DNA from: Burkholderia sp. USMB20
Lineage (GTDB): Bacteria; Pseudomonadota; Gammaproteobacteria; Burkholderiales; Burkholderiaceae
Length of the DNA: 64,000 nucleotides
NCBI RefSeq assembly: GCF_000949135.2
Contig: NZ_JTAN02000005.1
Location: forward strand, 372,001 to 436,000
Direction: 5' to 3'
Each line of letters opens with the position of its first letter. The stretch's first letter is position 1. Shown here piece by piece: positions 1 to 64,000 of the stretch. The notes under the pieces were generated by a model that saw only the letters and a list, made by a program, of their open reading frames with translations, did not search any database and was not told where the DNA came from. The position numbers and the translations under genes are program-made.

Positions 1-748
1 TCAGCGGCACGCCGGGCCCGACTTGCTGGCCCGCCTGCACCGAACGCTGGCCGACCGTGCCGTCGACCGGCGCGACGATCGTCGTGCGCTTCAGGTTCCG
101 GTACGCGAGCTTGAACTGCGCGGCGGCCTGCACGACGGCCGGGCTCTCGTCGACCGGCAGCTTGCTGCCGAGCGCGCGTGCGGCGTCGAGCTGCGCCTGC
201 GCGGCCGCGAGGTTCGCCTGTGCGCCGGCGACGGCCGCGCGGGCGCGCGCCAGCTCCTCCGGCGCGACGATCTCGACCGACGCGCCCGAACGCGCGGCAA
301 GCGCGCGCTGCGCGAGCGACAGGTCTGCCTGGCGCGCGTTCACGGCTGCCACGTACATCGTGTTCGAGATCTTTGCGTTCGCGACCTGCCGCACGGCCTG
401 CGCGAGTTGCGCCTTCGCCTGCGCGAACGCGACGGACGCTTCCGTATCGTCGAGCCGCACGAGCGTCTGCCCGGCACGCACGGGCTGCGTATCGGCGACC
501 AGTACGTCGGTCACGGCGCCCGGAATCTGTGCGGCGACCTGCACGATGCTGCCGGCGACGTACGCGTCGTCGGTATCCTCGTAATAGCGGTCGCGTAGCA
601 GCCAGAACGCGATCCAGACGAGCGCGGCGAGCATCACGATCGCGAAGAACAGCATGAAGCGCTTGCGACGCGTCGCGCGGCGCGCGTCGAGTGCCGGGTC
701 GTTCAGGGCGGCCGGCTGCGCCGCGGTGTGAAGGTTGTCGTGGTGCAT
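1..748 (-). CDS. HlyD/EmrA-type membrane fusion protein (3' part outside window)
   Basis: Periplasmic adaptor that would link the inner-membrane exporter and outer-membrane lipoprotein encoded upstream in the same operon. The visible N-terminal ~249 residues start MHHDNLHTAAQ, then have a basic stretch (ARRATRRKR) and one membrane anchor rich in Phe, Leu and Ala near residues 30-50, followed by the typical DTDDAYV and biotinyl-lipoyl-like beginning, then an Ala/Gln-rich alpha-hairpin, and the return strand ending in TTIVAPVDGTVGQRSV. This is the EmrA/HlyD family layout. The start codon shares one base with the stop of the preceding gene (TGATG), so the two are translationally coupled. The gene runs off the left edge, so about a third is missing. 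Substrate is inferred to be rhamnolipid, from operon context only. Confidence 0.9.
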   Translation of the reverse strand, partial: MHHDNLHTAAQPAALNDPALDARRATRRKRFMLFFAIVMLAALVWIAFWLLRDRYYEDTDDAYVAGSIVQVAAQIPGAVTDVLVADTQPVRAGQTLVRLDDTEASVAFAQAKAQLAQAVRQVANAKISNTMYVAAVNARQADLSLAQRALAARSGASVEIVAPEELARARAAVAGAQANLAAAQAQLDAARALGSKLPVDESPAVVQAAAQFKLAYRNLKRTTIVAPVDGTVGQRSVQAGQQVGPGVPL

Positions 749-2691
749 CAGTCGCTTTGCGTAACGATCAGGCGGTCATGCTGGAACAGGGGGAGCGCGG
801 ACGCGCGCGTGTCGGCGGCGACGGTGGGGGGCGCGTGGCGCGAGCCGACGCCGAGGCTCGTGTTCGTGTTCGTGTTCGTGTTCGTGCTCGTGCTCGTGCT
901 CGTGCTCGTGTTCGTTCTCGTGTTCGTGTTCGTGCTGGTATTTGCGCTGGTGCTCGTGTTCGCGCTGGTACTCATACTCACGGCATCGGCAGCCGGACTA
1001 CGCGGCGCGACCGACACCGCCGGCGGATCGATCCGCGCGGCACGCGGCGCGGCGCCGCTACCTGCCGCGGCCGCGCGCCGCGCTTGCGCGCTGCTGTCCG
1101 CCGAGCTACCGCGGGCAGCGGCGTTCACCGTCGCGCCGCGTTTCGTCCGCGCGCCTTGCGCGGTACGCGCCGCGGGCATCGCCGCACCCGCAGTCGTTGC
1201 GCTCGCATCGAACCCGCCGCCGAGCGCACCGACCAGCCCGACGCGCAGCGTCCGCTGCCGCCCGAGCAGCGCGATCAGCTGCGCACGCTCGTCGATCAGC
1301 GTGAGGTCCGCGACATCGACATCCTTCTGCATCAACACGCCGCGCCGATGGCGATCGGCCGCGATCTGCACGATCTTCTGCGCGGCGGCGACGGCATCCT
1401 GCTGCTGCACGACGAGCGTCTGCGCGGTCTGCAGCGACGTGACGATTTGCGCGACCTGCCCGAGCGCGTCGTCGACGGTCTTGTTGTACAGCCCGATCGC
1501 GACGTCGGCCTGCGCGACGTCCGCGCCGAGCTTCGCCTTCAGCCGGCCGCGATCGAACACCGGCAGCGAGATCGCCGGGCCGACGGAGCCGGCGAGCGAA
1601 TCGCGCGAGAACAGCGACGCGGGTGTCAGCGCGAACACGCCGCCGAGCGCGACGAGGTTCACGTCCGGATAGAACTGCGCTCGCGTCGAATCGGCATTCG
1701 CGAACGCGGCTTCGACGCGCAACCGCGCGGCGACGATGTCGGGCCGGCGGCCGAGCAGATCGGCCGGCAGCCGCGCGGGCAGCGCGCCGCCGGGGAATGC
1801 GCCGACGCGCGGCCGCTGCAACGCGAGCCCGCGCTCCGGCCCGCGGCCGGACAGCACGCCCAGCTGCAATTGCGCGAGCTTGATCTGCTCGTCGTTCAGC
1901 GCGATCTGTGCGAGCAGGCGGCTGCGCTTGATCGACGCGTCGCTCGCGTCGTACGCATTGTCGAGGCCGCGCGCGGTGCGCTCGCGCAGCACGGCCGTCA
2001 CGCGCTGGCTGATCTTCAGCTTCTGCTGCAGCAGATCGCGCACCGCGTACGCCTCATCGAGCTGGCAATACACGGTGACGATCGCGACCGCGAGCGTGAG
2101 CCGCACCTGCTCGGCCTCGACACCGGCCGCGTCGCGCAGCGACATCAGGCTCTTCGTCGCCGCGCGGTTCTTGCCCCACAGGTCGAGCTGGTAGTTCAGC
2201 CCGACGAACACCGACGACGGCGACACGACCGGATCGCCGAAGATCTCGACCGGCACGCGATAACCGCCCGCCGTCACGTCGGCGATGTCGCCCGGCTTCG
2301 GCATCCGCGCGCGGCTGACCGTCGCGCCGGCCGTGCCGGTCAAGCCCGTCAGCGAATCGAACTGCTGAAGCTGCGACTGCGCGATCCGCAGCCGCGCCTG
2401 CGCGACCTGCAGATCCGGATTGTTCTGCGATGCCTCCACGACCAGTTCGTCGAGCTGCGGATCCTGCAGCTGCTTCACCCAGTCGGGCGCGGGCCATGCG
2501 CCATCCGCGCCGGGCCCCGCGGTGCGAGCGAGCGCGTCGCCGGCCGGTGCGCGCAGCGACAGCGACGGCAGGAACCCCGACGGCACGCAGCCGCCCAGCG
2601 CCAGCAGCGCGGCGGCCGCGACGATCGCCCAGCCACCCTGCCCGCGCCGCGCCGGCCGAGCAGCTCGCGCCGCTTTCATGATGCGTTCCAT
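748..2691 (-). CDS. NodT-family outer-membrane efflux lipoprotein with Ser/Thr/Asn tail
   Basis: TolC-like outer-membrane channel of a tripartite exporter. The 647-residue product begins with a basic N-terminus, a hydrophobic segment and a lipobox (LLALGG-C) near residue 35, then two outer-membrane-efflux (OEP) repeats; WPAPDW, NPDLQVAQARLRIAQSQ and LLGRRPDIVAARLRVEAAF are typical of the NodT family. The OEP core ends around residue 510, and the extra ~130 residues are low complexity: Ala/Arg-rich, then alternating Ser-Thr and Asn-Thr dipeptides coded by a hexanucleotide repeat. NodT proteins are normally about 480-520 residues, so the tail is an extension. Start chosen at the first ATG, 8 bases after the rhlC stop; a second Met lies four codons later. 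Coupled to the downstream adaptor gene. Confidence 0.9.
   Translation of the reverse strand: MERIMKAARAARPARRGQGGWAIVAAAALLALGGCVPSGFLPSLSLRAPAGDALARTAGPGADGAWPAPDWVKQLQDPQLDELVVEASQNNPDLQVAQARLRIAQSQLQQFDSLTGLTGTAGATVSRARMPKPGDIADVTAGGYRVPVEIFGDPVVSPSSVFVGLNYQLDLWGKNRAATKSLMSLRDAAGVEAEQVRLTLAVAIVTVYCQLDEAYAVRDLLQQKLKISQRVTAVLRERTARGLDNAYDASDASIKRSRLLAQIALNDEQIKLAQLQLGVLSGRGPERGLALQRPRVGAFPGGALPARLPADLLGRRPDIVAARLRVEAAFANADSTRAQFYPDVNLVALGGVFALTPASLFSRDSLAGSVGPAISLPVFDRGRLKAKLGADVAQADVAIGLYNKTVDDALGQVAQIVTSLQTAQTLVVQQQDAVAAAQKIVQIAADRHRRGVLMQKDVDVADLTLIDERAQLIALLGRQRTLRVGLVGALGGGFDASATTAGAAMPAARTAQGARTKRGATVNAAARGSSADSSAQARRAAAAGSGAAPRAARIDPPAVSVAPRSPAADAVSMSTSANTSTSANTSTNTNTRTNTSTSTSTSTNTNTNTNTSLGVGSRHAPPTVAADTRASALPLFQHDRLIVTQSD
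859..936. repeat. hexanucleotide tandem repeat (13 units) inside the efflux lipoprotein gene
   Basis: On the plus strand there are thirteen consecutive 6-base units, CGTGTT or CGTGCT with one CGTTCT; degenerate copies continue to about 970. On the coding (minus) strand this gives Asn-Thr and Ser-Thr dipeptides (one Arg-Thr). Because the unit is two codons, gain or loss of copies changes tail length without shifting frame. Confidence 0.95.
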
Positions 2692-2699
2692 CGCCGCCC

Positions 2700-3638
2700 T
2701 CACCCCCGCTGGACGCGCCGCGCGCGTGCGGCGAGACGCGGCCGCGTGCGCTCGAGCGGACCGAGCCGCCCGAACAGGCCGTCGGCGATGCCGAACGCGA
2801 TGCCCGCGAGCTTGGCGCGCTTGTCGCGCTCGACGAGCGCGATCTGCACGACCTGCCACACGGTCAGCAGGTTCGGCACGATCGCCACCGGAAAGCGCAA
2901 CCCGTACTGCATCCCGAGCTGCACCGCATTGCGTGCGCTGTAGTAGCGCCGTTGCCACGAGTGATTCATCGACGTCATTTCGAAAGGGCCGAACGCGTGC
3001 CGCTGCTTCGCGCCGATCCGGTGCGGCAGCACCAGCGACGGCACGACGTAGAGCGGCACGTTGCGCGCAAGCGCGCGGAAGCTGTACTCGGTATCGACGT
3101 GATCGATGAACAGCGTCTCGTCGAAGCGGCCGAGCACGTCGAACGCGGCGCGCGACACGACGCAGCCCGACGAGATCAGGAACGCGCAGCGCTGCGGCGG
3201 CGCGTCGGGCGCGAGATGCAGCCGGCGCAACGCGATCCCGTCGGTCGCGAGTTCGGGCAGGAAGCTGCGCGCGTTCTCGTCGAAGATGCGCGGGCCGGCC
3301 AGGAACGCGCGCCCCGCGAGCCCCGTGCAGGCGTCGCGCATCGTCGCGAAGTAACCGGCCGGCACCGACGAATCCTGGTCGAACAGCGCGACCGCGTCGA
3401 CGTCGTCGCGAAACAGCGCCGCGAGCCCCGCGTTGTAGGCGCCCGCGATGCCGCCGCGATTGCCGTGATGCAGCAGCGCGATGCCGTCGCGCGCGCACAC
3501 CTCGCGAGCGCGCGCATCGGGCTGCGGCGTGTTGTCGACGACCAGCAGCGCGTCGCACGCGTGCCGCCACGCGCCGAGCGCCGCGAGCTGCGCGTCGCTC
3601 GGGTGGTACAGGATCACGAGTGCGCCGAGTGTCGTCAT
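2700..3638 (-). CDS. rhlC: rhamnosyltransferase 2 (RhlC), family 2 glycosyltransferase
   Basis: Adds the second L-rhamnose from dTDP-rhamnose to mono-rhamnolipid to give di-rhamnolipid, at the cytoplasmic side of the inner membrane. The 312-residue product matches RhlC in length and layout: an N-terminal nucleotide-sugar domain (LVILYHPS), the FDQD metal/sugar motif at residues 86-89, and the acceptor-side FIDHVDTEYSF motif at 177-187 typical of rhamnosyl GT2 enzymes. It starts 10 bases after the exporter gene, with a GAGGAG ribosome site. Position between the exporter and efflux lipoprotein genes and the presence of rhlA and rhlB upstream make the assignment firm. Confidence 0.93.
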   Translation of the reverse strand: MTTLGALVILYHPSDAQLAALGAWRHACDALLVVDNTPQPDARAREVCARDGIALLHHGNRGGIAGAYNAGLAALFRDDVDAVALFDQDSSVPAGYFATMRDACTGLAGRAFLAGPRIFDENARSFLPELATDGIALRRLHLAPDAPPQRCAFLISSGCVVSRAAFDVLGRFDETLFIDHVDTEYSFRALARNVPLYVVPSLVLPHRIGAKQRHAFGPFEMTSMNHSWQRRYYSARNAVQLGMQYGLRFPVAIVPNLLTVWQVVQIALVERDKRAKLAGIAFGIADGLFGRLGPLERTRPRLAARARRVQRG

Positions 3639-3648
3639 GTCGCTCTCC

Positions 3649-5235
3649 TCAATGTCCGAACGAAGCGGCCGCGCCGCGCTTCGGCCGCGTGAGCCACATC
3701 ATCGCGGCGAGCACGAGGCAGGTCATGCTCGCCATCCAGAACATGTCGCCCGTCGCCATCATGTACGCCTGCTGCATCACGACCTGATGCAGCGTGGACA
3801 GCTCGCGCACGCCGTCCACGCCCATCGCGTTCAGCGTGTGCACGAAGCGCTGCGTGTTCGCCGACGCGTGCGTGACCGATTGCGACACGACGTCGTAGTG
3901 ATAGGTCGCGCGGTTGTCCCACAGCGTCACGCTCATCGCGGTGCCGAATGCGGCGGACAACGTGCGCAGGAAGTTCGACAGGCTCGACGCGGCCGCGAGC
4001 CGGTCGTCCGGGATGCGCGACAGCGTCGCGGCCGTCAGCGGAATGAAGAAACACGGCAGCCCGATTCCCTGGATCAACCCGGGCGCGGCGATCTGCGCGA
4101 ACGTCATCTTCAGCGTGAAATGCGCGTCCCATGCGAGCACGGCCGCAAATATCAGGAATCCGAACGTCGCAAGCACACGCGCGTCGAAGCGATGCGCGTG
4201 CAGGCCGACGAGAATCGAGAACACGAGCGCGAGCACGCCGAGCGACGCGGTGGCGAGCCCCGCGTGGAACGCGTTGTAGCCCATCACCGCCTGCATCCAC
4301 AGCGGGAACACGACGCCCACCACCGAGAAGCTCATCATCCCGAGCGAGATGATCAGCACGCAGAACGAGAACGTGCGGTCGCGAAACAGGCTGAGGTCGA
4401 CGACCGGATGCGCGTCGCCGGCTTCCCAGATCAGCAGCGACACGATCGCGAGCGCCGCGACCACCGCGAGCGTGACGATCAGCGGCGAATCGAACCAGCC
4501 CTTGTCATGGCCGAGATCGAGCATCGCCTGCAGCGAACCGACGCCGATCACGAGCAGCACGATGCCCGGCACGTCGATTGGGCCGGCCGCGCCGCGCTGC
4601 GCGTCGGGGCGCAGCATCGCGGTGCAGACGGCGAACGAGAACAGCCCGATCGGCAAATTGATCAGGAAGATCCACGGCCACGAGAAGCTGTCGACGATCC
4701 AGCCGCCGACCACCGGCCCGAAGATCGGCGCGAGCAGCACCGTCATCGCCCACAGCGCGAGCGCGACCGTGCGCTTGTCCGGCGGGAACGTGCGCAGCAG
4801 GATCGTCTGCGACAGCGGCACCATCGGCCCCGAGCACAGCCCCTGCAGCGCGCGGCAGACCACCAGCACGTGCAGGTCGCGCGCGAGCCCGCACAGCAGC
4901 GACGTCAGCGTGAACAGCAGCACCGCGCCGACGAACAGCCGCAGCTCGCCGACGCGCCGCGCGAGCCAGCCGGTCAGCGGCACCGCGATCGCGGCCGCGA
5001 CCGAATACGAGCTGATCACCCACGTGCCCTGGCTATTCGACACGCCGAGACTGCCGGAAATCGCCGGCACCGCGACGTTCGTCACGGTCGAGTCGAGCAC
5101 TTCGATGAAGGTGGCGAGCGACAGCGCGAACGTCAGCAGCGCGAGCCGCGCACCGCGCACCGGCCGCGCGGCGGCTGCGGGTTCGCGTGCATCGACGGCG
5201 GCGGGCGCGTCCTGAAGCGGCGCTGCGGTACTCAT
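3649..5235 (-). CDS. EmrB/QacA-type (DHA2) 14-TM MFS exporter
   Basis: Inner-membrane proton-driven exporter of the drug:H+ antiporter-2 family, 528 residues. The first membrane segment carries the DHA2 signature around FIEVLDSTVTNVAVPAI (residues ~40-55); GWLARRVGELRLF is the loop 2-3 motif A region, and a GPVVGGWIVD motif C follows. Fourteen hydrophobic segments can be traced. With the lipoprotein and adaptor downstream it forms an EmrAB-TolC-like tripartite pump; its place between rhlB and rhlC implies rhamnolipid or precursor export, which is inference. The start overlaps the rhlB stop (ATGA). Confidence 0.92.
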   Translation of the reverse strand: MSTAAPLQDAPAAVDAREPAAAARPVRGARLALLTFALSLATFIEVLDSTVTNVAVPAISGSLGVSNSQGTWVISSYSVAAAIAVPLTGWLARRVGELRLFVGAVLLFTLTSLLCGLARDLHVLVVCRALQGLCSGPMVPLSQTILLRTFPPDKRTVALALWAMTVLLAPIFGPVVGGWIVDSFSWPWIFLINLPIGLFSFAVCTAMLRPDAQRGAAGPIDVPGIVLLVIGVGSLQAMLDLGHDKGWFDSPLIVTLAVVAALAIVSLLIWEAGDAHPVVDLSLFRDRTFSFCVLIISLGMMSFSVVGVVFPLWMQAVMGYNAFHAGLATASLGVLALVFSILVGLHAHRFDARVLATFGFLIFAAVLAWDAHFTLKMTFAQIAAPGLIQGIGLPCFFIPLTAATLSRIPDDRLAAASSLSNFLRTLSAAFGTAMSVTLWDNRATYHYDVVSQSVTHASANTQRFVHTLNAMGVDGVRELSTLHQVVMQQAYMMATGDMFWMASMTCLVLAAMMWLTRPKRGAAASFGH

Positions 5236-6515
5236 GCGCCCGCCGTCGCGAGGTAGGCCTGCACCCGCGCGCGTCCGTGGTTCGGTGCGAAGCGCTCGAT
5301 GAAATCGGCGGCGCGCTCGCAGCCGTCCGGCGCCGCATCGATCAGCGCACGCGTGCGTTCCGCATGCACCGCGAATTCCGGCTCGTCCAGCACGCGTGCG
5401 AGCGCCGCACCGAGACGCGCGCCGTCGACGGGACCGTCGATGCGCACGCCGGCGCCGCTCGCCGCGACGCGCTGCGCATTGTCGAACTGGTCGTGCGCGA
5501 ACGGCGTCACGACCTGCGGGATCCCGGCTTCGAACGCGAGCGCCGCGGTGCCGATTCCGCCGTGATGCACGAGCGCGCGGCAACGCGGCAGCAGCGCGCG
5601 CATCGGCACGAAGCGGCGCACCAGCAGCCGGTCGCCGTCCGGTGCCGCATCGTGCGGGCTCAGCAGGATGCCGCGCGCGCCGGTGGCATGCAGCGCGTCC
5701 GCGACCGCGCGCGCATACGCGGCGTGATCGACCCGTGTCGACCCGGCCGTGAACATGACGGGCGGCTCACCGGCCGCGAGGAACGCGTCGAGCGCGCGAT
5801 CGTCGTCGGGCGTCGCGATGTCGTTGAACAGCGGAAAACCGCTTTGCAGATGACCGGCCGGCCAGTCGCGCTGCGCCGGTGCGAACCAGTCGGGAAACAG
5901 GCACAGCACGCCGTCGGTCGAATGCAGCCAGCGGCCGAGCACGCGCCGCGCGGGCGCGAGCCCGAGCTCGCGGCGCACCGCGTTGAGCGCCGGCCCGCAC
6001 ACGCGGTCGAGCACCTGCCGCTCGATCAGCGTCATCAGCGCCGCCTTCACCGGCAGCGGCCAGCGCGCGGGAATGGTCAGGCGCGGATGCGTCGGCGGCA
6101 CGTGCGCGGACAGCAGCGTCGACGGCGACACCTGCACCGACACGTACGGCGTGCCGTGCAGCTCCTGCATGAAGCGCGCGGAAAATGCCCACAACGTGCC
6201 GACCAGCACGGTGTCGCGATCGGTCAGCGCGCGCAGCGCGTCGTAGTGCGGACGCAGCACGGGCGCGATCACCTGCCACAGCGTGCGAAACGACGTGCGC
6301 GGATCCCACAGCGCCGGGTTCGCCATCGCGGCCTCGTACTCGGCCGCGGTGCCGACCGGCACGAACGTGAAGCCGCAGCGGCGCGCGGCCGCCTCGAACG
6401 GCGGATGCGTGCAGAACACGACGTCGTGGCCACGCGTCGCGAGCGCGCGCGCGACGCCGAGCAGCGGATGCACGTCGCCCGCCGAGCCGATCGCGGTCAC
6501 GATCACCTTCGCCAT
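5232..6515 (-). CDS. rhlB: rhamnosyltransferase 1 catalytic subunit (RhlB), GT1 family
   Basis: Transfers L-rhamnose from dTDP-rhamnose to the 3-(3-hydroxyalkanoyloxy)alkanoic acid made by RhlA, giving mono-rhamnolipid. The 427-residue product has the GT-B fold marks of family 1: an N-terminal acceptor domain starting VIVTAIGSAGDVHPLLG, and a C-terminal donor domain with FTAGST (~256) and HHGGIGTAALAFEAGIPQV (from 317) followed by PFAHDQFDNA. Length agrees with Pseudomonas RhlB (about 426). It begins 17 bases after the methyltransferase gene and overlaps the exporter start by 4 bases. Confidence 0.94.
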   Translation of the reverse strand: MAKVIVTAIGSAGDVHPLLGVARALATRGHDVVFCTHPPFEAAARRCGFTFVPVGTAAEYEAAMANPALWDPRTSFRTLWQVIAPVLRPHYDALRALTDRDTVLVGTLWAFSARFMQELHGTPYVSVQVSPSTLLSAHVPPTHPRLTIPARWPLPVKAALMTLIERQVLDRVCGPALNAVRRELGLAPARRVLGRWLHSTDGVLCLFPDWFAPAQRDWPAGHLQSGFPLFNDIATPDDDRALDAFLAAGEPPVMFTAGSTRVDHAAYARAVADALHATGARGILLSPHDAAPDGDRLLVRRFVPMRALLPRCRALVHHGGIGTAALAFEAGIPQVVTPFAHDQFDNAQRVAASGAGVRIDGPVDGARLGAALARVLDEPEFAVHAERTRALIDAAPDGCERAADFIERFAPNHGRARVQAYLATAGA

Positions 6516-6532
6516 CGCGCGCCTCGCGGGAG

Positions 6533-7102
6533 TCAGTAGAAGCCGGGGATCAGCGCCGCGACCTCGCGGCGATACTGCGTGTACGCCGGCCCGAAATGGC
6601 CGGTCAGCCAGCTCTCTTCGACACGCACCTTGTACGCGAGCGACGCGAACACGAGCGCGACGCCGAGCGCGCCGCGCCACTCGCCGCCGATCAGCGCGGC
6701 GCCGACCAGCGCGATCAGGCAGCCGGTGTAGATCGGATGACGCACGAGGCCGTACGGGCCCGTGCGAACGAGTTCGTGGTTTTCCTTCAGCGTGACCGAC
6801 ACGCTCCAGTTCGTGCCGAGATGCAGCCGCGCCCACACGGAGAACAGCAGCCCCGCGACGAGCACCGCGAGCCCGCATTGCGCCTGCAGGCCGAAGCGCT
6901 GCCAGTCGGGCACGAGCGCCTGCCACGACGGATCGGGCAGGATGATCAGCGCGCCGCCGACGATCAGCGGAATCGACTGCAGCGTGCGCGAGCGCGACGC
7001 CTCCTTGCGCACGGTCGTCTTCACGGCCTGCGACGTCGCGATCCAGTAGGCGAGCCAGATGGCCCACGGAGCGACGATGGCGATGGTCTGAACGATATTC
7101 AC
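6533..7102 (-). CDS. isoprenylcysteine carboxyl methyltransferase-like integral membrane protein in the rhl operon
   Basis: A 189-residue membrane protein of the ICMT/PEMT-type SAM-dependent methyltransferase superfamily. It has four or more membrane segments (residues ~2-23, 42-57, 74-92, 122-158) and the family's C-terminal SAM-binding block: RTGPYGLVRHPIYTG (113-127), then EE at 162-163 and FGPAYTQYRREVAALIPG (170-187). The GTG start at 7102 is chosen because an AGGCAGG ribosome site precedes it and the only upstream ATG lies inside rhlA. It sits 58 bases after rhlA and 17 before rhlB, so it is co-transcribed. The substrate is unknown; a free carboxyl on a lipid such as the RhlA product or a rhamnolipid is a reasonable guess. 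Confidence 0.88.
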   Translation of the reverse strand: MNIVQTIAIVAPWAIWLAYWIATSQAVKTTVRKEASRSRTLQSIPLIVGGALIILPDPSWQALVPDWQRFGLQAQCGLAVLVAGLLFSVWARLHLGTNWSVSVTLKENHELVRTGPYGLVRHPIYTGCLIALVGAALIGGEWRGALGVALVFASLAYKVRVEESWLTGHFGPAYTQYRREVAALIPGFY

Positions 7103-7160
7103 GGCTGGCCTGCCTCGTGTGGATGAGAATTCGGATGTATCCGGTGCGCGACGTGCTGCG

Positions 7161-8063
7161 TTACGACGACAGCGCCGGCATCGGCGCGGACACGCACGCA
7201 TGCGCGGCGCCGAGCGCGATGCCCGCGGCAACGGGCGGCGCGTCGCAGAAGTAGTCGAGCAGCGCCGCCCGCGTGGCTTCGCGCTGCGCGCGGCCTTCGA
7301 TGTCGAGGAAATGGCCGGCGTCGGGAATCGTCGCGAAGCGTGCGCGCGGCACGTGCGCGGCCAGTTGGCGAACGTCGGCCGGCGTCGTGTATTCGTCGCG
7401 CTCGCCGTTCAGGAACAGCAGCTCGCAGCCGATGTTCGAGAACTCGCTCAGGTAGCGCTCCGGCTGCAGCGACAGGATCTGGTCGACGTGGAACGCGACC
7501 TGGTCCTGCTCGTCGCGCGGCAGCCGCGTCAGATACCGGTAGTTGTACAGCTTCATGATGCGCGGCAGGTAGCGGCCGACCGTATCGTTCAGCAGCTGCG
7601 CGGCCTTCAGGTTCTCGCCGGCCGCGATGTGGTCGCGGGCACGCGTCACGTAGTCGACCATCGCGTCGTTCAGGAACGGCGAGAACGAGCAGATCGCCGC
7701 GCGCCGCACGCTCGGGCAGCCGCGCGCGAGCGCGAACAGCGACGCGACGCCGCCCCACGATACCGACACGAGAAACGCGGGCGCGAAACGCTCGACCAGA
7801 TGCTGGAGGATCGCGGCCTCGTCGTCCTTGGTCAGGATGAAGCAGCCGGGGTTGTGCTGGCGCGACTGCCCCGCGTACGGCAGGTCGAAGCAGATCGTGT
7901 TCATCCGCTCGCCGAGATACTGGACGGTCTGCCCGAACGAGGCGGTCGTCGCGAGCGCGCCGTTGACGAGCATCGCCGTGTCGAACGACGGATCGAACAC
8001 GTTCCGTTCGACGTAGACCTTCAGACCATTCGGTAGCGGGACCACGTATTTTTCGGTCGGCAT
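7161..8063 (-). CDS. rhlA: 3-(3-hydroxyalkanoyloxy)alkanoic acid synthase (RhlA)
   Basis: Joins two 3-hydroxyacyl chains (ACP- or CoA-bound) into the lipid part of rhamnolipid. The 300-residue alpha/beta hydrolase has the nucleophile elbow VSWGG at 101-105 with Ser102, an acid in NGERDEYTTP near 220 and a His in DAGHFLDIEG near 254; NGALATTASF and CFDLPYAGQS are conserved in RhlA. Length matches the Pseudomonas enzyme (295). Start at 8063 has a CCGGAGAA ribosome site. First gene of the operon; its promoter must lie in the AT-rich region 8064-8782. Confidence 0.94.
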   Translation of the reverse strand: MPTEKYVVPLPNGLKVYVERNVFDPSFDTAMLVNGALATTASFGQTVQYLGERMNTICFDLPYAGQSRQHNPGCFILTKDDEAAILQHLVERFAPAFLVSVSWGGVASLFALARGCPSVRRAAICSFSPFLNDAMVDYVTRARDHIAAGENLKAAQLLNDTVGRYLPRIMKLYNYRYLTRLPRDEQDQVAFHVDQILSLQPERYLSEFSNIGCELLFLNGERDEYTTPADVRQLAAHVPRARFATIPDAGHFLDIEGRAQREATRAALLDYFCDAPPVAAGIALGAAHACVSAPMPALSS

Positions 8064-8782
8064 CGTCGTTCTCCGGTGGATGCGGCGTCTCGGCGTCGCG
8101 GCATGCTGCAGGTGCGCAATGGCGGGCGCCGGCCCTGTCGCGGTCGTTGGCCGCGCCCATTGCCGACGCACCGCGGGAATAACCCGCGGCGCCGATTCAT
8201 TCCTTGTGGTGCGGCGCCATACTAATACGGGCAATATTACTTACTCAAGTCATTCCAACGATCCCCTCTACTCCACCTGGAAATACGCCAGATTCGAATA
8301 TTTTTGGCATTTTTTATGGTATGCGGAATCGATCAGAAGGTGGCGGCAATCGTTTGCGAGCGAGCCTTAAATCAATGGCACAACCAAATCATTTCCTTTA
8401 AATTCAAATAGATAAAATGTTTTAATCGATCGATTGAAGCGAGTTTTCAGAAATTTCCGTTAGCGGCGCCGGGCAATCGAATTTCCGGATTTACGAGAAT
8501 TTCACATAGCTCGACATTCTTTCGTTAAGTAATAAATCGAATCCGGAAACATTCGCGGCCATTGCACCGTCTTTACTGAAACCGTTTTAAACAAACTTCA
8601 AATTATTTAACCACCTTTCAATCTGTTTTTCCGCACGTGCACAATCGCGGCGGCATCGTCGGCTTGGTTCCTCCACCCTTCCATCTACCGTCGGACCCCG
8701 ATTTTTTATTGATTGAACGGTCAATAAAAAACCGCTAAGCTCTCGACTTCCAGGAACGGCCCGTCCGGGCGAAGGAGTCGCA
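8064..8782. other. AT-rich divergent control region between rhlA and betI
   Basis: No gene found. By hand count 8221-8640 holds 168 G+C in 420 bases (40%), against a clearly GC-rich surround. It carries the rhlA promoter (leftward) and the betI promoter (rightward). I could pin down only the BetI operator at 8703-8741; no convincing lux box was seen. Low G+C in a non-coding stretch ahead of a secondary-metabolite operon suits H-NS/MvaT-type binding, which is inference. Confidence 0.75.
8703..8741 (+). promoter_or_regulatory. betIBA promoter and BetI operator
   Basis: Perfect inverted repeat TTTTTATTGA (8703-8712) / TCAATAAAAA (8721-8730) with 8-base spacer; an inner palindrome ATTGA-ACGG-TCAAT (8712-8725) matches the core of known BetI sites. 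A plausible sigma-70 promoter overlaps: TTGAAC (8713-8718), 17 bases, TAAGCT (8736-8741). BetI would therefore repress by covering the -35 box until choline is present. Confidence 0.8.
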
Positions 8783-9367
8783 ATGCCGAAAGTCGGAATG
8801 CGGGAGATTCGTCGCGCGCAGTTGATCGACGCGACGCTGCGCTCGATCGACGAAGCCGGCCTGCCCGGCACGACGCTCGCCTCGGTCGCGCAGCGCGCGA
8901 ACATCTCGACGGGGATCGTCAGCCACTACTTCGGCGACAAGGACGGCCTGCTCGAAGCCACGATGCGGCACGTGCTGCGCGATCTGTGGGCGGCCACCAC
9001 GCGCCGCCGCGTCGCCGCCCGCAAGGACCCGCGCTCCCGGCTGCGCGCGATCGCCGCCGCGAACTTCGACGTCACGCAGGTCAGCACGCCCGTGATGAAG
9101 ACCTGGCTCGCGTTCTGGTCGCAGAGCATGCACGACGCGATGCTCAAGCGCCTGCAGCACGTGAACACGCGGCGCCTCCATTCGAACCTGTGCGCGGAAT
9201 TCGCCAAGGCGCTGCCGCGCGCGAAAGCACGGGAAGCCGCCAGCGGCCTCGCCGCGCTGATCGACGGCCTGTGGCTGCGCGGCGCGCTCGCCGGCGGCCC
9301 GATCGACACCCGGGCTGCACTGAAGCTCACCCACGATTACATCGACCTGCTGCTCGCGTCCGACTGA
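8783..9367 (+). CDS. betI: TetR-family choline-responsive repressor BetI
   Basis: Represses the bet genes and is released by choline. 194 residues, the usual BetI length. The N-terminal HTH is clear ([31 protein letters not shown], split around residues 30-60), preceded by [17 protein letters not shown]. The C-terminal ligand domain contains [12 protein letters not shown] and [15 protein letters not shown], diagnostic of BetI. First gene of betIBA, 32 bases before betB; its own operator overlaps the promoter, so it is autoregulated. Confidence 0.96.
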
Positions 9368-9399
9368 CGCGTCGCGCACTCGCCCTCAAGGAGATCCTC

Positions 9400-10869
9400 A
9401 TGTCCGTATACGGTTTGCAGCGCCTCTACATCGGCGGCGGTTACGTCGACGCCACCAGCGGCAAGACTTTCGACACCTTCGATCCCGCCACCGGCGAACT
9501 GCTCGCGCAGGTGCAGCAGGCGAGCGCGGCCGACGTCGACCGCGCGGTCGCATCGGCGCAGGAAGGCCAGCGCGAATGGGCCGCGATGACCGCGATGCAG
9601 CGCTCGCGCATCCTCCGGCGCGCGGTCGACCTGCTGCGCGAACGCAACGACGAACTCGCGGCGATCGAGACGCGCGACACCGGCAAGCCGATCGGCGAGA
9701 CGCTCGCGGTCGACATCGTCACCGGCGCGGACGTGATCGAGTACTACGCGGGCCTCGCGACCGCGATCGAAGGGCTGCAGGTGCCGCTGCGCGCCGAGTC
9801 GTTCGTCTATACGCGCCGCGAGCCGCTCGGCGTGTGCGCGGGCATCGGCGCATGGAACTACCCGATCCAGATCGCCTGCTGGAAGACCGCACCCGCGCTC
9901 GCGGCCGGCAACGCGATGGTGTTCAAGCCGAGCGAGGTCACGCCGCTCACCGCGCTGAAGCTCGCGGAAATCTATACGGAAGCCGGCGTGCCGGCCGGCG
10001 TGTTCAACGTCGTGCAGGGCGACGGTTCGGTCGGCGCGCTGCTGACCGGCCATCCGGACATCGCGAAGGTGTCGTTTACCGGCGGCGTCGAGACCGGCAA
10101 GAAGGTGATGTCGCTGGCCGGCGCATCGTCGCTGAAGGAAGTGACGATGGAGCTCGGCGGCAAGTCGCCGCTGATCGTGTTCGAGGATGCCGACCTCGAC
10201 CGCGCCGCCGACATCGCGGTCACCGCCAACTTCTTCAGCTCGGGCCAGGTCTGCACCAACGGCACGCGCGTGTTCGTGCACGGCTCGGTGAAGGACGCGT
10301 TCACGCAGAAGGTGCTCGAACGCGTGAAGCGCATCCGCGTCGGCAAGCCGACCGATGCCGACACCAACTTCGGCCCGCTCGTGTCGGCCGCGCAGCTCGA
10401 CAAGGTGCTCGGCTTCATCGAGAGCGGCAAGGCCGAAGGCGCGAAGCTGCTCGCGGGCGGCACGCGCCTGACCGACGGCCACTTCGGCAACGGCCAGTAC
10501 GTCGCGCCGACCGTGTTCGGCGACTGCCGCGACGACATGAAGATCGTGCGCGAGGAGATTTTCGGGCCGGTGATGAGCATCCTCGAATTCGCATCGGAAG
10601 ACGAAGTGATCGCCCGCGCGAACGACACGCACTACGGCCTCGCGGCCGGCGTCGTGACCGAGAACCTGTCGCGCGCGCACCGCACGATCCACCGCCTCGA
10701 AGCCGGCATCTGCTGGATCAACACGTGGGGCGAATCGCCGGCCGAGATGCCGGTTGGCGGATACAAGCAATCCGGTGTCGGACGCGAGAACGGCATCACG
10801 ACGCTCGAACACTACACTCGAATCAAGTCGGTACAGGTCGAGCTCGGCCGTTACAACCCGGTGTTTTGA
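9400..10869 (+). CDS. betB: betaine aldehyde dehydrogenase
   Basis: Oxidises betaine aldehyde to glycine betaine with NAD(P)+. 489 residues, matching the family. Visible marks are the cofactor-binding PWNYP-like [21 protein letters not shown], the general base Glu in [11 protein letters not shown] and the catalytic Cys in [11 protein letters not shown] (~286). C-terminal [13 protein letters not shown] and the ending ELGRYNPVF are BetB-like. AAGGAG precedes the ATG at 9400. Middle gene of betIBA; stop lies 22 bases before betA. Confidence 0.96.
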
Positions 10870-10891
10870 GAACGAGAGGAGATTCCCCGTC

Positions 10892-12592
10892 ATGACGACA
10901 CGCGAATACGACTACATCATCTGCGGCGCGGGCTCCGCGGGCAACGTGCTCGCGACGCGCCTGACGGAAGATCCGAATGTCACGGTGCTGCTGCTCGAAG
11001 CGGGCGGCCCCGACTACCGCTTCGACTTCCGTACGCAGATGCCGGCGGCGCTCGCCTATCCGCTGCAGGGCCGTCGCTACAACTGGGCCTACGAGACCGA
11101 CCCCGAGCCGCACATGGACAACCGCCGGATGGAATGCGGCCGCGGCAAGGGGCTCGGCGGCTCGTCGCTGATCAACGGGATGTGCTACATCCGCGGCAAC
11201 GCGCTCGACTACGACAACTGGTCGACGCACAAGGGGCTCGAGAACTGGACCTATCTCGACTGCCTGCCGTACTTCAAGAAGGCCGAGACGCGCGACGTCG
11301 GCCCGAACGATTACCACGGCGGCGACGGCCCCGTGTCGGTCACGACCAGCAAGCCGGGCGTGAATCCGCTGTTCGAGGCGATGGTCGATGCGGGCGTGCA
11401 GGCCGGTTATCCGCGCACCGACGACCTGAACGGTTATCAGCAGGAAGGGTTCGGCCCGATGGACCGCACCGTCACGCCGAAGGGCCGTCGCGCGAGCACC
11501 GCGCGCGGCTATCTCGACCAGGCGCGCGCGCGGCCGAACCTCGAGATCGTCACGCACGCGCTCGCCGATCGCATCCTGTTCGACGGCAAGCGCGCATCGG
11601 GGGTCACGTACCTGCGCGGCAGCGAGCGCGCGACCGCGCATGCGCGCCGCGAAGTGCTCGTGTGCAGCGGCGCGATCGCATCGCCGCAACTGCTGCAGCG
11701 CTCGGGCGTCGGCCCCGGCGCGTGGCTGAAGGAACTCGACATCCCCGTCGTGCTCGACCTGCCCGGCGTCGGCCAGAACCTGCAGGATCACCTGGAGATG
11801 TACATCCAGTACGAGTGCAAGGAGCCGGTGTCGCTGTATCCGGCGCTCAAGTGGTGGAACCAGCCGAAGATCGGCCTCGAATGGATGCTGAACGGCACCG
11901 GCCTCGGCGCGACCAACCACTTCGAGGCGGGCGGCTTCATCCGCACGCGCGACGACGACCTGTGGCCGAACATCCAGTATCACTTCCTGCCCGTCGCGAT
12001 CAACTACAACGGCTCGAACGCGATCGAGATGCACGGTTTCCAGGCGCACGTCGGTTCGATGCGTTCGCCGAGCCGCGGCCGCGTGAAGCTGCGCTCGCGC
12101 GACCCGAACGATCATCCGAGCATCCTGTTCAACTACATGGCCGAAGCGCTCGACTGGCGCGAGTTCCGCGATGCGATCCGCGCGACGCGCGAGATCATGC
12201 GGCAGCCCGCGCTCGACCGCTATCGCGGCCGCGAGCTGAACCCGGGCGCCGATTGCAAGACCGACAAGGAACTCGACGCGTTCGTGCGGGCCCGCGCTGA
12301 AACCGCGTTCCATCCGTCGTGCTCGTGCAAAATGGGTTACGACGACATGGCCGTGGTCGACGAGGAAGGCCGCGTGCACGGGCTCGACGGGCTGCGCGTG
12401 GTCGACGCGTCGATCATGCCGATCATCACGACCGGCAACCTGAACGCGCCGACGATCATGATTGCAGAGAAGATCGCCGACAAGATCCGCGGACGCAAGC
12501 CGCTCGCGCGTGTCGACGTGCCTTACTTCGTCGCGAACGGCGCGATGGCGCGCAATGTCGCGAAGGCGGTTCGGCAGCCGGAAACGGCATAA
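10892..12592 (+). CDS. betA: choline dehydrogenase (GMC oxidoreductase)
   Basis: Membrane-associated FAD enzyme oxidising choline to betaine aldehyde. 566 residues, standard for BetA. N-terminal dinucleotide fold [20 protein letters not shown] signature [17 protein letters not shown] (~85-100), second GMC signature [16 protein letters not shown] (~262-277) and the active-site His in HPSCSCKMG (~470), then the C-terminal [16 protein letters not shown]. Last gene of the operon, followed 40 bases later by a terminator. With betB it converts choline to the osmoprotectant glycine betaine. Confidence 0.96.
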
Positions 12593-12631
12593 CCGCGCAA
12601 GCGCCCTCCCCGGGCGCAGCAGCAACCTGCA

Positions 12632-12665
12632 CGGCTCGCGGCGTTCTCGCCGCGAGCCGTTTTTC
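12632..12665. terminator. rho-independent terminator after betA
   Basis: Perfect 12-bp stem CGGCTCGCGGCG / CGCCGCGAGCCG around a TTCT loop, followed by TTTTTC. It lies between the convergent ends of betA and the minus-strand gene stopping at 12669. Confidence 0.95.
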
Positions 12666-12668
12666 ATT

Positions 12669-13787
12669 TCATCGGGCGCGCTCGGCGCCCGTATTGAACC
12701 GCGTGGTCGCAGCCGCCCTCGGCCGCACGCGTTTCGCGCGCACGATCGGATTCGATCGCGACGTCAGGCTCATCGCGCCGCGCAAGCGATCGAACGCGAC
12801 ATTCTCCGTCGGTCCGAAGCGGCCGACCGCCGGCCACGCGAGCGCTTCATCGAGCCACGTCTGCCACGCGTCGCCGTGAAAGCGCCGCGCGAATTCGCGC
12901 ACGATGCCCGGCGCCGCGATCACGATGCCCGCCAGCAGGTAATACGCCCAGAAACTGCCCGCGCCGACGAGCCGGTCGAGACGGCATACGGACACCGCCG
13001 CGAACAGACCGTCCATCGACGCGAGATCGGTGCGCCGTTCGCGAATCGCGCGCGCAACGAGGTTGTGCCGACCGCCGTACGCAGCGAAGGACACCCCGTT
13101 GCCGGCGGCAAGCTCCGCGCAGAACATCACGAGCGCGGCCATCTCGTCGACGCGCGCGGCATCGTCGCGCGGCCCGCAGATGCGCAGCACGATTGCGTCG
13201 ATGATCGCCCCGGGCCGGGCCGACGGCGCCACGCAGGCCGCCGCGACGGCCGCGCGTCGTTCTCTCAGGTTCTTCGCGGGCGGTGCTTCGCCGTTCGCGG
13301 ATGGTTCCCGTACTTCGTGCTCGCCGCCATCGTCGCCGCCGGGTTCGACACCGCCGGCAATCCGCTCGAGCGCGGCCCAGCCGTCGTCGGGATCGTCGAA
13401 AGCCCATGCATCGACGAAGCCGTGCGCCGACTCGAATACCGCGCGCGATCCGCGGCAGCGTCGCTCGGCATCCGCGAGCTGTGCCGTGTCGGGAACGTGC
13501 AGGCACGCGCCGAGCGGATCGCTCGCGTCGCACGCGCAACCGCCGCCGTCCGTTGCAATCCACGGCGCGAGTTCGTGCAGGACGGCGATCGCTTCGCGCG
13601 ACGGGTTCGCACCGGCTCGCCCGCGGGCCGCGCGCGCCGGCAGGACGGCCGGTGCATCGGCGTCGACCGTCGCCACGCAAACCGCTTCGTTCAGGTGTTC
13701 GATCAGGTACTGCAGCCACGCGGCCGTGCGCAGCCGGTCGAGCGTCGCACCGCGGGCATCGCCATACTTCGCTGGGTCGGTAAGCAT
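12669..13787 (-). CDS. conserved hypothetical protein
   Basis: 372 residues from the ATG at 13787 (MLTDPAKYG). I do not recognise a family. The composition is soluble, Ala/Arg-rich, with a central segment rich in Cys (GGCACDASDPLGACLHV, ~85-100), an acidic Gly/Glu linker near 165-185 (VEPGGDDGGEHEV) and a C-terminal half with aromatic helices (FWAYYLLAGIVIAAPGIVREF). Codon use matches neighbours, so it is likely a real resident gene. The upstream ribosome site is weak (GGA), so the start is uncertain. It is separated from the secreted-protein gene at 14012 by 224 bases and need not share its function. Confidence 0.65.
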   Translation of the reverse strand: MLTDPAKYGDARGATLDRLRTAAWLQYLIEHLNEAVCVATVDADAPAVLPARAARGRAGANPSREAIAVLHELAPWIATDGGGCACDASDPLGACLHVPDTAQLADAERRCRGSRAVFESAHGFVDAWAFDDPDDGWAALERIAGGVEPGGDDGGEHEVREPSANGEAPPAKNLRERRAAVAAACVAPSARPGAIIDAIVLRICGPRDDAARVDEMAALVMFCAELAAGNGVSFAAYGGRHNLVARAIRERRTDLASMDGLFAAVSVCRLDRLVGAGSFWAYYLLAGIVIAAPGIVREFARRFHGDAWQTWLDEALAWPAVGRFGPTENVAFDRLRGAMSLTSRSNPIVRAKRVRPRAAATTRFNTGAERAR

Positions 13788-14011
13788 CGGGGGTCCGCAA
13801 TGGTTGTCTTGTGTCGGTCGAAGCAGGCGGCACGGTGCGCCGCACCGGCCCCCTGCACGGCCGCCCGCCTCGGATCGCAAGGCAGGCGGCCCGCCGGCCG
13901 TCGCGCCGCTACGCGCGACGACGCGGATGCATCGCGAAACCGGAACGCCCGCCCGCGCATTCCTGCACGGCCCTCATTCATCGCGGGCGTCCGGCCTCGA
14001 TCAGGTGCCGC

Positions 14012-14515
14012 TTACTGCACGTGGAACTTCGGCGACGTGGCAACCGTGCCGCTGACCGTACAGTCCGGCGTCAGCACCGCGTTGTTGAACGTCAGCGACG
14101 AGTTCGGATCGCTCCACGTCGTCACGATCTTGCTCGGCCCGCAGGTACCGAGCAGCGTCACGGTCACCTTCGCGTTGTTGATCGTCAGTTGCGTCGTGCT
14201 GTCGGCCTGCCCCGTCCACGGTGCCGCGCTGGTCGCACTGCCGCTGATCAGGCCGCACGTCGCGCCGCCCGCGAACGTCGTCGACGTGATGTTGACGATG
14301 CCCGTCGAGCTGATCGTGCCGTTGAACGTCGCGTTGCAGCTCGCGTTGATCGCCCCCTTGGCCAGGACCGTGAGGCCCGTCGCGGAGAACGGCTCCCCGT
14401 TCGGGTTCATCGCGTGCCCGTCGACGCGCGAAACGGTCACGGCGAAAGCAGGCGCGGCCGAAACCACGGTGAATGCCACTGCAGCAACAAGCGATACGAG
14501 TTTGCGAATGCTCAT
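14012..14515 (-). CDS. secreted PraB-like protein
   Basis: 167 residues with a clear Sec signal peptide (MSIRKLVSLVAAVAFTV, cleavage after PAFA near residue 27) and a beta-rich, Thr/Ser/Asn-rich mature part. The pattern NGEPFSATGLTVLAKG, ASCNATFNGTISS, LLGTCGPSKIVTTW and SLTFNNAVLTPDC with spaced Cys residues resembles the family annotated as alkane-oxidation activator PraB, a surface or biofilm-associated secreted protein in Pseudomonas. That assignment comes from recall of the pattern, not a search. It is the last gene of a row that also encodes OmpW and two lipoproteins, all exported, so a cell-surface role is likely. Confidence 0.6.
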   Translation of the reverse strand: MSIRKLVSLVAAVAFTVVSAAPAFAVTVSRVDGHAMNPNGEPFSATGLTVLAKGAINASCNATFNGTISSTGIVNITSTTFAGGATCGLISGSATSAAPWTGQADSTTQLTINNAKVTVTLLGTCGPSKIVTTWSDPNSSLTFNNAVLTPDCTVSGTVATSPKFHVQ

Positions 14516-14638
14516 TTGAACTGCCCCCTCTCTCTTCACAAATGGCGGCACGCCGCCAGGAACGCGACACGCCGGCCGGATTCGCCCGGCCGCGCGGTCG
14601 CAGGAAGCCGCCGGCGTGCGCGATGCACGCCGGACGGC

Positions 14639-15463
14639 TCAGAACCTGTAGGAAACACCGACGAACGTGATCAGCGGGTCCGCCTTCAGCCGAGTGCGCG
14701 TGGTCGCGAGCGTCGAGCCGTCGGCGGCCTTGATCACGAGCGACGAGTAGGTCTTCAGCGGCATGTAGGTCAGCGTCGCCGTGAGCCCCCAGTGCTTGTC
14801 GATCGCATAGCTCGCGCCGACGTTGTAGACCGGCGTGAACGACGACGACGCCTTGCCCTCCACCGACGTCGGCCCCGGCTTGCTGGCGCCGGCCGCGAGC
14901 ACGCTGCCGAGGTTCTCGTTGATGTCCTTCGCGAAGTTGCCGTTCAGTTCGATGTTGCTGAACCAGCTGTAGGCCACGCCGATCCCGACGAACGGGCGGA
15001 ACTTCGCGGTCGGTGCATTGAAGTAGTACTGCAGAATGATCGTCGGGCTCCATTGCCGCGCGTTCTTCACGGCCGGCTGGTTCGCCGGCTTGTCCATGTC
15101 GACGCTGCCGAGCGAACCGGCCGGACCCGGCGGCCTGATCACGCCGTGACCGGTCAGCGTGAACTCGGGCGGCACGCCGAGCACCGACGTCACCGCGATG
15201 TGGTCGGTGAAGAAATGCGTGAGCGTGAGGCCGACCGTATCGGCGTTGTTGACCGTCAGGCTCGTGCCCGGCGACGTGAACGAACCGGGCAGCCGCAGCG
15301 GCCCGTTGATCGGCATGCTCGCGAGATTCGTCGTCAGCCCGTTGGTCGAATCCTGCGGCATGATGTGCAGCCAGCCCAGCGTCGCGACGTTGTCGCCCGC
15401 CTGCTGGGCCGATGCGAGCGTCGACACGCCTGCGACGACACCCGCGACAATCAGCTTCTTCAT
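14639..15463 (-). CDS. OmpW-family outer-membrane protein
   Basis: 274 residues with a signal peptide (MKKLIVAGVVAGVSTLASA) and an eight-strand barrel of the OmpW/AlkL type: LTLTHFFTDHIAVTSVLGVPP, PTIILQYYFNA, FRPFVGIGVAYSWFSNI, YNVGASYAIDKHWGLTATLTYMPL and a C-terminal FVGVSYRF ending in Phe. The family forms narrow channels for hydrophobic molecules across the outer membrane. It is somewhat longer than E. coli OmpW (212) owing to extra loops. GAGGGGAGA precedes the ATG. Sits between the PraB-like gene and the lipoprotein genes in the same direction. Confidence 0.88.
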   Translation of the reverse strand: MKKLIVAGVVAGVSTLASAQQAGDNVATLGWLHIMPQDSTNGLTTNLASMPINGPLRLPGSFTSPGTSLTVNNADTVGLTLTHFFTDHIAVTSVLGVPPEFTLTGHGVIRPPGPAGSLGSVDMDKPANQPAVKNARQWSPTIILQYYFNAPTAKFRPFVGIGVAYSWFSNIELNGNFAKDINENLGSVLAAGASKPGPTSVEGKASSSFTPVYNVGASYAIDKHWGLTATLTYMPLKTYSSLVIKAADGSTLATTRTRLKADPLITFVGVSYRF

Positions 15464-15535
15464 CAAGTCTCCCCTCGTTTCGTCCGGGCACCGCGCCGTT
15501 GCGCGCGGCACCGCCGTATCTCCATCCATGCGCGG

Positions 15536-16789
15536 TTACTGCACGAACGCACCGACCGTGAAGTACGGATTGCGCGTATCGGCCATGTCGAGGAACCCGA
15601 ACACGCCGCCGGTGAACACGAACTTGCCGGTCGCCGGCCCCGACGCCGCGTCCGCGTGCACGGTCGTCACGACGCCCGGCACCTTCTGCGTGTAGTCGAG
15701 GTTCAGCGCGCGCGTGAGCGCGGCCTGCGATGCGTTGAACGGATCGAGCAGCGTCGCCTGCGCACCGACGAGCGCGGTCGCGCGATAGTTGAACGCACTG
15801 TCGACGCCCGTGTACTCGCCGTTCTGCGAGCCCTGCGCGATCGCCGCCTGCGGGCTCAGGAGCGAGATGCCCGATTCGTCGTCGGCGCTCGGCGGGCCCT
15901 GCGTGAGGTCCGCGTTCGCGGCGCCCGTGCGGATGAAAACCGGCACGAGCTGGTTGCGCAGCTTGCCGACGATCAGGATCCCCTTGCCGGCCTTCGCCGG
16001 ATCGAGCGCGGCGAGCGTCGGCGCAAGCTGCGGCTGGTAGTTCAGCGACTGGAACGCCGGTGCGTCCGCGCGCAGCGTGAATGGCTGGTTCACGGTCGCG
16101 CTCGACGCGAGCGGCTGACCGCCGTTCTTCTTGCCGAAGTTGTCGGTCTCGACATAGCTGCCGTCCGCATGGATCGTCACCTGCTGGTCGAGCGCCACCG
16201 GCTGGAAATTCTGCGACGGCACCTGGTGGTAGCCGAGCTGGTTGTACGTGCCGGCGATCTTCGACAGATCGGTTTCGAGCGACGAGAAGCTGATGAACGG
16301 GTAGTACGGGAATGTCGTCTTCGGAATCCTGCCGACACCGATCACGCCGTCGAACTGGATCGTCGCGCCGGGAATCGCGCCGCCGAGCACACCTTCGCCG
16401 AGGAACAGGCGCGCCGGACGGCTCGGATCGAGGCTCGCGTTCTGCATCCGGAACGTGCACTGGTTCAGCTTCACGGTCGGCAGGCCCGTTTCGTCGACCA
16501 GCGTGCCGTCGACGACGTTGGCCGGCGCGGTGTCGCGCGTCGGTTGCACGGTGCCGGTGGCGGTCGGCACCGGCGAGGCGAGGTAGGTCATCCGGTACGT
16601 CATCTTCGTCGTGTCGAGCTGCACCTTCACGAGTTCGCCCGAGCCGGAGCCGCCGACGAACACCGTGCCGTAGTCGATGGCCTGCGGGCACAGCCGGACC
16701 ACCGGTGCGGGCGGCGGGTCGCCATCACCGCCGCAGGCAGCCAGCACGGGCGCGAGCGACGCCGCGGCCATCCAATGCTTCACATTCAT
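15536..16789 (-). CDS. DUF2957-type lipoprotein, paralogue 1
   Basis: 417 residues; lipobox LAAC at 16-19 then GGDGDPPPAPV. The mature part has LCPQAIDYGTVFVGGSGSGE, GVLGGAIPGATIQFDG, FPYYPFISFSSLETDLSKIAGTYN-type blocks and ends DTRNPYFTVGAFVQ. The neighbouring gene encodes a protein with the same blocks in the same order, so the two are tandem paralogues. I believe they belong to DUF2957, seen mainly in Burkholderiaceae, function unknown; the name should be checked. Surface or periplasmic lipoprotein, probably co-expressed with OmpW. Confidence 0.75.
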   Translation of the reverse strand: MNVKHWMAAASLAPVLAACGGDGDPPPAPVVRLCPQAIDYGTVFVGGSGSGELVKVQLDTTKMTYRMTYLASPVPTATGTVQPTRDTAPANVVDGTLVDETGLPTVKLNQCTFRMQNASLDPSRPARLFLGEGVLGGAIPGATIQFDGVIGVGRIPKTTFPYYPFISFSSLETDLSKIAGTYNQLGYHQVPSQNFQPVALDQQVTIHADGSYVETDNFGKKNGGQPLASSATVNQPFTLRADAPAFQSLNYQPQLAPTLAALDPAKAGKGILIVGKLRNQLVPVFIRTGAANADLTQGPPSADDESGISLLSPQAAIAQGSQNGEYTGVDSAFNYRATALVGAQATLLDPFNASQAALTRALNLDYTQKVPGVVTTVHADAASGPATGKFVFTGGVFGFLDMADTRNPYFTVGAFVQ

Positions 16790-16860
16790 AGGATTCCTCT
16801 TGAATTTCGATTCGCCGGCGGCGACGCGTGCGCCGCCGGTGTTCCGGGTTCAGTCCGCGG

Positions 16861-18474
16861 TTACTGGACGAACGCGCCGACCGTAAAGAACGGATTGACC
16901 TTGCTGTTGTTGACGACCATCGCGTAGACGTTCCCGGCCGTCACGAGCCAGCCCGTGTCGCCCTTGCCGAAGATCGCCACGTTGCCGTTCGCCCCCTTCG
17001 CGTCGAAGTCCTGCGAGGCCGTGACCTTGATCTTGCCGGGCGTCGCCTGCGTGTAGTCGAGCGCGAACTGCGATGTGACCGACGACGTCTGCGGATCGAT
17101 GAACGCTGCGGTGGCGCCCTGGAACAGCGTCGACGTATAGTTCGCGGCCATCGTCGACACGGCGGTGCCGTCGTTGCAGCTGCCGGCCTGCGCCAGGAAG
17201 AAAGTGCCGTCGAAGGTGCCGGGCAGATCCGGATGCGGGACGTTGTTGTTGAAGCTCGGCCCCGACGTCGCGATCGCGAACGTCGCGGTACTGGGTGCCA
17301 CGACGCCGCATGCGGACGCGCTCGTTGCGCCGATGAACCCGCCTTTCAGCGAATTCGCGCCGACGGCCGTGGTCCGCGACAGCATCGAGATCCCCACCTC
17401 GGCATCGGCGACCGATGCCAGCAGGTTGCTCGCGTCGATATGCGTGTAGCCAACGCGAATCACGATCGGCACCAGCACGCCGTTCAGCTTGCCGACGATC
17501 ATGATGCCCTTCGCCTGACTCGGCGCGACGATGACGATTGCCGAGCCCTGCCCCGCGAACGGATAGATGAGGTTTCCGCCCGCCTTCGCCACCGGGTGGC
17601 TCACGAACACGTTGTCGGGCGAACCGTCCGTATTCTTGCGCAACGCCCACGGCGTCCCGGTGGTCTGGCACGAGTAGTCGCTGCCCGCCGTGATGGTGCA
17701 CGAGCCGTCGGCATTGAACGTCTGGTTCCAGTTGACGACATCGGGTTGCCAGCCGACGGCGCCCGTGCTGCTCTGCGCGCTGCCGCCGACCGGCGACAGG
17801 TGGATGCCGAGTTCGTTGTAGTTGCCGGCGACCTTCGAGAAGTCGGTTTCGGTGTCGGTGAAGCCGATGAACGGATAGAAATCGAAGGTGCGCGACGGCA
17901 CGGTGCCGAGCACGACGCCCGGGAACGGCTCGAGACCGGCGAACGCGATCGTCGCGCCCGGAATCCCGCCGCCGACCACCCCGTTGCCGACGAACAGCAT
18001 CGGCGGGTCCGCGCGATTGATCGTCACCGCATATGCGCCGTCGCTCGTCGCGCCGCTGTCGAGCACGAACGCGCAGCGGTTCTGCTCGGCGGTCGGCAGA
18101 TTGGCCGGATGGTGAAACGCGCCGCTGATCGTCAGGCCCGCACGCGTGTCGTTGACCTGCCCCGCCGACGTCGGCACCGACGACTCGATGAACTGCATCT
18201 GGTAAGTCAGCTTCGTCGTGTCGAACTTCACCTTCACGTATTCGCCGCTGCCGGCGCCGCCCGTGTAGGTCGTCGTGTAGTCGAGCGAATCCGGACACAG
18301 CTTCTTCACGACGGGCGGTGTCGTCTCGGCGCCGCTCGGCCCGCATGCGCTGCCCGAGCACTGCGGCACGTTGATCGGGCCCGGATCGTCGCCGCCGCCG
18401 CAACCGGCGACGAACGGCAGCGCCAGCACGGCGCACGACAGGATCGCCTTCCGCCATTCAGGAATGCAAAACAT
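16861..18474 (-). CDS. DUF2957-type lipoprotein, paralogue 2
   Basis: 537 residues from the ATG at 18474, chosen over an upstream frame because AAGGAGGGG sits just ahead. Lipobox VAGC at about 22-25 followed by a Gly/Asp-rich linker. Shares with the downstream paralogue the blocks LCPDSLDYTTTYTGGAGSGE, GVVGGGIPGATIAFAG, FDFYPFIGFTDTETDFSKVAGNYN and the end VNPFFTVGAFVQ, but has extra inserts (more Cys, e.g. CTITAGSDYSCQTTG) that account for ~120 additional residues. First gene of the row; function unknown. Confidence 0.75.
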   Translation of the reverse strand: MFCIPEWRKAILSCAVLALPFVAGCGGGDDPGPINVPQCSGSACGPSGAETTPPVVKKLCPDSLDYTTTYTGGAGSGEYVKVKFDTTKLTYQMQFIESSVPTSAGQVNDTRAGLTISGAFHHPANLPTAEQNRCAFVLDSGATSDGAYAVTINRADPPMLFVGNGVVGGGIPGATIAFAGLEPFPGVVLGTVPSRTFDFYPFIGFTDTETDFSKVAGNYNELGIHLSPVGGSAQSSTGAVGWQPDVVNWNQTFNADGSCTITAGSDYSCQTTGTPWALRKNTDGSPDNVFVSHPVAKAGGNLIYPFAGQGSAIVIVAPSQAKGIMIVGKLNGVLVPIVIRVGYTHIDASNLLASVADAEVGISMLSRTTAVGANSLKGGFIGATSASACGVVAPSTATFAIATSGPSFNNNVPHPDLPGTFDGTFFLAQAGSCNDGTAVSTMAANYTSTLFQGATAAFIDPQTSSVTSQFALDYTQATPGKIKVTASQDFDAKGANGNVAIFGKGDTGWLVTAGNVYAMVVNNSKVNPFFTVGAFVQ

Positions 18475-19096
18475 CAACCCCTCCTTTTGAGCTACGACAG
18501 GTCTCGTCCGGACGGGCTGCGTGGCCCGCCGGTTGGTATCGCGCCGCCGCGACGGCGCGCGGCGCATGACGATGCGCGCAATGCGCGCCGCGTTGCCGGT
18601 CGGGCAAAGGTGATCAGGACCGCCGCGGCAGGCAAGCGCTCTCCGGCGGCGCCGTCATGCGGCACGGCACCGTCGGAGCAATCGAAACGGGAAGTGGAGC
18701 GTCGCTACAGCGGCAACGCGATGTGATGACGCAGGCACGCGACTGGCGTCGCGCCCGCATCCGGCGAACAGCAGCAAAACGGCCGTCCGGCCGGCCCCTC
18801 GGAAAGGCGTCTCATGGTGTGGTCTCCATACGTACGCTTGATTCGTTATCGTGATGCGTCGTTGGTCGAGACTATGATCGGACGATACGCACAAGTAAAT
18901 GGATGCAGAGTTCCAAACGCGCCGAACCGCGCACGCCTAGTGCGAGCAGGGCGTTTGACAATTTTTCAAACGGCCTTCATTTTATTTGCTCAGACAAATA
19001 CCGGGGCTGTACAACGCGCGTTCGAATAAGGGCGGCCGACCCGCGCGAGGCCCGGCGTGCGGGCCTCAGGCGGGCCGCACGCACGAGGGCGCACGC
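18475..19096. other. 622-base region upstream of the lipoprotein genes
   Basis: No convincing gene; an open frame at 18655-18894 has no ribosome site or family features. Two short inverted repeats lie close together in an AT-rich patch: GTTTGA-N7-TCAAAC at 18953-18971 and TATTTG-N6-CAAATA at 18983-19000. They could be operators for the leftward lipoprotein/OmpW genes, though they lie about 480-520 bases ahead of the first start codon. Confidence 0.5.
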
Positions 19097-19393
19097 TCAC
19101 ACGTCGATGATCGCAAGCGTGCCGTGGCTGCCCGGCAGCACCGCGTGACGCGTGCCGGCGACCGCGAGATACATCTGTCCGGCCTCGACCACGACCGTCT
19201 GCGCGTCGACCTCGAGCATCAGCCTGCCGTCGAGCACCAGCAGGCCCTCGTTGTAATCGTGCACTTCGGCTTCGTACGGCTGCGCGTCCATGCGCAGCAC
19301 CTTGATCCGGGCCGGGCCGACTTCGCCGACGATCGTGGATTGCCATGCGACGGCCTGGGCCGCCGCGACAGACTTGAAATCGATCAAAGACAT
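19097..19393 (-). CDS. small cupin-domain protein
   Basis: 98-residue single-domain cupin. The beta-barrel motifs are HDYNEGLLVLDGRLMLEV (motif 1, lacking the usual second His) and AGQMYLAVAGTRHAVLPG (motif 2). Such proteins bind small ligands or metals; no specific reaction can be assigned. ATG at 19393 has AGGAG eight bases upstream. It is divergent from the ABC transporter genes, with a 417-base gap holding a 21-base palindrome. Confidence 0.8.
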   Translation of the reverse strand: MSLIDFKSVAAAQAVAWQSTIVGEVGPARIKVLRMDAQPYEAEVHDYNEGLLVLDGRLMLEVDAQTVVVEAGQMYLAVAGTRHAVLPGSHGTLAIIDV

Positions 19394-19810
19394 GCGCACC
19401 GCTCCTGGGACGTGAGAGGAACGCATTATCGCGAGCGCGGCGCACGCCGTCCCGGTACGGCGCGGCGTCGACCGGGCAGCACAGTCGTGCCGGCCGCCAA
19501 GCGCTCATGCGAGCGTCATCCGATTGCCCGAAAACCGCGCGCATTGTTCACTCGATACCAATAAAGCGTCGCTTTATTGAGTCAGGCGTGCGCATTTCAC
19601 GCAAATCCCGCACCGGCATCGCATGTCCTTGCCGTCGAAATGCATTTCCATCTTCCGATTGCTAATATGGCGGTCCTGCGATCCCGCACCACAACGCCGT
19701 TCGACATGACGCCCGTTCGCCATGCCGCCCCCGCCCCGCCGCTTCGCTGCGGCGGCTCCGGGCACGCGCGGCGCGCAGCGTCGGGCCGACCGGCCGTGCC
19801 ATCCGTGAGC
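19394..19810. other. divergent intergenic region with a 21-base palindrome
   Basis: No gene supported. At 19559-19579 there is a perfect palindrome: CAATAAAGCG, one T, CGCTTTATTG. An extended -10 (TGCTAATAT, 19661-19668 with upstream TG) lies about 140 bases before the ATPase start and could give the rightward promoter. The palindrome suits a dimeric repressor acting on the cupin or ABC-2 genes. Confidence 0.55.
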
Positions 19811-20755
<945 letters not shown>

Positions 20756-20760
20756 CGCAC

Positions 20761-21531
20761 ATGGCGAACATGAATTTACATGGCATCCGCGCGATTTACC
20801 GCGCCGAAATGGCCCGCACGCGCCGCACGCTGATGCAGAGCATCATCGCGCCGGTGATCTCGACGTCGCTGTACTTCGTCGTGTTCGGCTCGGCGATCGG
20901 ATCGCGCATCAGCGACGTGAACGGCATCGGCTACGGGTCGTTCATCGTGCCGGGCCTCGTGATGCTGTCGCTGCTGTCGCAGAGCATCTCGAACGCGTCG
21001 TTCGGCATCTACTTCCCGCGCTTCACGGGCACGATCTACGAGATCCTGTCCGCGCCCGTGTCGTACTGGGAGATCGTGATCGCCTATGTGGGTGCGGCCG
21101 CATCGAAGTCGCTGTTGCTCGGGCTGATCATCCTCGCGACGGCCGGCCTGTTCGTGCCGCTGCACATCCTGCATCCGTTCTGGATGGTGCTGTTCCTCGT
21201 GCTGACGTCGATCACCTTCAGCCTGTTCGGCTTCGTGATCGGCATCTGGGCCGACAGCTTCGAGAAGCTGCAGCTCGTGCCGCTCCTGATCATCACGCCG
21301 CTCACGTTCCTCGGCGGCAGCTTCTATTCGGTCGACATGCTGCCGCCCGCGTGGCGCATCGTCACGCTGTTCAACCCGATCGTCTATCTGATCAGCGGCT
21401 TCCGCTGGTCGTTCTACGGGCTGGCCGACGTGCACGTGGGAATCAGCCTCGCGGCGACCTCGCTGTTCCTCGCGATCCTGCTTGCAGTCGTCGCGTGGAT
21501 GTTCCGCACCGGCTACAAGCTGAAAAACTGA
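20761..21531 (+). CDS. ABC-2 transporter permease
   Basis: 256 residues, six membrane segments, type-2 ABC permease. Starts [22 protein letters not shown], then segments around [88 protein letters not shown] (the conserved YSVDMLP loop) and [14 protein letters not shown]. Similar to YadH. Co-transcribed with the ATPase. Substrate cannot be told from sequence. Confidence 0.9.
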
Positions 21532-21676
21532 CGCGGCTCGGCCGCGGGGGCGCCGCGGTTCGCGGATCCGCGGCCGCGCTGCTAGACTGGATCGGAAGAT
21601 CGACTGCTGCCGTCTGCCGCGCCGCAACCCGCGACGCGCGGACGGCCCGGCTCCCTTCCCTGCGCGAGGATCCCCG

Positions 21677-22378
21677 ATGAGCGCCTCCCGAATCGACGTC
21701 GTCCGCGACGGCCTGTTTCGCGCCACGTCCTACGTCGAAACGCTGAACCTGAGCTTCAGCCAGTTCTTCGTACGATCGCCGCACGGCGACGTGCTGTGCG
21801 TCGAAACGGGCACCCGTTCCAATTTCACGCAACTGAGCGCGGCACTCAACACCATCGGCATCGCGCCGTCGATGGTCAGCAGCGTGATCGTCCCGCACTT
21901 CGAGGCCGACGAAATGGGCGCGCTGCCCGACTTCCTCGCGGCCAACCCGGCGCTCGTCGCGTACGGACATCCGATGTGTACCTGGGGGCTTGCCGACGTG
22001 TTCGGCGTGCATGCGGTTCCGCTGACAGACGGTGAACGGAGGACGCTGTCGGGCATCGACGTCGTGCCGGTCTTCACGAAACACGTGCATCAGTGGGATT
22101 CGCTCGTGGTGTACCTGCCGGCGTACAAGGCGCTGCTGTCGTCGGACATCCTGATGCGCTTCGGCCGCGAGGATGCCGACGATCCGCTACCCGCGATCCT
22201 CGACGCGATCACGCGCTCGGACTACCTGCCGTCGCTCGCGCACCTGGCGAGCGCGCTGCGCCGCATCCAGGCGCTCGATCTCGACATCATCCTGCCGATG
22301 CACGGCCCGGCGATCACGCACGACATTGCGCGCGTGATCGCCGGTGTGATCGCGCATTGCGACGCGGCCGCGGCATAG
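21677..22378 (+). CDS. metallo-beta-lactamase-fold protein of flavodiiron/ODP type
   Basis: 233 residues. The metal motif is HFEADEMG (~75), i.e. H-x-E-x-D, which is the di-iron ligand set of flavodiiron proteins rather than the HxHxDH zinc set of hydrolases. Later ligands fit HVHQW (~137), SSDIL (~157) and the terminal MHGP (~213). No flavodoxin domain follows, so it resembles stand-alone oxygen-binding di-iron (ODP-like) proteins used as O2 or NO sensors or reductases. Upstream ribosome site GAGGAT. Flanked by an ABC transporter and a convergent small gene, neither of which tells its role. Confidence 0.82.
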   Translation: MSASRIDVVRDGLFRATSYVETLNLSFSQFFVRSPHGDVLCVETGTRSNFTQLSAALNTIGIAPSMVSSVIVPHFEADEMGALPDFLAANPALVAYGHPMCTWGLADVFGVHAVPLTDGERRTLSGIDVVPVFTKHVHQWDSLVVYLPAYKALLSSDILMRFGREDADDPLPAILDAITRSDYLPSLAHLASALRRIQALDLDIILPMHGPAITHDIARVIAGVIAHCDAAAA

Positions 22379-22427
22379 CGCACGCGCTGTCGCGTGCGGC
22401 AGCCGGCAGTCCGTCGCCCGTCGCCGG

Positions 22428-22658
22428 TCAGGCGCCGGTCACGACGAATTCGGCGGACGCCTTGCTCTGGACCGCGGCCATCACCGCGAGTTCGCGCTTG
22501 CTGCGCGGTTCGCCGGCCACGACGCCAGTCGCATGCTTGGCCTTCGCGCCGAGCGGAAAGAACACGAACGACGCGCCGGCCGGCGCATCCGGCTCGGCCC
22601 GCAGGCGTTTGTTCAGAATCTTCAGGTACTTTTTCTTCGAGACTTCCTTCGTTGCCAT
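22428..22658 (-). CDS. small basic conserved hypothetical protein
   Basis: 76 residues, MATKEVSKKKYLKILNKRL onward, then ASFVFFPLGAKAKHA and AEFVVTGA. No family recognised; rich in Lys and Ala. A good GGAGGG ribosome site precedes the ATG, and codon use is normal, so expression is likely. Convergent with the MBL gene and divergent from the first DGPF gene. Confidence 0.65.
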   Translation of the reverse strand: MATKEVSKKKYLKILNKRLRAEPDAPAGASFVFFPLGAKAKHATGVVAGEPRSKRELAVMAAVQSKASAEFVVTGA

Positions 22659-22805
22659 GGCGCCCTCCGCATGAACGTAATGCAGACCAGCATACCAGTT
22701 TTGACCGGCGGCTCCAGCGCGCCGCGGCGCGATCGACCTGCACCGGAATCAACCGGCTTGCGCGACTCGCCGCGTCATCGGGCATCGAGATTTTTTTTCG
22801 CGCGA

Positions 22806-22832
22806 TGTCGATTCGCGCGATCGTCGCGCGTC
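22806..22832 (+). promoter_or_regulatory. ECF-type promoter TGTCGA-N17-CGTC ahead of first DGPF gene
   Basis: TGTCGA at 22806-22811, 17 bases, CGTC at 22829-22832, 82 bases before the ATG at 22915. The same pair with the same spacing precedes the second DGPF gene. ECF42 sigma factors are known to control DGPF proteins through TGTCGA/CGTC-like promoters, so this is the likely class. Confidence 0.75.
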
Positions 22833-22914
22833 GTAGTGTCGTAACCGATCGATTTGCCGTCCGCATGGCCGGCCGGTCGCGGATCTTCCCTTTCCCGTTC
22901 AAGGAGTCACAACG

Positions 22915-23361
22915 ATGCGCGTCATGGTAATCGTCAAGGCAACGGCCATTTCCGAATCGGGCGCAATGCCCGATACCGAACTGCTGGCCGCGATGGGCCG
23001 GTACAACGAGGAACTCGTGAAGGCCGGCGTGATGCTGGCCGGCGAAGGGCTGCACCCGAGTTCGCGCGGCAAGCGCGTGCACTTCTCCGGCAAGGACCGG
23101 ACCGTCATCGACGGCCCGTTCGCCGAAACCAAGGAACTGATCGCCGGCTACTGGCTGTGGCAGGTCGACTCGATGGAAGAAGCCGTCGAATGGGTCAAGC
23201 GCTGTCCGAACCCGATGCCGATCGAATCGGACATCGAGATCCGCCAGGTGTTCTCGCCCGAGGATTTCGGCGCGGAATTCACGCCCGAGCTGCAGGAGCA
23301 GGAAGCGCGGCTGCGCGCGCAACTCGGCGACGGCACGAAGGCGCCGCCGGCCGGGAACTGA
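22915..23361 (+). CDS. YCII-related DGPF-domain protein 1
   Basis: 148 residues. Single YCII/DGPF domain: MRVMVIVKATAISESG, then GKRVHFSGKDRTVIDGPFAETKELIAGYWLWQVDS carries the defining DGPF motif (~66-69), followed by EAVEWVKRCPNPM. Known as targets of ECF42 sigma factors; biochemical function not established. A near-identical paralogue starts 241 bases downstream. AAGGAG precedes the ATG. The C-terminus ends in a short Lys/Pro-rich tail. Confidence 0.9.
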   Translation: MRVMVIVKATAISESGAMPDTELLAAMGRYNEELVKAGVMLAGEGLHPSSRGKRVHFSGKDRTVIDGPFAETKELIAGYWLWQVDSMEEAVEWVKRCPNPMPIESDIEIRQVFSPEDFGAEFTPELQEQEARLRAQLGDGTKAPPAGN

Positions 23362-23506
23362 CGGAGCGCACTGACCTGCCCGCCGGGCGGGCCGCCTCGC
23401 AGCCGTGCGCGGCGACCCGCCCGGAAAGTCTCGGGTCGATCGCGCCCCGGCACCGCGCCACCCGCCGTTCCAGCCTGCCCTTCGGCGCTTTTTTTTTCAC
23501 CTCCGT

Positions 23507-23533
23507 TGTCGATTTCCCTGCTTGCCGGCCGTC
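23507..23533 (+). promoter_or_regulatory. ECF-type promoter TGTCGA-N17-CGTC ahead of second DGPF gene
   Basis: TGTCGA at 23507-23512, 17 bases, CGTC at 23530-23533, 69 bases before the ATG at 23603. A run of eight or more T lies 5' of both copies. Both spacing and boxes match the first gene, while the sequence between differs, which argues for function rather than recent duplication. Confidence 0.75.
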
Positions 23534-23602
23534 CTGATGTCGTAAGCCCGTTCGCCTTCCGGCGGACGATCATCCGACCACCCACCCCAAGGAGATACGA
23601 CC

Positions 23603-24034
23603 ATGCGCGTCCTGGTAATCGTCAAGGCCACCGCCGATTCCGAATCCGGCCGAATGCCCGACCCTGAAATGTTCGCTGCGATGGGCCGCTTCAACGAGGA
23701 GCTGGCGAAAGCCGGCATCCTGCTGATCGCCGACGGCTTGCAGCCGAGCATGCGCGGCAAGCGCGTCCACTTTGCCGGCAAGAACCGCACCGTCATCGAC
23801 GGCCCGTTCGCCGAAACGAAGGAGCTCGTCGCCGGCTTCTGGCTGTGGCAGGTGAAATCGATGGAAGAAGCGGTCGAATGGGTGAAGCGCTGCCCGAATC
23901 CGATGCGCGGCGACTCCGACATCGAAATCCGCCCGCTGTTCGAAGCCGAGGACTTCAGCCCGGCATTCACGGCCGAACTGCAGGCGCTGAAAGCGACACT
24001 GAGCGCGCAAGCCGAGGCCGGGAAGCGCACGTAA
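23603..24034 (+). CDS. YCII-related DGPF-domain protein 2
   Basis: 143 residues, paralogous to the preceding gene along its whole length (MRVLVIVKATADSESG, KNRTVIDGPFAETKELVAG, EEAVEWVKRCPNPM); the last ~25 residues diverge. Own ribosome site (AAGGAG) and own ECF-type promoter, so the two are independently transcribed members of one regulon. Role unknown. The cognate sigma factor gene is not in this window. Confidence 0.9.
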   Translation: MRVLVIVKATADSESGRMPDPEMFAAMGRFNEELAKAGILLIADGLQPSMRGKRVHFAGKNRTVIDGPFAETKELVAGFWLWQVKSMEEAVEWVKRCPNPMRGDSDIEIRPLFEAEDFSPAFTAELQALKATLSAQAEAGKRT

Positions 24035-24101
24035 GCCGTGTGGCGTCTGGCGACTCCACGTGACCGCCGGGCGCCTTCGCTACCCGCCGACGCGGCACGG
24101 C

Positions 24102-24710
24102 TCACGCGCGATTGCGCGGCACCGCGAGCCGCTCGACCGCTCCGGCGGTCACGTCCCAGAACATCCCGGCATTGCCGTACGCCCGCGCGGCAAGCATCGC
24201 GCCATAGACCAGCGACACGAACGTCGCGGCCTCGGTCTGCACCGACACGCCCGGCTGCACGACGCCGTCTTTCACCCCGGTGTCGAGCACGCGCACCAGC
24301 CACGCCGCAAGGTCGTCGAAATGCGCCTTCACCGCCCGCGCGACTTCGTCGGGCAGCGCCGGCAACTCCGCGCCGAGCATGCCGGCGACGCAGAACGGCG
24401 CGCTGTCGTCCGCGATGCAGCGTTCCCAGTAGCCGATGTATGCGCGCATCTGCACCAGCGCGTCGGCACCGCTCGCGTCGAGCAACGCCATGTCGGCATC
24501 GAATTTCGCCTGCGACTGCTGCAGCACGGCGACCGCCAGATCCGCCTTCGTCGGAAAGTGGTGGTGAATGCTCGCCTTCCTGATGTCGATCGCGTCGGCG
24601 ATGTCGGCATAACTGAATCCGCTGTAGCCGCGCCGCATGATCAGTTGCCGCCCGGCTTCGAGTATGCGGCCCGCCGTACTGTCCCCCGATACCGTCATTT
24701 TGCCTACCAT
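24102..24710 (-). CDS. TetR-family repressor, divergent from alpha/beta hydrolase
   Basis: 202 residues. HTH FSYADIADAIDIRKASIHHHFPTKADL lies at ~33-60; the ligand domain contains FCVAGMLGAELPALPDEV and TGVKDGVVQPG typical of TetR_C proteins of the AcuR/YxaF kind. Its start codon lies inside one copy of an 18-base operator-like sequence; a second copy lies 68 bases further on, so it very likely represses itself and the divergent hydrolase gene. Start at 24710 or 24698 (MTVSGDS) cannot be separated. Confidence 0.9.
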   Translation of the reverse strand: MVGKMTVSGDSTAGRILEAGRQLIMRRGYSGFSYADIADAIDIRKASIHHHFPTKADLAVAVLQQSQAKFDADMALLDASGADALVQMRAYIGYWERCIADDSAPFCVAGMLGAELPALPDEVARAVKAHFDDLAAWLVRVLDTGVKDGVVQPGVSVQTEAATFVSLVYGAMLAARAYGNAGMFWDVTAGAVERLAVPRNRA

Positions 24711-24721
24711 CTAGTCGGATG
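24704..24721. promoter_or_regulatory. TetR operator copy 1
   Basis: CTACCATCTAGTCGGATG, overlapping the start of the TetR gene. It matches the second copy at 24789-24806 at 15 of 18 positions and has CTAG at its centre. Confidence 0.75.
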
Positions 24722-24788
24722 AAAAACATGGATAGTTTACCTCCCTGAGATACTCTTTTCCAGCCGTGATTTCTTCTTGCACACCACC

Positions 24789-24806
24789 CTACCTACTAGT
24801 AGGATG
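24789..24806. promoter_or_regulatory. TetR operator copy 2
   Basis: CTACCTACTAGTAGGATG, containing the perfect 12-base palindrome CCTACTAGTAGG at 24792-24803. Located between the divergent TetR and hydrolase genes, about 70 bases ahead of the hydrolase ribosome site. Confidence 0.8.
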
Positions 24807-24878
24807 ACTTCATCGACGGAACAAGACGCCTGTCGATATCCGACGGTTCCTACCCTGTCTTCCTTCTGGAGAATGAAA

Positions 24879-24979
24879 ATGAAGCGCTTTTCCCAAGTCC
24901 GCCAGATCGCCGCGGCCTCGCCCTGACCGCCGCCGCACTCGGCTCGCATGCGGCCGTCGCCGCCCCCGTCAAGAACGTC
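24879..24979 (+). other. out-of-frame signal-peptide segment of the hydrolase gene (frameshift at ~24912-24914)
   Basis: From ATG 24879 (TGGAG ribosome site at the right distance) translation gives MKRFSQVRQIAA and then a stop at 24924. In the hydrolase frame, the bases from 24914 give GLALTAAALGSHAAVAAPVKN, read straight into the hydrolase. The two parts make an ordinary Sec signal peptide if one base is restored between 24912 and 24914. Either a real one-base deletion or a sequence error. Confidence 0.85.
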
Positions 24980-25648
24980 GTGCTGGTTCATGGCTACTTC
25001 GCCGACGGCTCTGGCTGGCAAGCCGTCTCGAACATCCTGACACGTGACGGCTACAAGGTTTCCGTCGTGCAGCAGCCGGAAACGTCGTTCGACGACGACG
25101 TGAAGGCAACCCGGCGCGTCGTCGACGCACAGGACGGCCCGAGCATCCTCGTCGGCCATAGCTACGGCGGCGCGGTGATCACCGAAGCCGGCAACGACGA
25201 CAAGGTCGCGGGCCTCGTCTACGTCGCAGCATTCCAACCCGACACCGGCGAAAGCCCGCTCGAACTGACCAGGAAGACGCCGCCCGCGACAAAGGCGATC
25301 AAGGCCACCGAAGACGGCCATCTGTATTTCGACGAAGCGTCGTTCCATGCCGACTTCGCGGCCGACGTGCCGGCCGCCCAAGCGAAATTCATGGCGATCT
25401 CGCAAGTCACGCCGGCCGCGCAGTCGTTCGGCGTGCCGATCACGCACGCCGCATGGCGGACGAAACCGAGCTGGGCGGTCGTCGCCACCGCCGACCGCGC
25501 GATCAACCCCGAGCTCGAACGCTTCATGACGCAACGCGCCGGCAGCAAGACGATCGAACTCAAGTCGAGCCACGTCGCCTACATCTCGCATCCCGCTGAA
25601 GTCGCGAAGCTGATCGAACAGGCAGCCCGGGGCACCGGCAAGGAGTAA
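24980..25648 (+). CDS. alpha/beta hydrolase (5' end frameshifted)
   Basis: 222 residues counted from the first in-frame ATG; the natural start was probably 24879 with a signal peptide now out of frame. Motifs: oxyanion LVHGYFADGSGW, nucleophile elbow VGHSYGG (~57-63), and a late His in LKSSHVAYISHP. The pattern with WRTKPSW and ADRAINPELERFM is that of the secreted hydrolases often annotated as alpha/beta hydrolase near TetR genes. If the shift is real, the enzyme would stay in the cytoplasm or not be made. Divergent from the TetR gene, which likely represses it. Confidence 0.8.
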   Translation: MLVHGYFADGSGWQAVSNILTRDGYKVSVVQQPETSFDDDVKATRRVVDAQDGPSILVGHSYGGAVITEAGNDDKVAGLVYVAAFQPDTGESPLELTRKTPPATKAIKATEDGHLYFDEASFHADFAADVPAAQAKFMAISQVTPAAQSFGVPITHAAWRTKPSWAVVATADRAINPELERFMTQRAGSKTIELKSSHVAYISHPAEVAKLIEQAARGTGKE

Positions 25649-25683
25649 TGCAGCGCGTTGCCCGAAGCGCTCCGGTTGACGCC

Positions 25684-25726
25684 GTCGGTCCAGTAACGTA
25701 TCGTTTTGACACGTTACTGGACCGAC
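25684..25726. promoter_or_regulatory. perfect 16-bp inverted repeat upstream of the DinB-like gene
   Basis: GTCGGTCCAGTAACGT (25684-25699), 11-base spacer, then its exact reverse complement (25711-25726). Ends 14 bases before the ATG at 25741. No T run follows, so it is not a standard terminator. It could be an operator or an RNA hairpin; a TTGACA sits in it at 25706-25711. Confidence 0.7.
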
Positions 25727-25740
25727 AAACGCTTTCCATC

Positions 25741-26547
25741 ATGCATTCCCGTTTCGACCGTTTTCGCGCGACGCCGCTCGGCACGCAACTCGAAGCGCTG
25801 ATCGCGCGGCCTGAGCGCTATGTCGAATTCGCGGCGCTGTCGCGTGTCGGCGTCGCCGCGATCGGCGCGATCCAGCACGAAATCGCGCACAAATTCCCCG
25901 AAATCGAAGCCGATACGACGGCCCGGCAGTTCTGCGGCGCGATGGTCGCCGACGTGATGCGCCGCCACGGGCATGACGTCGTGCAGGCGCGCGGCCGGAT
26001 CGGCGGCGCGCTGTTCAGCTACGGCGCGGTATTCAGCGCATTTCCACGGGTGCTGCCGTTCGCCGACGTCGTCGTCGAGCTGGCCGCGATGCCCGCGCGG
26101 ATCGCCGCGTATGCCGCGCACTTTCCCGCCGTGCTCGTCACACGCCGCCCGGCCGGCACGGGCTTCTCGCTCGTCGAGCACGCATGCCACCTGCGCGACC
26201 TCGACGCGGTGTTCGCCGAACGCATCGAAGTCGTGCGCGCGCACGAGTTGCCGGTGATCGCGTCCGTCGACGGGACGGCACTCGCCGCGCAGCGCGACTA
26301 CCTGGCGCAGCCGCTCGACGACGCGCTTGCCGCGTTCCGCACCGGGCGCGCCGCGCTGTGCGCGACGGCCGCCGCGCTGCAACCGTCGGAACTGGCGCGC
26401 TGCGGGCTGCGCGACGGCATCCGCCGGATGTCGCTCGACGAACTCGTGCGCGAGCTGCTCGACCACGATCGCACCCACGTGCTCGAACTCGACGAACTGC
26501 TCGCCGAACTCGAATTGCCGCCCCTTCCGTCGTCGACCGTCCAATGA
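25741..26547 (+). CDS. DinB-like protein with N-terminal extension
   Basis: 268 residues. The C-terminal half fits the DinB/YfiT metal-binding four-helix bundle: HACHLRDLDAVFAERIEVV gives the first His (~144) and LLDHDRTHVLELDELL the last two (~240-244). The first ~90 residues (HSRFDRFRATPLGTQLEALIARP) are not part of that fold and were not recognised. An earlier ATG at 25648, overlapping the previous stop, would read through the 16-bp inverted repeat, so I prefer 25741 although no clear ribosome site precedes it. Stop overlaps the next start (ATGA). Confidence 0.7.
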   Translation: MHSRFDRFRATPLGTQLEALIARPERYVEFAALSRVGVAAIGAIQHEIAHKFPEIEADTTARQFCGAMVADVMRRHGHDVVQARGRIGGALFSYGAVFSAFPRVLPFADVVVELAAMPARIAAYAAHFPAVLVTRRPAGTGFSLVEHACHLRDLDAVFAERIEVVRAHELPVIASVDGTALAAQRDYLAQPLDDALAAFRTGRAALCATAAALQPSELARCGLRDGIRRMSLDELVRELLDHDRTHVLELDELLAELELPPLPSSTVQ

Positions 26548-27275
26548 GCCAGCCCACCCCGCCCGTCATCTTCGTCCACGGTTTCATCGGAACGCTCGAC
26601 GTGCCCGCATGGCCCGGCCCGCATCTCGCCCCCGACCTGCTCGGCTACGGCGTCCATCGCGACACGCCGTTCGACGCGATCACGCTCGCCGCGCAGGTCG
26701 AGCATCTGCGGCAGGCTGTCGACACGCACTACGGCGCGCAGCCGGTCGATCTCGTCGGTCACTCGGTCGGCGGCGCGATCGCGATGCTGTTCGCCCATGC
26801 CCATCCGGCGCGCGTGCGCCGGATCGTCAACGTCGAAGGCAACTTCACGCTCGACGACGCATTCTGGTCGGCGTCGGTCGGCCGCATGTCACCCGCGCAA
26901 GCCGACGCGATGCTCGACGGCCTGCGCAGCGATCCATCCGGCTGGCTGCGCGGCGCGATCGACGAACCGTCGCCGCGCCAGCTCGACGATGCGCGCCGCT
27001 GGCTCGCGCATCAGCCGGCGTCGACGTTGCGCGCGATGGGACGCTCGGTCGTCGCGACGACGGGCGAACCCGGCTATCTGCAGCTGCTCTCCGAAGTTTT
27101 CGAGCGCCATCCGGTGTGGCTCGTCGCCGGCGATCGCTCGCGCGCGGGCTGGCATGTGCCGGACTGGGCGCTCGCGCGCTGCGCCGGCTTCGAGACGATC
27201 GCCGGCTGCGGGCACCTGATACCGGCCGAGCGGCCCGCCGCGTTCCGGGAGGCGCTGGCGCGCTGCCTCGGCTGA
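26544..27275 (+). CDS. alpha/beta hydrolase
   Basis: 243 residues. FVHGFIGTLD (oxyanion region, ~10-19), nucleophile elbow LVGHSVGGA (Ser ~76), acid in LVAGDRSRAGW and final His in AGCGHLIPAERP. Simple hydrolase core with a small cap (SASVGRMSPAQADAMLDGL). Translationally coupled to the DinB-like gene, so the two probably act together, maybe in detoxification; substrate not deducible. Confidence 0.85.
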   Translation: MSQPTPPVIFVHGFIGTLDVPAWPGPHLAPDLLGYGVHRDTPFDAITLAAQVEHLRQAVDTHYGAQPVDLVGHSVGGAIAMLFAHAHPARVRRIVNVEGNFTLDDAFWSASVGRMSPAQADAMLDGLRSDPSGWLRGAIDEPSPRQLDDARRWLAHQPASTLRAMGRSVVATTGEPGYLQLLSEVFERHPVWLVAGDRSRAGWHVPDWALARCAGFETIAGCGHLIPAERPAAFREALARCLG

Positions 27276-27421
27276 CGCGCGCGGCCGCCGGACTGCGCGC
27301 CGGCCACCTGACAACTCGTAGGATTCGCCGAAATTTGGCTGAAAGGCACGGTTGCTAGAGTCGCCAAACAGGGTTTTCCCGATGCCCGACTGCCGAACGG
27401 AAACGACACATGCGAGGCTCC

Positions 27422-28270
27422 ATGAACCTGATACGCACGTTCTGGCTACTGCTGCTGCTCGCCGTCGCGGGCCCGGCCCTCGCCTTTCAGACGCGGGTCG
27501 TCGCGATCCCGAGCGCGGCGATGAACGAGACGCTGAAGGCGACCGTCGTGCTGCCGGACGACTATGCGCGCCTGCGCCACGGGCCTGAACGCGCCGTCGA
27601 GCGCTTTCCGGTCGTCTACCTGCTGCACGGCTCCGGCGGCGACCACACCGACTGGACCGCGAACACGCGGATCGCCGCGCTGGCCGATCGCCATCACGTG
27701 ATCCTGGTGATGCCCGACGGCGGACACGAAAGCTGGTACATCGACAGCCCGTTCGACTCGGGCAGCCGCTACGAAACCTTCGTCGGCGACGAAGTCGTGT
27801 CGTATGTCGACATGCACTTCAGAACCATCGCGACCAAGGGCGCACGTGCGATCACCGGGCTCAGCATGGGCGGCTTCGGCGCGCTGCGCATCGCGCTCGA
27901 CCGGCCCGACACGTTCGGCGCGGTCGGCAGCATCAGCGGCGCGGTCGATCCGCGCTGCTGCGAGGACGAGCCCGGCATCGACCACGTGTTCGGCGATCCC
28001 GTCCGCCATCCGTCGTTCTGGAACCGCAACGCGATCGTCGAAAGCGCGCGCTCGTTCGTCCGTGCGCATCTCGACCTGACGATCGACTGCGGCCGCGACG
28101 ACTCGTTCGTCGGCTCGAACCGCACGCTGCATCAACGACTCGTCGCACTCGGCGTGCCGCACGACTATGCGGAGCGTCCGGGCGGTCACACGTGGGACTA
28201 CTGGGCGCACGCGATCCGCTACCAGATGCAGTTCTTCGCGACGTCGTTCCAGCACGGCGGCTACGCGTAG
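27422..28270 (+). CDS. secreted esterase of the esterase-D/tributyrin-esterase family
   Basis: 282 residues with a signal peptide (NLIRTFWLLLLLAVAGPALA). Mature enzyme: VVYLLHGSGGDHTDW (oxyanion hole), GLSMGGFGALRIAL (nucleophile Ser, ~148), DCGRDDSFV (acid) and GGHTWDYWAHAI (His, ~262). Same layout as S-formylglutathione hydrolase and antigen-85-like esterases, but exported. The second Met is taken as start because it directly precedes the signal sequence and has GCGAGG upstream; the ATG at 27410 is possible. Confidence 0.87.
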   Translation: MNLIRTFWLLLLLAVAGPALAFQTRVVAIPSAAMNETLKATVVLPDDYARLRHGPERAVERFPVVYLLHGSGGDHTDWTANTRIAALADRHHVILVMPDGGHESWYIDSPFDSGSRYETFVGDEVVSYVDMHFRTIATKGARAITGLSMGGFGALRIALDRPDTFGAVGSISGAVDPRCCEDEPGIDHVFGDPVRHPSFWNRNAIVESARSFVRAHLDLTIDCGRDDSFVGSNRTLHQRLVALGVPHDYAERPGGHTWDYWAHAIRYQMQFFATSFQHGGYA

Positions 28271-28414
28271 GATCCGCCCACCCGTGTCGCGCGCCGTCCG
28301 GCCGGCGTGACGCGGACAGCCCGACGCGCATCGCGCTGCCGCGCCCGTGGGTCGTCGCAGCGCGCGACGGACCCGATGGTAGGATGCGCAGGCATCGACC
28401 ACCCGACTTCCTCC

Positions 28415-29314
28415 ATGCCGCGCGACAACTTTGCGGACCTGCTCGCCTTCATCGCCGTCGCGCGCGAGCGCAGCTTCACGCGCGCGGCCGCCCGGCTCGG
28501 CGTGTCGCAATCCGCACTCAGCCATACGATCCGCTCGCTCGAGACGCGTCTCGGTGTGCGGCTGCTCACGCGCACGACGCGCAGCGTGGCGCCGACCGAA
28601 GCCGGCGAGCGCCTGCTGCTCAACCTCGCGCCGCGCTTCGACGAAATCGAGGCCGAACTGTCGGCGCTCGCGGAACTGCGCGACAAACCGGCCGGCACCG
28701 TGCGCATCAACGCGACCGACTACGTGATCCGCACGCTGCTGTGGCCGAAGCTGTCGCCGATCCTGCGCGACTACCGCGACCTCAAGGTCGAGTTCGTAAC
28801 CGACTACGGGCTGTCCGACATCGTCGCGGAACGCTTCGACATCGGCGTGCGGCTGGGAGACCAGGTCGCGAAGGACATGATCGCGGTGCGCATCTCGCCC
28901 GACCTGAAAATGGCGATCGTCGGCGCGCCCGCGTATTTCGCGCAACGCGAGCACCCCGCGACGCCGCAGGATCTCGTCGCGCACGACTGCATCAACCTGC
29001 GGCTGCCGACGCACGGCGCGCTGTACGCGTGGGAACTCGCGCGCGGCGACGACACGCTGCAGGTGCGCGTCGACGGCCAGGTCACGTTCAACGGCACCTA
29101 TGAAATGCTCGACGCGGCGCTCGCAGGCTACGGCCTTGCGTACGTGCCGGCCGAACTAGCCGCGCCGCACGTCGGTGCCGGCAGGCTCGTCAGCGTGCTC
29201 GACGACTGGTGTCCCACCTTTCCCGGCCACCACCTGTACTACGCGAGCCGGCGGCAATCGTCGCGGGCTGTCGCGCTGATCGTCGACGCGCTGCGCCATC
29301 ACGGCCACTCATGA
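28415..29314 (+). CDS. LysR-family transcriptional regulator
   Basis: 299 residues. N-terminal winged HTH (DLLAFIAVARERSFTRAAARL, SQSALSHTIRSLETRLGVRLLTRTTRSV) and a substrate-binding effector domain from ~90. Start at 28415 gives the standard length; upstream residues in frame do not fit the family. The downstream carboxymuconolactone-decarboxylase-like and aldo/keto reductase genes on the same strand are likely targets, inferred from position. Confidence 0.92.
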   Translation: MPRDNFADLLAFIAVARERSFTRAAARLGVSQSALSHTIRSLETRLGVRLLTRTTRSVAPTEAGERLLLNLAPRFDEIEAELSALAELRDKPAGTVRINATDYVIRTLLWPKLSPILRDYRDLKVEFVTDYGLSDIVAERFDIGVRLGDQVAKDMIAVRISPDLKMAIVGAPAYFAQREHPATPQDLVAHDCINLRLPTHGALYAWELARGDDTLQVRVDGQVTFNGTYEMLDAALAGYGLAYVPAELAAPHVGAGRLVSVLDDWCPTFPGHHLYYASRRQSSRAVALIVDALRHHGHS

Positions 29315-29410
29315 ACCGGTTCGATAAGTGCATGCGCATTCCTGGGGATTATCGATAGGCGCGTCGGTGGCTACCATCGTCGATGTCTTCCACGTCCTCC
29401 GGAGCCCTCG

Positions 29411-29737
29411 ATGTCCGAACCGACTTCCGCCGCGCGCCAGGCCTTCGGCGCAATCGCGCCGGCTCTCGCCGACTACACCGACAACGTGTTGTTCGGCGAC
29501 GTGTGGCAGCGCCCCGGCCTGTCGCCGCGCGATCGCAGCCTGATCACGGTCGCGAGCCTCGTCGCGCTGTATCGTGTGAACGAACTGCCGTTCCATCTGA
29601 AGAAGGCGCTCGACAACGGCATCACGCGCGACGAGCTGATCGAGGCGATCACGCATCTCGCGTTCTATTCGGGCTGGCCGACCGCCAGTTCGGCGCTACC
29701 GATCGCGCAGCGCGTGTTCGACGAAGCAGGCGTGTGA
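29411..29737 (+). CDS. carboxymuconolactone decarboxylase/AhpD-like protein
   Basis: 108 residues, single CMD domain: DNVLFGDVWQRPGLSPRDRSLITVASLVAL and ELIEAITHLAFYSGWPTASSAL. No CxxC pair, so it is not an AhpD-type peroxidase partner; closer to the gamma-carboxymuconolactone decarboxylase group of stand-alone proteins. GGAG precedes the ATG. Ends 74 bases before an aldo/keto reductase gene. Confidence 0.88.
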   Translation: MSEPTSAARQAFGAIAPALADYTDNVLFGDVWQRPGLSPRDRSLITVASLVALYRVNELPFHLKKALDNGITRDELIEAITHLAFYSGWPTASSALPIAQRVFDEAGV

Positions 29738-29811
29738 GCGCCACATCCGGACCGCACGCTCATTCAACCGACTTCAATCGACGCGGGCGCTCGCCCGCAT
29801 GGAGCCTCACC

Positions 29812-30819
29812 ATGGATTACCGCTATCTCGGGCGCAGCGCGCTGAAAGTGTCGCCGCTGTGTCTCGGCGCGATGATGTTCGGCGGCGAGACCGACGAAGC
29901 GACGTCGACGCGCATCATCGACAAGGCGTTCGATCAGGGCATCAACTTCATCGACACGGCCGACGTCTATCACGCCGGACGCTCGGAACAAATCGTCGGC
30001 CGTGCGATCGCGCGGCATCGCGACAGCTGGGTCGTCGCGACGAAGTTCGGCTTTCCGGCTGGTCCGGACGCGGGACCGAACCGTCAGGGCCAGTCGCGCA
30101 AATGGATCTACGAATCGGTCGACGCGAGCCTGAAGCGGCTCGGCACCGATTACATCGATATCCTCTATTTCCACCGCACGCTGACCGATGCGCCGCTCGA
30201 AGAAGGGATGCGCGCGGTGGCAGACCTGATCCGGCAAGGCAAGGTGCGCTACGTCGGGCTGTCGAACTTCAAGGGCTGGCGCATCGCCGAGATCGTGCGC
30301 CTCGCCGACCAGCTCGGCATCGATCGCCCGGTGGCGAGCGAACCGCTGTACAACCTCGTCGATCGCACGGCCGAGGTCGAACAGTTGCCGGCGGCCGCGC
30401 ATTACGGCATCGGCGTCGTGACGTACAGCCCGCTTGCGCGCGGCGTGCTGACCGGCAAATACGCGCCCGGCGCGCAGCCGCCCGCCGATTCGCGCGCGGG
30501 CCGTGGCGACCGGCGCATCCAGCAGACGGAATGGCGGCCCGAGTCGCTGCACATCGCGCGGCAGGTGGCCGAACACGCAGCCGCGCGCGGCACGACGTCG
30601 GTCGCGTTCGCACTCGCGTGGGTGATGAAGAACCGCATCGTCAGCTCGACGATCGCCGGGCCGCGCACCGAAGCGCACTGGGACAGCTACATCGATGCGT
30701 TGACGCTCGAACTCGGCCCCGACGACGAACGCTTCGTCGATTCGCTGGTGCCGCCCGGACATGCGTCGACACACGGATACACGGATCCCGGCTATCCGGT
30801 CGAAGGGCGGAAGGTTTGA
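29812..30819 (+). CDS. aldo/keto reductase
   Basis: 335 residues, (beta/alpha)8 NAD(P)H-dependent oxidoreductase of the YajO/YhdN-like group. Motifs: FDQGINFIDTADVYHAGRSE (Asp and Tyr of the tetrad, ~50-55), KFGFPAG (Lys), ILYFHR (His), GKVRYVGLSNFKGW, SEPLYNLV, YSPLARGVLTGKY. Probably expressed with the preceding CMD-like gene under the LysR regulator. Substrate unknown. Confidence 0.9.
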   Translation: MDYRYLGRSALKVSPLCLGAMMFGGETDEATSTRIIDKAFDQGINFIDTADVYHAGRSEQIVGRAIARHRDSWVVATKFGFPAGPDAGPNRQGQSRKWIYESVDASLKRLGTDYIDILYFHRTLTDAPLEEGMRAVADLIRQGKVRYVGLSNFKGWRIAEIVRLADQLGIDRPVASEPLYNLVDRTAEVEQLPAAAHYGIGVVTYSPLARGVLTGKYAPGAQPPADSRAGRGDRRIQQTEWRPESLHIARQVAEHAAARGTTSVAFALAWVMKNRIVSSTIAGPRTEAHWDSYIDALTLELGPDDERFVDSLVPPGHASTHGYTDPGYPVEGRKV

Positions 30820-30905
30820 TGTTCGTCTGCTGAAACCGGGTGCGCGCCGCCCGACTGCACGATGCGACGGGTGTAATGGCCGGTTGGCGGAGGATGAGCG
30901 ACTGA

Positions 30906-30931
30906 CATGCCGGACGTTGTCGTCCGGCATG
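30906..30931. terminator. hairpin after aldo/keto reductase gene, no T run
   Basis: Perfect 11-bp stem CATGCCGGACG / CGTCCGGCATG with TTGT loop, 86 bases after the stop and about 115 bases beyond the end of the convergent small gene at 31047. No U tract follows on either strand, so termination is likely but not certain. Confidence 0.5.
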
Positions 30932-31046
30932 CTGGTACGTCGGCACGCCGACGAACGTCGCATGACGCGGCGAAACGATCAGAACGAAAGACGGAAGACA
31001 ACCGCGGCCGAAGCGAAAGCAGAAGCCGCGAATTCAGTTCAGTTGT

Positions 31047-31277
31047 TCAGTTGCCGTGCGCGGCGTCGGCGCCCACCACGCGATCGAAGAATTCCTGCGC
31101 ACGCGCCAGTTCGGCGAGCGCGCGATCGAGGCGCGACATCGCAAGTGCATAGTCGGCCGACGAGATGTCGTCGTCGCTTTCGCCGCGCACGGCGCGAAAC
31201 GCCTGGTCGACGTTGCGCGTCGCCTCGACGAAGCGTTGCGCGGCCCGGGCTTCCCGCGAACAGGTGTGGGTCGACAT
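31047..31277 (-). CDS. small conserved hypothetical protein
   Basis: 76 residues, mostly helical: MSTHTCSREARAAQRFVEATRNV, then SSADYALAMSRLDRALAELARAQEFF. Regular Ala/Leu/Arg spacing suggests a helical hairpin. GGGAGAAG precedes the ATG. No family recognised. Confidence 0.6.
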   Translation of the reverse strand: MSTHTCSREARAAQRFVEATRNVDQAFRAVRGESDDDISSADYALAMSRLDRALAELARAQEFFDRVVGADAAHGN

Positions 31278-31566
31278 CGACACTTCTCCCTCAGGGTTGC
31301 TGTGTGAAGCAAGCCGACGCCCAGTGTGCGTGGTGCGCATGTCGGCGGCGTGAACGACGGCAAGCAGCCTGTCGATGCACGGCCACCGCGCGGCACGCTT
31401 CGTGGCGATTGTCGCTCCGCACCCGCCGATCCGCTACGGCGAGATTGCAACAAATTCTTGCGCGCGCCGGGATGGCGGCCACACGCATGTGCGTCGACGC
31501 GCGTCGCTGCACGCGCATTCATCTGCCCTGCCTTGCGTCACGCGCCGCGCACCGGCGGCGCGAAAC

Positions 31567-32472
31567 TCATGCGCGCCCGATGCGCGGATGCGCGAGACCG
31601 CCGAACGCGGCCGCTTCGCCGGGCGACAGATCGAACAGATCGCCGGTGAGCTCGCCCGGATGCTCGGCCGCGGGCCGGCTGCGCAGCCGCGCGACATGCG
31701 TGGGCGCGACGTAGGCAGCCGCCGTTTCGATCGGCGGCACGTCGAACAGGTCGCGCGTGACGCCGCGCACGGCATCCGTCGGCGACTTTCCGCGCAGGCG
31801 CGCGACCAGTTCGACGAAGCGGTCGAAATCGCCGGCGCGCGTCGCCTTGTTCACTTCGGCGAGATCGCGCGCCTTCAGCACGCACGGCTGTGCGAGCCGC
31901 ACGAAATACGGTGCCTCGAGTTCGACCGACAGCGCGAGCGGATAGCTCTTGCCGGTTTGTTCCTTCGCGCGCCCGATGCAGTCGACCACGGCCGCGCCCT
32001 GCGCGACGCCGAGCGGCTTGCCCGTGCTCACGCTGCGCAGGTGATCGGGGCACACGCGCAGTTGCGTGCCAACCGTCAGCGCGGTGGACGATGCGCAGAC
32101 GAGCGCGTAGTGCTGTTCGCGACGCCGGCCCGACGGCAGCGTCGCGCGGCTTGCAATGAACGTGTGCGGCGGCAGCGGCCGCACCTGGCCGCTGGCGTCG
32201 ACCCAGGCGTTCCACAGCAGCGCGTCCTCGCGCTTGCGCTCGCCGGGCCGCGGACGCGACGCAACCGGCGAGAACAGCGCGAGCAGCGAGCCCGTGCGAT
32301 GCGCGGCGACTTGCGCGCTGCTGCCGAGCGGCTGGTTGATGCCCCACAGAAAACGCCCGCCTCCGAGCCGGCGCTCCCATTCCTTGCGGAGCACGACGGT
32401 CGGCAGTTCCTCGCCGGACTCGGTACCGATCTTCGTCCAGCAGAACGTGGGAGGGAGGTGTTTCAGTGTCAT
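31567..32472 (-). CDS. unknown protein divergent from an HTH regulator
   Basis: 301 residues from the ATG at 32472 (GAGAAAG ribosome site). The N-terminal ~80 residues, FCWTKIGTESGEEL and ERRLGGGRFLWGINQPLG, then LLWNAWVDASGQVRPLPPH and REQHYALVCASS, form a conserved-looking globular domain that I have seen in scattered bacterial and phage-related proteins but cannot name. The last ~100 residues are Arg-rich and less ordered. A gene for a small HTH protein starts 78 bases away on the other strand, an arrangement common for regulator-effector pairs. Confidence 0.65.
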   Translation of the reverse strand: MTLKHLPPTFCWTKIGTESGEELPTVVLRKEWERRLGGGRFLWGINQPLGSSAQVAAHRTGSLLALFSPVASRPRPGERKREDALLWNAWVDASGQVRPLPPHTFIASRATLPSGRRREQHYALVCASSTALTVGTQLRVCPDHLRSVSTGKPLGVAQGAAVVDCIGRAKEQTGKSYPLALSVELEAPYFVRLAQPCVLKARDLAEVNKATRAGDFDRFVELVARLRGKSPTDAVRGVTRDLFDVPPIETAAAYVAPTHVARLRSRPAAEHPGELTGDLFDLSPGEAAAFGGLAHPRIGRA

Positions 32473-32514
32473 CAACTTTCTCGGGATACAGCCTCGCTGG
32501 TGACAGCAAGCCCA

Positions 32515-32543
32515 TTCAACAACCGTAACTGTATAGGTATAAT
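32515..32543 (+). promoter_or_regulatory. promoter giving a leaderless start for the HTH gene
   Basis: Perfect TATAAT at 32538-32543, 17 bases after TTCAAC (32515-32520, half match to TTGACA). The ATG at 32551 lies where transcription would begin, seven bases after the -10 box, so the message may be leaderless. Confidence 0.6.
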
Positions 32544-32550
32544 GCATCGC

Positions 32551-32889
32551 ATGGAAGCCCCGGATCACGATTTTCCTGTACAAGACCTGTTACGCCGTCT
32601 GATGGCGGACACGCGCTCGTCCAGCGAAATCGCGCGACTTTCCGGGGTCAGCCAGCCGACCGTGTCGCGGCTGCGGCTGTCGAACGGGCATCGGCTGCGG
32701 CGCAGCGCGCCATTCAACAAGCTATGCAGTTTCTACGGCGTCGATACCGGCCCGGCGCGCCGCCGCTACAACGACCTGCTGCGCGACGCGATCGTCGACG
32801 CGTGGGACGGCTCCGACGAGCACGGGCGCGCACTGCTGGTCGTGATTCAAGGGTTGAAGGATCTGCAGGCGAAGGCGGATGACGGGTGA
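32551..32889 (+). CDS. small HTH regulator
   Basis: 112 residues. The N-terminal half is a Cro/XRE-like HTH: DTRSSSEIARLSGVSQPTVSRLRLSNGHRL (~18-48). The C-terminal half (RRYNDLLRDAIVDAWDGSDEHGRALLVVIQ) is helical and likely dimerises. Starts at 32542 (in the -10 box) or 32551; the latter chosen because it fits the predicted transcript start. Likely controls itself and the divergent unknown gene. Ends before a strong terminator. Confidence 0.75.
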   Translation: MEAPDHDFPVQDLLRRLMADTRSSSEIARLSGVSQPTVSRLRLSNGHRLRRSAPFNKLCSFYGVDTGPARRRYNDLLRDAIVDAWDGSDEHGRALLVVIQGLKDLQAKADDG

Positions 32890-32941
32890 CGGCGCGCGCG
32901 GGCGTTCATCAATGGAAGGAAGACCGGGAGCATCCGGCGAG

Positions 32942-32978
32942 CGGGCGGTGACGAATACGATTCGTCACCGCCCGTTTT
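32942..32978 (+). terminator. rho-independent terminator after the HTH gene
   Basis: Perfect 15-bp stem from CGGGCGGTGACGAAT to ATTCGTCACCGCCCG, 3-base loop, then TTTT (32975-32978). Confidence 0.93.
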
Positions 32979-33176
32979 GCTTGGGGCGACGCTTCGAGAT
33001 CGCGCCGTTTCGCAACTGGCTCGGCAGCAGTCGGCACGATGTGACCCGCCCTGCCGCATTCGTTGCCGAGCCGGCTCCACGCCGCGATACGCGAAGCCTG
33101 CCTCCGCGCACGGCAACGCCACGTTCGCTAGAATGCGCGGCTCGACGTGACTCGAATCAAAGCGAAAGGAAACGCC

Positions 33177-34430
33177 ATGAAACTCCCGTTCGAGTGGCAG
33201 ATCGGCCTGCGCTATGCGCGCGGCGGCCGGCGCTCGGCCAGCGACGGCTTCGTGTCGTTCATCACCGGTGCCGCAATGGCCGGTATCGCGCTCGGCGTCG
33301 CAGCGCTGATCGTCGTGCTATCCGTGATGAACGGCTTTCGCACCGAAGTACGCGACCGGATGCTGTCGGTACTCGCGCACGTGGAAATCTTCTCGCCGTC
33401 CGGCACGCTGCCGGACTGGCAATTGACCGCGCACGAATCGTTAAAGAGCCCCTCGGTGCGCGCCGTCGCCCCCTATGTCGACGCACAGGCGCTGCTGACG
33501 AACGCAGGCAACGTAACTGGTGTCGCATTGCGCGGCATCGATCCCATGCTCGAGCCGCGCGTGTCCGACGTCGTGCGCAAGCTGAAGACCGGTCGTCTCG
33601 ACGCGCTCATGCCAGGCGGGATGGGCATCGTGATTGGCTCGGCACTCGCGGACGCACTGCACGTCAAGATCGGTGACCGCATCACGTTCTTCGCGCCCGG
33701 CAATCATGCGCGTGTCGACGACGCACTGCCACGGTTCCGCCAGTTCACCGTCGTAGGCACGTTCGAGTCAGGCCACTATCAGTACGACAGCGCGCTCGCA
33801 TACATCCATCTCCAAGACGCACAAAAGCTGTCGAACGTGGCCGCGCCGACCGGCCTGCGGTTACGCATCGACGATCTGCAACGTGCGCCGGAAGTCGCGC
33901 AGGCGCTCGCGCGTTCATTGTCAGGCGAGCTTTACATCCGCGACTGGACGCGACAGAACCGTACGTGGTTCGAGGCCGAGCGACTACAAAAGCGCATGCT
34001 GTCGTTGGTCCTGATGCTGATCGTCGCAGTCGCCGCATTCAATCTCGTGTCGTCGCTCGTGATGACCGTTACGCAGAAACAGGGCGACATCGCGATCCTG
34101 CGCACACTTGGCGCACCACCCGTGTCGATCACGAAGATTTTCGTCATCCAGGGGATGGCGATCGGCGTTGCCGGCACGTTGGCCGGCGTCGCGCTTGGTT
34201 GCACGATCGCGGCAAGCATCCCGACCGTGCTACCGGCCGTCGAACGGTTGCTCGGCATCCACTTCCTGACACCCTCCGTGTATTTCCTCAGCGCACTGCC
34301 GGCGAAGCTCGCTGTGACCGACGTGATCACGATCGCCGCGACAGCATTCCTGATGTCGTGCGTCGCGACGCTCTACCCGAGCTGGCGCGCCGCGCGCGTC
34401 CGACCGGCCGAAGCGCTGCGCGACGAGTAA
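33177..34430 (+). CDS. LolC/LolE-type ABC permease without partner ATPase
   Basis: 417 residues, four membrane segments: one at ~25-50 (GAAMAGIALGVAALIVVLSVMNGF, conserved NGF) and three after a large periplasmic domain (SLVLMLIVAVAAFNLVSSLVM, VIQGMAIGVAGTLAGVALG, ITIAATAFLMSCVATLYPSW), ending RAARVRPAEALRDE as LolC/LolE proteins do. Family role: extracting lipoproteins from the inner membrane to LolA with LolD. Here no lolD follows, and the codons include more TTA, TTG and TCA than neighbours. It may be a second copy or a specialised paralogue. Confidence 0.88.
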   Translation: MKLPFEWQIGLRYARGGRRSASDGFVSFITGAAMAGIALGVAALIVVLSVMNGFRTEVRDRMLSVLAHVEIFSPSGTLPDWQLTAHESLKSPSVRAVAPYVDAQALLTNAGNVTGVALRGIDPMLEPRVSDVVRKLKTGRLDALMPGGMGIVIGSALADALHVKIGDRITFFAPGNHARVDDALPRFRQFTVVGTFESGHYQYDSALAYIHLQDAQKLSNVAAPTGLRLRIDDLQRAPEVAQALARSLSGELYIRDWTRQNRTWFEAERLQKRMLSLVLMLIVAVAAFNLVSSLVMTVTQKQGDIAILRTLGAPPVSITKIFVIQGMAIGVAGTLAGVALGCTIAASIPTVLPAVERLLGIHFLTPSVYFLSALPAKLAVTDVITIAATAFLMSCVATLYPSWRAARVRPAEALRDE

Positions 34431-34974
34431 GCGCGAAAGCCGACGCTCATGTCGCCATTGGATGTGCACTCGACCGGCGCGCCGAGGCCGACGTGAGTGA
34501 GCCGCCAACTGTTTCGTCACCTCCACCAGCATCACAAAACTTTTTTACACGCAGTTAAAAAAGTTTGACACGCCGTTTTCGCTGAGATAACTTTTGCGCA
34601 AGCTTCCGGAAAGCAAACGCGAACCGGCAAGCCATCACGATGCGCGGCGCGGCCGAAACCGCCGATCCGTTTCATTCCGTCGCCGCACGCGCGTCGCGTC
34701 GTGTTTTTTCGCAGCGCAGCACCGCAGCTCGCAACATCCCCGTCTCATCGAATGATGTCGTTCCGTTTCATCTGGAAGGACGCGTGGCACGCACGCATTT
34801 GATTCGCAGTCCTGCATGACAGCAATGCACTACCGCCGCTTTCCGGCCGGGATCGCGCCCGGCGTTGTCCCGATGGTGCAGTTTCCTCTTCGTCGCATGC
34901 AGTAATCGGCCCGGCCCGCAGGGGGCGTATCGCGGAACGGTCGTATCCACACAATCAAAAGAACGAGGTCGGCA
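34431..34974. other. intergenic region with AT-rich inverted repeat
   Basis: No gene supported; short open frames lack ribosome sites. 34537-34547 (AAACTTTTTTA) and 34556-34566 (TAAAAAAGTTT) form a perfect 11-bp inverted repeat with 8-base spacer, about 110 bases after the LolC-type gene. It could act as a weak bidirectional terminator or an operator. The remaining ~400 bases must hold the promoter of the peptidase gene, but I could not place it. Confidence 0.5.
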
Positions 34975-36930
34975 ATGCAATTTCATATCAGAGGATCGCG
35001 CAGCGCATGGCTACCCGCGCTCGTCGCGGCCGCGACGCTCGCCGCGTGCGGCGGTGACGACGGCGGCAGCGTGGCAGGCGTCTCCGCGCTCGCGCAAAAT
35101 CAACAGGACGAGGCCGCTGCATCGGCGGCGGCCGGCGCTCAATCGCTCGCAGCGCGCGTGTCGCCGTCCGGCGTCCCGTACGCGAACCCGGCGAGCGGCG
35201 GACGCTACAAACCGGTGATCAGCAACGGCCAGGTACAGCCGTCGCTGTCGGGCGGCACGATCGAGGAAAACGCGTGGATCGACACGCCGGTCGACTCCGA
35301 CGGCGACGGTACGCGCGACCGCATTCACGTGCGCGTCGTGCGTCCGTCCGAGACCGCCAGCGGCGCGCGCACGCCGGTCATCGTGCTCGCGAGCCCGTAC
35401 TACGCGGGGCTTGCCGACAGCCCGAACCACGACGTCGACGTCGAACTCGACGGCTCGCCGCATCCCGTTGCGACGGCCGCCGCCCCCGGCGGCGCGTCCG
35501 CGCGGATCATGGCCGCCGCGCCGCAAGTGCGCATGCTGCAGCAGCTCGAAGCGGCCGCCGCCGGCCGTTCATGGATCGAAGGCTACTTCGTGCCGCGCGG
35601 CTTCACGATCGTCTATGCGGACTCGCTCGGCACCGCCGGCTCCGACGGCTGCCCGACGATCCTCACGCGCGACGAATCCGTCGCGATGGCGTCGGTGATC
35701 CGCTGGCTCGGCCGCGATGCGACCGCGAAGGATGCGAGCGGCAAGGCAGTCGTCGCGAGCTGGTCGACGGGCCACGTCGGAATGTACGGCGTGTCGTACG
35801 ACGGCACGCTGCCGAAGATGGTCGCGAGCCTGCGCACGCGCGGGCTCGATGCGATCGTGCCGATCGCCGGGTTGTCGAACATGTACGGCTACTATCGCTC
35901 GGGCGGCCTCGTGCGCGCGCCGGAAGGCTATCAAGGTGAGGACGTCGACGTCTATATCAAGGCGCTGCTGACGAATGCGCATCCGGAGCGCTGCACGCAC
36001 CTGGTCGACGAAGCGCTGCAGCAGGAAGACCGCAAGACGGGCGACTATTCGCCGTTCTGGGCCGCGCGCGACATCCCGACCGAGCACGCCGTCGCGCCGG
36101 CACTCGTCGCGCAAGGGTTGACCGACGACAACGTGCGCGTCGACCAGTCGACATCGTGGTATCTCGCGATGCGGCGCCAGGGCGTGCCGACGCAGCTGTG
36201 GCTGCATCGCCTGAAACACACCGACCCGACCCGCGTGCCGGCGATGGCCGATGCGTGGACCGCCGAGGTGAACCGCTGGTTCACGCGCTACCTGATCGGC
36301 GTCGACAACGGCGTCGAACGCGATCCGCGCGCGGTGGTCGCGCAGGCCGACGGCACGCTGCTGAAGGAAACCGACTGGGCCGCGCGGCGCGCCACGCCGG
36401 TCGCGTATTTCGCGGGCGGCGACGGCACGGGCACCGGCACGCTGTCGCGGCTGCCGAGCGGCGGCCCGCTCGCGCGCTTCACCGACGATGCGTCGATTCC
36501 CGCGCTCACGCTGGCGAACGCGCCGACCGGCGAGCATCGCAGCCGCTTCGAGACGACTCCGTTCACGACCGCGACGCGCCTGTCCGGCTCCGCGACCGCC
36601 CGCGTGCGGCTGACCTTCACCGGCGTCGCGAACGTGACGGCGCTGCTGGTCGACCGCGCGCCGGACGGCACGGCGACGATCGTCTCGCGGGCATGGACCG
36701 ATCCGCGCAACCGCGTGTCGGACTGGATCTCGGCGCCGGTGCTGCCGGGCATGCCGTATGACCTCAAGCTGACGTTCATGCCGCGCGACTACACGCTCGA
36801 AGCGGGTCACAGGCTCGGCCTCGTCGTGCTGTCGAGCGACAACGAGGCGACGCTGCGGCCAGCACCGGGCACGGGGCTCGCGCTCGACCCGGCAGGAACG
36901 TCGGTGACGGTGCCGCTGGTGTCGTCCTGA
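34975..36930 (+). CDS. X-Pro dipeptidyl-peptidase S15 family lipoprotein
   Basis: 651 residues; lipobox LAAC at ~22-25 (ATLAACGGDD). S15 peptidase/CocE fold: RGFTIVYADSLGTAGSDG, catalytic Ser in GMYGVSYDGTLPKM (~270), acid in AQGLTDDNV (~385) and His in RLKHTDPTRVP (~414), then a C-terminal jelly-roll (SGSATARVRLTFTG to LVVLSSDN). Known S15 enzymes cleave Xaa-Pro from peptides or are esterases. Anchored in the envelope. Single gene with its own control region. Confidence 0.88.
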   Translation: MQFHIRGSRSAWLPALVAAATLAACGGDDGGSVAGVSALAQNQQDEAAASAAAGAQSLAARVSPSGVPYANPASGGRYKPVISNGQVQPSLSGGTIEENAWIDTPVDSDGDGTRDRIHVRVVRPSETASGARTPVIVLASPYYAGLADSPNHDVDVELDGSPHPVATAAAPGGASARIMAAAPQVRMLQQLEAAAAGRSWIEGYFVPRGFTIVYADSLGTAGSDGCPTILTRDESVAMASVIRWLGRDATAKDASGKAVVASWSTGHVGMYGVSYDGTLPKMVASLRTRGLDAIVPIAGLSNMYGYYRSGGLVRAPEGYQGEDVDVYIKALLTNAHPERCTHLVDEALQQEDRKTGDYSPFWAARDIPTEHAVAPALVAQGLTDDNVRVDQSTSWYLAMRRQGVPTQLWLHRLKHTDPTRVPAMADAWTAEVNRWFTRYLIGVDNGVERDPRAVVAQADGTLLKETDWAARRATPVAYFAGGDGTGTGTLSRLPSGGPLARFTDDASIPALTLANAPTGEHRSRFETTPFTTATRLSGSATARVRLTFTGVANVTALLVDRAPDGTATIVSRAWTDPRNRVSDWISAPVLPGMPYDLKLTFMPRDYTLEAGHRLGLVVLSSDNEATLRPAPGTGLALDPAGTSVTVPLVSS

Positions 36931-37391
36931 CCCGGCGCGCGCAAAACGGGCGCGGTGATCCGAAGGATGCGCGTGCGATCGTGAACGATCGCACGCGCCC
37001 GAATCCACACGAAACGTACCCTGGGCGCCACGCGGCGATGCTGCACCGTTGCGTGGCGCCGTTCTTCATCGACAATGCGGCTCAGCCCGCCGCAAGACGC
37101 CTGGGCACGACATCCGGCCACAGGTTCGCGCGCTCGACGAGTTGATCGTTGCCGGTATGTTCGCGGGAGTGGCGGCTCATCCCGCCGCGCCTCGGCACGA
37201 AGGGTACGGCAGCGATAGTCATCGATCGGCTCCATGAACGGCACACGTCCGGCATCGGCCGGACGGCATGGAGTGCGATGTCATTGCAGCGGGATCGACG
37301 TTCCGGCGCCGAATGGCCGGCCTTGATGCGAATTTTTCCGATTTTCGCGTGCGGGTTGCGGATACATGCCGGCGCGCCGCACGGACCACAC
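36931..37391. other. intergenic region with long hairpin
   Basis: No gene supported between two convergent genes. At 36969-36998 a perfect 14-bp inverted repeat (GCGCGTGCGATCGT, 2-base gap, reverse complement) starts 39 bases after the peptidase stop; it is probably the end of that transcript although no T run follows. Nothing else found. Confidence 0.5.
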
Positions 37392-38321
37392 TCACAGCGG
37401 CGTCAGCACCGCCTCCCCGGCGAAATATCGCGCCGCATTGTCGAGAAACTGCTGGACCGAGCGATCGAGCGCCTCCGGCGACCAGCCGCCCATGTGCGGC
37501 GTCAGCACGATATTGTCGAGCGCCGTCAGCGCGCGCGGCGGCTCCGGCTCGCCTTCGTAGACGTCGAGCCCCGCGCCCGCGATGCGCCGTTCGCGCAGCG
37601 CATCCGCCAAAGCGGCGGTATCGACAACGCTGCCGCGCGACACGTTGACGAGAAACCCGCCGGGGCCGAGCGCATCGAGCACCGCGCGGTCGATGAGGTG
37701 ACGCGTGCCCGCGCCGCCCGGCGTCGCGACGATCAGGAAATCGGCCCATTGCGCGAGCGCCTCGACGCGCTCGAAATAGCGATACGGAACATCCTTCCCG
37801 GAACGGTTGTGATAACCGATCTCGATGTCGAAGCCGGCCGCGCGCCGCGCGCACTTCTCGCCGATCTTGCCGAGCCCGACGATACCGAGCTTCTTGCCCG
37901 ACACGTTCGGCGGCATCGGCAGCGCGTCGCGCCATACGCCCGCGCGGGTCTTCGCATCGAGTTGCACGACGTTGCGCACCGCCGCCAGCAGCAGCGCGAA
38001 CGCATGATCGGCGACGCAATCGTCGTTGGTGCCCGCGCCCGTCACCACGGTGATGCCGCGCGCCTTCGCATGCGCGACGTCGATGTGCTCGTAGCCGGCG
38101 CCGAGCGCGCTGACGAACGTGAGCTGCGGCAGACGGTCGATTTCAGCGGCTGTCAGGCCCGTGCTGCCGTTGGTCAACACCGCGCGAATCGTGCGGCCGT
38201 GTTCGGCGATCGCGCGCTCGCGTTCCTCGGCGGTCGGTGCATGGTGGACGTCGTACGACGCGGCGATCTCGCGGTGCGCGTCGTCGCGCAGCGCGATAAG
38301 GACCAGTAGCTCGGGTTTCAT
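37392..38321 (-). CDS. D-2-hydroxyacid dehydrogenase
   Basis: 309 residues, NAD(P)-dependent reductase of 2-keto acids in the GyaR/HprA group. Nucleotide-binding GLGKIGEKCARRAAG (~150-164), catalytic Arg in VNVSRGSVVDTAAL (~232), Glu in LDVYEGEPEP (~262) and His in LTPHMGGWSPEA (~282). Probably glyoxylate/hydroxypyruvate or similar reductase; substrate not decided by sequence. Divergent from the betaine transporter genes. Confidence 0.9.
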   Translation of the reverse strand: MKPELLVLIALRDDAHREIAASYDVHHAPTAEERERAIAEHGRTIRAVLTNGSTGLTAAEIDRLPQLTFVSALGAGYEHIDVAHAKARGITVVTGAGTNDDCVADHAFALLLAAVRNVVQLDAKTRAGVWRDALPMPPNVSGKKLGIVGLGKIGEKCARRAAGFDIEIGYHNRSGKDVPYRYFERVEALAQWADFLIVATPGGAGTRHLIDRAVLDALGPGGFLVNVSRGSVVDTAALADALRERRIAGAGLDVYEGEPEPPRALTALDNIVLTPHMGGWSPEALDRSVQQFLDNAARYFAGEAVLTPL

Positions 38322-38487
38322 GTCAGCAAGTGTCCGCAGGCGGGAATGCGCTCCAGTGTAACAACGGCGTGCGACGCATGCGGGTTACCCCCACGCGTGC
38401 TGTGGACGTGCCGCCGCACGCGGTTTGCCAAAGCCGACTCAGTCAAGTAACTTTCGGCGTACGTCCCCGTTCTGGAGAAAGGCCCCG

Positions 38488-39411
38488 ATGAAGCTCGCCC
38501 TGCCCGCCCGCATCCTGGGCCTCGCGTTCGCCGCCGCAGTCGTCGCACCCGGCGCGCACGCCGACACGCCCGTCGTGGTGTCATCGAAAATCGACACCGA
38601 AGGCAACCTGCTCGGCAACGTCATCGCACAGGTGCTGAAGGCCCACGGCATCCCCGTCACCGAAAAGATCGCGCTCGGCACGACCCCGATCGTGCGCAAG
38701 GCGCTCACGAGCGGCGAGATCGACATCTACCCCGAATACACGGGCAACGCGGCGTTCTTCTTCAACAAGGCCGACGATCCCCTGTGGAAGAACGCGAGCC
38801 AGGGCTACGACACCGCGAAGAAGCTCGACTACGCGGCGAACCATCTCGTCTGGCTGACGCCGGCGCCCGCGAACAACACGTGGGGCGTCGCCGTGCTCGC
38901 GCCGGTCGCGCAAGCGCAGCACCTGAAGACCTTCTCCGACTTCGGCAAGTGGATCGCGGGCGGCGGCAAGCTGAAGCTCGCGGCATCGGCCGAGTTCGTG
39001 AACAGCGCATCCGCGCTGCCGTCGTTCGAAAAGGCATACGGCTTCAAGCTGAAACCCGATCAGCTCGTCGTGCTGTCGGGCGGCGACACGGCCGCGACGA
39101 TCAAGGCCGCCGCGAACCAGACCGACGGCGTGAACGCGGCGATGGTGTACGGCACCGACGGCGGCATCTCGTCGAGCGGCCTCGTCGTGCTCGACGACGA
39201 CAAGCACGTGCAGCCCGTCTATGCGCCGACGCCGGTGATTCGCGAAGCCGTGCTGAACGCGCATCCGCAAATCGCCGACTTCCTGAAACCCGTGTTCGCG
39301 AGCCTCGACCTGAAGACGCTGCAGACGCTGAACGCGCGCATCCAGATCAACGGCGAACCGGCGGCCGGCGTGGCCAAAAGCTACCTGAAGTCGAAAGGCT
39401 TCGTTAAGTGA
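38488..39411 (+). CDS. osmF: OsmF/YehZ-type betaine ABC transporter substrate-binding protein
   Basis: Periplasmic binding protein for glycine betaine-like osmolytes, 307 residues. Signal peptide (LPARILGLAFAAAVVAPGAHA) then VVVSSKIDTEGNLLGNVIAQVL, DIYPEYTGNAAFFF and TDGGISSSGLVVLDDDKHVQPVYAPTPVIRE-type blocks of the OpuAC-like family. First gene of a yehZ-Y-X-W order; stop overlaps the GTG of the permease gene (GTGA). In E. coli the system is low-affinity and stress induced. Confidence 0.93.
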   Translation: MKLALPARILGLAFAAAVVAPGAHADTPVVVSSKIDTEGNLLGNVIAQVLKAHGIPVTEKIALGTTPIVRKALTSGEIDIYPEYTGNAAFFFNKADDPLWKNASQGYDTAKKLDYAANHLVWLTPAPANNTWGVAVLAPVAQAQHLKTFSDFGKWIAGGGKLKLAASAEFVNSASALPSFEKAYGFKLKPDQLVVLSGGDTAATIKAAANQTDGVNAAMVYGTDGGISSSGLVVLDDDKHVQPVYAPTPVIREAVLNAHPQIADFLKPVFASLDLKTLQTLNARIQINGEPAAGVAKSYLKSKGFVK

Positions 39412-40582
39412 CGGGTCGCGCGGTGGCGTCCGCGCGGCGCATCACGCTCGACAAGGTCGGTATCCTGATCGGTGTCCTGACGATCGTGGCGGTGTTCGGC
39501 ATGCCGTTCATGGTGCTGCGGCCGAACCGTATCGCGGCCGGCACGGGGCTGTCGGTATTCGCCGCGCTGCCCGCCGTGCAGGGTGCCGCGCTCGCCGCGC
39601 TGTGGCTCGTCGGCGCGTTGTGGGCGATGACGGCGAGCCGTCCCGCATGGCGGCTCGCGGCCGGCTGCACGTGGCTCGCGACGCTGGCCTACGCGGTCGG
39701 TGCGGCGGCGACGCACGCCGTCGCCCCCGCCGACGAGCGCTCGCACCGTGTCGCCCCGGCGGCGTGTGCTGCTGCTGTTCGCGTGGGCGTGCCTCGTCGC
39801 CGAACGCGCTCGCGCGGCTCGGCCTTCGGCCCGTGGCGGCCGCTCTTCGCGCTCGCCGTCGCCGTGGCAGCGATAATCGCTGCCGGCTCGCGAGCGGCTG
39901 GTGGACGGCTGTCCGTGATGCGCGAATACGCGGTGCGCAGCGACGACTTCTGGCGGGCGAGGCGATCCGGCACGTCGCGCTCGCGCGGCTCGGTCGCGGC
40001 GCGCTCGTCGCGGCCTGCCGCTCGGATCGCATGCGCGCGGTCGCGCCGGTGCGCACCGTCGTGATGCCGGTGCTCAATATCGTGCAGACGATCCCGAGCA
40101 TCGCGATGTACGGGCTGATGATGGCGCCGCTCGGCCTGCTCGCCGCGCACGTGCCGCTCGCGGCCGCGCTCGGCATCCGCGGGATCGGCGTCGCGCCGGC
40201 CGTGCTCGCGCTGTTTCTCTACTCGCTGCTGCCGATCGCGTCGAGCGTCGTGGTCGGGCTCGAACAGGTGCCGCCGCACGTGACCGAAGCAGCACGCGCG
40301 ATGGGCATGACGCGCGCGCAGCGGCTGCTGCGCGTCGATCTCGTGCTCGCGTTGCCGGTGATCCTGAGCGGCGTGCGCATCGTGCTGGTGCAGAACATCG
40401 GCCTGACCGCGGTCGCCGCGCTGATCGGCGGCGGCGGGTTCGGCATCTTCATCTTCCAGGGAATCGGGCAATCGGCCGCCGATCTCGTGCTGCTCGGCGC
40501 GATCCCGACGATCGCGCTCGCGCTGGCGGCCGCCGTCGTGTTCGAAGCCGCGACCACGCTCGCGAAGGAACGTACCGCATGA
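39408..40582 (+). pseudogene. yehY: YehY-type betaine ABC permease with clustered frameshifts
   Basis: The span of 1175 bases fits a ~390-residue YehY permease. Frame 1 from the GTG at 39408 encodes the N-terminal membrane segments to about 39755; the C-terminal permease domain (VAPVRTVVMPVLNIVQTIPSI through TLAKERTA) is in another frame from 40040 to 40582. In between, recognisable permease pieces hop frames: LLLFAWACLVA (39769), NALARLGLRP (39803), GPWRPLFALAVAVAAIIA (39828), SGWWTAV (~39892), SVMREYAVRSDDFWR (~39913), EAIRHVALARLG (~39959). At least seven frame changes in 300 bases, with little sign of amino-acid decay. As read, no functional protein. Either sequence error or damaged gene. 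Confidence 0.85.
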
Positions 40583-41517
40583 TCGAGATCGAACGCATCG
40601 GCAAACGCTTCGGCGACGTCGTCGCCGTCGACGACGTATCGATGACGATGAAGCAAGGCACGATCACCGCGCTCGTCGGCGCATCGGGCAGCGGCAAGTC
40701 GACGCTGCTGCGGATGATCAACCGGCTGATCGCGCCGACCGGCGGCACGATCCGCATCGACGGCGTCGACACCGCGAGCGTGCCGCCCGAGCAGTTGCGG
40801 CGGCGCATCGGCTACGTGATCCAGGGGCACGGCCTGTTCCCGCACTGGAGCGTCGCGCGCAATATCGCGACCGTGCCGCGCCTGCTCGGCTGGCCGGCCG
40901 AGCGCATCGACGCGCGCGTGCGCGAACTGCTCGACCTGTTTCATCTCGCGCCGTCCGAATTCGCGGACAAGCTGCCGCACGAACTGTCGGGCGGCCAGCA
41001 GCAGCGCGTCGGCGTCGCGCGCGCGCTCGCGGCCGAGCCCGCGATGCTGCTGATGGACGAGCCGTTCGGCGCCCTCGATCCGATCATCCGCAACAAGGCG
41101 CAGGACGATCTGTACGCATTGCAGCGCCGCCTCGGCATCACGGTCGTGATCGTCACGCACGATATCGAGGAAGCGCTGAAGCTCGGCGACACGATCGCGG
41201 TGATGGACGGCGGACGGCTGCTGCAGGTCGCGTCGCCGGCCGAGATTCTCGGCAAGCCGGCGGCGGGTGTCGTCGAGCAGCTCGTCGCCGGCGTCGACCG
41301 GCCGCTGCGCCTGCTCGCGCTGACGCCGATCGACGCGGTGGCCGAGCCCGGCCACGCCGACGGCGAACCGATCGCCGCGACACGCACGCTGCGCGACGCG
41401 GTGTCCGAGCTGCTGTGGCGCGGAGCGGACGCATTGCCGGTCGAAGGCGGCAACGGGCCCGACGTGCGCCGCATCACGCTCGACGCGATCCGCGCGCACG
41501 CGAGGAAGCCCGCATGA
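40579..41517 (+). CDS. yehX: OsmV/YehX-type betaine ABC transporter ATPase
   Basis: 312 residues. Walker A GASGSGKST (~37-45), Q-loop VIQGHGLFPHWSV, signature LSGGQQQRVGVARAL (~137), Walker B MLLMDEPFGALDP (~157) and switch His THDIEEALKLGD; C-terminal regulatory part with a CBS-like tail (VSELLWRGADALPVEGG). ProV/OpuCA family. Its start overlaps the frameshifted permease stop and its stop overlaps the next start (ATGA), so it is in one operon. Confidence 0.93.
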   Translation: MIEIERIGKRFGDVVAVDDVSMTMKQGTITALVGASGSGKSTLLRMINRLIAPTGGTIRIDGVDTASVPPEQLRRRIGYVIQGHGLFPHWSVARNIATVPRLLGWPAERIDARVRELLDLFHLAPSEFADKLPHELSGGQQQRVGVARALAAEPAMLLMDEPFGALDPIIRNKAQDDLYALQRRLGITVVIVTHDIEEALKLGDTIAVMDGGRLLQVASPAEILGKPAAGVVEQLVAGVDRPLRLLALTPIDAVAEPGHADGEPIAATRTLRDAVSELLWRGADALPVEGGNGPDVRRITLDAIRAHARKPA

Positions 41518-42287
41518 CGACGCGGCCCGCGCGTTCGCATTCGCCCCGGCCGCGGCGGCTGCCCGCGCATGTCGCACGCGCGGCCGCGCTCGCGCTGCTG
41601 CTCGTGCTGCTGTTGCGCCCCGCGTGGCTGCAGGGCGTGTTCGCGCCGTTCGCGGACAACGGCGCGCCGGTCATCTACGACCGCGCGAGCCTGCTCGATC
41701 TCACGCTCGCGCATCTCGGCACCGTCGCGCTGTCGAGCCTGCTCGGCACGCTGGTCGCGGTCGCGGCCGGGATCGCGGTCACGCGGCCGGCCGGCGCGGA
41801 TTTCCTGCCGGTCGCGCGCAGCGTCGTCGACATCGGCCAGACCTTTCCGCCCGTCGCGGTGCTCGCGCTCGCGGTACCGGCCGTCGGCTTCGGGTTGAAA
41901 CCGGTGCTGATCGCGCTCGTGCTGTACGGGCTCCTGCCGGTTTTCGAGAGCACGATCGCGGGGCTCGAGGACGTGCCGCGCGACGTCGTCGACGCCGCGC
42001 GCGGGATGGGGATGAGCGGCTGGCAGCAGCTGGTGTCGGTCGAGCTGCCGCTCGCGTTTCCGGTGATCGTGAACGGCATCCGGCTCGCGGTCGTGATCAA
42101 TCTCGGCACCGCGACGATCGGCTCGACGGTTGCCGCGCGCGGGCTCGGCGACGTGATCATCGCGGGCCTGCAGACGTCGAACACCGCGTTCGTGCTGCAG
42201 GGCGGCGTGATCGTCGGGCTGCTCGCGGTGCTGGTCAGCGATGCGATCGGGGCGATCGCGCGAGTGGCGGGCGCGCGGCGGGCGTAG
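41514..42287 (+). CDS. yehW: YehW-type betaine ABC permease
   Basis: 257 residues, OpuCB-type permease: LTLAHLGTVALSSLLGTLVAVAAGI, FPPVAVLALAVPAVGFGLKPVLIALVLYG-type segments, and the EAA loop EDVPRDVVDAARGMGMSGWQQL (conserved G at ~172). Second permease of the importer, intact. Ends the yehZYXW-like operon. Without a working YehY partner the importer may not assemble. Confidence 0.92.
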   Translation: MTTRPARSHSPRPRRLPAHVARAAALALLLVLLLRPAWLQGVFAPFADNGAPVIYDRASLLDLTLAHLGTVALSSLLGTLVAVAAGIAVTRPAGADFLPVARSVVDIGQTFPPVAVLALAVPAVGFGLKPVLIALVLYGLLPVFESTIAGLEDVPRDVVDAARGMGMSGWQQLVSVELPLAFPVIVNGIRLAVVINLGTATIGSTVAARGLGDVIIAGLQTSNTAFVLQGGVIVGLLAVLVSDAIGAIARVAGARRA

Positions 42288-42519
42288 CACGCGGCAGGCG
42301 GATTACGCACCCGCAGTCGTTGCGTCGCGGGAGAACAAGGGGGCGCAAAAAAAACGGGCGCGCTTCATCCGGACTCCGATGCGTGTTCGTGCAACGATCC
42401 TGTCTGCGCACCGCGCGCATCGATACAAGCCTACATCGTGCTTTCATTCGAGCCTGCGCTCGAACGCGCACGACGATTGGCCGATATACTATGCGCCTCT
42501 CATTTCCCCGCACTCCACC

Positions 42520-43188
42520 ATGCGACGACGGTTTCTCTGGCTGATCGTGCTTTCGCTCGGCATTGCGCAACAGGCGTCGGCGCAGCAGGCGCCCACCCTG
42601 CCTGCCTCCGCGCCCGAAGCGGCCGCATCCGCGCCGAGCATGGCCTCCGCACCGCTCGCGAACGATCAGCCGAACGAAGAAAACCGCCGCATCACGTCGT
42701 ACCTGACCAGGAAATTCGGTGTCGCGAAAGAGCGCGCCGCGAAGCTCGCCGATATCGTGAGCGTCACTGCGACGAAATATTCACTGCCTCCGGCACTCGT
42801 TTACGCGATTATCTCGATCGAATCGCGCTTCCAGGAAAAGGCGCGCGGCCAGCACGGCGCGACCGGGCTGATGCAGGTCGTGCCGTCCGCGCACCGCGGC
42901 ATGCTGCGCGACGTGAAGGACCTCACCGAGCCGAATGCGAACGTCGAAGCGGGCTCCAAAATCCTGTCGGGCTATGTGCGGGCGGCCGGCGGCAACGTGC
43001 AAGCCGGGCTGAGGAGTTATGGCGGCTCCAACGCGTATGCGGCGAAGGTGATGCAGCGGGTCGACGCGTTCCGCTTCGTGCTCGAACCGGAAGACGGCGC
43101 GAAAGGCTCGAACGACACGAACCCGCGCATGGTGCCGGTCAGCGATCCGTCGACCGCGGCGCCCGCCGCGAGCCGCAACGCAAAGTAG
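42520..43188 (+). CDS. lytic transglycosylase (SLT domain)
   Basis: 222 residues with signal peptide (RRRFLWLIVLSLGIAQQASA) and an Ala/Pro-rich linker to ~55. SLT family 1 domain: YAIISIESRFQEKA with catalytic Glu (~102), then QHGATGLMQVVP (GLMQ motif) and AGGNVQAGLRSYGGS near 165. Cleaves peptidoglycan glycan strands with 1,6-anhydro product. The start at 42520 is the Met directly before the signal peptide. Not linked in function to the convergent hipA. Confidence 0.9.
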   Translation: MRRRFLWLIVLSLGIAQQASAQQAPTLPASAPEAAASAPSMASAPLANDQPNEENRRITSYLTRKFGVAKERAAKLADIVSVTATKYSLPPALVYAIISIESRFQEKARGQHGATGLMQVVPSAHRGMLRDVKDLTEPNANVEAGSKILSGYVRAAGGNVQAGLRSYGGSNAYAAKVMQRVDAFRFVLEPEDGAKGSNDTNPRMVPVSDPSTAAPAASRNAK

Positions 43189-43202
43189 GCGCACCGCGCG
43201 CG

Positions 43203-44555
43203 TCAGAGCAGCTCGACGTTGACCTTGGGCACCATGGGCGCAATCCGCAGGACGCGCTCGGCCTGAGCTCGCACGTACTCCGAAATACGGTGTACCCATG
43301 CACGCTCGTCGCCTGCGTACACGCCGGATTCCGCCAGTTCGGGAGCCAGCTTCCCGGCCAGCGTCGCCATCCGCGTCATTTCACGCGCAACGAGCGCCGG
43401 CCGGATCCGCACACGATGCGCGAAGTCCGCGAGCGCGAAAGCCGTGAGCTCCTCGGTGCGAAACACATCGCCGTACGCCATCGCCATGTCCTGCACATAG
43501 GCGTCGCCGTAGACATTCACGCACACCAGGTCGTAAAGCGGCGCCGGATCGAGCCCGCCGCTGCTGACGAAAAACGAAATGTTCTTGCCGTGCGCGTCGC
43601 TGTTGCCGATCAGCAGCTGCAACAACGCCCAGCGCAACATGGCCGAACGCGCGGCGGCGGGCGTCTCGAGAAACGGCGTCAGCGAAAACAGCTTTTCGAA
43701 GCTCACGCCTTCGCGGATATTGCGTACGTCCGCATTGTTGCCGAGATTGCGTTCGTATTTGAGTGTCGCCGGCAAGTCGAGGGCCTGGCATCCATCGATG
43801 ACATGAAGTCGCCGCACCGCGCTCACGCGCTGCGGATCCTCCGGATCGGTCGTCACGACCCGGTCGAATCGTTCGATCAGCAGAATTGGTTCGGGGATGC
43901 GCCGAATCTCGACATGCGCGACCGGCAAGCCCATGCGGGCCGCCAGCGTCATGCAGAAATGCTCGTTGGCCACCATGAACGGCGCCTGCGGGCTGCGCGA
44001 CTCAGGCTTCAGAATGTGCGAACTGCTGAGCGCCCCGTCGACAAGCGCATACCGTTCACCCTCGACGAGCACCTGCAGTTTGTCCTGATGGCCGGCGATC
44101 GACAGGCGTACCTGATCGTCCCACACGGGAAACGGAATCGCATCGCGCTTGCGGATACGATCGGTCAGTTCCTCCGCGGAGATCGGTCGGCGCACGGGTT
44201 CGAGGGTTTCAGGCGCCCGTGCGGGCGAACCGTCGTCCGGAACGAAGCTCAACGCACCGACGGGCTCCTTGCCGAGCATTCGAATCAGGCCGAAAACGTT
44301 GTCCTTCGACATCTGATACATCGAGGCGGCCACGTCGAGTGCACGGCCCTCGGGCAGCAGGTTGCCCACGAAGCGCTGGATCGCGCCCGACGGCGGGATT
44401 CCCCCGTCGAGCGGAATGCACGGCGACAGCGCAAACGCATCGCCGCGTGCCAGCCACGCCGGATCGTAGGAAAAGCCGTAGTCGTCGCGGCGGGCATCGT
44501 AAGTCAACTGCCCGACCGGCGAGCCATCGGCCGAAATGCGCAGACGATGGATCAT
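43203..44555 (-). CDS. hipA: HipA toxin, serine/threonine kinase
   Basis: Persistence toxin of the HipBA module; known HipA phosphorylates glutamyl-tRNA synthetase. 450 residues. N-terminal HipA subdomain (GQLTYDARRDDYGFSYDPAW, RFVGNLLPEG), ATP/activation region SIAGHQDKLQV (~152), catalytic loop IGNSDAHGKNISFF (~305) and metal-binding Asp in PLYDLVCVNVY (~326). All kinase motifs look intact. Start overlaps the hipB stop by one base (TGATG); a GTG one codon earlier is possible. Confidence 0.94.
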   Translation of the reverse strand: MIHRLRISADGSPVGQLTYDARRDDYGFSYDPAWLARGDAFALSPCIPLDGGIPPSGAIQRFVGNLLPEGRALDVAASMYQMSKDNVFGLIRMLGKEPVGALSFVPDDGSPARAPETLEPVRRPISAEELTDRIRKRDAIPFPVWDDQVRLSIAGHQDKLQVLVEGERYALVDGALSSSHILKPESRSPQAPFMVANEHFCMTLAARMGLPVAHVEIRRIPEPILLIERFDRVVTTDPEDPQRVSAVRRLHVIDGCQALDLPATLKYERNLGNNADVRNIREGVSFEKLFSLTPFLETPAAARSAMLRWALLQLLIGNSDAHGKNISFFVSSGGLDPAPLYDLVCVNVYGDAYVQDMAMAYGDVFRTEELTAFALADFAHRVRIRPALVAREMTRMATLAGKLAPELAESGVYAGDERAWVHRISEYVRAQAERVLRIAPMVPKVNVELL

Positions 44556-44890
44556 CACGGGCCCTCGGGCAAACCGGACGAGCCTGGCAAAGCGGCGCGC
44601 ACCGTCGCGGTGTCACGCAATGCGTTGCGCGCCGCCGGGACGTCGCGTTTCGGCACGACGAGCAAATTGAGGCCGAAGCCGTCCAGTACCTTGAACAGCT
44701 TGTCGAGACTCACCGCGCGGCCGTTTTCGAGCCGCGACAGGACGTCCTTGGAGACGCCGAGCATGTCGGCCGCATCGTCGATCCGCATCTGGTTCTGCGC
44801 GCGCCGGTTGCGCACGAGCGCGCCCAGGGCGGCAAGGTCCGGTGCGAACGGGTCGGGTGCCGCGATGGGTTGCGGTAAGGTTCGGGCCAT
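44555..44890 (-). CDS. hipB: HipB antitoxin, XRE-family repressor
   Basis: 111 residues. HTH: LVRNRRAQNQMRIDDAADMLGVSKDVLSRLENGRAV at ~26-60, followed by LDKLFKVLDGFGLNLLVVPK, which is the HipB dimer strand. Binds HipA and represses the operon. Its start codon is two bases from the first of four regularly spaced operator-like sites, so autoregulation is expected. Slightly longer than E. coli HipB (88) at both ends. Confidence 0.93.
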   Translation of the reverse strand: MARTLPQPIAAPDPFAPDLAALGALVRNRRAQNQMRIDDAADMLGVSKDVLSRLENGRAVSLDKLFKVLDGFGLNLLVVPKRDVPAARNALRDTATVRAALPGSSGLPEGP

Positions 44891-44892
44891 AA

Positions 44893-45056
44893 TTCCGAAA
44901 TTTCAGGAACAAAGCGCCGTCACAGGCAGCTGACGGCATAGTTACGTAAATATCGGAATTATAATGGTTCAACGGCCGAACGGCCAATTGTTCCGGTATT
45001 TCAGGAATAAAATCGAGAACGGCACGTGACCGTCGATTATTCGCATATTTCAGGAA
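44893..45056 (-). promoter_or_regulatory. hipBA operator array, four sites with 49-base period
   Basis: Four 17-base sites of the form TTCC-N9-GGAA: 44893-44909, 44942-44958 (reverse orientation, one arm TTAC), 44991-45007, 45040-45056 (first arm TTCG). Start-to-start distance is exactly 49 in all three cases. Core consensus TTCCGNTATTTCAGGAA. In E. coli HipB binds four TATCC-N8-GGATA sites upstream of hipBA, so these are the likely equivalents here. Confidence 0.85.
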
Positions 45057-45130
45057 TTATAAATGGAAACGGCGACGCCTCCGCGCCGCCGTCTCGCACT
45101 GACCGGATCCCGCCGACCAGCCCTACCCGC

Positions 45131-45571
45131 TCAAAGCTGCCCCGCCGCCCCCGTCCACCGCAGGTAATCCCCGCGCGTCCAGTCGAGCGACACGCCCACG
45201 CGCTTCGTCCCCGGCCGGATCTTCGGCTTGTACATCGACAGCGTCAGCGACTCCAGCGCGGGCCATTCGCGGAACGACAGCACCGCGAGATCGGCGACGA
45301 GCGTCTCCAGCAGCCGCGTATGCGGCTTGTGCGACAGGAACGACGCGACGCGCGCGCAGTAGCCGTCGTAGTCGATCCACTCGCCCTGCTCGCTCGGCTC
45401 GCAGCGATACCCGAGCCGCGCATCGATCACGATCGGCTGCGGCGCCTCGTGCTCGTGCGCGTGGATGCCGATCCGCGCGGGCACCTTCAGTTCGTCGACG
45501 AACACGCTCCAGCCGCGCCCGCGCAGGCGCGGCGCGTCGATCGCCACGAACGGTTCGTCGAACGGCTTCAT
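45131..45571 (-). CDS. folB: FolB-like dihydroneopterin aldolase in the sox operon
   Basis: 146 residues. FolB family: WSVFVDELKVPARIGIHAHEHEAPQPIVID (Glu of the IGxxxHE motif, ~38-44), EWIDYDGYCARVASFL, TRLLETLVADLAVLSF and LTLSMYKPKIRPGTKRVGVSL. The family converts dihydroneopterin to the folate precursor. Last gene of the sdaA-soxBDAG operon, overlapping soxG by 4 bases; sarcosine oxidase needs tetrahydrofolate, so local folate supply fits. Confidence 0.88.
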   Translation of the reverse strand: MKPFDEPFVAIDAPRLRGRGWSVFVDELKVPARIGIHAHEHEAPQPIVIDARLGYRCEPSEQGEWIDYDGYCARVASFLSHKPHTRLLETLVADLAVLSFREWPALESLTLSMYKPKIRPGTKRVGVSLDWTRGDYLRWTGAAGQL

Positions 45572-46197
45572 GATGCGAGCGGCGCCGCGGCGTCGAGCAT
45601 GATGCGCACGAAATAGTCGGCGAAGCTGCGGCGCAGGACGATCTCGAACGTATCGTCGCCGGTCGGGATCAGCGTGATCGGCGACTTGAAGTAGTGCGAC
45701 TGCGCGCACTGGCCCGGCTTGAGCACACGCGGATGCAGGTCGAGCGGGCAGCCGCGCGCGATCACGTCGCGCACGCGTTCGCCGCTGACCTCGACGACCG
45801 TGTAGCCGCTGCCGACGTCGACGGCCGCCGCATACGAACCCTGCACGGCCTCCGCGAGCTGCGCCTCGAGCACGCCCGCCTGCACGGGCCCGTTCGAGCG
45901 CACGAGCCACTCGTCGGGACCGAGCCACAGCACGTCGTACTCGGCGCCGCGCGCGACCGTGTTCGGCACCGCCGGCGGCCGGCAGCCGACCACGCGCTCG
46001 AACGCGCTGACGAATGCCGGGTCGCTCAGCTCGCCGCGCACGTTCACGAGATCGAGGAACGGCCGCTCGCGCAGCGTGAACTTCTTCGATGCGCGCGCCT
46101 GGTGCAGCTTCAGCACATCGGCCGCGCCGACGAACGGCGATTCAAGCGTCACGCCCGCGCCCGCCACCGGCGTCTGGTTTCTCGTTTCATTCCACAT
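45568..46197 (-). CDS. soxG: sarcosine oxidase gamma subunit
   Basis: 209 residues. Gamma subunit of heterotetrameric sarcosine oxidase: LRERPFLDLVNVRGELSDPAFV, LGPDEWLV, VDVGSGYTVVEVSG, CPLDLHPRVLKPGQCAQSHY and FEIVLRRSFADYF are family hallmarks. Its start overlaps the end of soxA by 11 bases. Structural subunit, needed for assembly; no own catalytic site. Confidence 0.95.
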   Translation of the reverse strand: MWNETRNQTPVAGAGVTLESPFVGAADVLKLHQARASKKFTLRERPFLDLVNVRGELSDPAFVSAFERVVGCRPPAVPNTVARGAEYDVLWLGPDEWLVRSNGPVQAGVLEAQLAEAVQGSYAAAVDVGSGYTVVEVSGERVRDVIARGCPLDLHPRVLKPGQCAQSHYFKSPITLIPTGDDTFEIVLRRSFADYFVRIMLDAAAPLAS

Positions 46198-49100
46198 GCT
46201 GGCGCACCCCTTCGGTATCGTAGAAAACCGGGCTCGAGATCTTCGCGGTGATGCGCTTGCCGTTGGCCAGCGGAATCACGACGCTCTCGCCCATCTTGTT
46301 CAGGCCGCCCTTCACCACCGCCAGCGCAATCGAGCGCTTCAGGATCGGGCTGTAATAACTCGACGTCACGTGGCCGATCATCGGCGTCGGATCGACCGCC
46401 GACACCTGCGTGTCCTTCGCGATGATCTGCGCGCCTTCCGGCAGCACGAACTGTTCGTCCTCGGTCAGCAGGCCGACGAACTGCTTGCGGCCTTCCTTCG
46501 ACGTATCGGAGCGCGACAGCGAACGCTTGCCGAGGAAGTCCTTCGACTTCGCGACGAGCCCGCCCATCCCGAGGTCGTACGGCGTGATCGAGCCGTCGGT
46601 GTCCTGGCCGACGATGATGTAGCCCTTCTCCGCGCGCAGCACGTGCATCGTTTCCGTGCCGTACGGCGTGATGTCGAACTCGGCACCGGCTGCCATCAGC
46701 GCTTCCCACACCGCGCGGCCCGCGTTGGCCGGCACGTTCACTTCATAGGCGAGCTCGCCCGAGAAGCTGATCCGCATCACGCGCGCCTTCGCGCCCGCGA
46801 CGGTGCCGTTCCGGTAGCTCATGAACGGGAACGCGTCGTTGCCGAAGTCGATGTCCTGGCAGACCTTCTGCACGACCTTGCGGCTCTTCGGGCCGACCAC
46901 CGCGAACGTCGCCCAGTGATCGGTGACGGACGCGAGCCGCACCTTCATGTCGGGCCATTCGGTCTGCAGCCAGCGCTCGAGCCACGTGAGCACGCGCGCC
47001 GCGCCGCCGGTGGTCGTCGTCATCATGAAATGCTGGTCGGCGAGGCGCACCGTCACGCCGTCGTCGAACACCATCCCGTTTTCGTCGAGCATCAGCCCGT
47101 AGCGGCACTTGCCGATCTCGAGCTTGTTCCACGGGTTCGTGTACATCCAGTTCAGCAGCTTCACCGCGTCCGGGCCCTGGATGTCGATCTTGCCGAGCGT
47201 CGACGCGTCGAGGATGCCGACGCCGTTGCGCACCGCGAGGCATTCGCGCTTCACGGCCGCATGCAGGTCCTCGCCCTTCTTCGGGAAGTACCACGGCCGC
47301 TTCCAGTTGCCGACGTCCTCGAACATCGCACCGTGCTCGACGTGCCATTCGTGCACGGCCGTCTTGCGGATCGGGTCGAGGAAGTCGCCCGTCTCGCGGC
47401 CCGCGAACGTACCGAACGACACGGGCGTGTAGTTCGGGCGGAACGTCGTCGTGCCCGTTTCCGGAATCGTCTTGCCGAGCGCCTGCGCGAGGATCGCCAT
47501 CCCGTTGATGTTGCCGAGCTTGCCCTGGTCGGTGCCGAAGCCCATCGCGGTGTAGCGCTTCACGTGCTCGACCGACTCGAAGCCTTCACGCGCGGCCAGC
47601 AGGATGTCGGCGGCCGCCACGTCGTTCTGGAAGTCGACGAACTGCTTCGGCCCGCGTGCGGCGGCCTCGCGGCTGCCGACGAGCCACAACGGCTGCAGCG
47701 CACCTTCGACGGTTTCCGCGACCTGCGGCGCGACGGGGCGCTGCGCGGCCGTGAAGCCCGCGGCCTTCGCCGCTTCGGCGCCCGCGTCGACCGCGAGCCG
47801 CAGCGCACGGGCGAGACCGAACTCGCCCGCGGCCGCACCGACGCTCGCTTCGGCCTGCACGGGCTTGCCCGGCAGGAAGCACGCCTTCTCGTCGCTCCAG
47901 CACGCCTTGCCGCCCGACTGCGCGAACAGGTGCAGCACCGGGCTGAAGCCGCCCGACATCGCGACGAGGTCGCACGGCAGCGACTGCAGCTTGCCGCCGG
48001 TCTGGCCGTTCGAGTAGGACGCGACGTCGACCGACGATACGCGCCACTTGCCCGAAGCGGCCGTCACGACCGCACCGCTCATCACCGTCACGCCCTGCCG
48101 CTTCGCGGCCGCGGGCAGCGCGCCGTTCGACGACGCACGCGAATCGACGACGGTCACCTTCGCGCCGCATGCCTTCAGGTCGAGCGCGGTCTGGTACGCA
48201 CGGTCGTTGTTCGTGAACACGACCACGTTGCGGCCCGGCAGCACGCCGTAGCGATGCACGTAGGTGGACACCGCGCCGGCGAGCATCACGCCCGGCAGGT
48301 CGTTGTTGCCGAACACGATCGGACGCTCGTGCGCGCCGGTCGCGAGGATCACGCGCTTCGCGCGGACCTTCCACAGCAGCTCGCGCGTGCCCTTGCGCAT
48401 CGACACCGGCTGGTGATCGGTCAGGCGCTGCGTGACCGTCACGAGGTTGTGGTCCTGGTAGCCGAACGCCGTGCTGCGCGACAGGATCGTCACGTCGGGC
48501 AGCTTGCGCAGCTCGGCCTCGATCTTCTCGACCCACTGCAGCGCGGGCTTCGCGTCGATTTCCGCGCGGCACGACAGCAGGCTGCCGCCGAGTTCGCGCT
48601 GGTCGTCGACGAGGATCACGCGTGCGCCGGCGATCGCTGCCGCATGCGCGGCGGCGAGGCCCGACGGGCCACCGCCGACCACGAGCACGTCGCAGTGCGC
48701 GTAGCATTTGTCGTAGCGATCGGCGTCGAGCACTTCGGGCGCCTTGCCGAGGCCGGCGGCCTCACGGATCTTCTCTTCGTACTTCGGCCACATGTTGCGC
48801 GGCCACATGAAGGTCTTGTAGTAGAAGCCCGCCGGCATGAAGCGCGAGAACTTCTGGTTGATCGCGTACTTGTCGTTCTCGAGCGACGGCTCGGCGTTCA
48901 CGCTCGTCGCGACGAGGCCCTGGTACAGCTCGATCTCGGTCGCGCGCGCGTTCGGCACCGTGTACGGGCCGGTTTCGAGCTGCACGACGGCATTCGGTTC
49001 CGCGACGTCCGCCGTCACGATCCCGCGCGGACGGTGGTACTTGAAGCTGCGCGCGACGAAGTGCACGCCGTTCGCGAGCAGCGCGGACGCGAGCGTGTCG

Positions 49101-49198
49101 CCCTGGAAGCCCTGGTACGTGCGGCCGTTGAACGTGAACGTCAGCGGAATCGCGCGATTGATGCGGCCACCGGTGCCGAGGCGGTCTTTCTGGCTCAT
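46187..49198 (-). CDS. soxA: sarcosine oxidase alpha subunit
   Basis: 1003 residues. N-terminal 2Fe-2S-like domain (FTFNGRTYQGFQGDTLASALLANG), a central NAD/FAD-binding domain (VLVVGGGPSGLAAAHAAAIAGARV, ~173-196; second Rossmann GVMLAGAVSTYVHRYGVLPGRNVVVF), and a C-terminal GcvT-like aminomethyltransferase half that passes the methyl carbon to tetrahydrofolate (from WKRPWYFPKKGEDLH to ~1000). Full length for the family. With beta, delta and gamma subunits it turns sarcosine into glycine and methylene-THF plus H2O2. Overlaps soxD by 4 bases. Confidence 0.96.
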   Translation of the reverse strand: MSQKDRLGTGGRINRAIPLTFTFNGRTYQGFQGDTLASALLANGVHFVARSFKYHRPRGIVTADVAEPNAVVQLETGPYTVPNARATEIELYQGLVATSVNAEPSLENDKYAINQKFSRFMPAGFYYKTFMWPRNMWPKYEEKIREAAGLGKAPEVLDADRYDKCYAHCDVLVVGGGPSGLAAAHAAAIAGARVILVDDQRELGGSLLSCRAEIDAKPALQWVEKIEAELRKLPDVTILSRSTAFGYQDHNLVTVTQRLTDHQPVSMRKGTRELLWKVRAKRVILATGAHERPIVFGNNDLPGVMLAGAVSTYVHRYGVLPGRNVVVFTNNDRAYQTALDLKACGAKVTVVDSRASSNGALPAAAKRQGVTVMSGAVVTAASGKWRVSSVDVASYSNGQTGGKLQSLPCDLVAMSGGFSPVLHLFAQSGGKACWSDEKACFLPGKPVQAEASVGAAAGEFGLARALRLAVDAGAEAAKAAGFTAAQRPVAPQVAETVEGALQPLWLVGSREAAARGPKQFVDFQNDVAAADILLAAREGFESVEHVKRYTAMGFGTDQGKLGNINGMAILAQALGKTIPETGTTTFRPNYTPVSFGTFAGRETGDFLDPIRKTAVHEWHVEHGAMFEDVGNWKRPWYFPKKGEDLHAAVKRECLAVRNGVGILDASTLGKIDIQGPDAVKLLNWMYTNPWNKLEIGKCRYGLMLDENGMVFDDGVTVRLADQHFMMTTTTGGAARVLTWLERWLQTEWPDMKVRLASVTDHWATFAVVGPKSRKVVQKVCQDIDFGNDAFPFMSYRNGTVAGAKARVMRISFSGELAYEVNVPANAGRAVWEALMAAGAEFDITPYGTETMHVLRAEKGYIIVGQDTDGSITPYDLGMGGLVAKSKDFLGKRSLSRSDTSKEGRKQFVGLLTEDEQFVLPEGAQIIAKDTQVSAVDPTPMIGHVTSSYYSPILKRSIALAVVKGGLNKMGESVVIPLANGKRITAKISSPVFYDTEGVRQHVE

Positions 49199-49494
49199 TT
49201 GCTCGTGCCCTCTTCGTGTGCGTTGCCGGTGGCAGCCCCACCGAACTTTTCGTAGCCCTTGATATCGTAGGTCACCGTGTCGCGCGTCACCTTGAACCAG
49301 CGGCGGCAGCCCTGCGTGTGCAGCCATTGCTCCTTGTGCAGGCCGCGCTTGTTCTCGCGCATGAACACGTATTCGCCCCATTCGCGGTCGGTCATGGTCT
49401 CGTTCGCGACCGGGCGCACGATGTCGGCTTCACCGCCGCACGTGAACTCGGATTCGGCGCGCGGCCCGCACCACGGACATTCGATCAGCAACAT
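49195..49494 (-). CDS. soxD: sarcosine oxidase delta subunit
   Basis: 99 residues, zinc-binding small subunit: LLIECPWCGPRAESEFTCGGEA holds CPWC and a third Cys, the fourth is in HTQGCRRWF; EYVFMRENKRGLHKEQWLH is conserved. Start at 49494 with GGAGAAAG ribosome site; 26 bases after soxB. Position between soxB and soxA is standard. Confidence 0.95.
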   Translation of the reverse strand: MLLIECPWCGPRAESEFTCGGEADIVRPVANETMTDREWGEYVFMRENKRGLHKEQWLHTQGCRRWFKVTRDTVTYDIKGYEKFGGAATGNAHEEGTSK

Positions 49495-49520
49495 GTTTCT
49501 TTCTCCAATGGTCGTCGGGT

Positions 49521-50765
49521 TTAGTGCGCAACGGCGGCAGCGCCGTGTTCGTCGATCAGGTGGCCCGTGTAGAAGCGGTCGAGCGCGAACGGGGCGTTCA
49601 GCGGATGCGGTTCGTCGCGGGCGATCGTGTGCGCGAACACCCAGCCCGAGCCCGGCGTCGCCTTGAAGCCGCCGGTACCCCAGCCGCAGTTGAAATAGAG
49701 GCCCTTCACGTCGGTCTTGGTGATGATCGGGCAGGCGTCCGGCGACACGTCGACGATGCCGCCCCACTGGCGGTTCATCCGCACGCGCGAGAACACCGGG
49801 AACATCTCGATGATCGCCTGCAGCGTGCTTTCGATGATGTGGAAGCTGCCGCGCTGGCCGAAGCCCGTGTACTGGTCGATACCGGCGCCGATCACGAGGT
49901 CGCCCTTGTCGGACTGGCTGATGTACGCGTGCACCGCGTTCGACATGATCACCGAGTTCACCACCGGCTTGATCGGCTCGGACACGAGTGCCTGCAGCGG
50001 GTGGCTTTCGATCGGCAGGCGCACGCCGGCCATGTCGGCGAGCGTCGTCGTGTTGCCGGCCGCGACCACCGCGACCTTCTTCGCCTTGATGAAGCCCTTC
50101 ACCGTGTCGACGCCGACCACCGCGCCGCCTTCGCGGCGAATCCCCGTCACCTGGCAGTTCTGGATGATGTCGACACCGGCGCGGTCGGCGCCGCGCGCGA
50201 AGCCCCAGGCCACCGCGTCGTGACGCGCGACGCCCGCACGGCGCTGGATCGATGCGCCGAGCACCGGGTAGCGGCTGTTCAGGTTGATGGTCGGCTCGAT
50301 TTCCTTGATCTGCGCGGGCGTCAGGAATTCGGCGTCGACGCCGTTCAGGCGGTTCGCGTTCACGCGACGCTCGGTGTCACGCACGTCCTGCAGCGTGTGC
50401 GCGAGGTTCATCACGCCGCGCTGGCTGAACATCACGTTGTAGTTGAGGTCCTGCGACAGCCCTTCCCACAGCTTCATCGCCTTCTCGTACAGCGCGGCCG
50501 ATTCGTCCCACAGGTAGTTCGAGCGCACGATCGTCGTGTTGCGCGCGGTGTTGCCGCCGCCGATCCAGCCCTTCTCGAGGATCGCGACGTTCGTGATGCC
50601 GTGCTCCTTCGCGAGGTAGTACGCGGTCGCGAGGCCGTGGCCGCCGCCGCCGACGATCACGACGTCGTATTCCTTCTTCGGTTCCGGGCTCTTCCACTGC
50701 TTTTCCCAGTTCTCGTGATACGAGAGGCCGTTGCGGAACAGGCTGAATATCGAGTAGCGGCTCAT
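49521..50765 (-). CDS. soxB: sarcosine oxidase beta subunit
   Basis: 414 residues, FAD- and covalent-FMN-containing catalytic subunit. FAD fold [20 protein letters not shown] (~33-52), [16 protein letters not shown], the flavinylated His in [16 protein letters not shown] (~172-185), and the C-terminal [13 protein letters not shown] and [18 protein letters not shown]. Length matches Corynebacterium and Pseudomonas subunits. Follows sdaA by 15 bases. Confidence 0.96.
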
Positions 50766-50780
50766 GTTAGTGATCCTTCG

Positions 50781-52166
<1,386 letters not shown>

Positions 52167-52407
52167 CTGGCTTCCTCTGGGTGGGCGTACGTGAAATGTC
52201 GTTGGCATCAGTACATCAAAGCGTAAAATTGGCAGATAGAACAAAAACGGCATCGGCGTGGGATACCGCCGCCAAGCCCCGCGCAGGACGGCCGGAAAGT
52301 GCGTTTTGACGATGATCGGCGACGCAAAACCACAAGTCGGCCGGCGCGCCCGCAAGCAGAGTGCAACAAGTGAGACCCGCCTTCCCGGCGTGACGAGATT
52401 GACCGCG

Positions 52408-53481
52408 ATGACACCCGACGTACCCGCTTTCCCCCTCGCCGAACCTGCGCCGCGGCGCATCCGCTTCGGCATCGTGCTGCTGCCGAACTTCACGCTCACG
52501 GCCTTCTCGGGTTTCGTCGACATGCTGCGGCTGTCGGCCGACGACGGCGACTACAGCAAGCCGGTGCGCTGCGCGTGGAGCGTGATCGGCGAAACGCTGG
52601 CGCCGGTGCGCGCGAGCTGCGGGATCCAGATCACGCCGTGGGAAACCTTCGAGAGCGCCGAGCCGTTCGACTACGTGGTCGTGGTCGGCGGGCTGCTGCA
52701 TTCGGGGCCGCAAGCCGGCCCCGAAACGCTCGAGTTCGTGCGCCGCGCGGCGGCGGACGGCGCGACGGTCGTCGGCATCTGCACGGGCGTGTTCACGCTG
52801 ATGCGCGCGAACGTGCTCGACGGCTACCGCACCTGCGTGAGCTGGTTCCACTATTGGGATTTCATCGAGCGCTTCCCGAACGCCGATCCGGACCTGCTGA
52901 TTGCCGACCGCCTGTTCGTGATCGACCGGCGCCGGATCACCTGCTCGGGCGGCCGCGCGTCGATCGACGTCGCCGCCGCGATCCTGCTGCGCCATTTCGA
53001 CCATGCGACCGTGCAGAAGGCGCTGCGCATCCTGCTGGTCGGCGAGATGCAGAAAGGCAATGCGCCGCAGCCGCATCCGCCGGGTCTCGAGCCGGCCACG
53101 CATCCGAAGGTCAAGCGCGCGATTCTCCTGATGGAACAGCATGTCGGGCGTGCGCTGCCGCTCGAGGAACTCGCGTGCAAGCTGGACATGTCGACCCGCC
53201 AGCTCGAGCGGCTGTTCAAGGCCGAGACGGGCAAGAGCCCGCAGGCATTCGCGAAGCAGGTGCGGCTGCGCACGGCCGCGTGGCTGCTGACCAGTTCCGA
53301 CCGCACCGTCGCCGATATCGCGTCGAGCTGCGGGTTCGCCGACGCGTCGCACCTCGGCCGCGAGTTCCGCAAGCAGTTCGGCGTGCCGCCGGCGACGTAT
53401 CGCGAGCGCGGCGGGGAAGTCGCGGAAGGCGGTATGTCGGCGGCGACCGATCCGGACCCCGTCGAAGACATCGCCGAGTGA
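52408..53481 (+). CDS. GbdR/SouR-type AraC-family regulator
   Basis: 357 residues. N-terminal DJ-1/PfpI-like amidotransferase-fold domain with nucleophile-elbow remnant [11 protein letters not shown] (~122), and C-terminal AraC double HTH ([27 protein letters not shown] and [32 protein letters not shown]). This is the GlxA/GbdR/CdhR/SouR group, which senses betaine, dimethylglycine or sarcosine. Divergent from sdaA-soxBDAG with a 241-base gap, so it likely activates that operon. GbdR versus SouR cannot be told from one locus. Confidence 0.88.
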
Positions 53482-53490
53482 TTGACGGTC

Positions 53491-53511
53491 GCGCGCGCCG
53501 CCGGCGCGCGC
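53491..53511. terminator. GC hairpin after the AraC-family gene
   Basis: 9-bp perfect stem GCGCGCGCC / GGCGCGCGC with GCC loop, 10 bases after the stop, followed by TTCGTTCTT. Imperfect U tract, so only moderate support. Confidence 0.55.
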
Positions 53512-53531
53512 TTCGTTCTTCGGCTTCGCGT

Positions 53532-53587
53532 CCGCCCTCCGCCCTCCGCCCTCCGCCTTTCGCCTTTCGCCTTTCGCCTTTCGCCCT
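53532..53587. repeat. heptanucleotide tandem repeat, eight units
   Basis: CCGCCCT x3, CCGCCTT, TCGCCTT x3, TCGCCCT: eight 7-base units, pyrimidine-rich on the plus strand, in the space between the AraC-type and GntR genes. Non-coding. Confidence 0.95.
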
Positions 53588-53735
53588 CCCTTCCCCCTTC
53601 GCTCGCCCTCCAACAGCGCATCGAACTCGGCACAATCGCCATATTTCGCTGTCGATTGGAACCGGTTCCAGTCAATTTGACCGACGTTGCCACGCGTTGA
53701 TCGAGGGTTATTCCGGATGCTGACGCACCTTCAAA

Positions 53736-53764
53736 TTTGTATGATGACCACATCACCTTACAAA
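53736..53764. promoter_or_regulatory. GntR operator-like inverted repeat
   Basis: TTTGTA at 53736-53741 and TACAAA at 53759-53764 enclose TGATG-ACCA-CATCA (53742-53755), which is itself palindromic. It ends 10 bases before the GntR start codon. FadR/FCD-type regulators often bind such TGTATGATG-like sites. Confidence 0.65.
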
Positions 53765-53774
53765 CCAGAGCGCC

Positions 53775-54479
53775 ATGTTCGAGAAAATTCCCGCCCGTGC
53801 GATGAGCGACCACGTCGCGCAGCAACTGCTGAAGCAGATCGAAGCCGGCAGTTTCTCGGCCACCGGCAAGCTGCCGACGGAAGCCGTGCTCGCGCAGGAA
53901 TTCGGCGTGAGCCGCACCGTGATCCGCGAGGCGATCTCGCGCCTGAAGAACGAAGGCGTGGTCGAGCCGCGCCAGGGCAGCGGCGTGTACGTGAACCAGC
54001 ACGGCGCGATCCGCCCGCTGCGGATCGACTACGCGGAAGCCGTCGAGGCGAGCTCGCTGCCGCACCTGCTCGCGGTGCGCCGCGCGATCGAGGCTGAAGT
54101 CGCAGCCGAAGCCGCGCTGCATCACACCGCCGACGACATGGCCGACATCGACGACGCGCTGCGCAAGATCGACGACGCGGTGGCCGAAGGGCGCGACGGT
54201 GTCGCGGAAGACGTCGCGTTCCACCGCACGATCGCGGCCGTCACCGGCAACCCGTATTTCCTGAAGACGCTGCAGTTCCTGAACCAGTACCTCGAGGCCG
54301 GCGTGAAGGTCACGCGGCGCAACGAAGCGACGCGCGAGGATTTCTCGCGGCAGGTGCGCGACGAACACGCGGCGATCGCCGACGCGATCCGCGCACGCGA
54401 CCCGATGGCAGCGCGCAACGCGGCGCGCACGCACATGTACAACGCCGCGCGCCGCCTCGCGGAAGCCGGCATCTGTTGA
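53775..54479 (+). CDS. GntR/FCD-family regulator of the four-carbon acid cluster
   Basis: 234 residues. N-terminal winged HTH (GKLPTEAVLAQEFGVSRTVIREAISRLKNEGVV, ~31-63, then EPRQGSGVYV) and C-terminal FCD domain with metal-site residues in EDVAFHRTIAAVTGN (His ~154), VRDEHAAIADAI (His) and AARTHMYNA (His ~224). Precedes ltnD by 76 bases on the same strand; an operator-like palindrome lies at its own start. Likely released by erythronate, threonate or an intermediate. Confidence 0.92.
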   Translation: MFEKIPARAMSDHVAQQLLKQIEAGSFSATGKLPTEAVLAQEFGVSRTVIREAISRLKNEGVVEPRQGSGVYVNQHGAIRPLRIDYAEAVEASSLPHLLAVRRAIEAEVAAEAALHHTADDMADIDDALRKIDDAVAEGRDGVAEDVAFHRTIAAVTGNPYFLKTLQFLNQYLEAGVKVTRRNEATREDFSRQVRDEHAAIADAIRARDPMAARNAARTHMYNAARRLAEAGIC

Positions 54480-54555
54480 TGAACGAATGCGGCGGCCCGG
54501 GCCGAACCGGTGCCGTCGTTGTCCCGAACCTTTTCCGAATCGATCAAGGTTGACC

Positions 54556-55446
54556 ATGTCACGAAATGTTGGAGTCATCGGCCTCGGCGCGATGGGCCTC
54601 GGCGTCGCCCGCTCGCTGCTGCGCGCGGGGTTCCGCGTGCACGCCTGCGACGTGCGCGACACCGTGCTGCAGGCATTCGCGGCCGACGGCGGCGTGGCCT
54701 GCGCGAACCCGGCCGAACTCGGCGCGCGGTGCGACGTCGTCGTCACGCTCGTCGTCAATGCCGCGCAGACCGAAACGGTGCTGTTCGGCGAGCACGGCGC
54801 GGTCGCGGCGATGAAGCCGGGCGGCGTCGTGATCGCGAGTGCGACCGTCGCGCCCGACTTCGCGGTCGCGCTCGGCACGCGCATCGAGGCCGCAGGCCTG
54901 CAGATGCTCGATGCGCCGGTGTCCGGCGGCGCCGCACGCGCGGCCTCCGGCGAGATGACGATGATGACGTCGGGCCCCGCCGCCGCGTATGCAGCTTGCG
55001 ACGACGTGCTCGCCGCGATCGCCGGCAAGGTGTATCGCCTCGGCGACGCGCACGGCATCGGCTCGAAGGTGAAGATCATCAACCAGCTGCTGGCCGGCGT
55101 GCATATCGCGGCGGCCGCCGAGGCGATGGCGCTGGGCCTGCGCGAAGGCGTCGACGCCGACGCGCTGTACGACGTGATCACGCACAGCGCCGGCAACTCG
55201 TGGATGTTCGAGAACCGCGTGCCGCACATCCTGAACGGCGACTACACGCCGCTGTCGGCCGTCGACATCTTCGTGAAGGATCTCGGCCTCGTGCTCGATA
55301 CCGCGCGCCGCAGCAAGTTCCCGCTGCCGCTGTCGGCCACCGCGCACCAGATGTTCATGAGCGCATCGAGCGCCGGCCACGGCGGCGAGGACGATTCCGC
55401 CGTGATCAAGACTTTCCCCGGCATCACGCTGCCGCCCGCCCGCTGA
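54556..55446 (+). CDS. ltnD: L-threonate dehydrogenase
   Basis: 296 residues, beta-hydroxyacid dehydrogenase family: VGVIGLGAMGLGVARSLLRAG (NAD fold, ~5-25), substrate motif LDAPVSGGAARAASGEM (~118-134) and catalytic Lys in GSKVKIINQLLAG (~172). LtnD oxidises L-threonate to 2-oxo-tetronate. Identity rests on the otnK, otnC and otnI neighbours as well as the sequence. ATG at 54556 gives the family length. Confidence 0.92.
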   Translation: MSRNVGVIGLGAMGLGVARSLLRAGFRVHACDVRDTVLQAFAADGGVACANPAELGARCDVVVTLVVNAAQTETVLFGEHGAVAAMKPGGVVIASATVAPDFAVALGTRIEAAGLQMLDAPVSGGAARAASGEMTMMTSGPAAAYAACDDVLAAIAGKVYRLGDAHGIGSKVKIINQLLAGVHIAAAAEAMALGLREGVDADALYDVITHSAGNSWMFENRVPHILNGDYTPLSAVDIFVKDLGLVLDTARRSKFPLPLSATAHQMFMSASSAGHGGEDDSAVIKTFPGITLPPAR

Positions 55447-55465
55447 TTCGAACGACGTTCCCGCC

Positions 55466-56752
55466 ATGACCGCTTCCGCTTCCCGCCCCCTGCTCGGCTG
55501 CATCGCCGACGATTTCACCGGCGCGACCGATCTCGCGAACATGCTCGTCAAGAGCGGCATGCGTACCGTGCAGACGATCGGCGTGCCCGCCGGCGGCACC
55601 GCAATCGATGCCGACGCGATCGTCGTCGCGCTGAAGTCGCGCACGATTCCCGCCGCCGACGCCGTCGCGCAGTCGCTTGCCGCCTACGAATGGTTGCGCG
55701 CGCAAGGGTGCCGCCAGTTCTTCTTCAAGTATTGCTCGACGTTCGATTCGACCGATGCGGGCAACATCGGGCCGGTGGCCGACGCGCTGCTCGATGCGGC
55801 CGGCGGCGACTTCACGATTGCGTGCCCGGCGTTCCCGGAGAACGGCCGCACGATCTATCGCGGCCACCTGTTCGTCGGCGACGTGCTGCTGAACGAATCG
55901 GGGATGGAGAACCACCCGCTCACGCCGATGAAGGACGCTAACCTCGTGCGCGTGCTGCAGCGGCAGACGAAGTCGCAAGTCGGCCTGATCCGCTACGACA
56001 CGATCGCGCTGGGTGCGGCCGCCGTGCGCGAGCGGATCGAGCAGCTGCGCGCGGAAGGCGCGCGCTTCGCGATCGCGGACGCGCTGTCGGATCACGACCT
56101 CTACGTGCTCGGCGAAGCGTGCGCGGGCCTGCCGCTCGTCACCGGCGGCTCGGGCGTCGCGCTCGGCCTGCCCGCGAATTTCCGCCGTGTGGACCAACTG
56201 CCCGAGCGCGACAACGCGGCCTCGCTGCCGCAGATCGACGGATCGTCGGCGGTGCTCGCCGGCAGCGCATCGAAGGCGACCAACGCACAGGTCGCCGCGT
56301 GGCGCGAAAACCGGCCGAGCTTCCGGATCGATCCGCTCGCGGCCTCGCGCGGCGAACCCGTCGTCGACGCGGCACTCGCGTTCGCACGCTCGCACCTGCC
56401 GCAGCCCGTGCTGATCTACGCGACCGCGACGCCCGACGAAGTGAAGGCCGTCCAGCAGGCGCTCGGCGTCGAAGCAGCCGGCCATCTCGTCGAAAGCACG
56501 CTCGCGGCGATCGCCCGCGGCCTGCGCGACCTCGGCGTGCGCAAGTTCGTCGTGGCCGGCGGCGAGACGTCCGGCGCGGTCGTGCAGGCGCTCGACGTGA
56601 AATCGCTGCAGATCGGCGCGCAGATCGATCCGGGCGTGCCGGCGACGGCCACCGTGGACGCGCAGCCGCTCGGCCTCGCGCTGAAATCCGGCAACTTCGG
56701 CACGGTGGACTTTTTCGACAAGGCGCTGCGCGCACTCGACGGAGCCGCATGA
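55466..56752 (+). CDS. otnK: 3-oxo-tetronate kinase
   Basis: 428 residues, four-carbon acid sugar kinase (DUF1537) family: LLGCIADDFTGATDLANML (~8-26, DDFTG motif), FFKYCSTFDSTDAGNIG, CPAFPENGRTIYRGHLF in the N-terminal domain; VTGGSGVALGLP and FVVAGGETSGAVVQAL in the nucleotide domain. Phosphorylates 3-oxo-tetronate at O4. Starts 19 bases after ltnD; overlaps otnC (ATGA). Confidence 0.95.
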   Translation: MTASASRPLLGCIADDFTGATDLANMLVKSGMRTVQTIGVPAGGTAIDADAIVVALKSRTIPAADAVAQSLAAYEWLRAQGCRQFFFKYCSTFDSTDAGNIGPVADALLDAAGGDFTIACPAFPENGRTIYRGHLFVGDVLLNESGMENHPLTPMKDANLVRVLQRQTKSQVGLIRYDTIALGAAAVRERIEQLRAEGARFAIADALSDHDLYVLGEACAGLPLVTGGSGVALGLPANFRRVDQLPERDNAASLPQIDGSSAVLAGSASKATNAQVAAWRENRPSFRIDPLAASRGEPVVDAALAFARSHLPQPVLIYATATPDEVKAVQQALGVEAAGHLVESTLAAIARGLRDLGVRKFVVAGGETSGAVVQALDVKSLQIGAQIDPGVPATATVDAQPLGLALKSGNFGTVDFFDKALRALDGAA

Positions 56753-57390
56753 TGAGTCACGAAGCGACACTGCGCGAAGAGATCTGCGTCGTCGGCGCGA
56801 GCCTGTATGCGCGCGGCCATGCGGTCGGCAGCGCCGGCAACATCAGCGCGCGCCTGGACGACGGCTGGTTGATCACGCCGACCGACGCGTGCCTCGGCCG
56901 CCTCGACCCGAACGACATCGCAAAGGTCGGCCTCGACGGCCAGCCGGTATCGGGCGGCAGGCCGTCGAAGACGCTTGCGCTGCATCGCGGGATCTACGCG
57001 CGCAACGCGCAAGCGCACGGCATCGTCCATACGCATTCGACGCACCTCGTCGCGCTGACGCTCGCGGGCGTGTGGCGCGACACCGACGTGCTGCCGCCGC
57101 TCACGCCGTACTACGTGATGAAGGTCGGCCACATTCCGCTGATCCGCTATCGCCGCCCCGGCGACCCGGCCGTCGCGGCCGAAGTCGCGGCGCTCGCCGA
57201 CCAGGTGCGCGGCGTGCTGCTCGACCGCCTCGGCCCGGTGATGTGGGGTCCGTCGGTGTCGCACGCATCGTATGCGCTCGAGGAACTCGAGGAAACCGCG
57301 CGGCTGTGGCTGATGACGGACCCGAAGCCCGAGCCGCTGTCCGACGCGGCGCTCGACGAACTGCGCCAGGCCTTCGGCGCGCGCTGGTAA
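56749..57390 (+). CDS. otnC: 3-oxo-tetronate 4-phosphate decarboxylase
   Basis: 213 residues, class II aldolase/adducin family. HAVGSAGNISARL, GGRPSKTLALHRGIY, HTHSTH (metal His, ~97-102) and a third His in GPSVSHASYALEELEE (~165). Splits 3-oxo-tetronate 4-phosphate to dihydroxyacetone phosphate and CO2. Two tandem ATG codons (56749, 56752); the first overlaps the kinase stop. Confidence 0.94.
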   Translation: MMSHEATLREEICVVGASLYARGHAVGSAGNISARLDDGWLITPTDACLGRLDPNDIAKVGLDGQPVSGGRPSKTLALHRGIYARNAQAHGIVHTHSTHLVALTLAGVWRDTDVLPPLTPYYVMKVGHIPLIRYRRPGDPAVAAEVAALADQVRGVLLDRLGPVMWGPSVSHASYALEELEETARLWLMTDPKPEPLSDAALDELRQAFGARW

Positions 57391-57530
57391 CGCAACGCGT
57401 CGCGTATACGAATCACGCAGGACTCCATAACGATTCCCATGCCCGCCGTGTGCGCGGGCCCTTCCGTCAGCACACACACACGATCCGGCGGCCTACGCGC
57501 TGCCGGCACACGACATCTCTGGAGACGACG

Positions 57531-58856
57531 ATGACTGCTCTCGACGCGGCCGCAAGCCGCTCGCCCGCCGCGCCCGCCCAATCGGCCGAGCTCGACCGCA
57601 CCTACAGGAAAGTGTTCTGGCGCATCGTGCCGTTCCTGATGCTCTGCTACGTGGTCGCGTATCTCGACCGCGTGAACGTCGGCTTCGCGAAGCTTCAGAT
57701 GTCGCAGGACCTCGCGTTCAGCGAAACCGTGTTCGGCCTCGGCGCCGGCATCTTCTTCCTCGGCTACTTCCTGTTCGAGCTGCCGAGCAATCTGCTGATG
57801 CACCGCATCGGCGCGCGCATCTGGATCGCGCGAATTATGATCACGTGGGGCCTGCTGTCCGCGGTGTTCGCGTTCGTGAAGACGCCGACGCAGTTCTACG
57901 TGCTGCGCTTCCTGCTCGGCCTCGCGGAAGCCGGCTTCTATCCGGGCGTGATCCTCTACCTCACGTACTGGTTCCCGTCGCATCGGCGCGCGAAGATCAT
58001 CGCGGTGTTCATGTCCGCGATTCCGGTGTCGGGCATCTTCGGCAACCCGCTGTCCGGCTGGATCATGGAGCGCTTCCACGGCGGCTCGGGCTTTCACGGC
58101 TGGCAATGGATGTTCGTGATCGAAGCCGTGCCGGCGCTGCTCGTCGGTATCGCGACGATCCTGTATCTCGACAACGGCATCCGCAGCGCGAAGTGGCTCG
58201 ACGCGCGCGAGAAGCAGCTGCTCGAGGACGAAATCGCCGCGCAGCCGCAGGAACAGCAGCAGCACGGCCATTCGCTGAAGGCCGTGTTCGCCGACCCGCG
58301 CATGTGGTGGATGTCGTTGATCTACTTCGCGTTCGTCACCGGCCAGTACGGCCTCACGTTCTGGATGCCGACCCTCGTGAAATCGACCGGCATCACCGAT
58401 ACGCTCCAGATCGGCCTGCTGTCGGCGATCCCGTTCGTCGTCGCGATCGTCGTGATGAACCTGTTCGGCCACAGCGCGGACAAGCGCCGCGAACGCCGCT
58501 GGCACCTGATCGTGCCGGCGCTGATGGGCGCGGTCGGGTTTGCGGTCGCCGCGTCGTACTCGCACAATACGGCGGTGTCGATCGTGTTCCTGTCGCTCGC
58601 GGCGGGCGGCGTGCTGACCTGCGCACCGCTGTTCTGGTCGCTGCCGACCGCGTTCCTCGCCGGCTCCGCCGCGGCCGCCGGGATCGCGATCATCAACTCG
58701 GTCGGCAACCTCGCCGGGTTCGCGAGCCCGTACGTGATCGGCTACCTGAAGGACGTCACGCACAGCACGTCGTCCGGCATGTACGTGCTGGCCGGCATGC
58801 TCGTGATCGGCGCGATCGCCGTGTGGCTCACGCCCGCGAAACTCGTGAACCGCTGA
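57531..58856 (+). CDS. MFS anion:cation symporter (ACS family), likely threonate/erythronate uptake
   Basis: 441 residues, 12 membrane segments. Begins after a ~25-residue tail with [29 protein letters not shown], the hallmark of the D-galactonate/tartrate transporter group; [20 protein letters not shown] is the central conserved region and [14 protein letters not shown] follows. Inner membrane, proton-driven sugar-acid uptake. Context between otnC and otnI supports tetronate substrates. GGAGAC lies before the ATG. Confidence 0.92.
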
Positions 58857-58869
58857 CCCTTCATTCGAC

Positions 58870-58890
58870 GCGGGGCGCCGGGCGCCCCGC
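58870..58890 (+). other. intercistronic hairpin between MFS gene and otnI
   Basis: GCGGGGCGCC, one G, GGCGCCCCGC: a near-perfect palindrome with no T run. More likely an RNA-stability or processing element than a terminator, since the cluster continues. Confidence 0.5.
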
Positions 58891-58915
58891 CCCATTCATT
58901 CACCGGACCGCTGCC

Positions 58916-59692
58916 ATGCCCCGCTTCGCCGCCAACCTCTCGATGATGTACACCGAGCACGCGTTCCTCGAACGCTTCGCCGCTGCCTCGCACGACGGCT
59001 TCAAGGCCGTCGAGTACCTGTTCCCGTACGACTTCGCCGCCGAGGACATCCGCGCGCGCCTCGACGCGCACGACCTCGAGCAGGCGCTGTTCAACGCGCC
59101 GCCCGGCGACTGGGCCGCCGGCGAACGCGGGATCGCATCGCTGCCGGGCCGCGAGGACGAGTTCCGGCGCGGCATCGACCAGGCGCTCGATTATGCGCGC
59201 GTGCTCGGCAACAAGAAGCTGCACGTGATGGCCGGGATGGTCGCGCCGGGCGCAGACCGCGCGCGCCATCGCGACACCTACGTGGCGAACCTGCGGCATG
59301 CGGCGCAGGCGGCCTCCGCGCACGGCATCACGATCCTGATCGAGCCGATCAACCAGCGCGACATGCCCGGCTATTTCCTGAGCCGCCAGGACGATGCGCA
59401 CGACATCCGCGCCGAAGTCGGCGCGCCGAACCTGAAGGTGCAGTTCGACTGCTATCACTGCCAGATCGTCGAGGGCGACCTCGCGATGAAGCTCAAGCGC
59501 GATTTCGCGGGCATCGGCCACATCCAGATCGCCGGCGTGCCCGAGCGTCACGAGCCGGACATCGGCGAACTCAATTACCCGTATCTGTTCGCGCTGATCG
59601 ACGCGCTCGGCTACGACGGCTGGATCGGCTGCGAGTATCGCCCGAAGGCCGGCACGTCCGAGGGCCTCGGCTGGCTCAGGCCGTACCTGTAA
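58916..59692 (+). CDS. otnI: 2-oxo-tetronate isomerase
   Basis: 258 residues, hydroxypyruvate isomerase-like TIM barrel. [45 protein letters not shown], metal/catalytic Glu in [15 protein letters not shown] (~142) and in IGCEYRPK (~240), [13 protein letters not shown]. Converts the 2-oxo acid from LtnD or DenD to 3-oxo-tetronate for OtnK. Between the transporter and denD. Confidence 0.93.
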
Positions 59693-59720
59693 TTTCCGTA
59701 TTCCTCAGAGGGCAAAGAAC

Positions 59721-60692
59721 ATGAAAGTACTGATCACCGGCGGCGCCGGCTTTCTCGGCCAGCGTCTCGCGCGCAAGCTGTTCGAACGCGGCGAGCTGAC
59801 CGGCCCCGACGGCCGGAGCAGCAGGATCGACGAGCTGGTGCTTCTCGACGTCGTCGAGGGCAGCGATTTCGGCGACGCGCGCGTGACGTCGATCGTCGGC
59901 GACATCGCCGATCGCGCGGTGCTCGAAAGCGCGATCGACACGCAGACAGGCGCGATCTTCCACCTCGCGGCGATCGTCAGCGGGCAGGCCGAAGCCGATT
60001 TCGATCTCGGCATGCGGATCAACCTCGACGCATCGCGCACGCTGCTCGAAGTGTGCCGCGCGCGCGGCCATCGTCCGCGCGTCGTGTTCACGAGTTCGGT
60101 GGCCGTCTACGGCGGCGTGCTGCCCGACGTCGTGCGGGACGATACCGCGCTGAATCCGCAATCGTCGTACGGCGCGGAAAAGGCGATCGCCGAGCTGCTG
60201 CTCTGCGACTACGCGCGCCGCGGCTTCGTCGACGGCCGCGTGCTGCGGCTGCCGACCATCAGCGTGCGGCCGGGCCGCCCGAACGCGGCTGCGTCGTCGT
60301 TCGCGAGCGGCATCATCCGCGAGCCGCTGAACGGCGAGGAAAGCGTGTGCCCGGTGCCGGGGTCGACGCGGCTGTGGCTGCTGTCGCCGCGCGGCGCGAT
60401 CGACGCGCTCGTCGCCGGTTGCGAGCTCGACAGCGAGAAGCTCGGCAACAAGCGCGTGATCAACCTGCCCGGCCTGTCGGTGTCGGTCGACGAGATGATC
60501 GCGGCGCTGCGCGAAGTCGCGGGCGACGAGGTCGTGAAGCTGATCCGCCATGCACCGGACGAACGCGTCGAGAAGATCGTCGGCAGCTGGCCGGGCCGCT
60601 GGGACACGACGCGCGCGGAAGCGCTCGGGCTGAAGGGCGACACGTCGTTCGCGGACGTCATCCGCAGCCATCTCGCCGACGAACGGCGTTGA
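59721..60692 (+). CDS. denD: D-erythronate dehydrogenase
   Basis: 323 residues, NAD-dependent epimerase/SDR extended family: LITGGAGFLGQRLARKL (~4-20), FHLAAIVSGQAEADFDLG, VVFTSSVAVYGG and YGAEKAIAELLL (Tyr-x3-Lys, ~153-157). DenD oxidises D-erythronate to 2-oxo-D-erythronate. Last gene of the cluster; together with ltnD it lets both C4 acids feed the same OtnI-OtnK-OtnC steps. Confidence 0.93.
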   Translation: MKVLITGGAGFLGQRLARKLFERGELTGPDGRSSRIDELVLLDVVEGSDFGDARVTSIVGDIADRAVLESAIDTQTGAIFHLAAIVSGQAEADFDLGMRINLDASRTLLEVCRARGHRPRVVFTSSVAVYGGVLPDVVRDDTALNPQSSYGAEKAIAELLLCDYARRGFVDGRVLRLPTISVRPGRPNAAASSFASGIIREPLNGEESVCPVPGSTRLWLLSPRGAIDALVAGCELDSEKLGNKRVINLPGLSVSVDEMIAALREVAGDEVVKLIRHAPDERVEKIVGSWPGRWDTTRAEALGLKGDTSFADVIRSHLADERR

Positions 60693-60731
60693 CGGCCGCG
60701 CCGCCCGGCAGGCCGGCAACGTCGGGCTGCA

Positions 60732-61820
60732 TCAGCGCGGCCCGGCGGACTCCCCGACGTGCATCGATGCGCGCTTCGCGCCGGATGGCGAGCGCGCCGC
60801 GCCGGCCGCATGCTGCCACGCGAGCAATCCGGGCAGATAGAACAGCAGATCGCGCACTCGTCGCGCGCCGGCGAGCGCCAGACAGGTCGGCGCATCGAAC
60901 CCGAGCAGCCCGCCGATCAGCACGAACCCGCCCTCCTGCACGCCCAGCCCGCCCGGCATCAGGAACGCGATGCTGCTCAGCAGCTGGATCAGCGCTTCGA
61001 TCGCGAGCGCCTGCGCGAACGTCGGATCGGCGCCGAGGAAACGCAGCGCGAGCCAGATTTCCAGCGCATAGCCGGCGAACTGCAGCGTCTGCCAGATCAC
61101 CAGATAGCGGACGACGATACCCGTCTTGCGCCAGATCACAAGGATCGACTGATCGGTGCGTGCCGATTCGCCGACCAGCGCCACCACCTTGCCGCTCGTG
61201 ACGCGGTTGACCACGCGCATCGCGCGCTCGAACGGCCGCGCGTGCTGAACCAGTGCGAACAGCAGCAGCACCGGCACCAGCGCCGCCATGCCGATGGCGA
61301 GGCGCGCGGCCACCTGCGCGGCATCGGACGATACGTGTTCGAGCACGTAGCCGATCGCGACCAGCGCGAACACGAGCTGGCTGATCAACGTCAGCTGCAT
61401 GTCGGCGACGAGGCTCGCCACGGCGGTCGCCGGGCGTACGCCCGCCTGCCGCAGCAGGCCGAACGACACGATCTCGCCGCCGATTCGCGCGACCGGCAAC
61501 AATCCGTTGATCGATTCGCGGATCCACACGAGCTTGAGCATCGTCGCGAACGACGGCCGGCGCGGGCCGCGGATCAGCATCCGCCAGTCCCACGCATTCG
61601 CGAGCATCGGCAGGATGTGGGCCAGCGCGGCGACCAGCAACCCGGCGCCGGCGATCCTCAGCCGGTGCAGGATCTCCAGCGGATGCTCGCGCCAGACGAG
61701 CCACACCGCGAGCACCAGCCCGGCCAGCGCCGCCGCGCGCCCCGCTTGCCGCAGGCGCGCGTCGCGACGCGCGGACCGCCGGTCCGCGCCTTCGAGGTCG
61801 GCATGCGTGTCGTGCGTCAT
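60732..61820 (-). CDS. UPF0104/LPG-synthase-TM-like membrane protein (HpnL-like)
   Basis: 362 residues, about eight membrane segments (AAALAGLVLAVWLVWREHPL, AGLLVAALAHILPML, LVFALVAIGYVLEH, AALVPVLLLFALVQ, YLVIWQTLQFAGYALEIWLA, LLSSIAFLMPGGLGVQEGGF). The WIRESINGLLPVARIGGEIV and MPGGLGVQEGGF patterns are those of HpnL and related flippase-like proteins. Overlaps the glycosyltransferase stop by 4 bases (ATGA). With an HpnI-like partner it may act in glycolipid or hopanoid modification or transport. Confidence 0.83.
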   Translation of the reverse strand: MTHDTHADLEGADRRSARRDARLRQAGRAAALAGLVLAVWLVWREHPLEILHRLRIAGAGLLVAALAHILPMLANAWDWRMLIRGPRRPSFATMLKLVWIRESINGLLPVARIGGEIVSFGLLRQAGVRPATAVASLVADMQLTLISQLVFALVAIGYVLEHVSSDAAQVAARLAIGMAALVPVLLLFALVQHARPFERAMRVVNRVTSGKVVALVGESARTDQSILVIWRKTGIVVRYLVIWQTLQFAGYALEIWLALRFLGADPTFAQALAIEALIQLLSSIAFLMPGGLGVQEGGFVLIGGLLGFDAPTCLALAGARRVRDLLFYLPGLLAWQHAAGAARSPSGAKRASMHVGESAGPR

Positions 61821-62986
61821 GATTTCCCCGCGGGCGACAGCAAGCCCTCGCGGTCGACGCGAAAGCGCGTGCCGCGCCAGACGACGTGCGACGAGAAGAA
61901 GCTCGACACGAACACCACGAACTGCAGGAAATCGACGAACGGCAACCAGAGCGCGCCGCGCAGACCCGCGCCGGTGGCGCGGCTCGTCTTCAACATCAGC
62001 AACGCCCGCGCGACGAGCGCCGCGAACGCCAGCCCCCAGGCGGCGAGCGTGCCGCCGGAAAACAGCACGGCCAGCACCGCCAGCGGCAACGGGTGCATCA
62101 ACACCGACCCGGCATGACCGAGCCGGTCCGCCGCGCGGATCGTGCAGCTCCAGCGCAATTCGTGCGCGTACAGCGTGGCGAACGTCGCTTCGACACAGGC
62201 GTGCCCGACGACCAACGGCGGGACGACGACCTGCGCGCCGACCTGCCGCACCGCTTCGCCGAGCGCGTGATCCTCGGCCAGGTGATGCGCGAAACGCGCG
62301 AGCCCGCCGATGCGTTCGAGCGTCGCGCGCGTGATCGCAATCGTCTGGCCAAAGCACGGACGGGCGCGCCCGATGAAAAGCCCGGTGATGACGCCCGGCA
62401 GGAAATGGTAGTTCGTCATCGCGACGGCGACACCGGGCCAGAAGCCCGGCGACGCGATGCCGCGATACACGCTCGTCACGATGCCGACTTCCGACTGCTG
62501 CAGCGCGCCGACGACGGCACGCAGATAATCGCGCTCGACCAGCACGTCGCTGTCGGCAAGACACAGCACTGAATGTTCCGCGTGTTCGAGCATGTTGACG
62601 AGATTCGCGATCTTGCGGTTCGGCCCGTACAGCCGCGCGTCGGCGACGACCTTGATGTTCGCGTCCGGATGGCGCCTGCGCAACGTTTCGACGGCCGCAA
62701 GCGCCGCGTCGCCCGCATCGTGCACGCCGAACAGATGCTGCACCGGCCCCGGATAATCCTGCACGAAGAAGCTTTCGAGATGCTGTACGAGATTCCATTC
62801 GTCGCCGTGCAGCGGCTTCGCGACGGTCACGCCCGGATAATCGCACGGCACCGCCCGCGCGCGGGAAAAGAACCGGCCGACCAGCACGCTGGCCGTGACC
62901 GTGTAGGCAATGCCGAGCAACACGCCCAGTCCGCATGCGATCGACATTGCGCCGGCCAGCGCGTGCAGCAGATGCAGCAAGATCAT
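61817..62986 (-). CDS. hpnI: HpnI-like glycosyltransferase (GT21, ceramide-glucosyltransferase family)
   Basis: 389 residues. N-terminal membrane anchor (residues ~1-28), GT core with PLHGDEWNLVQHLESFFVQDYP, DSDVLVERDYL (D-x-D-like), AEDHALG (ED) and HELRWSCTIR (xxRW, ~275), then C-terminal membrane segments. This is the ceramide glucosyltransferase/HpnI motif set; HpnI adds N-acetylglucosamine to bacteriohopanetetrol. Start at 62986 gives the membrane anchor. No hpnK or squalene genes nearby, so the acceptor may be hopanoid or another lipid. Confidence 0.8.
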   Translation of the reverse strand: MILLHLLHALAGAMSIACGLGVLLGIAYTVTASVLVGRFFSRARAVPCDYPGVTVAKPLHGDEWNLVQHLESFFVQDYPGPVQHLFGVHDAGDAALAAVETLRRRHPDANIKVVADARLYGPNRKIANLVNMLEHAEHSVLCLADSDVLVERDYLRAVVGALQQSEVGIVTSVYRGIASPGFWPGVAVAMTNYHFLPGVITGLFIGRARPCFGQTIAITRATLERIGGLARFAHHLAEDHALGEAVRQVGAQVVVPPLVVGHACVEATFATLYAHELRWSCTIRAADRLGHAGSVLMHPLPLAVLAVLFSGGTLAAWGLAFAALVARALLMLKTSRATGAGLRGALWLPFVDFLQFVVFVSSFFSSHVVWRGTRFRVDREGLLSPAGKS

Positions 62987-63237
62987 GCTTCTCCCCAGTG
63001 GTGGCCCAATGACCGCGACGCGCCGGCCGGCACGCGCGAACGCGCGCTCACCCGGACACGCCGCCGTGTCGATTCCCGTTGAGCCGGATATCAAGGACGA
63101 CCAACCGACGGTACGCGCAATCAGATGACACGACTACCGTACGGCGATCGATTCCGGTCATGCGCACATAGCCGCGAACGCCCGCGGCCCTGAACGCCGC
63201 GTGGGCCACCTTACGGGCCGACAGGATCGCGGTCGCG

Positions 63238-63552
63238 ATGACGGTCCGGATGCGGAATGTCATCGCCGTGAAAGACGCTTCGGGTACGCTCGGCGCAAAC
63301 AGCGCAGCCGGCACGACACATCCCCTGGTGGCGCTCGCAACCGACGATCCGGCGCACAAGCAGCCCGGCAGCGGGCCCGGGCTGTCGATCGTCGGGCGCA
63401 TCGCGCGATGGTTCGGCGGCCGCGTGCGGTTCGGGCCCGGCATCGGCGGATACGGCCCCGGCGTCGCGATCGTGTTGCCGTCGGCCGACGCCGCCCGGAT
63501 CGAGAGCGCGCATGCGTTACGGGGCGAATCCGATGCGCGGCCGCACGCTTAA
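63238..63552 (+). pseudogene. C-terminal remnant of a sensor histidine kinase
   Basis: The open frame includes GSGPGLSIVGRIARWFGG and RVRFGPGIGGYGPGVAIVLP, which match the G2-box end of an HATPase domain (normally GxGLGLAIV..IA..HGG and GLG..V.LP). Both G-L-G motifs have become G-P-G, and no N-box, F-box, HisKA or membrane part lies upstream. So only ~65 kinase residues survive. QseC/PmrB-type kinases end this way. Confidence 0.7.
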
Positions 63553-63582
63553 CGTTTTGTTAAGGATTCGGCCGTAGAATCC
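63548..63582 (+). promoter_or_regulatory. OmpR-family response-regulator box and promoter ahead of cytochrome b561
   Basis: CTTAAC-N5-GTTAAG (63548-63564) gives TTAA repeats 11 bases apart, the spacing used by OmpR/PmrA/QseB-type regulators. It is followed by GGATTC-N7-GAATCC (63564-63582). TAGAAT at 63575-63580 is a fair -10 box; the TTAA repeats would then cover the -35 region. Confidence 0.6.
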
Positions 63583-63622
63583 TCCGGAAGATACGGTCCC
63601 CACCCGCTTGCCAGGAGCTTCC

Positions 63623-64000
63623 ATGTCTACCTCCGCCCGATACGATGCAGTCGCACGCCTTCTCCACTGGCTGATCGTGGCGCTCGTCGTCGCGCAGTAT
63701 GCGATCGGCTGGACGATGCCCGACGTGCATCGCGATACGCAACCGGTCGGCCTGATCGCCGCGCACCTGATCGTGGGCACCGCGCTGCTCGCCGCGATGG
63801 CTTGCCGCGTACTCTGGCGCGTGACGCATCGTCCGCCCGCCGACCAGCTGTCGCCGGCGATGCGCGCCGTGTCCGGCGCAACGCACTTCGGGCTCTACGC
63901 GCTGCTGATCGTGGTGCCGTTGCTCGGCTGGATCAATGCGTCATCGCGTGCCTGGGCCGTGACGCTGCTCGGCATCGTGCCGCTGCCTGCGCTGTCGGCG
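63623..64000 (+). CDS. cytochrome b561 (3' part outside window)
   Basis: 126 residues visible. Starts MSTSARYDAVARLLHWLIVALVVAQ: the ARLLHW His is a heme ligand in the first membrane helix. Second helix HLIVGTALLAAMACRVLWR carries the next His and third THFGLYALLIVVPLLGWI another. Bacterial CybB family moves electrons from quinol, e.g. to superoxide. CAGGAGC precedes the ATG. The gene continues past 64000. Confidence 0.92.
   Translation, partial: MSTSARYDAVARLLHWLIVALVVAQYAIGWTMPDVHRDTQPVGLIAAHLIVGTALLAAMACRVLWRVTHRPPADQLSPAMRAVSGATHFGLYALLIVVPLLGWINASSRAWAVTLLGIVPLPALSA

Follow-up and report, generated by a model that had tools for sequence, protein, structure and literature searches.

A probable rhamnolipid methyltransferase gene, rhlM, between rhlA and rhlB in Burkholderia sp. 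USMB20

Rhamnolipid methyl esters are made by Paraburkholderia kirstenboschensis F3 (Liu et al., 2024, PMC11069360). In this strain, the methyl esters disappeared upon deletion of rhlM, a gene with the locus tag RW095_02150 that lies downstream of rhlA and is annotated as encoding an ICMT family protein; the mutant still produced HAAs and unmethylated rhamnolipids, and a plasmid copy of rhlM restored the esters. The methyl group was labelled by deuterated methionine. An rhlB deletion mutant contained HAAs, but no methylated HAAs were detected in it, from which the authors conclude that methylation is the final step. The same study names H122 and E162, from a model, as the SAM contacts of RhlM, and associates the methyl esters of P. 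kirstenboschensis with stronger surface activity, antifungal activity and swarming. According to its authors, rhlM occurs in one of two Burkholderia subclades and, a single exception aside, is absent from the second; they also mention that a nonionic rhamnolipid is made by B. lata (Gauthier et al., 2024, as cited in PMC11069360). Before that, Germer et al. (2020, PMC7054101) had noted for both B. cenocepacia and B. ambifaria that a "methyl transferase" ORF separates rhlA from rhlB, and a 2025 paper calls rhamnolipid production by B. cenocepacia unreported (PMC12004965).

The window, i.e., the whole 64,000-nucleotide stretch of Burkholderia sp. USMB20 DNA analysed here, contains a seven-gene rhl cluster on the minus strand, in the order rhlA-rhlM-rhlB-MFS-rhlC-nodT-adaptor:

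7161-8063, minus strand: rhlA, HAA synthase with an alpha/beta hydrolase fold, first gene of the cluster (gene order and 98% identity to the B. ambifaria gene of locus L051)
6533-7102, minus strand: rhlM orthologue, 189-residue ICMT/PEMT-type integral membrane methyltransferase (from a GTG start codon at 7102 to the end of the stop codon at 6533)
5232-6515, minus strand: rhlB, rhamnosyltransferase 1 (gene order and 93% identity to B. ambifaria L051; EryCIII-like_C and Glyco_transf_28 in a scan of 5232-6494)
3649-5235, minus strand: EmrB-type MFS efflux transporter, overlapping rhlB by 4 bp (TIGR00711, 468.3 bits, cut-off 230.2)
2700-3638, minus strand: rhlC, rhamnosyltransferase 2 (TIGR01556 rhamnosyltransferase, 213.6 bits, cut-off 200.55)
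748-2679, minus strand: NodT-type outer-membrane efflux protein with a repetitive C-terminal stretch (TIGR01845, 312.9 bits, cut-off 210.05)
2-748, minus strand: EmrA-type periplasmic adaptor, running off the window (best model PRK15136, with 188.7 bits for the portion inside the window, under a cut-off of 563 that applies to the whole protein)

No library model names RhlA or RhlB, and the L051 cluster used for naming these two genes is the one described in PMC7054101. An earlier note on this DNA had reported a 189-residue ICMT/PEMT-type protein between rhlA and rhlB. This is confirmed, with 58 bp separating the gene from rhlA and 17 bp from rhlB on a common strand, and the strand, on which that note was silent, is minus. 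The plus-strand reading of 6533-7102 (frame 1) is open but rich in Arg, Asp and Gln, and was rejected. From rhlA down to nodT, the successive gaps are 58, 17, -4, 10 and 20 bp. A transcript common to rhlM and the neighbouring rhl genes is plausible from the sequence, since a terminator scan of 2600-8800 gave none on the cluster strand. A promoter scan returned none, against 0.5 expected by chance, and is not informative. At the 3' end of nodT, a short tandem repeat (856-966; periods of 6, 12 and 18 bp) encodes a tail rich in Thr, Ser and Asn. Upstream, across about 720 bp, a divergent group of genes (8783-12592) starts with a BetI-type TetR regulator, beyond which lie betaine aldehyde and choline dehydrogenase-like genes, as judged by eye from their translations.

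The reading frame of rhlM is not a chance one, as 50 of the 65 genomes examined in the genus contain full-length matches with at least 75% identity. The window protein is 88-98% identical to the matches in 46 genomes of the genus, 98% identical to that of genome G013 and 88-96% identical to those of 30 Burkholderia loci, and the strain probably belongs to the cepacia-complex side of Burkholderia. Compared with close relatives, the median Ka/Ks of rhlM was 0.138 (range 0.076-0.451 over 61 overlapping comparisons), against 0.147 for rhlA (n = 56) and 0.215 for rhlB (n = 57), the gene sets not being mutually independent. Hence, the constraint on rhlM is about the same as that on rhlA, and purifying selection acts on the gene in many members of the genus.

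At the protein level, the SAM-binding block proposed in the earlier note was found in full: HPIYTG at residues 122-127, EE at 162-163 and FGPAYTQYRREV at 170-181, in a protein with several hydrophobic stretches. H122 and E162, the published SAM contacts, thus occur at identical numbers. Both residues were invariant in all 64 distinct sequences compared (52 rhl-linked and 12 distant); because the distant relatives that are not linked to rhl genes also have them, they mark the wider family rather than RhlM and are necessary but not specific. The Pfam models for PEMT (PF04191, 52 bits, cut-off 25) and ICMT (PF04140, 50.1 bits, cut-off 24) both exceed their cut-offs, cover the same stretch and score alike, so that the acceptor is not decided by sequence. 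The NCBI equivalog model for protein-S-isoprenylcysteine O-methyltransferase (NF040696) gave 79.3 bits, far under its cut-off of 160, which fits an enzyme acting on a substrate other than isoprenylcysteine. The best sequence match in the PDB was a Methanosarcina acetivorans enzyme (4a2n; query residues 24-186, E 2.7e-11), followed by the insect ICMT entries 5v7p and 5vg9 with E about 5e-6 (5vg9: query residues 74-186, E 5.9e-6); two more weak matches were to other proteins. In a tree of 33 of the 64 distinct sequences, 21 rhl-linked proteins were separated from other ICMT-like proteins by a branch with a support of 94/98, whose first value falls slightly short of the 95 that the tool sets as its mark; 94% of the bootstrap trees contained this split. 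Several distant sequences were long-branched and their own placement is unsure.

A survey of 398 sampled genomes of the family gave 73 RhlM matches at E 1e-20 or better, which form two sets by identity. All 66 matches with at least 59% identity followed an rhlA match of the same strand at a distance of 51-153 bases, and none of the seven with at most 51% identity adjoined rhlA. Counted per genome with the same thresholds, 66 carried both genes, 0 the high-identity rhlM alone, 8 rhlA alone and 324 neither. The earlier note had asked whether the gene always lies between rhlA and rhlB; in the high-identity set, it directly follows rhlA without exception. Besides, in the 74 loci that were read, which come from overlapping collections and are not independent, rhlA precedes rhlM in every case and rhlB is directly next in 73, the exception being the Verrucomicrobiaceae locus L062 considered below. 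Eight of the 74 rhlA-bearing genomes have no rhlM beside rhlA (six belong to this genus, two to others), in agreement with the subclades described for Burkholderia, one with rhlM and one without it. A relic or substitute gene in such clusters was sought and rejected on the basis of two loci: in L087 and L088, the rhlA and rhlB matches are 209 and 261 bp apart with no rhlM match (E 1e-6, 45 bits). L087 holds one of the two rhlA copies of genome G018, neither of which has rhlM beside it. The rhl cluster is not intact everywhere, since rhlA looks damaged in two rhl-linked genomes. In G044 (L078, 5135-6032), the rhlA match is split into two pieces that overlap and lie in different frames, and one of them contains an internal stop; each of rhlM, rhlB, MFS, rhlC and nodT matches as a single stretch there. 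In G373, one stop lies within the rhlA match (G373:C2:203769-204599).

The distant relatives were considered separately, as the earlier note had pointed to wide occurrence away from rhl genes beside another conserved partner as an observation that would speak against a role in rhamnolipid synthesis. Only relatives with at most 51% identity were found off rhlA and their neighbours were mixed, and another conserved partner was rejected on this ground. The neighbour scan covered ten proteins, eight from the distant loci L080, L081, L082, L086, L089, L090 and L084, and no match to rhlA, rhlB or rhlC was seen in the stretches of distant loci examined (just 5.9 kb for L064). Some non-rhl neighbours are shared among L081, L082, L089 and L090, where the RhlM-like genes have about 38-51% identity: mdoG in L082, with the same cluster in L081 (two genomes of one genus), and a glutathione S-transferase gene in L089, with the same cluster in L090 (two Rhizobium megaplasmids). 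In L086 (G195, 18-7951), a 31% relative is flanked on one side by a polyketide synthase gene with a zinc-type dehydrogenase and on the other by a fatty acid hydroxylase gene, the latter recalling the rhlM-like genes of Rhodanobacter, which are reported to have a fatty acid hydroxylase beside them (PMC11069360). In L080 (G018, 2014-6880), a 38% RhlM-like gene follows genes for an AMP-binding/carrier/thioesterase protein and a luciferase-like monooxygenase, a biosynthetic-looking context for a putative ICMT-type enzyme.

Taken together, we consider with a probability of roughly 0.95 that the gene is rhlM, and that its inner-membrane product would bind SAM and methylate the free carboxylate of the rhamnolipid made by RhlA, RhlB and RhlC, giving an uncharged ester that is probably exported by the pump. 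For the window copy, this is based on close homology, operon position and conserved residues, from which we infer both the activity in this strain and the export by the pump. The methylation of the rhamnolipid carboxyl suggested in the earlier note is the activity demonstrated genetically for rhlM of P. kirstenboschensis F3 (PMC11069360), to which the window copy is tied by homology. The note's interpretation is right in substance and not new, because the position of the gene was published in 2020 (PMC7054101) and its function in 2024 (PMC11069360).

Two other roles have to be weighed. One is that RhlM works as a phospholipid N-methyltransferase, or more generally as an ICMT-type enzyme, and simply has its gene in this operon. 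The PF04191 score, slightly higher than that of ICMT, and the location of the relatives with 31-51% identity, off rhlA in seven of seven family cases, could be taken in this sense. Against it, all 66 matches of at least 59% identity lie beside rhlA, 0 sampled genomes have the gene at this identity without rhlA, and the P. kirstenboschensis deletion lost the methyl esters and kept unmethylated rhamnolipids and HAAs (PMC11069360); we regard this role as extremely improbable. Only marginally better placed, and still very improbable, is the proposal that methylation by RhlM takes place on HAA, or on mono-rhamnolipid, ahead of the steps catalysed by RhlB and RhlC. The gene order rhlA-rhlM-rhlB would suit this sequence of events, and a free carboxylate is, by established chemistry, common to HAA too. 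However, gene order is weak evidence, and the rhlB deletion in P. kirstenboschensis accumulated no detected methylated HAAs in spite of the presence of HAAs (PMC11069360). Because of this mutant chemistry in Paraburkholderia, the main substrate of RhlM is likely to be the finished di-rhamnolipid rather than HAA.

Methylation of the finished rhamnolipid by RhlM could then proceed as follows. RhlA, RhlB and RhlC would produce di-rhamnolipid, which would partition into the inner membrane. RhlM would bind SAM via its C-terminal block (H122, E162) and transfer the methyl group onto the rhamnolipid carboxylate, and the resulting neutral methyl ester may exit through the EmrAB-NodT-type pump of the same cluster. 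In this scheme, the methylation has been shown genetically in a relative, and the other steps are drawn from gene content and the published model. As methylation takes away the negative charge of the rhamnolipid, the strains that keep rhlM (the 50 of 65 genomes of the genus mentioned above) may make nonionic rhamnolipids. Searching for the acid form alone could then miss the product, a point to be compared with the statement that B. cenocepacia production is unreported (PMC12004965). Among the nearest species, the report of rhamnolipid production in the literature considered here is the B. lata one cited in PMC11069360.

Similar clusters were also found in two metagenome-assembled genomes (MAGs) from outside Burkholderiaceae. 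In a Ferrovum MAG (L061, 6966-15268), the genes rhlA-rhlM-rhlB-MFS-rhlC-nodT-adaptor are in the order of the window, with an RhlM 65% identical to that of the window. In a Verrucomicrobiaceae MAG (L062, 7105-14022), the arrangement is rearranged to rhlA-rhlM-MFS-nodT-adaptor, with an RhlM 60% identical to that of the window; a weaker rhlB-like match (36%) is located after an HlyD-type adaptor gene, and no rhlC match was found in the locus. If the binning of these MAGs is right, the rhl cluster including rhlM might have moved far beyond Burkholderiaceae, a suggestion that we make tentatively and hold to be somewhat less probable than its opposite. Uncharged rhamnolipids or related lipids would then be made in another family and in another phylum. 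The presence of rhl clusters with rhlM in Ferrovum and Verrucomicrobiaceae MAGs is perhaps a new, if minor, point.

Compared with described systems, the F3 protein is the closest counterpart by function. Like RhlM of the window, it is described as an ICMT-family membrane protein encoded directly after rhlA in an rhl cluster, with H122 and E162 at the same numbers (PMC11069360); it comes from another genus and is likened here by description, the link passing through proteins from other genera of the family with 59-79% identity. The ORF of Germer et al. (2020, PMC7054101) occupies the same position, and RhlM of the window shares 94% identity with the corresponding protein of B. ambifaria (L051) and 96% with that of B. 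cenocepacia (L059); the passages of that paper on this ORF do not discuss its function. Among the proteins of known structure, the M. acetivorans enzyme 4a2n belongs to the ICMT family, as RhlM of the window does by sequence, and its substrate is given as not determined (PMC11069360), whereas the insect ICMT 5vg9 has a longer chain, of 288 residues, and acts on prenylated proteins (PMC11069360). Lastly, the rhl clusters of B. thailandensis and B. pseudomallei (Dubeau et al., 2009, PMC2804600) contain rhlA, rhlB, rhlC and transport genes, as in the window. Unlike in the window, the remaining ORFs of these clusters are all called transport-related in the description given there, which makes no mention of a methyltransferase.
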